Origin: Alphaproteobacteria bacterium
Lineage (GTDB): Bacteria; Pseudomonadota; Alphaproteobacteria; GCA-2731375
Assembly: GCA_030746635.1 (NCBI GenBank)
Contig: JASLMH010000025.1
Coordinates: 1-38,128 of the forward strand
Direction of reading: 5' to 3'
DNA length: 38,128 nucleotides
Notes under the pieces: generated by a model
Databases searched by the model: none
What the model saw: only the letters and a program-made list of their open reading frames with translations
Told to the model about the DNA's origin: nothing
Translations under genes and position numbers: made by a program
In this document: piece after piece, positions 1 through 38,128 of the stretch
How positions within the stretch are numbered: position 1 is the stretch's first letter
Layout: each line of letters opens with the position of its first letter

Positions 1-1152
1 GGCGGCGGCGGTGGCGAACACCGCGCCGTCGTCGGTGAACAGGCCGGCCCACACCTCCGGCCAGATGGCCGTGGTCAGGCCGATGCCGCCGGCGATCACG
101 GCCGCCGCCGTGCCGCCGGTCCAGCCGATGCGGTGCGCCCGATCCAGGTCGCCGGCGCCGACGCTGGCGCCAACCATGGCGATCATCGCGGCGCCGATGC
201 CGAAGATCACCGGGATCAGCAGGAATTCCAACCGCGCGCCGATGCCGAAGCCGGCCAGGGCGGCATCGCCGTGGCGGCTGACCAGGCCGGTCATCAGGAT
301 CACCGCCGCCACCGACAGGAAGGGGCTGATCGAGGCCACCAGACCGACCCGCAGGATGTCGGCGAAATGCGCCCGGCTCGGGCGCAACGCCGAGGGCCGC
401 AGGCGCAGGGCGCCACCCTCGGCGCCGAGCCGGATCGCCAGGACCACCGTCGCCACCGCCAAGGCCAGTACGGCACCCCAGGCGACACCGGCAATGCCGA
501 GGCGGGGGAAGGGTCCCCAGCCCAGGCTCAAGGCGCCGCTCAAGGGCACCTGCAGGGCCGCCGTCAGCAGCATCGTCAGGGCCGGCGTTTTCATGTCGCC
601 GATACCGCGCAACAGGCTGCCGAGCGCATTGAACAGCCAGATCACCACGCAGCCGGCAAAGACCACGTCGGAATAGGCCAGGGCGGCCCGCAGGGTATCG
701 CCGCGGCCGCCAAGCTGGCCGTAGATCGGCGACCCCAGGGCAAGGAAGATCAGCGTGAACAGGCCGCCGGCGGCCAGCGCGATGATCAACGCGTGCCAGG
801 CCAGCGCCTCGGCCCGGTCACGGTCGCCGGCGCCAAGCGCCCGGGCCACGGCGGCGGCGATGGCGCCACCGACCGCGCCGGCGCTCAACATCTGCATCAG
901 CATGAACATCGGGAAGCCAAGCGCCAGGCCGGCCAGCGCCCGGGTGCCGAGTTGGCCGACGTACCACATTTCGGCCACGGCGACGCCGCTGTAGACCACG
1001 AAGCCAATGATATTGGGGGCGGAGAGGCGCCACAGCGTGCCGCCGATCGGGCCGACCAGCAGCCGTTCGACATGGCGGTGGGGGGCGGCGGCGCCGTTTT
1101 CGTCGGGGGCGGTATGGGCGACATCGGTCAAGGCGTCATCGCGGCTTGTCAT
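1..1152 (-). CDS. MATE family efflux transporter (C-terminus runs off the window start)
   Basis: Hand translation of the reverse complement from the ATG at 1152 gives an uninterrupted frame: MTSRDDALTDVAHTAPDENG...HVERLLVGPIGGTLWRLSAPNIIGFVVYSGVAVAEMWYVGQLGTRALAGLALGFPMFMLMQMLSAGAVGGAIAAAVARALGAGDRDRAEALAWHAL... typical of MATE transporters. Missing from the ORF track because no stop lies inside the window. Confidence 0.88.
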   Translation of the reverse strand, partial: MTSRDDALTDVAHTAPDENGAAAPHRHVERLLVGPIGGTLWRLSAPNIIGFVVYSGVAVAEMWYVGQLGTRALAGLALGFPMFMLMQMLSAGAVGGAIAAAVARALGAGDRDRAEALAWHALIIALAAGGLFTLIFLALGSPIYGQLGGRGDTLRAALAYSDVVFAGCVVIWLFNALGSLLRGIGDMKTPALTMLLTAALQVPLSGALSLGWGPFPRLGIAGVAWGAVLALAVATVVLAIRLGAEGGALRLRPSALRPSRAHFADILRVGLVASISPFLSVAAVILMTGLVSRHGDAALAGFGIGARLEFLLIPVIFGIGAAMIAMVGASVGAGDLDRAHRIGWTGGTAAAVIAGGIGLTTAIWPEVWAGLFTDDGAVFATAAA

Positions 1153-1216
1153 CTGTTCTCCTCGTCGCCGCGACGCGCCCTTGATTCGGCCCCTGGAGGC
1201 CACGGCTATCCTCTAG

Positions 1217-1264
1217 GTTTAAAAAAGATACTCGCTGTGGTCAATGTAGGTTCCTATTTTAAAC
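1217..1264. promoter_or_regulatory. Candidate operator: spaced inverted repeat GTTTAAAA (1217-1224) / TTTTAAAC (1257-1264) in the MATE-hxlR divergent intergenic region
   Basis: Perfect 8-bp arms read directly; with flanks TAGGTTTAAAAAAG versus TAAGTTTAAAATAG (reverse complement of the right arm), 12/14 match. AT-rich island between divergent regulator and exporter. Confidence 0.45.
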
Positions 1265-1309
1265 TTATCAAGCTACAATTTGCCTATTCGCCATCCATAG
1301 GAGGTCGTC

Positions 1310-1774
1310 ATGCGTTGGCAGGACTTGGAGCAGGAACGCTGTTCGGTGGCCCGCACCCTGTCGGTGATCGGCGACCGCTGGACGATCCTGATCCTGCGCG
1401 ACTGTTTCCTCGGCATCAGCCGCTTCGACGATTTTGAACGCCGTCTCGGAATGTCGCGGCGGATGCTGTCGGCGCGGTTGCAAAAACTGGTCGACAAGGG
1501 TGTGCTGCGGAAAAAGCCCTATCAGCAGCATCCCCGCCGTTACGACTATTTGTTGACGGCCAAGGGCATCGATTTGCGGCCGGTGATGCTGGCCATGCTG
1601 GCCTGGGGGGATCGGTATCTCTCGGACGGCGCGCCGCCGATGTTGTTGCGTCACGACGATTGCGGTGCCCAGTTTACGCCGGTCGTGCATTGTTCGGCCT
1701 GCGGTGCCCCGGCACCGCCGGGTCGCGTCAGCGTCGAGCCCGGCCCGGCCGCCGAAGTGACGGCGCTGCCGTAG
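1310..1774 (+). CDS. HxlR-family winged-helix transcriptional regulator
   Basis: MRWQDLEQERCSVARTLSVIGDRWTILILRDCFLGISRFDDFERRLGMSRRMLSARLQKLVDKGVLRKKPYQQHPRRYDYLLTAKG is a classic HxlR signature; C-terminal Cys pairs (DDCGAQFTPVVHCSACG) are common in the family. Confidence 0.93.
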   Translation: MRWQDLEQERCSVARTLSVIGDRWTILILRDCFLGISRFDDFERRLGMSRRMLSARLQKLVDKGVLRKKPYQQHPRRYDYLLTAKGIDLRPVMLAMLAWGDRYLSDGAPPMLLRHDDCGAQFTPVVHCSACGAPAPPGRVSVEPGPAAEVTALP

Positions 1775-1786
1775 GCCGCTGCCGGT

Positions 1787-1802
1787 GGGCCGAAACCGGC
1801 CC
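1787..1802. terminator. Small hairpin GGGCCG-AAAC-CGGCCC between convergent hxlR and dctM; possible weak bidirectional terminator
   Basis: Perfect 6-bp stem, 4-nt loop between convergent stop codons; no U-tract, so low confidence. Confidence 0.25.
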
Positions 1803-3100
1803 TATTGTATCATCGTGTTGGGGATCAGCAGGATGATCTGCGGGAAGGCGATCAGGATCGCGACGTTGATCAGATCGACGCAAACGAACCAGCCGCAGCC
1901 CCGGAACATATCGCCCATCTTCACGTTCGGCGCCACGCCCTTGAGGATATAGACGTTCAGGCCGACCGGCGGAGTGATCAGGCCGATCTCCACCATCCGC
2001 ACCACCAGCACGCCGAAGACGATCGGGTCGATGCCCAGTTCCTTGATCGAGGGCAGGATGATCGGCACCGTCAGCAGCAACATGCCGATACCGTCCAGGA
2101 ACATGCCCAGCACCAGGTACAGGGCCAGGATGCAGATCAGGATCAGGGTCGGATGCATGTCGAGGCTGACGATGCCCTCGGACAATTCCGCCGGCATCCC
2201 GGTGAAGCCCAGGAAATGCACGAAGATCAGCACGCCGGCGACGATGGCGAAGATCATCGCCGTGGTCCGCGCCGTTTCGATCATGGCGTCCTTGAACTTC
2301 TTGAAATTGATCCGCGGCAGGGCCAGCAGCAGGGCGCCGAAAGCGCCAACGCCGGCCGCCTCGGTCGGCGTGGCGATACCGGTGTAGATCGTGCCCATGA
2401 CCAGGAAGATCAGCACCACCATGCCCCAGACGCCCTTGATGGACCGGAACCGCTCGCTCCAGGTGATGCCCTTGATCGGCGGGCCCAGCGAGGGGTTGAA
2501 CTTGAAGCGCAGGATCAGCATCAGCGAATAGCTGAAGGCTTCCAACAGGCCCGGCAGGAAGCCGGCCAAAAGCAGGGCGCCGATCGACTCCTCGGCGATG
2601 AAGCCATAAATCACCATCAGCACCGACGGCGGGATCATCGTCGCCATGGTGCCGCCGGCGGCGACGCAGCCGGTCGAAACCTTGTCGTCGTAGCCGTATT
2701 TCTTCAGTTCCGGCAGGGCGACCCGCCCCATCACCGCGGCCGAGGCGGTGGAGGCACCGCAGGCGGCGGCGAAGCCGGCCGAGCCGAAGATGGTGGCGAT
2801 CGCCAGGCCGCCCGGCAGGTGGCCCAGCCATTGCCGCGCCGCCCAGTACAGATCCCGGGTGATGCCGGCGTAGTAGGCGAAGAAGCCCATCATGATGAAC
2901 AGCGGCAGCACCAGCAGGGTATAGACCGACAGATGGCCCTGCGGAATGGTCGAGGCCAGCGAGGCCGCCGGAATATAGCCGCGCAGGATCCACAGTCCGA
3001 TAAAACCGACCAGGGCCGTGGCGAAGGCGATGCGGATGCCGGACATCAGCGCCACCGTCAGGACGATCAGGGCGAGAATGCCGAGTGTGACAGGTTCCAT
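1802..3100 (-). CDS. dctM: TRAP transporter large permease subunit (DctM-like)
   Basis: 432 aa polytopic protein: ...GYIPAASLASTIPQGHLSVYTLLVLPLFIMMGFFAYYAGI...ACGASTASAAVMGRVALPELKKYGYDDKVSTGCVAAGGTMATMIPPSVLMVIYG... typical of DctM. Confidence 0.95.
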   Translation of the reverse strand: MEPVTLGILALIVLTVALMSGIRIAFATALVGFIGLWILRGYIPAASLASTIPQGHLSVYTLLVLPLFIMMGFFAYYAGITRDLYWAARQWLGHLPGGLAIATIFGSAGFAAACGASTASAAVMGRVALPELKKYGYDDKVSTGCVAAGGTMATMIPPSVLMVIYGFIAEESIGALLLAGFLPGLLEAFSYSLMLILRFKFNPSLGPPIKGITWSERFRSIKGVWGMVVLIFLVMGTIYTGIATPTEAAGVGAFGALLLALPRINFKKFKDAMIETARTTAMIFAIVAGVLIFVHFLGFTGMPAELSEGIVSLDMHPTLILICILALYLVLGMFLDGIGMLLLTVPIILPSIKELGIDPIVFGVLVVRMVEIGLITPPVGLNVYILKGVAPNVKMGDMFRGCGWFVCVDLINVAILIAFPQIILLIPNTMIQ

Positions 3101-3133
3101 GAATGGTTATTCCTGGATGGGCGTCTTGCCGAA

Positions 3134-3727
3134 CTATTCGGACACGTGAAGGTCGGAAAGATCGACGATGGGCGGCGGGAACCGGTCAGGCATGACCTTC
3201 TGCAGAATCTGCAGCACCATGCGCACCGCCAGCATCAGATAGCCGATCGGGATCACCGCCGCCGACGGCCAGACATACCAATAGGGCGGCGTCATGGTGA
3301 CGTCATCGTAGTCCCAGGCGAGGTAGGCGTGCTTGGCGCCGAAATAGGCCAAGACCGCGCAGGTCAGGCCCGACACCGACAAGGTCACGATATCGGTGAT
3401 CCGCCTGACCTTCGGCGGCAGCGCCTCGACCACGAAGGTCATGCCGACATGGCCGTCCCGCGCCTGGGTGTAGGAGACGCCGAAAAAAACGATCATCGGC
3501 AGCAACAACTCGGCGCCTTCCAGATGGCCCGGTATGGGCGAGTTGAAGGCGTAGCGCATCACCACTTCCGCCACCACGAAGGCCATGACGAAGAGGATGA
3601 TCGCGGTGGCCACGAGGATCAACGAGTCCTCGAGCCAACGCAGAGACAATTCCGCCTTGGTGGTGACGAACGCCAGTGCGCCCGCCGCCACCAAGGCGAC
3701 GACAATTACCGTGAGAAGTTCCGTCAT
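3134..3727 (-). CDS. dctQ: TRAP transporter small permease subunit (DctQ-like)
   Basis: 197 aa, four hydrophobic segments, motif NSPIPGHLEGAELLLPMIVFFGVSYTQARDGHVGMTFVVEALPPKVRR typical of DctQ; adjacent to dctM and dctP. Confidence 0.92.
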   Translation of the reverse strand: MTELLTVIVVALVAAGALAFVTTKAELSLRWLEDSLILVATAIILFVMAFVVAEVVMRYAFNSPIPGHLEGAELLLPMIVFFGVSYTQARDGHVGMTFVVEALPPKVRRITDIVTLSVSGLTCAVLAYFGAKHAYLAWDYDDVTMTPPYWYVWPSAAVIPIGYLMLAVRMVLQILQKVMPDRFPPPIVDLSDLHVSE

Positions 3728-3755
3728 AAAACGACGTACGCGAAAGCGCGGGTGG

Positions 3756-4790
3756 TTATTTGGTGTGCTTCGCGACGACGGATTGGACGAATTTCAACAT
3801 TTCGCTGCCCGGACGGCCCTTGCCGTCCTGCTCGGCGGCCCATTCGGCGTAGATCTTGCCGGCGCCGGCGGCCAGCTTGGCCCGCTCGGACGGGGCGACC
3901 TGCACCACTTCCAATTTCTTGTGGAAGATCGGGATCCATTTCTTGTCGGCCGTGGTGTACGACTCGATCATTGCGGCAATCGCCGTGTTCTGCGCCGCCG
4001 GCATCGCCGCCTTGACAGCCGCCGGGGCGGCCCGCCAGGCATCCAGGTTGACGGTCTGCAGGCACATGAAGCCGCTCATGCCCAGGCCCTCTGTGACGTA
4101 CTTGGAGACCTCGTACAGCTTGTAGGCGCCGAAGGCGTAGCTGTAGGGGAAGCCGAAACTGTCGATGGTGCCGCGATCCAGGGCGCTGTAGCCATCGGGC
4201 GCGGTGACCATGGTCGGCACGGCGCCGAACACTTGCAGGGCCTTGGCGTTCAGACCGGAAATCCGCATCTTCACGCCCTTCATGTCGGCCGTGGTTTCGA
4301 TCCGCTTGTTGCCCATGAATTCATAGGCCGGCAGGAAGGCGGGGCCGAAGAATTTCGAGTTCCAGCGCTTGGCCAGTTCCGCCACGATCGCCGGGTGCTG
4401 CAGCACTTCCATCTCGACGTTGGCCCGCTGTTGCAGGTCGCGCGGCAGCAGGAAGGGCAGTTCCATCACCGACAGCAATGGGTATTTACCGGGATAGTAG
4501 CCGACGCAGATCTGTCCGGCCTCGAAGGCGCCAACCCTGATGTTCTCGGGGTTCTGCCGCCGCGGACCCAAGGCATCGCCGTAGTGGATCTTCAGCGAGA
4601 ATTCGCCACCACCGGCACCTTCAAGCTCGGTCTTGAGGGTTTCGATGCCCTTGGTGAAGGCGCGCTTGCCGCCCCAGATATTGAAATTCCAGGTCGATTT
4701 GGCGCTGGCGGTCGACACGCCGGCCATCGCGAATGCGAGCAGGCTGACCGAGGTCGCCGTGACGGCCGACTTGATAAAGGATTTACGCAT
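3756..4790 (-). CDS. dctP: TRAP transporter substrate-binding protein (DctP-like)
   Basis: Signal peptide MRKSFIKSAVTATSVSLLAFAMAGVSTASA then DctP-type periplasmic protein. Start set at ATG 4790; the longer ORF-track start (4862) lies inside the predicted promoter. Confidence 0.92.
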   Translation of the reverse strand: MRKSFIKSAVTATSVSLLAFAMAGVSTASAKSTWNFNIWGGKRAFTKGIETLKTELEGAGGGEFSLKIHYGDALGPRRQNPENIRVGAFEAGQICVGYYPGKYPLLSVMELPFLLPRDLQQRANVEMEVLQHPAIVAELAKRWNSKFFGPAFLPAYEFMGNKRIETTADMKGVKMRISGLNAKALQVFGAVPTMVTAPDGYSALDRGTIDSFGFPYSYAFGAYKLYEVSKYVTEGLGMSGFMCLQTVNLDAWRAAPAAVKAAMPAAQNTAIAAMIESYTTADKKWIPIFHKKLEVVQVAPSERAKLAAGAGKIYAEWAAEQDGKGRPGSEMLKFVQSVVAKHTK

Positions 4791-4833
4791 AAGAACCTCC
4801 CCTTTGCGTACACGTTCGTTGTTGTTATGGCAG

Positions 4834-4862
4834 TTATTATCACAGGGTCCAGGGCTGGTCAA
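4834..4862 (-). promoter_or_regulatory. Sigma70-like promoter for dctPQM: TTGACC-N17-TAATAA
   Basis: Reverse complement reads ctTTGACCagccctggaccctgtgaTAATAActgcc; 17-nt spacer, about 40 nt upstream of the DctP ATG. Confidence 0.6.
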
Positions 4863-4947
4863 AGCCGCGCGCGAAGAGGCATTGCATGGTGCCCTGGGAC
4901 GCCTTTGGCCCCGCGCGAAAAGGGTATATCGTCGTGGTCTGTGCTAA

Positions 4948-4972
4948 GCTCGATCCAGCAACGGGATCGAGC
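4948..4972. repeat. Hairpin / inverted repeat GCTCGATCC-N7-GGATCGAGC upstream of the CoA-transferase gene
   Basis: Perfect 9-bp arms read directly in the dctP/CoA-transferase divergent intergenic region. Confidence 0.5.
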
Positions 4973-5059
4973 GTGCACCGGCCGGACGGCCCCCATGCCC
5001 TGATCGCCGGCCTTTGCCTGTTTCTGTTCGATCGCCAGGCCGGATAACGGAACACGCCC

Positions 5060-6277
5060 ATGAATGAAAACGTCACTGCCGGCGGCGCCCTCGCCGGATT
5101 TCGCGTGGTCGATCTGACCCGGGTGCTGGGCGGTCCGTTCTGCACCCAAATCCTGTCGGACCATGGCGCCGAGGTCATCAAGATCGAACCGCCGCAGGGC
5201 GACGAGGTGCGCGATTGGGGGCCGCCGTTCAAGGGCGGGCTGTCGGCCTATTTCGCCGGCGTGAACCGCAACAAGCGCTCGCTGGGCCTGGACCTGCGCA
5301 CCGAGGCCGGGCAGGAGGTGCTGTTCCGTCTGCTCGACGGCGCCGACGTGATGATCGACAACTTCAAGGCCGGCAGTCTGGAGAAATGGGGCATCGGCTT
5401 TGAAGCGGTCCTCTCGCGGCGCTTCCCGGAACTGATCTATTGCTCGGTCACCGGCTTCGGGGCGGATGGACCGTTCGGCGGCTTTCCCGGCTATGACGCG
5501 GTGGCGCAGGCGCTGTCGGGGCAAATTTCGATCAATGGCGGGCCGGAAAGCGGACCGACCCGCCTCGGCATTCCGATCATCGATCTGGCCACCGGCCTGT
5601 ATGCGGCGATCGGCATCCTGATGGCGGTCGAGGAACGCCGCCGTTCCGGCCGGGGCCAGCGGGTCGACACCACCCTGTTCGATACCGGCGTGGCGCTCCT
5701 CCACCCCCAGGCGGCGAACTATTTCATGTCCGGCCAGCCGCCGGTCCTGACCGGCAATTCCCACCCCAATATCTCGCCTTACGACCAGTATCCCACCAGC
5801 AAGGGGCGGTTGTTCCTGGCCATCGGCAACGATCGTCAGTTCCGTTTGTTGTGCGAGATCTTGGGCCGGCCGCAACTGGCCGACGACCCGCGTTTCCTGC
5901 ACAACGCCGACCGGGTGGTGAACCGGGCCGAGCTGAACGCGGCGATCACGGAGTTGCTGGCGGACCACGAGGCCGAAAGCATATCCACGGCGCTGCTGGC
6001 GAAGGGAGCGCCGGCCGGCGCCGTGCTGACGATCCCGGAAGTGGTCGAACATCCCCATACCCGGCACCGGGAAATGGTGGTGGAGATCGACGATTACCGG
6101 GGCACCGGCATACCGATCAAACTCGGCCGTACGCCGGGCGCGGTGCGGGCCAAGCCGCCCCACTACGGCAGCGCCACCCGCGAGGTCCTGGCCTCGTTGG
6201 GCTATGACGAGGCGGCCATCGATCGCCTGATCGCCGACGGCATCGCCTTCACCGAACGAGCCAAACCGCCGGCTTGA
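5060..6277 (+). CDS. CaiB/BaiF (family III) CoA-transferase
   Basis: MNENVTAGGALAGFRVVDLTRVLGGPFCTQILSDHGAEVIKIEPPQGDEVRDWGPPFKGGLSAYFAGVNRNKRSLGLDLRTEAGQE... with GYDAVAQALSG and C-terminal PHTRHREMVV; class III CoA-transferase hallmarks. Confidence 0.95.
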   Translation: MNENVTAGGALAGFRVVDLTRVLGGPFCTQILSDHGAEVIKIEPPQGDEVRDWGPPFKGGLSAYFAGVNRNKRSLGLDLRTEAGQEVLFRLLDGADVMIDNFKAGSLEKWGIGFEAVLSRRFPELIYCSVTGFGADGPFGGFPGYDAVAQALSGQISINGGPESGPTRLGIPIIDLATGLYAAIGILMAVEERRRSGRGQRVDTTLFDTGVALLHPQAANYFMSGQPPVLTGNSHPNISPYDQYPTSKGRLFLAIGNDRQFRLLCEILGRPQLADDPRFLHNADRVVNRAELNAAITELLADHEAESISTALLAKGAPAGAVLTIPEVVEHPHTRHREMVVEIDDYRGTGIPIKLGRTPGAVRAKPPHYGSATREVLASLGYDEAAIDRLIADGIAFTERAKPPA

Positions 6278-6298
6278 TCGTCGGCTGACCCAGGCACC

Positions 6299-6733
6299 TT
6301 ATTCGGTGAACAGCGGTTCGGATTCCTCGGCCGTCGACAGCAGTTCGAGCAGGTTGCCGTCCGGGTCGCGGAAGTAGACCGATTTGCCCCACTTGCCGTC
6401 CGCGGCGACCCGCGGCACCGGGCCCTCGATGATCGCGATGCCGCCGGCCTGGAGGTGAGCGATGGCCGTTTCGATGCTGTCATCCCAGCGGAAGCAGACG
6501 TCGACTGTGCCCGATTCCAGGCGATCGGCGACGATGTAGGCCGGTTGGTCGAGCCGCTGGAGGTTGACCACGGCGCCGCCCAGGACGATCGGCATCACCG
6601 GCAGGCGGCCCTCCCGGAAGCCCTTCTCGTACGGCGCCGTGCCGCCCAGGGTATCGCGATAGAAGATGATCGAGCGTTCGATATCGGCGGCCATGACCAC
6701 CACGTGATCGATGCCGCGAATGGGGATCGGCAT
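6299..6733 (-). CDS. VOC-family (glyoxalase/bleomycin resistance/dioxygenase fold) protein
   Basis: MPIPIRGIDHVVVMAADIERSIIFYRDTLGG...VYFRDPDGNLLELLS; paired beta-alpha-beta-beta-beta metal-binding motifs. Confidence 0.92.
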   Translation of the reverse strand: MPIPIRGIDHVVVMAADIERSIIFYRDTLGGTAPYEKGFREGRLPVMPIVLGGAVVNLQRLDQPAYIVADRLESGTVDVCFRWDDSIETAIAHLQAGGIAIIEGPVPRVAADGKWGKSVYFRDPDGNLLELLSTAEESEPLFTE

Positions 6734-6796
6734 GGCGTGCTCTCCGGCGTTGCTGCGGAGGGCACGGTATCGGGCCGCCCCGATGGGGACAAGCCG

Positions 6797-7789
6797 TCAA
6801 TGGGCGATGGCGCCGGCGTACATATCGGGGTCGACGTTGCCGCCCGACAGCACGATGGCGGCACAGCGGCCGGCCAGGTCGAGCTTGCCCGACAGGGCGG
6901 CGGCCAGGGCGACGGCGCCGCCCGGTTCCACCACCAGCTTCAAGTCCCGAAAGGCCACCGCCATGGCCGCCGCCACGTCGGCGTCGCTGACCACCAGGCC
7001 GCCGGTGCAAAGGCGTCGGTTGACCTCGAAGGTCAATTGCCCCGGTTCCGGCGCCAGCAGGGCATCGCAGATGCTGCGGGCGTCGGGCCGGGCCGCCTGC
7101 CGCGCGCCGCTGGCCAGCGAGCGGGCGGTGTCGTCGAAGCCCTCGGGCTCCACCGGGTAGATCTCGGCGGCCGGGCATTTCGCCTCCACGGCGGTCGCCA
7201 CCCCGGCGGTCAGGCCGCCGCCGCCACAGGGCACCAGCACGCAGTCGACGGCGATGTCCAGCGCCGCCGCCTGGGCGACGATTTCCAACCCGCAAGTGCC
7301 CTGGCCGGCCATGATCAAGGGGTCGTCATAGGGCCGCACCAGGCTCAGGCCGCGCTCGGCCGCCAGCCCCTCGGCGACCTCTTCGCGGCTTTCGCCGCCC
7401 CGGCGGTCGTAGCCGACGATCTCGGCGCCCCAGGCCAAGGTGCCCTGTTTCTTCACTTTCGGGGCGTCGTCGGGCATGACGATCAGCGCCGGCGCGCCGC
7501 ACAATTGCGCCGCCGCCGCCACGCCCTGGGCATGGTTGCCCGAGGAATAGGCGATCACCCCGCGCCGGCGTTCGGCCGGGTCCAGCCGGCTGATCCGGTT
7601 ATAGGCGCCGCGAAACTTGAACGAGCCGGTGCGTTGCAGCACCTCCGGCTTGATCAGCAGGCGGCCGCCGACCCGCTCGTCCAAATGGGGGTTGCGCAAC
7701 AGCGGCGTCGCCACGGCAACACCACGCAGCCGATCGGCGGCATCGGCGACATCATCGAAACTGATCGGTGGCGCGGCCTCGGCCGTCAT
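6797..7789 (-). CDS. PLP-dependent threonine/serine dehydratase family protein
   Basis: MTAEAAPPISFDDVADAADRLRGVAVATPLLRNPHLDERVGGRLLIKPEVLQRTGSFKFRGAYNRIS (SFKFRGA lysine motif), SSGNHAQGVA, VPCGGGGLTAG; start at ATG 7789. Confidence 0.93.
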   Translation of the reverse strand: MTAEAAPPISFDDVADAADRLRGVAVATPLLRNPHLDERVGGRLLIKPEVLQRTGSFKFRGAYNRISRLDPAERRRGVIAYSSGNHAQGVAAAAQLCGAPALIVMPDDAPKVKKQGTLAWGAEIVGYDRRGGESREEVAEGLAAERGLSLVRPYDDPLIMAGQGTCGLEIVAQAAALDIAVDCVLVPCGGGGLTAGVATAVEAKCPAAEIYPVEPEGFDDTARSLASGARQAARPDARSICDALLAPEPGQLTFEVNRRLCTGGLVVSDADVAAAMAVAFRDLKLVVEPGGAVALAAALSGKLDLAGRCAAIVLSGGNVDPDMYAGAIAH

Positions 7790-8478
7790 CCCGCCACGCC
7801 GACAATGGCGGGCAGGTCGCGCAGGCTGTCGGTTTCGACGTCGGGGTCGCCCGGCAGCCGCTCCCGGGCCTGGCCGAAACGATTGACCCAGACCACCTTG
7901 AAACCGAAATGCGATCCGGCATGGGCATCCCAGGCGTTGGAGGACTGGAAGCTGATGGCGCCCGGCGCAATGGAAAGTTCGTCGACGGCAAGCTGATAGA
8001 CCGCCGGTACGGTCTTGTAGGCCCGCAGTTGATCGACCGAGATCACCGCGTCCAGGTCGCCGCCGATACCGGCGTTGTCCACCGCCGCCTGCAGCATCTT
8101 CGGCGAGCCGTTGGACAGGATCGCCGTCTTCATGCCGCCGGCCTGCAACTCGCGCAGCACCTGGGCCACTTCCGGATAGGCATCCAGTTGCAAATAAAGG
8201 TCCATCAGCCGCTGGCGCAGGGCATTGTCGCTCAGGCCCAGGGCCTCCATGGCGAAGTCCAGGGCCTCGCCGGTGACCTGCCAGAAATCCACGTAGGCGC
8301 CCATCAGCGTGCGCAGCCAGGTGTACTGCAGCTGTCGGCCGCGCCACAGCTCGGCCAGCGGTTGCCAACTGTCGCCCAGTTCGGCGGCGCAGTGCTGGGC
8401 CGCGGCGTTGACGTCGAACAGGGTACCGTAGGCGTCGAACACACAGGCCTCGATGCCCTCCAGGCGCGGTGTCGCCAT
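7786..8478 (-). CDS. Haloacid dehalogenase type II (L-2-haloacid dehalogenase-like HAD hydrolase)
   Basis: Catalytic FDAYGTLFDV, RTLMGAY, ILSNGSPKML, YKTVPAVYQLAV and SSNAWDAHAGSHFGFKVVWVNR match the L-2-HAD motif set. ATGA overlap with the downstream dehydratase gene. Confidence 0.92.
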   Translation of the reverse strand: MATPRLEGIEACVFDAYGTLFDVNAAAQHCAAELGDSWQPLAELWRGRQLQYTWLRTLMGAYVDFWQVTGEALDFAMEALGLSDNALRQRLMDLYLQLDAYPEVAQVLRELQAGGMKTAILSNGSPKMLQAAVDNAGIGGDLDAVISVDQLRAYKTVPAVYQLAVDELSIAPGAISFQSSNAWDAHAGSHFGFKVVWVNRFGQARERLPGDPDVETDSLRDLPAIVGVAG

Positions 8479-8549
8479 GGCGTCAGCCCTTTCGCAATAG
8501 CCTCGGATCAGCCCCGGAGACTATCGCATCGCCCCGGCGGGACAAAGGT

Positions 8550-10592
8550 TCAGTTGGCGTCGACGCCATTGCGGCGCAGGTCCCGCAACAGGGCCAGGGC
8601 CACCGGTCGGGTTGCCAGGCGGCGGCGATAGATCTGCAGGTTTTCCAGCACCCGCTGGACGTAGTTGCGGGTTTCGGACAGGCCGATGGATTCGACCCAG
8701 TCGATGGCGTCGACCGCCGGGTTGCGGGGATCGCCGAAATCGCGGACCCAGCGTTTCACCCGATGGGGCCCGGCGTTATAGGCCGCCAGGGCCATGATGT
8801 AGGAGCCTTTGTAGGCCCGGATCAACCGGTCCAGATAGGCCGCGCCGAGGCGTATGTTGTATCGCGGTTCGAACAGCTTTTGGCGGCGGTATTGCAGGCG
8901 CAGGGATTTCGCCGTCTTGCGCGCCGTGCGCGGCAGCAACTGCATCAGGCCGCGGGCGCCGGCGTGGCTGACCGCCTTTGCGTTGAATTCGCTTTCCTGC
9001 CGGGCCACCGCGTGGGCCAGCGCCGGCTCGATCGGAATGGCGGGCAGGCCGCGCAGCGCCGGATAGCCGGCCCGGGCCAGGGCGGTGCCGGCGCGCAAGG
9101 CGATCTTGGCCCCCCGCACGGCCAGTTCGTTGCGCTCGACGGTGGCGCCCAGCCGGGCGGTCAGCAACCGCTGCGCCGGCGTCTTGGCGGCCTTGGCAAG
9201 ACGCAACAGCAACGGCCGCAGATGCTCGTGTTCGCCCAACTCGGCCAGCAGCCGGACCGTGCGGACCAGTTCGGTCCGGTTGAAGGCATCGACCGCGTCG
9301 CCGTCGAGCTTGGGTTCGTCCGGCGGCCGCCAGGCCTCGGCCTCGCCCAGCCGTTCCACCGCCAATTGACCGTAGTAGGTGGTGGCATGGGCGGCGGCCC
9401 GCCGCCACCATTGCCGTGCCGTCTTGCCATCGCCCAGGTCATCGTGGGCGCGTCCCAGCCAATAGGCGGCCCTGGCCCGGCTGACCGGGAAACGCACCGC
9501 CTCGTGCAGGCGTTGGAAATGGCCCAAGGCGGCCTTGCCGTCGTTCAGGAAACGCAGGGCGATCCACCCGGCCAGCCATTCGGCTTCGGCGAAGCTGACC
9601 GACCCGGACGTCTGGCCGTGTTGGCCGGCCAGACGATAGGCCAACGATATCTCGCCCTCGCGCAGAGCCTTGCGGGCCTGGACATGCCGTTCGAACCACC
9701 ATTTCTGCGGCTTCGGGCCCAAGACGTCGGGGGCTTGCAAAAGGATCTCGCGGGCCCGGTCGTCCAGCCGCTTGCGCCGCCGCCAGCGCAGCCGTTCATA
9801 GGCCAGCCCCGGATCCTGGCGAAACGCCGCCGGTACGGCGGCGATCTTGGCGTCGACGCCCGGTTCCTGGACCATCAGCGAAACACGCGCCTCGGCCAGC
9901 CGGCGCTGCGGCGTCGGCACCAGACCGTATAGCCGCCGCGCGCTATAGCGCCAGCCGTTCCACAACAGACGATCCAGCCGGGCGACATGGTCCTCGGGGC
10001 GCAGGTGTTTCTTGTGCCGGCGATAGATCGACCGCGCCTCGCGTTTGCTGAAGGTATTGTTGATCCAGGCGTGGCGCAGCCAGGTGATGCCATCGGCCGT
10101 CATCTGCCGGCGCATCATCGCCTCGGCCAGGCGAAGCTGGCCGGCCCCCGACAGCGGCGGCCGGCTGTTGAACCAGTCCAGCACCGCCTGGTCATGCTCC
10201 GGGCCGCGCGGCATCGCCTCCTCGGCCCGCCGGGTCAGCCGCTCGATCTGCGGCCAATGCGGGTTGGCGCGGATGAAGCCGGCGATTTCGTCGAATTTCG
10301 CCCTTGTCCCCGGTTGGCGGTATTGCAGCCAGTACAGCACCTTGCCCGGCAGCGGCTCGGCCGCCTTGCGGGCCTTGCGATGGGCGCTGCGCCAGTCGGC
10401 CTTGCGGGCCAGGGCGAAGGCCCGGCGGTAGAGCAGCCGATCGGCATTGGACAGCAGATCGCTGCCGACCTCCGCCCGGGCAGGGGGCGGCGCCAGGGCG
10501 GCCAGCGCCACGGCAAGCAGCAACGCGGCCGACGCGACGGCCGGTCCGCGGGGTCTTGGCTGGGCGGTTTGGTATGACTGGAAATCTGGCAT
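8550..10592 (-). CDS. Soluble lytic murein transglycosylase (Slt-type)
   Basis: Signal-like N-terminus MPDFQSYQTAQPRPRGPAVASAALLLAVALAAL, superhelical repeats, and SLT domain QESEFNAKAVSHAGARGLMQLLPRTARKTAKSL...NIRLGAAYLDRLIRAYKGSYIMALAAYNAGPHRVKRW. Start placed at ATG 10592, not the longer ORF-track start. Confidence 0.92.
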   Translation of the reverse strand: MPDFQSYQTAQPRPRGPAVASAALLLAVALAALAPPPARAEVGSDLLSNADRLLYRRAFALARKADWRSAHRKARKAAEPLPGKVLYWLQYRQPGTRAKFDEIAGFIRANPHWPQIERLTRRAEEAMPRGPEHDQAVLDWFNSRPPLSGAGQLRLAEAMMRRQMTADGITWLRHAWINNTFSKREARSIYRRHKKHLRPEDHVARLDRLLWNGWRYSARRLYGLVPTPQRRLAEARVSLMVQEPGVDAKIAAVPAAFRQDPGLAYERLRWRRRKRLDDRAREILLQAPDVLGPKPQKWWFERHVQARKALREGEISLAYRLAGQHGQTSGSVSFAEAEWLAGWIALRFLNDGKAALGHFQRLHEAVRFPVSRARAAYWLGRAHDDLGDGKTARQWWRRAAAHATTYYGQLAVERLGEAEAWRPPDEPKLDGDAVDAFNRTELVRTVRLLAELGEHEHLRPLLLRLAKAAKTPAQRLLTARLGATVERNELAVRGAKIALRAGTALARAGYPALRGLPAIPIEPALAHAVARQESEFNAKAVSHAGARGLMQLLPRTARKTAKSLRLQYRRQKLFEPRYNIRLGAAYLDRLIRAYKGSYIMALAAYNAGPHRVKRWVRDFGDPRNPAVDAIDWVESIGLSETRNYVQRVLENLQIYRRRLATRPVALALLRDLRRNGVDAN

Positions 10593-10671
10593 CCGCTGCT
10601 TTCCGATGGCGCGGCATGTTAGCCAATGCCGCCCCGCCGGCTCAATACGGCTTTGCCGGCGCTTGCTCCAC

Positions 10672-10698
10672 CGTCGGGCAATGGTTAAGTTCCCGACG
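10672..10698. promoter_or_regulatory. Inverted repeat CGTCGGG-N13-CCCGACG between the transglycosylase and dapA
   Basis: Perfect 7-bp arms in the divergent intergenic region. Confidence 0.35.
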
Positions 10699-10733
10699 AT
10701 AGCAACAACACACCATGCCCATGGGAGGGAGCC

Positions 10734-11609
10734 ATGTTCAAGGGGTCGATCGTCGCGCTGATCACGCCGTTCCGCAACGGAGAGGTAGATGAAGAGGCGC
10801 TGCGCAAACTCGTCGACTGGCATATCGATCAGGGCACCCATGGCGTCGTGCCCTGCGGCACCACCGGTGAAAGCCCGACACTGTCGCATGACGAGCACAA
10901 GCGGGTGGTGGAGATCGTCGTCCAGCAGGTGGACGGACGGCTGCCGGTGATCGCCGGCGCCGGCTCGAATAACACCGCCGAGGCGATCGATCTGACCCAG
11001 CACGCGGCCAAGGCCGGCGCCGATGCGGTGCTGCACGTCGCCGGCTACTACAATCGGCCGAACCAGGAAGGGCTGTATCAGCACTTCAAGGCGGTGCACG
11101 ACTGTGCCGACATTCCGATCATCGTCTACAACATTCCGCCACGCGCCATCGTCGATATTCTGCCCGAGACCATGGCCCGGCTGGCCGAGTTGCCCCGGAT
11201 CGCCGGCGTCAAGGACGCCACCTGCGATGGCTCCCGGATCAGCAAGGAGCGGGTGTTGATCGACCGCAGCTTCTGCCACCTGTCCGGCGAGGATCCGACG
11301 GCGCTGGCCTATAACGCCCATGGCGGTCACGGCTGCATTTCCGTTACCGCCAACGTGGCGCCGCGGCTGTGCGCCGAATTCCAGATGGCCTGCCAGGAAG
11401 GCCGCTTCGACACGGCGCTGGAATACCAGGACCGGCTGATGCCGCTGCACATCGCCCTGTTCCTCGAACCAAGCCCGGCGCCGACGAAATATGCCGTCAG
11501 CCGCCTGGGCCTGTGCGAGGCCGAGGCGCGATTGCCGGTGGTGCCGTTGACCGAGCCGACCCGGCAGCGGGTGGACGACGCCATGCGCCAGGTCGGGCTC
11601 TTGAACTAG
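10734..11609 (+). CDS. dapA: 4-hydroxy-tetrahydrodipicolinate synthase
   Basis: [55 protein letters not shown]...[36 protein letters not shown]...GVKDATCD; classic DapA. Confidence 0.98.
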
Positions 11610-11618
11610 GCAAGGTTA

Positions 11619-12071
11619 ATGGCCAGGGCCGTCGCCGAAAACCGCAAGGCGCGGCACAACTATTTCATCGACGAGACCCTGGAGGCGGGGCTGGTCCTGA
11701 CCGGCACCGAGGTGAAGTCGTTGCGCGAGGGCCGGGCCGATATCGGCGAGGCCTACGCGGCCGAGGCGGACGGCGCATTGCACCTGGTCAACGCCCATAT
11801 ACCCGAGTATCGCAGCGGCAATCGCTTCAATCATGAGCCCAAGCGGCAACGCAAGTTGCTGCTGCACAAGCGGGAGATTTCGAAGCTCGCCGGCGCCATC
11901 GCCCGCGCCGGCGTCACCGTCGTGCCGTTGAAGCTGTATTTCAACGAGCGGGGCATCGCCAAGGTGCTTCTCGGCGTCGCCCGCGGCAAGCGCCAGCACG
12001 ACAAACGGGCGGCGATCAAGGAACGGGACTGGAAGCGCGAGCAGGCCCGGGTGCTGCGTGGCCGCGACTAG
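11619..12071 (+). CDS. smpB: SsrA-binding protein SmpB
   Basis: [41 protein letters not shown]...[17 protein letters not shown]...[36 protein letters not shown]. Confidence 0.98.
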
Positions 12072-12721
12072 CTCGGGGTCAATTCCAGATCATCAAGCTC
12101 ACGGCGGATCGCCTGGAACACGGCGGCGAACATCTCTGGCGTCAGGCGCCCGGTGTTGGTGTTGTAGCGGGAGCAGTGATAGCTGTCGAACAGCACCCGG
12201 CCGTCGCCCAATGGGTGCCGGGCGCAGTGTGAAAAGGGATGGTGGGCGCGGCGCAGGTCCAGCGCCGTCAAGATGCTGTCATGGGCGACCCGGCCCAGCG
12301 CCAGCACCGCCCGGGGCGCCGGCCGGCGGGACAGTTCGGCCACCAGGAAGCGCCGGCAGGTACGGATTTCCTCGCCCGTCGGCTTGTTTTTCGGCGGCAC
12401 GCAGCGCACCGCGTTGGTGATCCGGCAGTGACGCAGGGCCAGGCCATCATCGGGCCGGCGGTCGTACCGCCCGTCCGAGAAGCCGAAATCCGCCAGGGTC
12501 TCGTACAGCAGATCACCGGCGTAATCGCCGGTGAATGGCCGGCCGGTCCGATTGGCCCCGGACAGGCCGGGCGCCAACCCGACGATCAGCAGCGGCGCCG
12601 TCGCATCGCCGAAGCCGGCAACGGCGCCATTGAACCAGTCGGGGTTGCTTTGTTGGTTTTCCATACGATAGGCCGCCAGACGCGCACAGAGGGCGCAATC
12701 GCCGGGCGGATCCAACGACAC
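12068..12721 (-). CDS. Uracil-DNA glycosylase, family 4/5-like (Fe-S type)
   Basis: [11 protein letters not shown]...[39 protein letters not shown]...[27 protein letters not shown]...[26 protein letters not shown]; Fe-S cluster cysteines and UDG motifs. Confidence 0.88.
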
Positions 12722-12732
12722 CTCGGCGCAGC

Positions 12733-12865
12733 CTAGCGCGGGTCGCGCTTAGTTGGATTCGCCCGGCCACCCGCTCCCCGGTCCCAACCACCCATGGAAT
12801 GGTACCCATCGAGGGTGGTTGGGACGGGGGAGCGGGTGGCTTGGATTAGGCGCGACATGCGCTAG
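12733..12865. repeat. 133-bp imperfect palindrome (MITE-like/REP-like hairpin element) bounded by CTAGCGC...GCGCTAG
   Basis: Inner arms 12766-12793 and 12813-12840 are 28 nt with one mismatch (GCCACCCGCTCCCC[G/C]GTCCCAACCACCC); 19-nt loop ATGGAATGGTACCCATCGA; outer arms continue imperfectly (CTAGCGCGGGTCGCGCTTAGT versus CTAGCGCATGTCGCGCCTAAT). Confidence 0.8.
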
Positions 12866-12877
12866 AACGCGGCGCCG

Positions 12878-13531
12878 TCAGGCGCCCTGGCTTTCGGCTT
12901 CCTCGTAGTCGTCATAATCGTCGTATTCGTCGTAATCGTCTTCCGCCACCGCCGGTTCGGGCGCCGGCCGGCGGTTGTCGGTTCGCGGCCCCTGGTGCCG
13001 GCGGTTCGGATCGCGGGCGATACTGGGGATCAGGCCCTCCAGCTCCATGAAGATGTCGGCCTGACGGCGCAATTCGTCGGCCACCATCGGCGGCGAGGAC
13101 CGCACGGTGGACACCACCGTTACCCGCTTGCCGCGCCGCTGCACCGCCTCCACCAGGCTGCGGAAATCGCCGTCGCCGGAGAAGATGATGATGTGATCCA
13201 GCGACCGGGCCATCTCCATCACGTCGACGGCCAGTTCGATGTCCATGTTGCCCTTGATTTTCCGCCGTCCGGCGGCGTCGGTGTATTCCTTGGTCGGCTT
13301 GGTGACCATGGTGTAGCCGTTGTAGTCGAGCCAGTCGACCAGCGGGCGGATCGGCGAATATTCCTGATCCTCGACCAGCGCCGTGTAGTAGAACGCGCGC
13401 ACCAGGTAGCCGACGCCGGAGAAGTGTTCGAGCAATTTCTTGTAGTCGATGTCGAAGCCCAGGGCGCGGGCGGCGGCGTACAGGTTGGAACCATCGATGA
13501 ACAGCGCGACGCGCTCGGATTGTCTATCCAT
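12878..13531 (-). CDS. NYN domain protein (LabA/DUF88-like, PIN-fold nuclease superfamily) with acidic C-terminal tail
   Basis: MDRQSERVALFIDGSNLYAAARALGFDIDYKKLLEHF...KGNMDIELAVDVMEMARSLDHIIIFSGDGDFRSLVEAVQRRGKRVTVVS; tail DDYDEYDDYDDYEEAESQGA. Start set at ATG 13531. Confidence 0.93.
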   Translation of the reverse strand: MDRQSERVALFIDGSNLYAAARALGFDIDYKKLLEHFSGVGYLVRAFYYTALVEDQEYSPIRPLVDWLDYNGYTMVTKPTKEYTDAAGRRKIKGNMDIELAVDVMEMARSLDHIIIFSGDGDFRSLVEAVQRRGKRVTVVSTVRSSPPMVADELRRQADIFMELEGLIPSIARDPNRRHQGPRTDNRRPAPEPAVAEDDYDEYDDYDDYEEAESQGA

Positions 13532-13698
13532 TGCCAGTATCCTCGTTTCGTGAATGACTGTTGCGAATAACGCCGCCAACGTTCCGTAATGCCTCGGTGG
13601 CGGCTGGCCGTTTCTACACGAATTCCGCCGAAGGGGGCAATCTTGATCGGCGATACGGCGAAAAAATACCAAAACCGGGCCGCTGTCGGGCCCGGGCG

Positions 13699-14250
13699 AT
13701 GATCCTGATCGGCCTGGGCGGCAACCTGGCGTCCAACGAATTCGGCCCGCCCAGGCGGGTGCTGGAAGCCGCCCTGGCGGAACTGGCGCGGGCCGGCGTG
13801 GCGGTGCGCCGGCGATCCCCCTGGTACCGCTCGGCGCCGGTGCCGCCGTCGGGCCAGCCCTGGTTCGTCAACGGCGTGGCCGCCGTCGACACGTCGCTGC
13901 CGCCGGCGCCGTTGTTGGCGCTGCTGCACCGGATCGAGGCCCGATTGGGCCGGACCCGCCGGGATCGCTGGGAGGCCCGCATCGCCGATCTGGATCTGCT
14001 CGCCCATGGCGACCATGTGATCGGCTGGCCGGCACCGGGATCGGCGGGCGAGGGGGGGCTGGTGCTGCCGCATCCGCGACTGCATCAGCGGGCCTTCGTG
14101 CTGGCGCCGCTGGCCGATATCGCGCCCGATTGGCGGCATCCGGTCCTCGGAACCTCGGCCGGGGCCTTGCTGGCCGGCCTGACCGACGGACAAGTCGTTG
14201 AATTGCTGGCGGAAAACCCCGATGATGCCGGTTCGGCAAGTCTTTCTTGA
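13699..14250 (+). CDS. folK: 2-amino-4-hydroxy-6-hydroxymethyldihydropteridine diphosphokinase
   Basis: MILIGLGGNLAS...VRRRSPWYRSAPVPPSGQPWFVNGVAAVDT...LLHRIEARLGRTRRDRWEARIADLDLLAHGD...LPHPRLHQRAFVLAPLADIAPDW; HPPK motifs. Start at ATG 13699. Confidence 0.93.
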   Translation: MILIGLGGNLASNEFGPPRRVLEAALAELARAGVAVRRRSPWYRSAPVPPSGQPWFVNGVAAVDTSLPPAPLLALLHRIEARLGRTRRDRWEARIADLDLLAHGDHVIGWPAPGSAGEGGLVLPHPRLHQRAFVLAPLADIAPDWRHPVLGTSAGALLAGLTDGQVVELLAENPDDAGSASLS

Positions 14251-14309
14251 ACTACGGCCGGCAACGACATATTTATAGCGCCGAAATGCTATTTGGAGAT
14301 TGATTGATC

Positions 14310-14684
14310 ATGGCCCGCGTCACCGTCGAAGATTGCATCGTCAAGGTGCCCAACCGGTTCGACCTCGTCCTCATTGCGGCCAATCGGGCGCGCCAGATTT
14401 CCGCCGGCGAGGAGCCGACGGTACCGGAAGACCGCGACAAGAACCCGGTCATCGCGCTGCGCGAAATCGCCGACGAGACGATACCGCCCGAAGACCTGCG
14501 CGAAGGCGTGATCCGCGGCATGCAACGGCATGTGGAAGTCGACGAGCCCGAGGAAGACGACCTCGAGGCGCAGATGCTGAGCCACCAATTCGCCGACAAT
14601 ATCGAAGAAGGCGAGGAAGCGGCGTCCGCGGCCACCCCGGCGGACGATGCGAACGCGGCCGCCGAAGATTGGGATGAAGGCTAG
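14310..14684 (+). CDS. rpoZ: DNA-directed RNA polymerase omega subunit
   Basis: [58 protein letters not shown]; located immediately upstream of relA/spoT as usual. Confidence 0.97.
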
Positions 14685-14795
14685 GAGCCGCCGGGCAACA
14701 ATCAACGCCGCCAGACGGCAAGGCAGGGTTTCCGGCGTCGCCTTGGGGCGGCGCCGTTGCCGTTTCCGCGGCAGCCGCGCCCGGAGGGACGGGCG

Positions 14796-16961
14796 GTGAT
14801 CCGGCAATTCGAACTGGTTGAACGGGTCGCCGGCTATGACGAAAGGGCCGACGAGAACCTGCTGAACCGGGCCTACGTGTTCTCGATGAAGGCCCATGGC
14901 AGCCAGATGCGGGCCTCGGGCGACCCCTATTTCTCCCATCCCGTCGAGGTCGCCGGCATCCTCACCGACTACAAGCTGGATTGTGCCACCATCGTCACCG
15001 CCCTGCTGCATGACACGGTGGAAGACACCCTGGCGACGATCGATCAGATCGGCGAGCTGTTCGGCGAGGAAATCTCCCGCCTGGTGGACGGCGTGACCAA
15101 GCTGTCGAAGCTGGAAATGCGCTCCGAGGCCAGCGAGCAGGCCGAGAATTTCCGCAAACTGGTGCTGGCGATGTCAGACGACATCCGGGTGCTGCTGGTC
15201 AAGCTGGCGGATCGCCTGCACAACATGCGGACGTTGCATTTCCTGAAAAACGCCGAGAAACGCGCCCGCATCGCCGCCGAGACCATGGAAATCTACGCCC
15301 CCCTGGCCGAGCGCCTGGGCATGCAGCGGATCAAGCAGGAACTGGAGGATCTGGCCTTCCGGGAACTGAACCCGGAGGCGCGGGAATCGGTGATCCGCCG
15401 CGTCGCCTTCCTGCACGAGGACGGCGATGATCTGTCCCGCCGGATCGGCGAGGAATTGCACCGCATCATCGCCGAGGCCGGTATTCCCTCCCGCGTATCG
15501 GGCCGGGAAAAGACCCCCTATTCGATCTGGCACAAGATGGAACGGGAGGACATCTCGTTCGAGCAGCTCTCGGATACCCTGGCGTTCCGCATCGTCGTCG
15601 ACAGCGTGCCGGACTGCTATCAGGTGTTGGGTGCGGTGCACGGCACCTATCCGATGGTGCCGGGGCGCTTCAAGGACTACATCTCGACGCCGAAGCGCAA
15701 CAACTACCAATCCATCCATACCACCGTGATCGGGCCCGAGAACCGGCGCATCGAGGTGCAGATCAGGACCAAGATGATGCATCAGGTGGCCGAGATGGGG
15801 GTCGCCGCCCATTGGCAGTACAAACAGGATATGGACGCCACCGACGGCAGCCGTTACCGCTGGCTGCAGGAACTGGTGGAAATCCTGGAAAACGCCCAGA
15901 GCCCGCAGGAGTTCCTCGAACACACCAAGCTGGAGATGTTCCCCGAACGGGTGTTTTGTTTCACCCCCAGGGGCGGTGTGATCGCCCTGCCGCGCGGCGC
16001 CTCGGCGGTGGATTTCGCCTATGCCCTGCATACCGATATCGGCAACACCTGTGTCGGGGCCAAGGTCAACGGCCGCGTCGTGCCGCTGCGCACCGAATTG
16101 CGTAACGGCGATCAGGTGGAAGTGCTGCGGTCCAAGCAACCGGCGCCCGATGCCGGCTGGGAGACCTTTGTCGTCACCGGCAAGGCACGCTCGGCGATCC
16201 GCCGGTTCATTCGCGCTCAGCAGCGCCAGGAATATCGCAAGCTGGGCCGCGCCATCGCCGAAAAGGCCTTCCGCGAGACCGGCCACGAATTCAGCGATCA
16301 GGCGGTGGAGACCGTCTTGAAGATCCATGATGCCCGCTCGGCCGAGGATATCTACGTGCAATTGGGCCAGGGTCATCTGACCTCGCGGCAGTTGCTGGAT
16401 ACGGTTTTCCCGGGCGAGCGTCGCTGGCGCGCCCGTAACCCGTTCGGCGCCATCAACCGCATGATCCCGGCCCGCCTGCGGCTTGGCGCCGGCGACAAAT
16501 CAGATGGCCATTCGGTGCCGATCCGGGGCCTGCGGCCCGGCTTGGCGGTGCACTACGCCGATTGCTGCCACGCCTTGCCGGGCGATCGCATCGTCGGCAT
16601 CGTCCACAAGGGCAAGGGGGTCGACATCCACACCATCGATTGCGAGCGCCTGGCCGATCTACCCGAGGGCCGGGACGATTGGCTCGACGTGACCTGGGAC
16701 ATCGATCCGGACGCCCCCGGTGTCTACGTCGGCCAGATCAAGGCGGTGATGTCCAACGAGCCGGGCAGCCTGTCCAGTCTGTCCAGCGTGATCGCCAAGA
16801 GCATGGGCAACATCTCGAACCTGAAGATCACCGACCGCAGCGCCGATTTCTTCGAAATGCAGGTGGATATCGAGGTCACCGACCTGACCCATCTCAGCAA
16901 TATCATCGCCGCGCTACGGGCGACGCCGAGGATGAGTAAGGTGGAGCGGGTCAGAGGATGA
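14796..16961 (+). CDS. Bifunctional (p)ppGpp synthetase/hydrolase, RelA/SpoT (Rsh) family
   Basis: HD domain ([31 protein letters not shown]), synthetase ([23 protein letters not shown]), TGS, ACT domains. GTG start at 14796 is preceded by GGAGGGAC; the ORF track begins further upstream. Confidence 0.96.
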
Positions 16962-17545
16962 ATGACGACGACGTGTTGAACCACTTTCGGGCGGCCGGCG
17001 CGCTGCTGGAGGGCCACTTCATTCTCACTTCGGGCCTGCGCAGTCCGATGTACCTGCAATGCGCCCGGGTGCTGATGCATCCCCAGCGGGCCCAGGCGCT
17101 ATGCCGCGAACTGGCCGACCGGATCATCGCCGGCCTGGGCCCGGATGCCTTCGATCTGGTGGTCTCGCCGGCCATGGGCGGGGTCGTTGTCGGCTACGAA
17201 ATGGGCCGGCAACTTGGCCTGCCGGCGATCTTCACCGAGCGGGTCGACGGCGAATTCCTGTTGCGCCGCGGTTTCGAGATCGAGCCCGGCGCGCGGGTGC
17301 TGATGGCCGAGGACATCGTCACCACCGGCCTCTCCTCGCGCGAATGCATCGCCTGCATCGGCGGCCTGGGCGGCGAGGTCGTCGCCGCCTCCTGCCTGAT
17401 CGATCGGTCCGCCGGCAAGGCCGATGTCGGGGTGCCGCTGTATTCCCTGGTCGCCATGGAAGTGCCCGCCTATCCGGCCGACGAGTTGCCCCAGGATTTG
17501 GCGGCGCTGCCCGCCGTCAAGCCCGGCAGCCGCGGCCTGAAATAG
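16958..17545 (+). CDS. pyrE: Orotate phosphoribosyltransferase
   Basis: [34 protein letters not shown]...[43 protein letters not shown] overlap with the rsh gene. Confidence 0.96.
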
Positions 17546-17606
17546 CCGCGCGGCATTTGCGCTTGCGGGGGCGGTCATGGCACAACGGGGCAGGAGGTTG
17601 ACCGGC

Positions 17607-18362
17607 ATGAGAGAAAAACTGCGCCTGGGCGTCAACATCGACCACGTCGCCACCATCCGCAACGCCAGGGGCGGCGAACATCCGGATCCGATCCGGGCCG
17701 CCCGCATGGCGGCCGAGGCCGGCGCCGACGGCATCACCGCGCATCTGCGCGAGGATCGCCGCCATATCTCGGACGACGACATCAGCCGCCTGAGCGAGCA
17801 GATCAGGCTGCCGCTGAACCTGGAGATGGCGGCGACCGAGGAAATGCTGGCGATCGCCCTGCGCCACCGCCCGCACGCCGCCTGTATCGTGCCCGAGAAG
17901 CGCGAGGAATTGACCACCGAGGGCGGCTTGGACGCCCATGGCGGCGAGAACCACCTGCGCCGCTATGTCGACGAGTTGGTCCAGGCCGGCATCCGGGTCT
18001 CGCTGTTCATCGATGCCGACCCCCGGCAGTTGCAGGCGGCCAGGCGGCTCGGCGCGCCGGTGGTCGAATTGCACACCGGTCGCTATGCCGAGGCCGATGG
18101 CGCGAGCCGCGAGGCCGAACTGCTACGCCTGCAGGAGGGCGCGGCGGTGGCCGAGGCATTGGGCCTGGAATGCCATGCCGGCCATGGCCTGAGCTATGAC
18201 AATGTCGGGCCGGTGGCGGCGATCCCGACGGTGGTGGAGCTTAACATTGGCCATTTCCTGGTCGGCGAGGCGATCTTCGGCGGCCTGGATTCGTCCATCA
18301 AGCGCATGCGGGCGCTGATGGACAAGGCGCGGGCCGAGGCGACCGGCAGCCGCTCTGCCTAG
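17607..18362 (+). CDS. pdxJ: Pyridoxine 5'-phosphate synthase
   Basis: [54 protein letters not shown]...[26 protein letters not shown]. Confidence 0.97.
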
Positions 18363-18387
18363 CTGGCAGCCGGACCATCCCAGGAAC

Positions 18388-18813
18388 ATGATTATCGGCA
18401 TCGGCAACGACCTGATCGACATCCGTCGCATCGAACGCACGTTGGAACGTTTCGGCGAACGGTTCATCAGGCGCATCTTCACCGAGGTCGAGCGGGAAAA
18501 GGCGGAACGCCGGGCCACCCGGGTCGAAACCTATGCCAAGCGCTTCGCCGCCAAGGAAGCCTGTTCCAAGGCCCTGGGCACCGGTTTCCGGCGCGGGGTC
18601 TTTTGGCGCGACATGGGCGTGGTCAACCAAAAGGGCGGCCGGCCGACCATGCATTTGACCGGCGGCGCGTTGAAACGCTTGCAAGAACTGACGCCACCGG
18701 GCATGAAGGCGCAAATCGACCTGACCCTGACCGACGACCCCCCCCTGGGCCAGGCCATCGTCATCATATCCGCCGTGCCGGACGACCGACCCGACGCCGG
18801 CGAGGGAAACTGA
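18388..18813 (+). CDS. acpS: Holo-[acyl-carrier-protein] synthase
   Basis: [35 protein letters not shown]...[30 protein letters not shown]. Confidence 0.97.
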
Positions 18814-18827
18814 GCCGGCAAGCCGAC

Positions 18828-19592
18828 ATGGACCTAGATTCGACCGAGAGCACCGTGCCGAAACGGGGCGAAAGCCTGCGCGAGACCATCAAGACCGTGG
18901 TCTACGCGGTGCTGATCGCCCTGGTCATCCGCACGGTGGCCTACGAGCCCTTCAACATTCCCTCGGGCTCGATGCTGCCGACCTTGCTGATCGGCGATTA
19001 CGTGTTCGTGGCCAAGTTTCCCTATGGCTACAGCCGGCATTCGCTGCCGCTCAGCCCACCCGTGTTCGACGGGCGGATCGTCGAGGACCCGGTGGAACGC
19101 GGCGACATCGCGGTGTTCAAGCTGCCGAAGGACAACGCCACCGACTACATCAAGCGGATCATCGGCCTGCCCGGCGACCGCATCCAGGTGATCGACGGCG
19201 TCCTGCATATCAACGACGCCCCGGTGAAGCGGGAACAGGTCGAGGATTTCGTCCAGCCCGAGGTGCGCGGCATGTACCACCGGGTGCGGCAATACCGGGA
19301 AACCCTGCCCGACGGCCGATCGTACCTGACCCTGGATCTGCAGCCGCGCAGCATGGCCGACAACACCAACGTCTACGTGGTGCCGGCCGGCCACTATTTC
19401 GCCATGGGCGACAACCGCGACGATTCCACCGATAGCCGGTTCCTGGCCCATGTCGGCTTCATCCCGGCCGAGAACCTGGTCGGCCGCGCCGATGTGATCT
19501 TCTTCTCGGTCAATGGCGATACCCGGTTCTGGCAAGTCTGGAAATGGCCCTGGGCGATCCGCTTCCGCCGTCTGTTCGACACCCTTGGATGA
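18828..19592 (+). CDS. lepB: Signal peptidase I
   Basis: EPFNIPSGSMLPTLLIGDYVFVAKFPYGYSRHS...YIKRIIGLPGDRIQVIDGVLHIN...FAMGDNRDDSTDSRFLAHVGFIPAENLVGRADVIFFS; start ATG 18828. Confidence 0.97.
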   Translation: MDLDSTESTVPKRGESLRETIKTVVYAVLIALVIRTVAYEPFNIPSGSMLPTLLIGDYVFVAKFPYGYSRHSLPLSPPVFDGRIVEDPVERGDIAVFKLPKDNATDYIKRIIGLPGDRIQVIDGVLHINDAPVKREQVEDFVQPEVRGMYHRVRQYRETLPDGRSYLTLDLQPRSMADNTNVYVVPAGHYFAMGDNRDDSTDSRFLAHVGFIPAENLVGRADVIFFSVNGDTRFWQVWKWPWAIRFRRLFDTLG

Positions 19593-19596
19593 GGAT

Positions 19597-20301
19597 GTGA
19601 GCACACCGCCGCTCGAAGATCTCTATCCCCGTTTGGGTCATCATTTCGCCGACCCGGAGCTGCTGCTCGAGGCCCTCTGCCACCCATCCCTGGACCGCCG
19701 GCGGCAAGGCGGCAGCGACTATCAGCGTTTGGAGTTCCTCGGCGATCGGGTGCTCGGCCTGACCATTGCCACGACCCTGTACCGCGGTCATCCGGATGCC
19801 GACGAAGGGGACCTGGCGGTGCGGTTCAACGGCCTGGTGCGCCGCGACACGGTGGCCGCGGCGGCCCGCAAGCTGGATTTGGGACCGTTCATCCGCCTCG
19901 GCAAGAGCGAGGCGCGGCAGGGCGGCCGGGAGAAGCCGGCGATCCTGGCGGATGTCTGCGAGGCGGTGATCGGTGCCCTCTACCTGGACGGCGGATTGGC
20001 GGCGGCCGAGGCCTTCGTGGCGCGCTACTGGGCCGATTTCCTGGCCGACAGCCGGCGGGCGGCCAAGGATGCCAAGACCAGCCTCCAGGAACTGGTGCAG
20101 GGCGCCGCCGGCAAACCGCCCCGCTATCGGGTGGTCGAGCAGACCGGCCCGGATCACGCCCCGCACTTCACCGTCGAGGTGCTGATCGAGGGGGCCGAAC
20201 CGGTCATCGGCGAGGGCCGATCCCGGCGCGAGGCTGAGCAGGCGGCGGCCGAGATATTGCTGGATCACTTGCGCGACCAGCCCGGCGCCGGCCATGGCTG
20301 A
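19597..20301 (+). CDS. rnc: Ribonuclease III
   Basis: Frame from GTG 19597: VSTPPLEDLYPRLGHHFADPELLLEALCHPSLD...DYQRLEFLGDRVLGLTIATTLYR...ILADVCEAVIGALYLDGGL, C-terminal dsRBD. Confidence 0.96.
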   Translation: MSTPPLEDLYPRLGHHFADPELLLEALCHPSLDRRRQGGSDYQRLEFLGDRVLGLTIATTLYRGHPDADEGDLAVRFNGLVRRDTVAAAARKLDLGPFIRLGKSEARQGGREKPAILADVCEAVIGALYLDGGLAAAEAFVARYWADFLADSRRAAKDAKTSLQELVQGAAGKPPRYRVVEQTGPDHAPHFTVEVLIEGAEPVIGEGRSRREAEQAAAEILLDHLRDQPGAGHG

Positions 20302-21205
20302 AGGGGCGACCCATTGCGGTTTCGTCGCCCTGTTGGGGGCACCGAATGCCGGTAAGTCGACCCTGGCCAATGCCCTGGTCGGCAGCAAGGTCTCCATCGT
20401 CACACCGAAGGTGCAGACCACCCGCGCCCGCATCACCGCCATCGCCATCGCCGGCCGGGCGCAAATCGTCTTCGTCGATACCCCCGGCATCTTCACCAAG
20501 ACCCGCCGGCGGCTGGAGCGGGCCATGGTGGCGGCGGCCTGGGGCGGCGCCGAGGATGCCGACATCCGGCTGCTTCTGGTCGACGCCGAACGCGGCATCG
20601 ACCGCGATACCCGGGCCATCGTCGACGGCCTGAAGGATCAGCCCGAGCGCGGGGACAATATCCTGGTCCTCAACAAGATCGACCTGGTGCGGCGCGACAA
20701 GCTGTTGGGCCTGGCCGACGAATTGAACCGCGACGGCCGGTTCGCCGACACCTTCATGGTCTCGGCCCTGAAGGGCGACGGCGTGGCCGATCTGTTGGCG
20801 CATCTGGCGGCCTCCGTGCCGGCGGGACCGTGGCTCTATCCCGAGGACCAGTTGGCCGATATCCCGGAGCGCCTGCTGGCGGCCGAGATCACCCGGGAGA
20901 AGCTGTTTCTGCAACTGCATCAGGAACTGCCCTACGCCGTCACCGTCGAGACCGAGGGCTGGCGCCCCAGCCGCGGCGGCGGTCTGCGCATCGAGCAGGT
21001 GGTCTATGTCCGGCGCGACACGCAAAAGGCCATCGTCCTGGGCAAGGGCGGCCGGCAAATCAAGCGCATCGGCGCCGAGGCGCGGGAGGAGATGATCGAG
21101 GTCTTAGGCCGCCCGGTGCACCTGTTCCTGTTCGTCAAGGTGCGCGCCGGCTGGCAGGACGACCCCGAGCGCTACCGCGAGATGGGCCTGGATTTCCCGG
21201 ACTGA
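20294..21205 (+). CDS. era: GTPase Era
   Basis: GFVALLGAPNAGKSTLANALVGSKVSIVTPKVQTTRARI...FVDTPGIF...NKIDLV; KH domain IVLGKGGRQIKRIGAEAREEM. Confidence 0.97.
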   Translation: MAEGATHCGFVALLGAPNAGKSTLANALVGSKVSIVTPKVQTTRARITAIAIAGRAQIVFVDTPGIFTKTRRRLERAMVAAAWGGAEDADIRLLLVDAERGIDRDTRAIVDGLKDQPERGDNILVLNKIDLVRRDKLLGLADELNRDGRFADTFMVSALKGDGVADLLAHLAASVPAGPWLYPEDQLADIPERLLAAEITREKLFLQLHQELPYAVTVETEGWRPSRGGGLRIEQVVYVRRDTQKAIVLGKGGRQIKRIGAEAREEMIEVLGRPVHLFLFVKVRAGWQDDPERYREMGLDFPD

Positions 21206-21221
21206 TGCCGGAGGGGAGCCG

Positions 21222-21470
21222 ATGCCCGAGCGAATGAGAGGATGTCGGAGGCGCGGCACGCGCCTGATGGTCAGCTTGGTCATGGTGGCTGCCCTGACGG
21301 CCGCCTGCGCCGCCCGGCAGCCGGCCGATGACCACCCGGTCTCGTTGCGCTGTTCCGGCGGTTCGCAAAGTCAACTGGACTGCGGCCTGGGCTTCGACGT
21401 GGATATCGAGGCGATTGGCCGTTGGATAGACGAACACACTGACGACGAGTCTACCGAGGCGTCGGAGTAA
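21222..21470 (+). CDS. Small putative lipoprotein, function unknown
   Basis: 82 aa; basic n-region, hydrophobic segment and lipobox-like LTAAC (MVSLVMVAALTAACAARQP). No recognised domain. Confidence 0.5.
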   Translation: MPERMRGCRRRGTRLMVSLVMVAALTAACAARQPADDHPVSLRCSGGSQSQLDCGLGFDVDIEAIGRWIDEHTDDESTEASE

Positions 21471-21485
21471 CCCGACGATCCGGCG

Positions 21486-22463
21486 CTAGGCGGTAGCGAG
21501 GCCCTCGGCCAAGCGCTGGGCCAGCACGCCGGCCACCCGGCGGCGATAGTGCGGTGCCGTGGTGGTGGTCTTCATCGCCTTGGCCTTGGCGCGGACCAGT
21601 TCGCGAAGCTGCGCCGATGTCTCCTCGTCCAGCGGCCCGCCGATGAACTTCTCGGTGCCCGGAACCAGGAACGGCCAGGAGCCGACCCCGGTCAGGGCCA
21701 CGCGCAGATCGCCCAGGGCGCCGTCCTTGACGCTCAACCGCACCGCCGCGCCGGCCAGGGGAAAGTCGATCGAGCCGCGGACCCGCGACTTGGCATAGCC
21801 CGAGCGGACATCGGCGGGCAGCGCCGGCAGGTGGACGGCAACCAGGAGTTCGCCCGCTGCCAGGGTCAGGTGGTCGAGGCCGTCGTTGCGGTACATCTCG
21901 GCCAGGGGCAGGCGGCGGCGGCCGTCGGGGCCGGCCAGTTCGACCTCGGCGTCGAACAGCAGTAGGGCCGGCGCCAGGTCGCCGGAAAAGGCCGCGAAGC
22001 ATTTCTTGCCGCCGGGCGCGACGTGGCAAATCTCGCCCCGGTGCTTCAGGCAGTAGCTGTTGGTAGCCCGCCACCATTCGCTTTGGTTGTAGTAGATGCA
22101 GCGGGTGTCCAGGCAGAGGTTGCCGCCCAGGGTGCCGTATTCGCGATGGCTGGGGCCGGCGACCTCGCCGGCCGCCTCGGCCACCGCCGGGTAGTCGCGG
22201 CGGAGGATTTCGTTCTCGGCCAGTTGGCGCAGGGTCAGGGCGCCGCCCATGCTAATCCCGCCGTCGGATTCGGCGATCTCGTGCATCTCGCCGATGCCGT
22301 TCAGGTAGATCAGCGCCTCGGGCTGTTCGATGCCGCGCCTAACGTTGACGATCAAGTCGCTGCCGCCGGCCAGATAGCGGGCGGCGGCGGCTTCGGCGTG
22401 CAGGGCCACGGCTTCCTCGGCGGTGGCGGGGCGGTGCATCCGCATCTGGGGGAGCTGTTCCAT
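21486..22463 (-). CDS. 4-hydroxybenzoyl-CoA reductase-like FAD subunit (beta / HbaD-HcrB type) of the xanthine dehydrogenase family
   Basis: FAD motifs ARYLAGGSDL, GTLGGNLCLDTRC, and the insertion CLDTRCIYYNQSEWWRATNSYCLKHRGEICHVAPGGKKCFAAFSGDLAPALL that carries the extra Fe-S cluster cysteines in 4-HBCR beta subunits. Confidence 0.87.
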   Translation of the reverse strand: MEQLPQMRMHRPATAEEAVALHAEAAAARYLAGGSDLIVNVRRGIEQPEALIYLNGIGEMHEIAESDGGISMGGALTLRQLAENEILRRDYPAVAEAAGEVAGPSHREYGTLGGNLCLDTRCIYYNQSEWWRATNSYCLKHRGEICHVAPGGKKCFAAFSGDLAPALLLFDAEVELAGPDGRRRLPLAEMYRNDGLDHLTLAAGELLVAVHLPALPADVRSGYAKSRVRGSIDFPLAGAAVRLSVKDGALGDLRVALTGVGSWPFLVPGTEKFIGGPLDEETSAQLRELVRAKAKAMKTTTTAPHYRRRVAGVLAQRLAEGLATA

Positions 22464-24787
22464 CAGGCCACCTCCTTGCCGCCGGCGCGTTCGGCCAGGG
22501 CGGTTTTCTCCAACAGGTCCAGCAGCCGGTCGGGCGTCAATGGCAACTCCGTCGCCCGCACGCCGATGGCGTCGGCGACGGCGTTGGTCAGGGCCGGCAG
22601 GAAGCCGCTCAACGAGCCCTCGCCGGCTTCCTTGGCGCCGAACGGCCCGTGCGGATCGGCGGCCTCGACGATCTTCACCTCGATGGGCGGCGAGTCGACG
22701 ATCGTCGGCACCCGGTAATCCAGCATGTTGGCGTGCAGCAACAGCCCGTCGTGCAGGCGGGTTTCCTCCGTCATCGCCTGGCCCATGCCCATCCAGACCG
22801 AGCCCTGGACCTGGCCCTCGACGGACAGCGGGTTCAGCGCCTTGCCGCAATCGTGGGCCACCCAGACCTTTTCCACCGTGATCTCGGCGGTGTCCGGGTC
22901 GACCGCGACCTCGACCACCTGGGCGGCGTAGCTGAAGGCCATGGTGCCGCCGATCGCGGCGCCGCGGTATTTCCGGCCGCCCCAGGATTCGGGGATGGTG
23001 TCGAAGATGCCCTTGACGGTCAGCGTGCCTTCGCCGCCCAAGGCCTCCATCACCACCTCGTCGAAGCTCAGGCCCTGGTCCTGCTGGCCGCCGCGATAAA
23101 CCTCGCCCAGGCATTCCACGTCCTCGGGCGCGATCTCCAGCTTGCGGGCCGCCGCCTCGATGAGCTTGGCCTTCAGGTTCTGGGCCGCGTCGATCGAGGC
23201 ATTGCCGACCATGTAGGTGACCCGCGAGGAGTAGGAGCCGTTGTCCTTCGGTGTCAGCGCGCTGTCGGATGAGATCACCCGGATGCGTCCCATGTCGACG
23301 CCCAGGGTCTCGGCCACGCATTGGGCCATCACCGTGGACGAGCCCTGGCCGATCTCGGCGGCGCCGGTCAAAAGCGTGATCGAGGCGTCCCAATCGACCC
23401 GCAGGTGGATGGTGGCGTGCGGCTCGCCGGTCCAGTGCTTCGGCTTGGAAGCGCCGGAAATGTAGTGCGAGCAGGCCATGCCCAGGCCCCGATAGGGGCC
23501 CAGCTTGCCCTTGCGCTGCCGCCAGCCGCTGGCCTGTTCGACCCAGTCCAGGCATTCGTCCAGACCGTAGCTGTTCACCAGCAAATCGTTCTCGGTCATG
23601 GTCGGCGCCTGCAGCAGGTTGGCCCGGCGCACTTCGAACGGGTCCAGGCCCAGTTCGATGGCCATGTCGTCGATCAGGCTTTCGAAGGCGAAGCGGGTCT
23701 TCACCGTGCCGTGGCCGCGAAAGGCGCCGCAGGGCGGCGTGTTGGTCAGCACCCGATAGCCCTCGAACCGGGCCGAGGTGATGTCGTAGATGCCGTAGAT
23801 CATCGAGCCGGCGTACAGGATGGTGACGATGCCATAATCGCTGTAGGCGCCGCCGCGCTGCACCGCCTCGAAATCGACCGCCGTGATGGTGCCGTCCTTG
23901 CGCATGCCGACCTTCATCCGCAATTGGCTCTCGGGCCGGCCGCGGTGGGTGATGAAGGTCTCCTCGCGGCTCAGCACCACCTTGACGCTGCGCCCGGCCT
24001 TGCGGGCCAGCAGGGCGGCCGCCAGTTCGCTTTGCAGGGTTTCGGTGCGGGAACCGAAGCCGCCGCCGATATACGGCTTGACGACACGGACCTGCAATTT
24101 GTCGATGCCCAGGACGCGGGCCAGCATCAGGTGCACGTAGTAGGGGACCTGGGTGCTGGAGCGCATGGTCAGGCGCTCGCGGGCGGTGTCGTATTCGGCG
24201 AAGGCGGCGTGCGGCTCCATCTGCGCCTGGCAGACCTCGGCGCACTGGAAGGTCATCTCGCGGACCAGGTCCGCCTCGGCCATGCCGCCATCGACGTCGC
24301 CCAGGTCGAAATGCACATCGCGCTCGATGTTGCCGGGGCGCTCCTCGTGCAGGTCGATGGCGCCCTCGGCCCGGGCTTCCTCGGCCGTGAAGTAGGCCGG
24401 CAGTTCCTCGTACTCGACCTCGATCAGGGCCAGGGCCTGTTGCGCCGTCGCCTCGTCGACGGCCGCCACCGCCGCCACCGGCTCGCCGCGATAGCGCACC
24501 CGATAGCGGGCCAGGGCCCATTCGTTCATGGCGATCGGCAGCACGCCATGGGTATCGGCGCAGTCCTCGCCGGTGACCACCGCGAGCACACCGGCCAGGG
24601 CCTCGGCCCTGGCGGTATCGACGCTGACGATCTTGGCATGGGCCACGGGGCTGCGCAGGATGCGCCCGACCAGGGCGTCGGCGGCGCTGAAATCGGCCGC
24701 GTACATGGCCTTGCCGGTGACTTTCTCGGGGCCGTCGACGAACGGCTGCGGTAGGCCAATGGTTTGCACGGGCGAGATATCGTTCAT
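22463..24787 (-). CDS. 4-hydroxybenzoyl-CoA reductase-like molybdopterin (large/alpha) subunit
   Basis: 775-codon xanthine-oxidase-family Mo subunit: GLPQPFVDGPEKVTGKAMYAADF...YIGGGFGSRTETLQSELAAALLARKAGRSVKVVLSREETF...PCGAFRGHGTVKTRFAFESL...EIGQGSSTVMAQ...GPFGAKEAGEGSL. Start ATG 24787. Confidence 0.88.
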   Translation of the reverse strand: MNDISPVQTIGLPQPFVDGPEKVTGKAMYAADFSAADALVGRILRSPVAHAKIVSVDTARAEALAGVLAVVTGEDCADTHGVLPIAMNEWALARYRVRYRGEPVAAVAAVDEATAQQALALIEVEYEELPAYFTAEEARAEGAIDLHEERPGNIERDVHFDLGDVDGGMAEADLVREMTFQCAEVCQAQMEPHAAFAEYDTARERLTMRSSTQVPYYVHLMLARVLGIDKLQVRVVKPYIGGGFGSRTETLQSELAAALLARKAGRSVKVVLSREETFITHRGRPESQLRMKVGMRKDGTITAVDFEAVQRGGAYSDYGIVTILYAGSMIYGIYDITSARFEGYRVLTNTPPCGAFRGHGTVKTRFAFESLIDDMAIELGLDPFEVRRANLLQAPTMTENDLLVNSYGLDECLDWVEQASGWRQRKGKLGPYRGLGMACSHYISGASKPKHWTGEPHATIHLRVDWDASITLLTGAAEIGQGSSTVMAQCVAETLGVDMGRIRVISSDSALTPKDNGSYSSRVTYMVGNASIDAAQNLKAKLIEAAARKLEIAPEDVECLGEVYRGGQQDQGLSFDEVVMEALGGEGTLTVKGIFDTIPESWGGRKYRGAAIGGTMAFSYAAQVVEVAVDPDTAEITVEKVWVAHDCGKALNPLSVEGQVQGSVWMGMGQAMTEETRLHDGLLLHANMLDYRVPTIVDSPPIEVKIVEAADPHGPFGAKEAGEGSLSGFLPALTNAVADAIGVRATELPLTPDRLLDLLEKTALAERAGGKEVA

Positions 24788-25254
24788 GACGCCAACTCCC
24801 GGGCCGCCGCCTGGACCGCCTCGATGATCTTCACGTAGCCGGTGCAGCGGCAGATGTTGGCGGCCAGGGCGGAGCGGATGTCGGCCTCGCTCGGCGCCGG
24901 GTTCTGCCGCAAAAGGCCTTCCGCCGCCATCACCATGCCCGGCGTGCAGAAGCCGCATTGCGCGCCCAACTTCTCGTGAAAGCCGCGCTGGATCGCCGAC
25001 AGGCGACCGGCGTGGGCCAGGCTCTCGACGGTGTCGATCCGGGCCTCCTGGCAGGTCGCCGCCAGGGTCAGGCAGGCATGCCGTGGCCGGCCGTCGATCA
25101 GCACCGTGCAGGCGCCGCATTCGCCGCCGTCGCAGCCGACCTTGGTACCGGTAAGGCCGATCTTTTCCCGCAGGTAATCGACCAGCAGCATGTTGTCCGG
25201 CACGACGTCGTCGCGCGGCTGGCCGTTGACGGTGACCGAGAGGATGGTTTTCAC
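24784..25254 (-). CDS. 4-hydroxybenzoyl-CoA reductase-like [2Fe-2S] (small/gamma) subunit
   Basis: VKTILSVTVNGQPRDDVVPDNMLLVDYLREKIGLTGTKVGCDGGECGACTVLIDGRPRHACLTLA...GAQCGFCTPGMVMAAEGLL...CRCTGYVKIIEAV. GTG 25254 preferred over the ORF-track start, which overlaps the upstream palindrome. Confidence 0.9.
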   Translation of the reverse strand: MKTILSVTVNGQPRDDVVPDNMLLVDYLREKIGLTGTKVGCDGGECGACTVLIDGRPRHACLTLAATCQEARIDTVESLAHAGRLSAIQRGFHEKLGAQCGFCTPGMVMAAEGLLRQNPAPSEADIRSALAANICRCTGYVKIIEAVQAAARELAS

Positions 25255-25307
25255 GGCGCCGCTCCTCCTTGGTGGGCGAGGCAACTGGAAAAACAGTCTA
25301 ACATAAA

Positions 25308-25328
25308 ATTGTTGGGTACCCAAACAAT
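25308..25328. promoter_or_regulatory. Candidate operator palindrome ATTGTTGGGTACCCAAACAAT (perfect core TTGGGTACCCAA, 25312-25323)
   Basis: 12-bp perfect palindrome in the AT-rich spacer upstream of the hcrC-like gene, flanked by ATTGTT/AACAAT with a 1-nt offset. Confidence 0.6.
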
Positions 25329-25357
25329 CTTGTTATTGGACGAATTTACCTGGCGGT

Positions 25358-25750
25358 TCAGTCGGGTATCACCGCCGTGGTCTCGATCTCCAGCTTGGCG
25401 CCGTCCTCGATGAAGCCGCGGACGCCGATCACCGCCATCACCGGATAATGGCGGCCGAAATATTCGCGATAGGCGGCGCCGATCTCCTTCCCCGAGGCCA
25501 GGTATTCGTCGGTGTCGCCGACGAACCAGGTCATCCGCACCACGTGTTCGGGCTTGGCCCCGGCTTCGGCCAGGATGGCCGTGATGTTGGCGAAGCATTG
25601 CCGGGCCTGGCCGGCGAAATCGTCCGTCTCGAACTGCTCCTGGGCGTTCCAGCCGACGATGCCGGCGACGAAAACCAATTCGCCGCGGGTGGCGATACCG
25701 TTGCTGTAGCCCTTGGCGCGGGGCCAATCGGGGGGTTGCAGGAATTTCAC
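25358..25750 (-). CDS. RidA/YjgF/Rid family protein
   Basis: VKFLQPPDWPRAKGYSNGIATRGELVFVAGIVGWNAQEQFETDDFAGQARQCFANITAILAEAGAKPEHVVRMTWFVGDTDEYLASGKEIGAAYREYFGRHYPVMAVIGV; Rid fold; probable GTG start at 25750. Confidence 0.9.
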   Translation of the reverse strand: MKFLQPPDWPRAKGYSNGIATRGELVFVAGIVGWNAQEQFETDDFAGQARQCFANITAILAEAGAKPEHVVRMTWFVGDTDEYLASGKEIGAAYREYFGRHYPVMAVIGVRGFIEDGAKLEIETTAVIPD

Positions 25751-25935
25751 GGCGGCCTCCTCCTGGTTCGTTTCTTCACTGCTGCCCGACCTTCCGATCA
25801 AACGCCCAAGAGGTCAATTGGACATTTGCCGGCTACGCCTCCCACAAGAATGTGAAGCCGTGTGAAGCAACTGTGCGTTTTCTCCAATCCGGCGATTGCC
25901 TACATTGTCGATGGATTGCCATGAGGTCGAGGCCG

Positions 25936-26634
25936 ATGGAATTCAACGAGCTGGACGATAGGCGTTTGCGCGAGATGGCGGCGGCCGGCGACGACGTGCT
26001 GGAATGCCTGCGGGTATTGGAAAAGACCAACGGCAACGTGGTCGGCGAACTGCTGCGCGAGGTCGAGACCTTCTACGAATTCGACCATTGCCCGCCGGGC
26101 GACGTCTATGACGACGAAACCCACGCACAGTACTATTACCACGCTCACCGCGAGGGCGAGCACGGGCATTTCCATACCTTCCTGCGTGAAAAGGGCATGC
26201 CGGCCGGGCTGCGGCCGATCGAACAGTCGGAGGCCGAATTCATGGCCGAGCGGGACGATCTGCTCAGCCATCTGGTGGCCATTTCGATGGATCAGCAGGG
26301 CATGCCGCTGGCCGTTTTCACCACCAACCGCTGGGTGACCGCCGACAATTGGTACCAGGCCGAGGACGTGATCGCCATGCTCGACCATTTCGAGATCGAT
26401 CAGGCCTGGCCCTCATGGCCGGCCAACCGCTGGCTCGGCGCCATGCTGCGCCTGTTCCGGCCGCAGATCGAACAGGTGATCCGGCAGCGCGACGTGAGGG
26501 TGGCGGACTGGCACCGCCAGCACCCCGATGGGGATGTCTTCGAGGACCGGCGTCTCGACCTGGCCTCCTATCAGGAAATCTCAATTCAACAACAGATCGA
26601 CGGTGTCCAAGCCGCCTTGGCCCAACGTCACTGA
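25936..26634 (+). CDS. Conserved-looking hypothetical protein with a His-rich motif (HAHREGEHGHFHTF)
   Basis: 233-codon frame MEFNELDDRRLREMAAAGDDVLECLRVLEKTNGNVVGELLREV...YYYHAHREGEHGHFHTFLREKGM...; no confidently recognised family. Start could be ATG 25921 or 25936. Confidence 0.75.
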   Translation: MEFNELDDRRLREMAAAGDDVLECLRVLEKTNGNVVGELLREVETFYEFDHCPPGDVYDDETHAQYYYHAHREGEHGHFHTFLREKGMPAGLRPIEQSEAEFMAERDDLLSHLVAISMDQQGMPLAVFTTNRWVTADNWYQAEDVIAMLDHFEIDQAWPSWPANRWLGAMLRLFRPQIEQVIRQRDVRVADWHRQHPDGDVFEDRRLDLASYQEISIQQQIDGVQAALAQRH

Positions 26635-26695
26635 TTTGCGCAAAAGGCCCAGCCCGACCACTACTTGGGTTGTGGCCCTCCGGTCTGTTTGACCC

Positions 26696-27514
26696 TTATC
26701 CCCCAAACAGCGCGATCATGCGGGAGGGGGCGGCGTTGGCAACGCTAAGGCTGATAATGCCCAGGGATTCCTTGATCTGATTGGACTGCAGCGCGGCGCT
26801 TTCCGCGGCCATGTCGGCATCGACCAGGTTGCCGATACCGGCGCGCAAGGTGTCGTTCCGGGTCCCCAACAGATCGTTGTGGGTGTCTACTTGCTTGGCC
26901 GAACTGCCCAGGTTGGCCAGTTTGCCGGAGGCATCGGCGATCGCTGCATCCAGGGCGCCTAGCGCGCTGGCGGCGTTGCCCGCGCTATCCAGGGCGAGGC
27001 CGTCGAGACCCAGACCGCCGCTGGACAAATCCTGGGCGCTGACCGTGATGCGGGCGCCATCTTCGTCGCCCAGAACATCCTGATCGGCGGCACCGGCGGC
27101 GATGATATTGGTGCCGGCGAAATCGGCGCTGTCATTGATGGTGGTGATCTGTTCCCGCAGCGCGTCGAAGGCGGAATCCAAGGCGTCGCGGGAGGATTGA
27201 TCCAACCCCTCTTGATTGGCCTGAACCGCCAGGCCTTTCATCTCCACCAGGATGTCGGCGGTCGACTGGCCCGCGGCCAGGGCGACGTCGATGGTGGCGG
27301 AGGCCCGGTCCAGGCCGTCGCGTACGGCTTCCGTGCCGGAGAAGGCTGCCAGCAACCGCTCGGCGACGGCCAGGGTGGCGGCATCGTCCTTGGGCGAATT
27401 GACCTTGTTGCCGCTGGAAATGTGGGACTGGGTCTTGTCCAGGCCGTTGCGGGTGCCCGAAAATCGTTGCAAAGCGATCATCGCGCTGGTGTTGGTATTG
27501 ATGGAATTGATCAT
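26696..27514 (-). CDS. Flagellin (FliC-type) domain protein
   Basis: N-terminal MINSINTNTSAMIALQRFSGTRNGLDKTQSHISSGNKVNSPKDDAATLAVAERL and C-terminal ADMAAESAALQSNQIKESLGIISLSVANAAPSRMIALFGG match the conserved D0/D1 flagellin regions. Confidence 0.92.
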   Translation of the reverse strand: MINSINTNTSAMIALQRFSGTRNGLDKTQSHISSGNKVNSPKDDAATLAVAERLLAAFSGTEAVRDGLDRASATIDVALAAGQSTADILVEMKGLAVQANQEGLDQSSRDALDSAFDALREQITTINDSADFAGTNIIAAGAADQDVLGDEDGARITVSAQDLSSGGLGLDGLALDSAGNAASALGALDAAIADASGKLANLGSSAKQVDTHNDLLGTRNDTLRAGIGNLVDADMAAESAALQSNQIKESLGIISLSVANAAPSRMIALFGG

Positions 27515-27774
27515 GATGCGTCGTCCCTTTCGACGGCCCCGCTGTCCGCTGGCCCTATTCGGGCTGTATGGACCGGTGGCTTTGCGTCCCGCCGTCGCCG
27601 GCGGTTTGCCATTTCGTGGTGCGCTTCCCGCATTCGGCGGGGCACGGTTACGCTAAGCGCAAAACAACAACAAAACGTTAACCCGTGGCGCGCCGCTTGG
27701 TTCTTACGGTTCGGGGTCAAGTTCGGGGTCGCACCGGCCGGCCACCGCCGAGCCGGGTCGGTTCGACCAATACG

Positions 27775-28344
27775 TCAGAGCCGCACCACCTTGCCGTCCG
27801 GTTCGCCCTGGTCCAGTTCGTCGGCCATCTCGAAGCCCCGTCGCAGGGCCTCGAGGTTGAGGTCGAGGAAGGCTTTCGGCGTCCCTTCGCGGACCGCTTC
27901 CCCCACCGCCTGGCGGTCGCAGATGCCGCTCAGGCCGACCAGGGTGCCGAGCGCCACGACGTTGGCGGCGCGATGGCTGCCCAGCGCGATCGCCTCGTCG
28001 GTGAACGGCAGCTGGTGCAGGGTGATATCGCCCTCGGGCGGCTCCGGCACCAGTCGGGCATCGGTCAGCACCAGGGCGCCGGGGGCCATCATGGCCGCCG
28101 AGGGCGCGACGCCGATCTGGTCCAGGGCGATCAGATAGTCGATCGCCGTGACCAGGGGGTAGTCCACCTCGCGGTCGGCGACCACGAGATCGGAATTGCA
28201 GAAGCCGCCGCGCGAGGTCGGCTCGTAGCTTTGCGATTGCGCCGCCCGCTTGCCGTCCAGCACGACGGCCTGAAACAGCAACCGGCCGCTCAGGATCAGG
28301 CCCTGGCCGCCGCTGCCGGCGAAGCGGATTTCCAGCTTACTCAT
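27775..28344 (-). CDS. 2-oxoacid:acceptor oxidoreductase gamma subunit (KorC-like)
   Basis: MSKLEIRFAGSGGQGLILSGRLLFQAVVLDGKRAAQSQSYEPTSRGGFCNSDLVVADREVDYPLV; POR gamma domain with GSGGQG. Confidence 0.93.
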   Translation of the reverse strand: MSKLEIRFAGSGGQGLILSGRLLFQAVVLDGKRAAQSQSYEPTSRGGFCNSDLVVADREVDYPLVTAIDYLIALDQIGVAPSAAMMAPGALVLTDARLVPEPPEGDITLHQLPFTDEAIALGSHRAANVVALGTLVGLSGICDRQAVGEAVREGTPKAFLDLNLEALRRGFEMADELDQGEPDGKVVRL

Positions 28345-29189
28345 GCGCCGGCCTTGCCGCCGTTGGCGACGCCGTCGGCATGGCGGCGATAGGTCTCGCC
28401 GTATTCCGGCCGCTCGTTGCGCGCCAGCACGCCGGTTAGCAAACGGTTGGGCCGGAACGGCTGGTCGGCGACATTTCCATAGGCCTCGGGGCGCATGTCG
28501 CTCTTCTGGCTCAACACCATCTCGGCCGATTCACCCAGGTCGTTCTTGCGCCCGTAGATCTCGGTGCAGTCGGAGATCACCTCGAGGAAGGAAAAGCCGG
28601 GATATTCCAATCCCTGCTTGATCAGGTTCCGCAACGCCGGGGTCTGCATGGTGACCTCGCGCCCGACCAGCCCGGCGCCGGCCGCCTCGGCCAGTTGGCA
28701 GGCATCGAACGCCGGTTCCGTATTGCCGGCCGGGGTGGTCGTGGTCAGGCGGGTTTCCGCCGTGGTCGGCGAGACCTGGCCGCCGGTCATGCCGTAGACC
28801 TCGTTGTTGAGCATCAGGCAGGTCAGGTCCAGGTTGCGGCGGCAGGCATGGATCAGGTGATTGCCGCCGATCGCCAGGCAGTCGCCGTCGCCGGTGATGA
28901 CGATGACCTTCAGATCGGGCCGGGCCAGCTTCAGGCCGGTGGCGAAGGCCAGCGGCCGACCATGGGTGACGTGGTAGGTGTTGGCGTCGATATAGCCCCC
29001 GACCCGGCCCGAGCAGCCGATGCCCGAGACGATGGCCAGCTCGTCCTTCTCGATACCCAACTCGTGCACCGCCCACAACAGCGCCCGCAAGGCGATGCCG
29101 TGGCCGCAGCCCGGACACATGAAGTGCGGCATCAAATCCAGCCGCAGATAGTCGCGGATTTCGAAGCCGGCGGGATTTGTCTCAGTCAT
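28341..29189 (-). CDS. 2-oxoacid:ferredoxin oxidoreductase beta (TPP-binding) subunit (KorB-like)
   Basis: YLRLDLMPHFMCPGCGHGIALRALLWAV...GIGCSGRVGGYIDANTYHVTHGRPLAFATGLKLARPDLKVIVITGDGDCLAIGGNHLIHACRRNLDLTCLMLNNEVYGMTGGQVSPTT. Confidence 0.95.
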   Translation of the reverse strand: MTETNPAGFEIRDYLRLDLMPHFMCPGCGHGIALRALLWAVHELGIEKDELAIVSGIGCSGRVGGYIDANTYHVTHGRPLAFATGLKLARPDLKVIVITGDGDCLAIGGNHLIHACRRNLDLTCLMLNNEVYGMTGGQVSPTTAETRLTTTTPAGNTEPAFDACQLAEAAGAGLVGREVTMQTPALRNLIKQGLEYPGFSFLEVISDCTEIYGRKNDLGESAEMVLSQKSDMRPEAYGNVADQPFRPNRLLTGVLARNERPEYGETYRRHADGVANGGKAGA

Positions 29190-30321
29190 CGGCGGCCATC
29201 TCCTCGATCCGGCGGGCGATCTGGGAGGGCTCGATCGGTTGGCCGTCGACCCGGTTCAGCCCCGCCACCCTGACCTCGTCGCGGCAAATCCGTTCCACCT
29301 CCAACACCAGTTGCCCGGCGTTCATCTCCGGCACCAGCACCGATCGGGCCTGGTCGGCGGCCGTCCGCAAGGCCTGCTCGGGGAAGGGCCACAGGGTAAT
29401 CGGCCGGAACAGGCCGGCGGCGATGCCTCGTTCGCGGGCCTGGCGCACCGCCCGGCGGGCCGCCCGGGCGCTGATGCCGTAGGCAACCACCAGCACTTCG
29501 GCGTCCTTGGTGTCGTGGCATTCGAAGGCCTCGATGTCCTGGCCGTGTTGATCCAGCTTGCCCAGCAGGCGGTCCATGACCCGAGTCACGGTGTCGGGAT
29601 CCTGGGTCGGAAAGCCGTCCTCGGCATGGGTCAGGCCGGTGGTATGTGTGCGATGGCCGTCGCCCGGCCGGGTCATGGCGGGAATGCCGTCCGCGCCGGC
29701 GGCGTAGGGTTGATAGCCGTCGTCGCCGTTGGCCCAGCGGCGTTCGACCAGGTCCAGGCTGCCGGCCGCCGGCAGTTCGATCGGCTCCAGCAGATGGGCG
29801 ATCACCTGATCGAACAGCACCATCACCGGCACCCGGTAGCGTTCCGAGAGGTTGAAGGCGCGGATCGTCTGGTCATGGATCTCCTTGACCGAGGCCGGGG
29901 CCAGGGCGATCAGCGGGTGGTCGCCGTGGCTGCCCCAGCGCGCCTGCATGATGTCGGATTGGGCCGGTCGGGTCGGCATGCCGGTGGACGGGCCGCCGCG
30001 CATCACGTTGGCGATGACGCAGGGTATCTCGGCCATCGAGGCCAGGCCGATATTCTCCTGTTTCAGGGAAAACCCCGGGCCGGAGGTCGCGGTCATCGAT
30101 TTGACGCCGCCGGCCGAGGCGCCCAGCACCGCCGCCATCGAGGCGATCTCGTCCTCCATCTGCACGAAGGTGCCGCCGACCAGGGGCAGCTCGCGCGACA
30201 TCCGTTCGGCGATTTCCGACGACGGGGTGATCGGGTAGCCGGCGAAAAACCGGCAGCCGGCGGCGATCGCGCCCAGGGCGCAGGCATGGTTGCCGTGCAG
30301 GTTTGCCATTCCGGCGGTCAT
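29182..30321 (-). CDS. 2-oxoacid:acceptor oxidoreductase alpha subunit (KorA-like)
   Basis: MANLHGNHACALGAIAAGCRFFAGYPITPSSEIAERMSRELPLVGGTFVQMEDEIASMAAVLGASAGGVKSMTATSGPGFSLKQENIGLASMAEIPCVIANVMRGGPSTGMPT. Confidence 0.95.
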   Translation of the reverse strand: MTAGMANLHGNHACALGAIAAGCRFFAGYPITPSSEIAERMSRELPLVGGTFVQMEDEIASMAAVLGASAGGVKSMTATSGPGFSLKQENIGLASMAEIPCVIANVMRGGPSTGMPTRPAQSDIMQARWGSHGDHPLIALAPASVKEIHDQTIRAFNLSERYRVPVMVLFDQVIAHLLEPIELPAAGSLDLVERRWANGDDGYQPYAAGADGIPAMTRPGDGHRTHTTGLTHAEDGFPTQDPDTVTRVMDRLLGKLDQHGQDIEAFECHDTKDAEVLVVAYGISARAARRAVRQARERGIAAGLFRPITLWPFPEQALRTAADQARSVLVPEMNAGQLVLEVERICRDEVRVAGLNRVDGQPIEPSQIARRIEEMAADD

Positions 30322-31263
30322 CTAGGCGTTGGCCTCGGCGAGATTGTCGTGATGCACGGCGATGGCGAAATCCGGGCACAGCCATTCGCAAATCCGGCAG
30401 CCGGTGCAGGCGTCGGGGTCCTTCAGCCGCACGATCTGTTGCTCGTCCAGCTCCAGGCACCGCTCGGGGCACAATTTCACGCAGATGTCGCAGCTCTTGC
30501 ACCACTCGGCGGTGATCTCCAGCCGCACGTCGATGTCGGGCTGGATTGGTGGCGGTGCCAGTTCCGGCGCCAGGCCGGCCGGCCCCGCCGGGTCCTGGCG
30601 GGCTTTCTCGACCCAGTCCCGGCCCAGCAGGAAGGCCTGGCGGTTGATCTCCTCCGTCCCCTTGGGCACGAACTGGTTCAGCACCGACAGCCAGTCGTCG
30701 AGGGGGAAATCCAGGGTCGCCGACAGGGTGCCCAGCAGGATGGTGTTGCCGGCCCGGGCGTTGCCCAGTTCCTCGGCCATGCGGCCGGCGTCCAGGGCGA
30801 AGCCGTCGGAGACCCGGCCGATGATCTCGGCCGGCGTTTCGGTGGCATAGGCCATGTCGGCGCCGAACTGCCGATTGCGGCAGGCGAAGGGCGGGATCAC
30901 CTGCTGGGTATCGGCGATGAAGACGCCGCTTTCGGGTCGCAGGAACGGCAGCCAGCGCACCCCTTCGGCCCATTCCATGGCGATCAGTACGTCGGCCTCG
31001 CCCATCGGAATGGTCGGCGACCAGACCTGGGCGCCGTAGCGGACATGGCTGAAGACCACGCCGCCGCGCTTGGCCATGCCGTGGACCTCGCTCTGCTTGA
31101 CCTGCATGCCCTGGGTCTGACAGAGCAGCGCCAGCACCTTGGAAATCATGATCACGCCCTGGCCGCCGACGCCGACGATCAGGACGTTGCGGGTACGCGG
31201 ATCGGCGACGGCGCCCGGCTGTTGCCGTTCGCCGACTTCGGCGCTCGCTGTATCCGTGGTCAT
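30322..31263 (-). CDS. Indolepyruvate oxidoreductase beta-like (IorB/POR gamma) domain fused to a C-terminal 2x[4Fe-4S] KorD-like ferredoxin domain
   Basis: N-terminal VLIVGVGGQGVIMISKVLALLCQTQGMQVKQSEVHGMAKRGGVVFSHVRYG (IorB); C-terminal EWCKSCDICVKLCPERCLELDEQQIVRLKDPDACTGCRICEWLCPDFAIAVHHD (two CxxCxxCxxxCP motifs). Start ATG 31263. Confidence 0.92.
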   Translation of the reverse strand: MTTDTASAEVGERQQPGAVADPRTRNVLIVGVGGQGVIMISKVLALLCQTQGMQVKQSEVHGMAKRGGVVFSHVRYGAQVWSPTIPMGEADVLIAMEWAEGVRWLPFLRPESGVFIADTQQVIPPFACRNRQFGADMAYATETPAEIIGRVSDGFALDAGRMAEELGNARAGNTILLGTLSATLDFPLDDWLSVLNQFVPKGTEEINRQAFLLGRDWVEKARQDPAGPAGLAPELAPPPIQPDIDVRLEITAEWCKSCDICVKLCPERCLELDEQQIVRLKDPDACTGCRICEWLCPDFAIAVHHDNLAEANA

Positions 31264-33071
31264 TGTTCCACCGGCTGGATGCAATCGGAGGGGCAGACCT
31301 GGGCGCACAGGGTGCAGCCGATGCAGGCGACCTCGTCGATCTTGACCTTGTGGTGGCCGTCATACATCCCCTCCGACCAAGTGATGGCCGGGCAGCCCAG
31401 GTTCATGCAGGCCTGGCAGGCGACACAGCCGGCGGCCTGAACCGTCAGGGCCGGCCCCCTGATCTTCACCGGATCCAGGACACAGGGCCGGTCCGAGATC
31501 ACCACCGCGACGCCCTTGTACTGTGCTGCTTCCCGCATGGTCTGGTACAGCCCGCCCAGGTCGTAGGAATCCACCTTGCGGAGCCATTTGACGCCGACGG
31601 CCTGGCAGATCTGCTCGAAATCGACCTGATGCGCTTCCTCGCCGCGCAGGTTCCTGCCGGTGCCGGGATGGTCCTGGCCGCCGGTCATGGCGGTGATCTT
31701 GTTGTCCAGGATCAGCACGGTGATGTCGACGTTGGAGTAGACGGCGTCGATCAGGGGCGGAATGCCGGAATGCAGGAAAGTGGAATCGCCGATGGTCGCG
31801 ACGATCGGTTTGGTCTCCGTGCCCGCCTTGGCCATGCCGACCGCGTTGCCGATGCTGGCGCCCATGCAGACGTTGGTGTCGATCGAGCGCAGCGGTTCCA
31901 CCGCCGCCAGGGTGTAGCAGCCGATGTCGCCGGCGACCCGGGCATCCAGCGCCCGCAAGGCCATGTAGCCGCCGGTGTGGGGGCAGCCGGCGCACAGCAC
32001 CGGCGGCCGCATGATCGGCCTGACGTTCCATTCATGCGTCGCCGAGGGGGCTTCCGCCAGGCCGGCCTTGGCCAGTCCGGCGCGCACCACTTCGGGCGAG
32101 AATTCGCCGACCCGTGGGAAGAAGGCCTTGCCCTCGACCTTGATGCCCAGGGCCAGCACCGCGGCTTCGATGAACGGCTCCAATTCCTCGACCACCAGGA
32201 CCCGGTCGACGCTGTCGCAGAACTCCCGCACCGTCTTCTCCGCCAACGGGTACGAGGCGGCCAGTTTCAGCACGCTGGCCCCGGGCGCCACTTCCTTGAC
32301 GTAGGGGTAGGAGGTGCCGTTGGTGATGATGCCGAAGCTGCCGTCGCCCCGGTCCCAGCGGGTCAGCGGCGATTGCTCGAAGTAGGCCCGCAGCTTCTCC
32401 TCGCGCTCGATGACCAGGGGATGACGTGCCCGGGCGACCGCCGGCAGGGTGACGTTCTTATTCGGATCCTCGATGAACGGCTTGTCTTCCGGCACGGTCC
32501 TGGTGCCGATGACCACCGGGCTGCGGGTGTGCGACAGCCGCGTCGTGGCGCGCACGATCACTGCGGTATCGAACTCCTCGCTCAACTCGTAGGCCAGGCG
32601 GGTGAAGTCCAGCGCCTCCTGGGCGTCGGCTGGTTCCAGCACCGGGATGTTGGCGAGCCGGCAGAACAGCCGGGTGTCCTGTTCGTTCTGCGAGCTGTGG
32701 ATGCCCGGGTCGTCGCAGACCGCGATCACCAGGCCGCCGTTGACGCCGATATAGGTCTGCGACATCACAGAGTCGGCGGCGACGTTCAGGCCGACATGCT
32801 TCATCGCCGCAAGGGCGCGAACGCCTTGGAACGAGGCGCCGATGGCGACGTCGGTGGCGACCTTCTCGTTGGTCGACCATTCGGCGTTGATCTCGGCCGC
32901 GTCGTAGCCGGCCAGGCTCTCGAGGATTTCGGTGCTGGGCGTGCCCGGATAGGCCGAGGCCACCTTGACGCCGGCCTCCCAGGCGCCACGGGCGATCGCC
33001 TCGTTGCCCGTCAGCGGACGGGCCCGGACTTCCGTTCGTTCGTCGGCCTGCGCCGCTTCCGGCCTGCTCAT
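31260..33071 (-). CDS. iorA: Indolepyruvate ferredoxin oxidoreductase alpha subunit (IorA-like)
   Basis: LTGNEAIARGAWEAGVKVASAYPGTPSTEILESLA...RPPVLCAGCPHTGGYMALRAL...GDIGCYTL...MTGGQDHPGTG...C-terminal ferredoxin CVACQACMNLGCPAI...CIGCTLCAQVCPSDCI. Start ATG 33071. Confidence 0.94.
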   Translation of the reverse strand: MSRPEAAQADERTEVRARPLTGNEAIARGAWEAGVKVASAYPGTPSTEILESLAGYDAAEINAEWSTNEKVATDVAIGASFQGVRALAAMKHVGLNVAADSVMSQTYIGVNGGLVIAVCDDPGIHSSQNEQDTRLFCRLANIPVLEPADAQEALDFTRLAYELSEEFDTAVIVRATTRLSHTRSPVVIGTRTVPEDKPFIEDPNKNVTLPAVARARHPLVIEREEKLRAYFEQSPLTRWDRGDGSFGIITNGTSYPYVKEVAPGASVLKLAASYPLAEKTVREFCDSVDRVLVVEELEPFIEAAVLALGIKVEGKAFFPRVGEFSPEVVRAGLAKAGLAEAPSATHEWNVRPIMRPPVLCAGCPHTGGYMALRALDARVAGDIGCYTLAAVEPLRSIDTNVCMGASIGNAVGMAKAGTETKPIVATIGDSTFLHSGIPPLIDAVYSNVDITVLILDNKITAMTGGQDHPGTGRNLRGEEAHQVDFEQICQAVGVKWLRKVDSYDLGGLYQTMREAAQYKGVAVVISDRPCVLDPVKIRGPALTVQAAGCVACQACMNLGCPAITWSEGMYDGHHKVKIDEVACIGCTLCAQVCPSDCIQPVEQ

Positions 33072-33136
33072 CGCGTCATCCCCATAAATACGGCCAATGG
33101 CCCGCCGCCGGACTGGACGGAGGGCCAAGCCATGGA

Positions 33137-33178
33137 ATTATGCTGCAATGCGATATGACGTTTGTTGATTTGGGTCAA
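33137..33178 (-). promoter_or_regulatory. FNR/Anr-type box TTGATTTGGGTCAA (33165-33178) plus -10-like CATAAT (33142-33137) driving iorA
   Basis: Box matches TTGAT-N4-ATCAA at 9/10 positions. With the start site placed 7 nt past the -10 element (about 33130), the box is centred at -41.5, the class II FNR activator position. Confidence 0.7.
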
Positions 33179-33220
33179 GGAAATCGGTCGAAAAGGGCCC
33201 GGCTAGATTCCCGGTGGGCG

Positions 33221-33237
33221 TGGGGCGAAACGCCCCA
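33221..33237 (-). terminator. Hairpin TGGGGCG-AAA-CGCCCCA downstream of the histidine kinase; possible terminator without U-tract
   Basis: Perfect 7-bp stem, 3-nt loop between the kinase stop (33257) and the iorA promoter. Confidence 0.35.
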
Positions 33238-33256
33238 ACAGGCGGCCCGGGAACCG

Positions 33257-35242
33257 CTAATCGGCCGCTCGGATCCGTTCCGCCGGGAACCAGATCTGGG
33301 CGGTGGTGCCCTGGCCGGGCTGGCTGGCGATCGTCAGGCCGCCCTGGTGCGACTCCGCCAGCGCCTTGGCCAAGGGCAGGCCCAGCCCGGTGCCCTGGTG
33401 CGTGCGGTTGAGGGCGCCGTCGATCTGGCCGAAGGTGGACAGCGCCTTGGGGATGTCATGTTCGGCGATGCCGATGCCGCTGTCGGCGACGTCGATCCCC
33501 ATGCCGTCGCCTGGTCGGTGCCGCACGGAGACGGTGATCCGGCCGCCGGCCGGGGTGAATTTCACGGCGTTCGACAACAGATTGAGCAGGATTTGTTTGA
33601 CCATCCTCTCATCGCCCCACAGGCGCGGCAGTTCCGGCGGTACCTGGAAGGTCATGTGCAGTTGGGCTTCGTCGACCTTGGCCTTGATCATGTTGGCGCA
33701 GGAACCGACGATCTGGTCGACCTCCAAGTCCTTCTCCAGCAGTTCGGCCCGCCCGGACTCGATCTTCGAGATGTCGAGGATGTCGTTGATCACATCCAGC
33801 AGATGTTCGCCCGACTTCACGACGTAGCCGACCTGCTCCTTCTGCTTGTCGTTCAATTCGCCATGGATGCCCAGGCCCAGCATCTGCGAGAAGCCGATGA
33901 TGGCGTTCAGCGGCGTGCGCAATTCATGGCTCATGTTGGCGAGGAACTCGGTCTTCGCCCGGTCGGCGAACTCGGCCTGCTCCTTGGCTTCCCGCAGACC
34001 CTTTTCCGCCCGCTTTCGCTCGGTTATGTCGGCCATGATCAACAGGAAGCCGCCGTCGGCCGTTCGATGTTCCCTGACCTCGACGGTGGCGCCGTCGCGG
34101 GTCAGTTCCAGCGGATCGCTGGGTTCGCGATGGCGGGCCAGGCGCTCGGCGAGCCAGTCCTCTTCCCGTCCGATGGCCTCGGCGATCATGCCGCGATCGA
34201 GCTGATCGCGCAGCATGTCCTCGAACCGGACGCCCGGCGCGATCATTTCGTCGACCGCGCTGGACAGCTCGCGATAGGGTTCGTTGTAGACCGCCAGGCG
34301 ATCCTGTTCATCGAAGAAGGCCAAGCCGACCGGCGCGTTCTCGACCGCGTTGCGGAAGCGGTCCTCGCTTTCGCGCCAGGCCCGCTCGGCGCGTTTCCAA
34401 TCCGTGATGTCGCGGGCGACCACCAGCATGGCGTCCTGGCCGTCAACCTCGATGCGCTCGGCGGAAATCAGGAAATCGTCGACGCCGCCGGACGGCGAAC
34501 GCAGTTTGACCTCGACCCCCTCGACCGAGTCCCGCCGGCGCACCGCGTCGATGATGGCCTGGCGGTCGGCACCGTCCATCCACAGGCCAAGTTCGCGCGC
34601 CGTTCGGCCAACCACCCGGTCTTTGCTCAGCTCGTAATATTCCAGAAAGCGTTGATTGACGTCCAGGTATCGGCCGTCCGCCAGGGTCGAAATGGTCATC
34701 GTCTCCGGATTGGCGTGGAACGCCTTGGCGAACCATTCCTCCGCGCGGGCTCGCTGGGTGATATCGGTAATGACGCCCAGCAGCCGCAACCGACCGTCCA
34801 GCATGACCATCTCGACCGAAGACAGGACGGTCAGGACACGGCCGTCCTTGGTGCGCATCAGGGACTCGAAATTCCTCAGGTGGCCTTGCTTTTCCAGTTG
34901 CTGGATCGCCCGTTGCCGTTCCGCCGGCACGACCCAGACGCCGAGATCGAGCACTCTCCTGCCGATGACCTCGTCGCGCGCATAGCCCATCGTCGCGCAC
35001 CAGACATCGTTGACGTCGACGCAGCGGCCGGTTTCGATGTCGGTGACGGCGATGCCGTTCGGGCTGGCCTGAAACAGTTTGCTGTTGCGCAGGCCGGCGC
35101 TGGTCAGTTCGGTGTCCGCCGCTTCATGGCCGGCCAGGGCCTCGAGTTCCCGCAGCCGGCGCTGCAGCCGGCCGAATTCGTCCAGCAACTCCTCGCGCGA
35201 TGCTTCCGATGGCCAGCGCCGCGCCGTGTCGTCGACGGTCAT
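33257..35242 (-). CDS. Multi-PAS-domain sensor histidine kinase, apparently soluble
   Basis: PAS segments (LFQASPNGIAVTDIETGRCVDVND..., ISTLADGRYLDVNQRFLEYY..., VGLAFFDEQDRLAVYNEPYREL...), HisKA MSHELRTPLNAIIGFSQML, HATPase GTGLGLPLAKALAESHQG. No hydrophobic TM segment seen. Confidence 0.93.
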   Translation of the reverse strand: MTVDDTARRWPSEASREELLDEFGRLQRRLRELEALAGHEAADTELTSAGLRNSKLFQASPNGIAVTDIETGRCVDVNDVWCATMGYARDEVIGRRVLDLGVWVVPAERQRAIQQLEKQGHLRNFESLMRTKDGRVLTVLSSVEMVMLDGRLRLLGVITDITQRARAEEWFAKAFHANPETMTISTLADGRYLDVNQRFLEYYELSKDRVVGRTARELGLWMDGADRQAIIDAVRRRDSVEGVEVKLRSPSGGVDDFLISAERIEVDGQDAMLVVARDITDWKRAERAWRESEDRFRNAVENAPVGLAFFDEQDRLAVYNEPYRELSSAVDEMIAPGVRFEDMLRDQLDRGMIAEAIGREEDWLAERLARHREPSDPLELTRDGATVEVREHRTADGGFLLIMADITERKRAEKGLREAKEQAEFADRAKTEFLANMSHELRTPLNAIIGFSQMLGLGIHGELNDKQKEQVGYVVKSGEHLLDVINDILDISKIESGRAELLEKDLEVDQIVGSCANMIKAKVDEAQLHMTFQVPPELPRLWGDERMVKQILLNLLSNAVKFTPAGGRITVSVRHRPGDGMGIDVADSGIGIAEHDIPKALSTFGQIDGALNRTHQGTGLGLPLAKALAESHQGGLTIASQPGQGTTAQIWFPAERIRAAD

Positions 35243-35350
35243 GGCGTTGTTCCGTGGCGGCGGGAAGTTGTCACCTGCTGCCGTATTCTCATTGTTTCAC
35301 AGACGTTTGGTGAAAGGTAAATTCGATTGCACGGTAATATTTCGCCGGCG

Positions 35351-35404
35351 CTTAGTACCACAAGGTCGATCGGATATTACTAAGAATCGAAATATCGCGA
35401 TATT
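35351..35404. promoter_or_regulatory. Two palindromic elements: CTTAGTA-N20-TACTAAG (35351-35384) and perfect 14-mer AATATCGCGATATT (35391-35404)
   Basis: Read directly in the AT-rich intergenic region between the divergent kinase and hotdog genes. Confidence 0.45.
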
Positions 35405-35515
35405 GTAGAGGCAGCAAGAATGACATGTCGCACCGAAGTAACTGCAACTATTAGGGGTGACATCTTGCGTTTTTCAATGAGTTGGACGGTGATGTTCGGA
35501 GCAGGTCGATAAACC

Positions 35516-36316
35516 ATGTCGCAATCCGTGCCGACCCACGAACAGGTGGGCTATGTGTTCGATGAATGGCGGACTTCGGTGGGGCGCGAACGGCAGGAGC
35601 GCTACCACCAGGGCGCCGAGATCGATGACAGCCTGTACCGGGACTTCGCCGACCCCTCCATCCTGGCCAACGACTGCCTGCACGGCGCCCGGCCCAAGGA
35701 CGACCTTGGCGCGACGCGGCTCCACTATGGCGCCCGGCTGCGGCAGGCGGCGCCCATTCGCTCGGATCAGGAACTGCTGGTACGGGCCGAGGTCGCCAGC
35801 GTGGCGCCGGTCCGGCGCGGCCGCTTGATCACCATCGCCTTCGCCTTCGTCGATACCGACGGCGGGGTGCCGGTGCGCATCGATCATCAAAGCCTGATCG
35901 TCGATGCCGACGACGCCAAGGCCGGCGCCGCCGGCCAGGGCAAATCAACGGCGCCGGACGACCGCGCCTTCGTCAGCCTGGCGCGCAAACAGATGACGCC
36001 CCGGGGAGTGCGCCAATTCAGTCACGAATTTCCCCACCTGCGCAGCCACCACGAACCGGAGGCCGCCGCCGCCATCGGCATGCGGGCACCGATCGCCCAG
36101 GGCCTGATGTCATTGACCAACATGCTGGAACAACTCAGCCTGGAAGGACCGCCCCGCGCCGTCGACATCGCCGTCCGCTTCCTGCGGCCGATCTTCTGGG
36201 ACGAGGAAATCGACATCCAGGGTCATCGGCAAGGCGGCCGCCTGTCGGCCCTGCGCTGCCTCAAGCCGGACGGCAAGGTGGCCAGTACGGGCACCATCGA
36301 ACAACTGGTTTATTGA
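35516..36316 (+). CDS. Double-hotdog MaoC-like acyl-CoA hydratase/dehydratase family protein
   Basis: Two hotdog-like halves: LHYGARLRQAAPIRSDQELLVRAEVASVAPVRRGRLITIAFAFVD and MRAPIAQGLMSLTNMLEQLSLEGPPRAVDIAVRFLRPIFWDEEIDIQG; resembles MaoC/mesaconyl-CoA hydratase-type proteins. Confidence 0.6.
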   Translation: MSQSVPTHEQVGYVFDEWRTSVGRERQERYHQGAEIDDSLYRDFADPSILANDCLHGARPKDDLGATRLHYGARLRQAAPIRSDQELLVRAEVASVAPVRRGRLITIAFAFVDTDGGVPVRIDHQSLIVDADDAKAGAAGQGKSTAPDDRAFVSLARKQMTPRGVRQFSHEFPHLRSHHEPEAAAAIGMRAPIAQGLMSLTNMLEQLSLEGPPRAVDIAVRFLRPIFWDEEIDIQGHRQGGRLSALRCLKPDGKVASTGTIEQLVY

Positions 36317-36317
36317 A

Positions 36318-37880
36318 CTAAGGAGCTTCGTCGTCCCAATAGGGCGCGCGCAGCATCCGCTTCAACACCTTGCCCAGGGCGTTGCGGGGGAACTCCTCGC
36401 GGAATTCCACCGCCTTGACCCGCTGGTGTTTGGCCAGCCGCTGGTTGCTCCAGGCCTTGATGTCGTCGGGCTCGGCGTCGGCATCGGCGGCCGGGATGAC
36501 CAGGGCCAGGGGCGTCTCGCCCCAGCGCTCGTCGGGGATGCCGATCACCGTGACGTCCTGCACCGCCGGATGCTCGCCGATCACCCCTTCGATGTCAGCC
36601 GGGAAGATGTTGAAGCCGCCGGAGATGATCATGTCCTTCTTGCGGTCGAGGATGTAGAGGAAGCCGTCCGCGTCCAGGCGGCCGATATCGCCCGAGCGCA
36701 GGAACTGCCGGCCGCGTTCGTCCGGGCAGATGATTTCCTCGGTCGCCTCCGGCCGGTTGTGGTAGCCGAGCATCTGGCCGCCGCCGTAGCCGGCGATCTC
36801 GCCGACCTCGCCGCGCGGCAGGGTGTCGCCGGCCTCGTCGACGATGCGCACCTCGTAACCCAGCACCGGCGTGCCGACCGAGCCGAACTTGTCGGCGTGC
36901 TGCTGCGGCCGGATCATGGTCGCGCAGCCTTCCGAGAAGCCGTACATCTCGAACAGGCCGGGGCCCATGCGCTCCAGCACCGCCTGCTTGATGTCCCGGC
37001 GCAAGGGCGAGCCGCCCGACAGCATCATGGTCAACGAACTCAGATCGAAATCGCCGATCGCCGCGTCGGCCAAGACGGCGATGAACTGCGGCGGCACCAT
37101 GAAGGTATGGCTGATGCGCTGTTCGGCCACCGCTTCCAGGAAACCGCGCGGCGAGAAGCCGGGCATGATCACCAGGGTGGCGCCGACGAACAGCGCCGGC
37201 AGCACCATCAACAAGGTGCCGTTGGAATAGAGGGGCGTGGTGGTCAGGGCACGGCTATCGCCATCGAAGGCCAGTTCGATGGCGTTGGAATAGGACCAGT
37301 GCTGGCGAGCCCGGTGGCTCTGGGCGATACCCTTGGGCAGCCCGGTGGTGCCGGAGGAATAGATGATGTTGTATTCGTCGGTCATGCGGTAGCGGACCTT
37401 GGGCGGCGTATCCGGGGCCGCCGCCACCAGATCGTCGAAATCACGCCAGACCGCCGCCGCGCCGCCGCGCAGCAAGAAACGGTCGGCGGCGATGGTGGTC
37501 ATCCCGTCCTTGGCCGGCTCGATACGCGGCTGCAGATCGGCACTGGTGATCAATGTCCCGGCCCCGGCATCGGCGATCAGCACCGCCAGCTGTTCGGCCG
37601 TCAGCATGCCGCTCAGCGGCACCACGCTGGCACCGCACTTGACCACGCCGAGCAGGGTCAGCAGGGTATCGATGCTGTCGCTCATCAGCACCGCCACCCG
37701 CTCGCCGCGGCCGATACCTTCGGCGCCCAGGGCGTTGGCGACCCGGTTCAGGCCAAGATCGAGTTCGCCCCAGGTCAGGCGTTCGTCGCCGCAGACCACC
37801 GCCTCGCGGTCGGGCTGAAACGCCGCGTGGGTGGCCCAGACATCGGGCAGAAAGACCTGGGCGTCTTCCAGCGCCGCCAT
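36318..37880 (-). CDS. AMP-binding acyl-CoA ligase/synthetase
   Basis: IIYSSGTTGLPKGIAQSHRARQHW, YGFSEGCATM, RSGDIGRLDADGFLYILDRKKDMIISGGFNIFPADIEGVIGEHPAVQDVTVIGIPDERWGE, PRNALGKVLKRML; adenylate-forming enzyme motifs. Start ATG 37880. Confidence 0.93.
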   Translation of the reverse strand: MAALEDAQVFLPDVWATHAAFQPDREAVVCGDERLTWGELDLGLNRVANALGAEGIGRGERVAVLMSDSIDTLLTLLGVVKCGASVVPLSGMLTAEQLAVLIADAGAGTLITSADLQPRIEPAKDGMTTIAADRFLLRGGAAAVWRDFDDLVAAAPDTPPKVRYRMTDEYNIIYSSGTTGLPKGIAQSHRARQHWSYSNAIELAFDGDSRALTTTPLYSNGTLLMVLPALFVGATLVIMPGFSPRGFLEAVAEQRISHTFMVPPQFIAVLADAAIGDFDLSSLTMMLSGGSPLRRDIKQAVLERMGPGLFEMYGFSEGCATMIRPQQHADKFGSVGTPVLGYEVRIVDEAGDTLPRGEVGEIAGYGGGQMLGYHNRPEATEEIICPDERGRQFLRSGDIGRLDADGFLYILDRKKDMIISGGFNIFPADIEGVIGEHPAVQDVTVIGIPDERWGETPLALVIPAADADAEPDDIKAWSNQRLAKHQRVKAVEFREEFPRNALGKVLKRMLRAPYWDDEAP

Positions 37881-37882
37881 GG

Positions 37883-38128
37883 CTAGTTCGCTTCGCTGCC
37901 TCCGGATTCCGCCGCCATCTGTTGGCGCGCCGGCGACAGGCAGGGCGGGCCGGCCGGCGCCTCGACCGTGATGGCTTCGTCGTTCAGCCAGCACATCGGA
38001 TCGGAGGCGGTGATGTCGCCCTGGTAGAAATAGGCGTTCGAGCGGCAGCCCCAGCAGACATCGTTGTTCTGGCAACTGGCGCAGGCGCCACTGACCTCGA
38101 AGTCGTAGCACAGCCGCCGGCCATGCTC
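37883..38128 (-). CDS. C-terminal SPASM-type Fe-S domain of a radical SAM-like protein (partial, N-terminus beyond window end)
   Basis: Hand translation of the reverse complement: EHGRRLCYDFEVSGACASCQNNDVCWGCRSNAYFYQGDITASDPMCWLNDEAITVEAPAGPPCLSPARQQMAAESGGSEAN*; CxxCxxxxxCxGCRxxAYxxxGDxxxSDPxCW is SPASM-like. Not in the ORF track because its start lies outside the window. Confidence 0.75.
   Translation of the reverse strand, partial: EHGRRLCYDFEVSGACASCQNNDVCWGCRSNAYFYQGDITASDPMCWLNDEAITVEAPAGPPCLSPARQQMAAESGGSEAN

Follow-up and report, generated by a model that had tools for sequence, protein, structure and literature searches.

The operon lies between positions 27775 and 33071, on the minus strand, of the stretch of DNA that was analysed (the window, 38,128 nucleotides), itself contig C177 of a draft genome of 5.08 Mb and 83% completeness. 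It consists of five ORFs, all open and intact, whose junctions from first to last are a 4-nt overlap, an abutting boundary (0 nt), an 8-nt overlap and a 4-nt overlap; the five contiguous minus-strand genes with ATGA or abutting junctions described in an earlier, sequence-only reading of this DNA are thus borne out. Cotranscription of all five genes may be inferred from these overlaps, and a promoter scan returned nothing above chance. The first gene, iorA (31260..33071), encodes a 603-residue alpha subunit of the indolepyruvate (arylpyruvate):ferredoxin oxidoreductase (IOR) type, with Pfam POR_N and TPP domains followed by a C-terminal 2[4Fe-4S] domain, and passes the NCBIfam model TIGR03336 (IOR_alpha; 694.5 bits, cut-off 650.9). 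The second (30322..31263, 313 residues) is a gene fusion: an IOR beta domain of the POR gamma fold (residues ~26-222, 30598..31188; PF01558, E 2e-32) is joined, through a linker that varies in sequence and length among homologues, to a further 2[4Fe-4S] domain (residues 246-304, 30352..30528). The remaining genes encode the subunits of a second 2-oxoacid oxidoreductase (OOR, or KOR): oorA (korA; 29182..30321, 379 residues), a 2-oxoacid:acceptor oxidoreductase alpha subunit matching PDB entries 1yd7 and 8ys5_A; oorB (korB; 28341..29189, 282 residues), the TPP-binding beta subunit; and oorC (korC; 27775..28344, 189 residues), a gamma subunit (PF01558, E 2.9e-28) that most resembles the 2-oxoacid:ferredoxin oxidoreductase gamma model PRK08537.

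All modules of OorDABC are there in the same order, with D present as the fused domain, and OorA passes the alpha model NF006412 (566 bits, cut-off 411). The Oor-specific cut-offs are not reached by OorA (421.9 of 579 bits), OorB (289.8 of 364), OorC (62.2 of 216) or the OorD domain (46.4 of 93), and the IorB part, whose best families are all IOR beta, falls short of its best model as well (183.9 of 237 bits). As the IorB part, OorB, OorC and the OorD domain thus stay below the curated equivalog cut-offs, the substrates cannot be read from family membership. The Pad models are far from their cut-offs in the OOR subunits (PadG 70.2 of 700 bits, PadI 26.7 of 700). In alignments of up to 73 homologues, the cluster-ligand cysteines are invariant or nearly so (C360, C363, C385, C530 and the C-terminal ones in IorA; C255 to C296 in the fused domain; C25, C28, C59 and C208 in OorB), which suggests that both enzymes are functional.

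The sequence-only reading had recognized the ferredoxin domain on IorB (as iorB::Fd). The domain itself is confirmed; its reading has to be revised, since it is most probably the delta subunit of the OOR (OorD) and not an extra IOR ferredoxin. This reading relies on its best match, on its place before oorA and on the lack of a separate oorD gene in the operon. Taken alone, the domain has OorD as its top NCBIfam model (E 1.5e-13), as it does in the most divergent member tested (the acidimicrobial locus L113), and a sequence search of the whole PDB returned OorD of Helicobacter pylori OorDABC as the top match (8ys5_D, E 1.8e-8). The window's genome also has, on contig C77, a paralogous oorDABC operon without the fusion, and the stand-alone OorD at its head is the nearest match to the domain in this genome (37% identity, E 4e-16); the delta subunit of a KOR on contig C13 (1e-9), the ferredoxin of the bcr cluster (1e-6) and the ferredoxin domain of IorA (5e-5) are more distant. 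The possibility that it is a duplicate of the IorA domain was rejected on this comparison. Finally, it directly precedes oorA, which is the D position of the D-A-B-C order seen in the C77 paralogue. The AlphaFold2 model of the fusion shows two confident domains with a less confident linker between them, and its Foldseek matches comprise gamma and OorC-type subunits, small ferredoxin subunits and the chain of Moorella oxalate oxidoreductase in which gamma and delta are joined. The simplest reading of the gene order is accordingly iorA–[iorB::oorD]–oorA–oorB–oorC, and the operon is best read as a fusion joining an IOR to a four-subunit 2-oxoacid oxidoreductase. The fusion also lends support to the earlier suggestion that the IOR and KOR might be physically joined.

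A non-exhaustive scan of 84,980 species genomes with two peptides of the fusion, IAMEWAE and WCKSCDI, yielded 73 loci, 72 of which encode the in-frame fusion. Unfused relatives that keep the first of these peptides would have surfaced. The same gene order recurs in 72/72 fused loci, with all five genes complete in 59 and the other 13 cut by contig ends. This order, whose conservation the sequence-only reading had proposed as a check, is maintained far beyond chance and far outside the genus. The hosts belong to Alpha-, Beta- and Gammaproteobacteria, SAR324 and Acidobacteria, and one MAG each is labelled Actinomycetes, Chloroflexi, Acidimicrobiia or Armatimonadetes; MAGs deposited under Rhodospirillaceae or Alphaproteobacteria are the closest relatives with the operon. 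The operon is nevertheless rare: of 399 genomes sampled from the phylum, 3 have it, one of them the window's, and it is patchy within the window's family (5/15 genomes). In the same 399 genomes, OorA homologues of >50% identity are confined to operon carriers, the next best reaching 46%. A plasmid search for the fusion gave no full-length match. The IOR and KOR halves have one common history: their distances are strongly correlated (Mantel r 0.966; the maximum among 999 permutations was 0.293), and their trees have 29 supported splits in common, with four supported IOR splits in conflict.

The operon's link to aromatic degradation is strong, given the distribution of class I benzoyl-CoA reductase (BCR) among its hosts and the contigs on which it keeps company with aromatic genes. 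BcrB exceeds its cut-off in 34/54 carrier genomes as against 2/398 comparison genomes (the sampled phylum genomes minus the window's own), an enrichment (Fisher p 1e-34) that is inflated by shared ancestry and yet spread over three proteobacterial classes; the co-occurrence with bcr that had been proposed as a further check is thus found. 4-Hydroxybenzoyl-CoA reductase (4-HBCR) exceeds its cut-off in 17/54 carriers. On three contigs (G065:C83, G084:C4 and G092:C29), korAB-bcrCBAD-ferredoxin, paaK, padBC(D), a liv transporter and the operon lie within ~30-55 kb, and the same supercluster occurs on G105:C33, where liv was not seen. A phenylacetate-CoA ligase of the PaaK type recurs at 21 loci, upstream or downstream of the operon or divergent from it, and an ABC transporter of the branched-chain amino-acid type at ~20; other recurrent neighbours are PadB (8-10 loci), an Rrf2 and GNAT pair (8) and Lrp (5). 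The identity of PadB is supported by a 64% identical homologue that belongs to a complete padBCDEFGHI operon, together with a PadI over the curated cut-off. The Ideonella locus L093 adjoins apparent nifH and nifD genes.

In the window itself, the 4-HBCR noticed earlier at about 3 kb is genuine and lies ~2.5 kb downstream of the operon (hcrCAB, 21486..25254, minus strand; TIGR03194, 1183 bits for a cut-off of 994.6; TIGR03195, 421.6 for 404.6; TIGR03193, 256.7 for 257.8). Its adjacency did not hold up as a key to function: in the four nearest operon-bearing relatives hcr is on contigs other than the operon's, and true hcr also occurs in operon-free relatives. A tracking of the operon by PadB within the window's family was likewise rejected, since bcr, hcr and padB are present there with or without the operon; PadI is missing from carriers and non-carriers alike.

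With middling confidence, we propose a two-headed 2-oxoacid:ferredoxin oxidoreductase as the product of the operon: an IOR acting on an arylpyruvate and an OOR acting on a second 2-oxoacid would be tethered by the fusion. The IOR half, formed by IorA and the N-terminal part of the fusion, would convert an arylpyruvate to the arylacetyl-CoA by oxidative decarboxylation; its substrate is most likely phenylpyruvate derived from phenylalanine, giving phenylacetyl-CoA. In Aromatoleum, an IOR for phenylpyruvate has been described (PMC9765128), and that of Desulfococcus is formed specifically on phenylpyruvate (PMC5109826). The OOR half would comprise OorA, OorB, OorC and the C-terminal OorD domain of the fusion, and would oxidize the second 2-oxoacid, most likely 2-oxoglutarate to succinyl-CoA. 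OorB most resembles H. pylori OorB (8ys5_C, 245 bits) and keeps the OOR-type motifs GIGC[SA]GR (GIGCSGR in the window), with its basic residue after GIGC[SA]G, and YGMTGGQ. The basic residue at this position matters for 2-oxoglutarate in Sulfolobus enzymes. These motifs favour 2-oxoglutarate. With the ferredoxin subunit of the OOR forming part of the IorB chain, both enzymes would be made in a fixed ratio and held together in a physical complex. Electrons from both active sites would pass to neighbouring 2[4Fe-4S] domains, which the two halves may share, and then to soluble ferredoxin. In ring-reducing hosts they could serve benzoyl-CoA and 4-hydroxybenzoyl-CoA reductase, alongside and not replacing the bcr-linked KorAB, and in other hosts they would go to other sinks. 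Most plausibly, then, the IOR-OOR pair would function in anaerobic phenylalanine and phenylacetate metabolism in ring reducers, with a wider use elsewhere. Against the two-headed enzyme, it may be observed that a second KOR looks redundant beside a ring reducer's own KorAB.

Alternatively, the OOR half might be the phenylglyoxylate:ferredoxin oxidoreductase of hosts without padEFGHI. IOR, PadBCD and OOR would in that case catalyse consecutive steps on a single carbon skeleton, taking phenylpyruvate through phenylacetyl-CoA and phenylglyoxylate to benzoyl-CoA. At three loci (L082, L092 and L111), padB, padC and paaK are next to the operon, which occupies the place that padEFGHI has in the classical arrangement, and PadI over the cut-off is missing from 20/30 carriers with BCR and PadB, among them one genome (G105/G293) given as 100% complete. 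The phenylglyoxylate step has been called unclear for Desulfococcus (PMC5109826). However, OorB bears the OOR motifs, unlike PadI-type beta subunits, which have YMNTG and lack the basic residue after the cluster cysteine; PadI over the cut-off is also present in ten carriers, and some carriers lack PadB. Furthermore, operon-free family members with PadB are without PadI as well, which implies that another enzyme can fill the PadI gap. We consider a phenylglyoxylate-oxidizing role unlikely, yet with enough in its favour to be taken seriously.

The main idea of the sequence-only reading, namely that the operon is dedicated to reducing the ferredoxin that benzoyl-CoA or 4-hydroxybenzoyl-CoA reductase uses, fares less well and now appears improbable. 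It would fit the enrichment of BCR in carriers, in lineages that are not independent, and the finding that every 4-HBCR-positive carrier is also BCR-positive. In addition, eight betaproteobacterial loci are preceded by Rrf2 and GNAT pairs resembling those beside bcr; control of the bad genes by BadM and BadL has been described in Rhodopseudomonas palustris (PMC6191541). Against a dedicated donor, bcr is already adjoined by a KorAB and a ferredoxin of its own. In the window's genome, contig C258 carries bcrCBAD (four subunits over the cut-off), a YfhL-type ferredoxin, a two-subunit KorAB and an Rrf2 regulator, and the operon is not next to it; this bcr-KOR cluster recurs in a relative that lacks the operon (G006). 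KorAB beside bcr is an arrangement reported, in work cited in PMC9973337, to feed BCR in Thauera, and AadN takes the place of KorAB in some R. palustris strains (PMC9973337). Conversely, the operon is present, mostly beside paaK, in isolates without detected BcrB (R. palustris JSC-3b, R. faecalis, R. rhenobacensis, Afifella, Thermopetrobacter and Ideonella). The separate bcr-KorAB on C258, together with the occurrence of bcr without the patchy operon and of the operon without bcr, leaves a dedicated donor unsupported.

It is more doubtful still that the two halves are independent enzymes made from one transcript, with the fused ferredoxin domain serving the IOR alone. Since an IorB-type gamma domain and a ferredoxin delta domain are fused within a single enzyme in Moorella oxalate oxidoreductase, such a role is conceivable for the domain studied here. 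But IorA already has a 2[4Fe-4S] domain, the OOR would be left without a delta subunit, and both the sequence and the position of the fused domain indicate OorD. Least probable is a redox-neutral machine in which electrons of one TPP site would drive reductive carboxylation at the other through shared 2[4Fe-4S] domains (net, arylpyruvate + succinyl-CoA <-> arylacetyl-CoA + 2-oxoglutarate), which in one direction would regenerate the 2-oxoglutarate that transaminates phenylalanine and in the other would yield arylpyruvates, starting from aryl acids that the adjacent PaaK had activated.

Each of the two enzyme families was already known. The literature that was searched contained no paper on a combined IOR-OOR operon, nor on a fusion wiring an arylpyruvate oxidoreductase to a 2-oxoacid oxidoreductase of four subunits; the only paper to mention every element lists kor and ior separately, for peptide fermentation. 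The two-headed oxidoreductase proposed here offers a testable candidate for how anaerobic aromatic degraders divide their low-potential electron supply among several 2-oxoacid oxidoreductases, and the operon is also a testable candidate for the phenylglyoxylate-oxidizing enzyme where padEFGHI is missing. In several phyla it constitutes a marker block.

Among known systems, OorDABC, the 2-oxoglutarate:acceptor oxidoreductase of Campylobacterota (PDB 8ys5/8ys6), has the same A, B, C order and D-position ferredoxin, and provides the best PDB match for both the ferredoxin domain and OorB. It differs in that the OorD of the operon sits on the C-terminus of IorB, that iorA comes first and that the scores lie under the Oor equivalog cut-offs. 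The IorAB enzymes of Pyrococcus, Aromatoleum and Desulfococcus are matched by an IorA that passes TIGR03336 and an IorB domain that matches IOR beta models, whereas the IorB of the operon bears an added OorD-type domain and, judging from the gene overlaps, would share a transcript with the OOR. The KorAB enzymes of Thauera aromatica and of contig C258 are likewise 2-oxoacid:ferredoxin oxidoreductases of anaerobic aromatic degraders; unlike the operon, they consist of two subunits (a gamma-alpha fusion and beta), include no IOR, lie beside bcr and are different genes. The phenylglyoxylate oxidoreductase PadEFGHI is also a 2-oxoacid oxidoreductase with a ferredoxin subunit and belongs to the phenylacetate pathway, but it has POR-type beta motifs, an FAD subunit and no IOR. 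The oxalate oxidoreductase of Moorella thermoacetica (5c4i) resembles the fusion in having a single chain with a gamma fold and, after it, a ferredoxin delta domain; there, however, both domains are part of one enzyme, while those of the operon appear, from their sequences, to belong to two.

The genome from which the window comes encodes, on contig C258, a complete class I benzoyl-CoA reductase cluster comprising bcrC, B, A and D and a YfhL-type ferredoxin, and divergent from it lie genes for a two-subunit KorAB, a rubrerythrin-like protein, and GNAT and Rrf2 proteins of BadL/BadM-like type (locus L047, 2747-11966 for the whole). Contig C71 carries a second pair of 2-hydroxyacyl-CoA dehydratase/BCR-type subunits, which fell below the cut-off of the BcrB model, together with two activase genes (L132, 2894-7136). 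Contig C77, which carries an unfused oorDABC, also has a single isolated BcrB-like gene, and a molybdopterin enzyme is encoded there along with Fe-S and membrane subunits (L133, 6759-8063 and 14534-18590). The same genome holds 16 POR-gamma domains (PF01558), with matches on contigs C130, C172, C206, C210, C247, C280, C292 and C301 among others, and several of these proteins are single-chain members of the IOR family (1150-1210 aa); the number of 2-oxoacid oxidoreductases is unusual.

In the window, a short, solitary flagellin-like gene (26699-27514, minus strand) separates hcr from the fused operon. In Ideonella sp. A 288, genes reading as nifH and nifD (L093, 38-2451) lie ~4 kb from the fused operon, hinting that its reduced ferredoxin may there serve nitrogen fixation.

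A small protein of one family (L111, 6060-6464; L146, 8311-8724; L104, 4243-4770; L180, 14075-14428) is possibly, at a guess, a thioesterase acting on phenylglyoxylyl-CoA. Its gene precedes iorA in several loci and, in one classical pad operon, padB.
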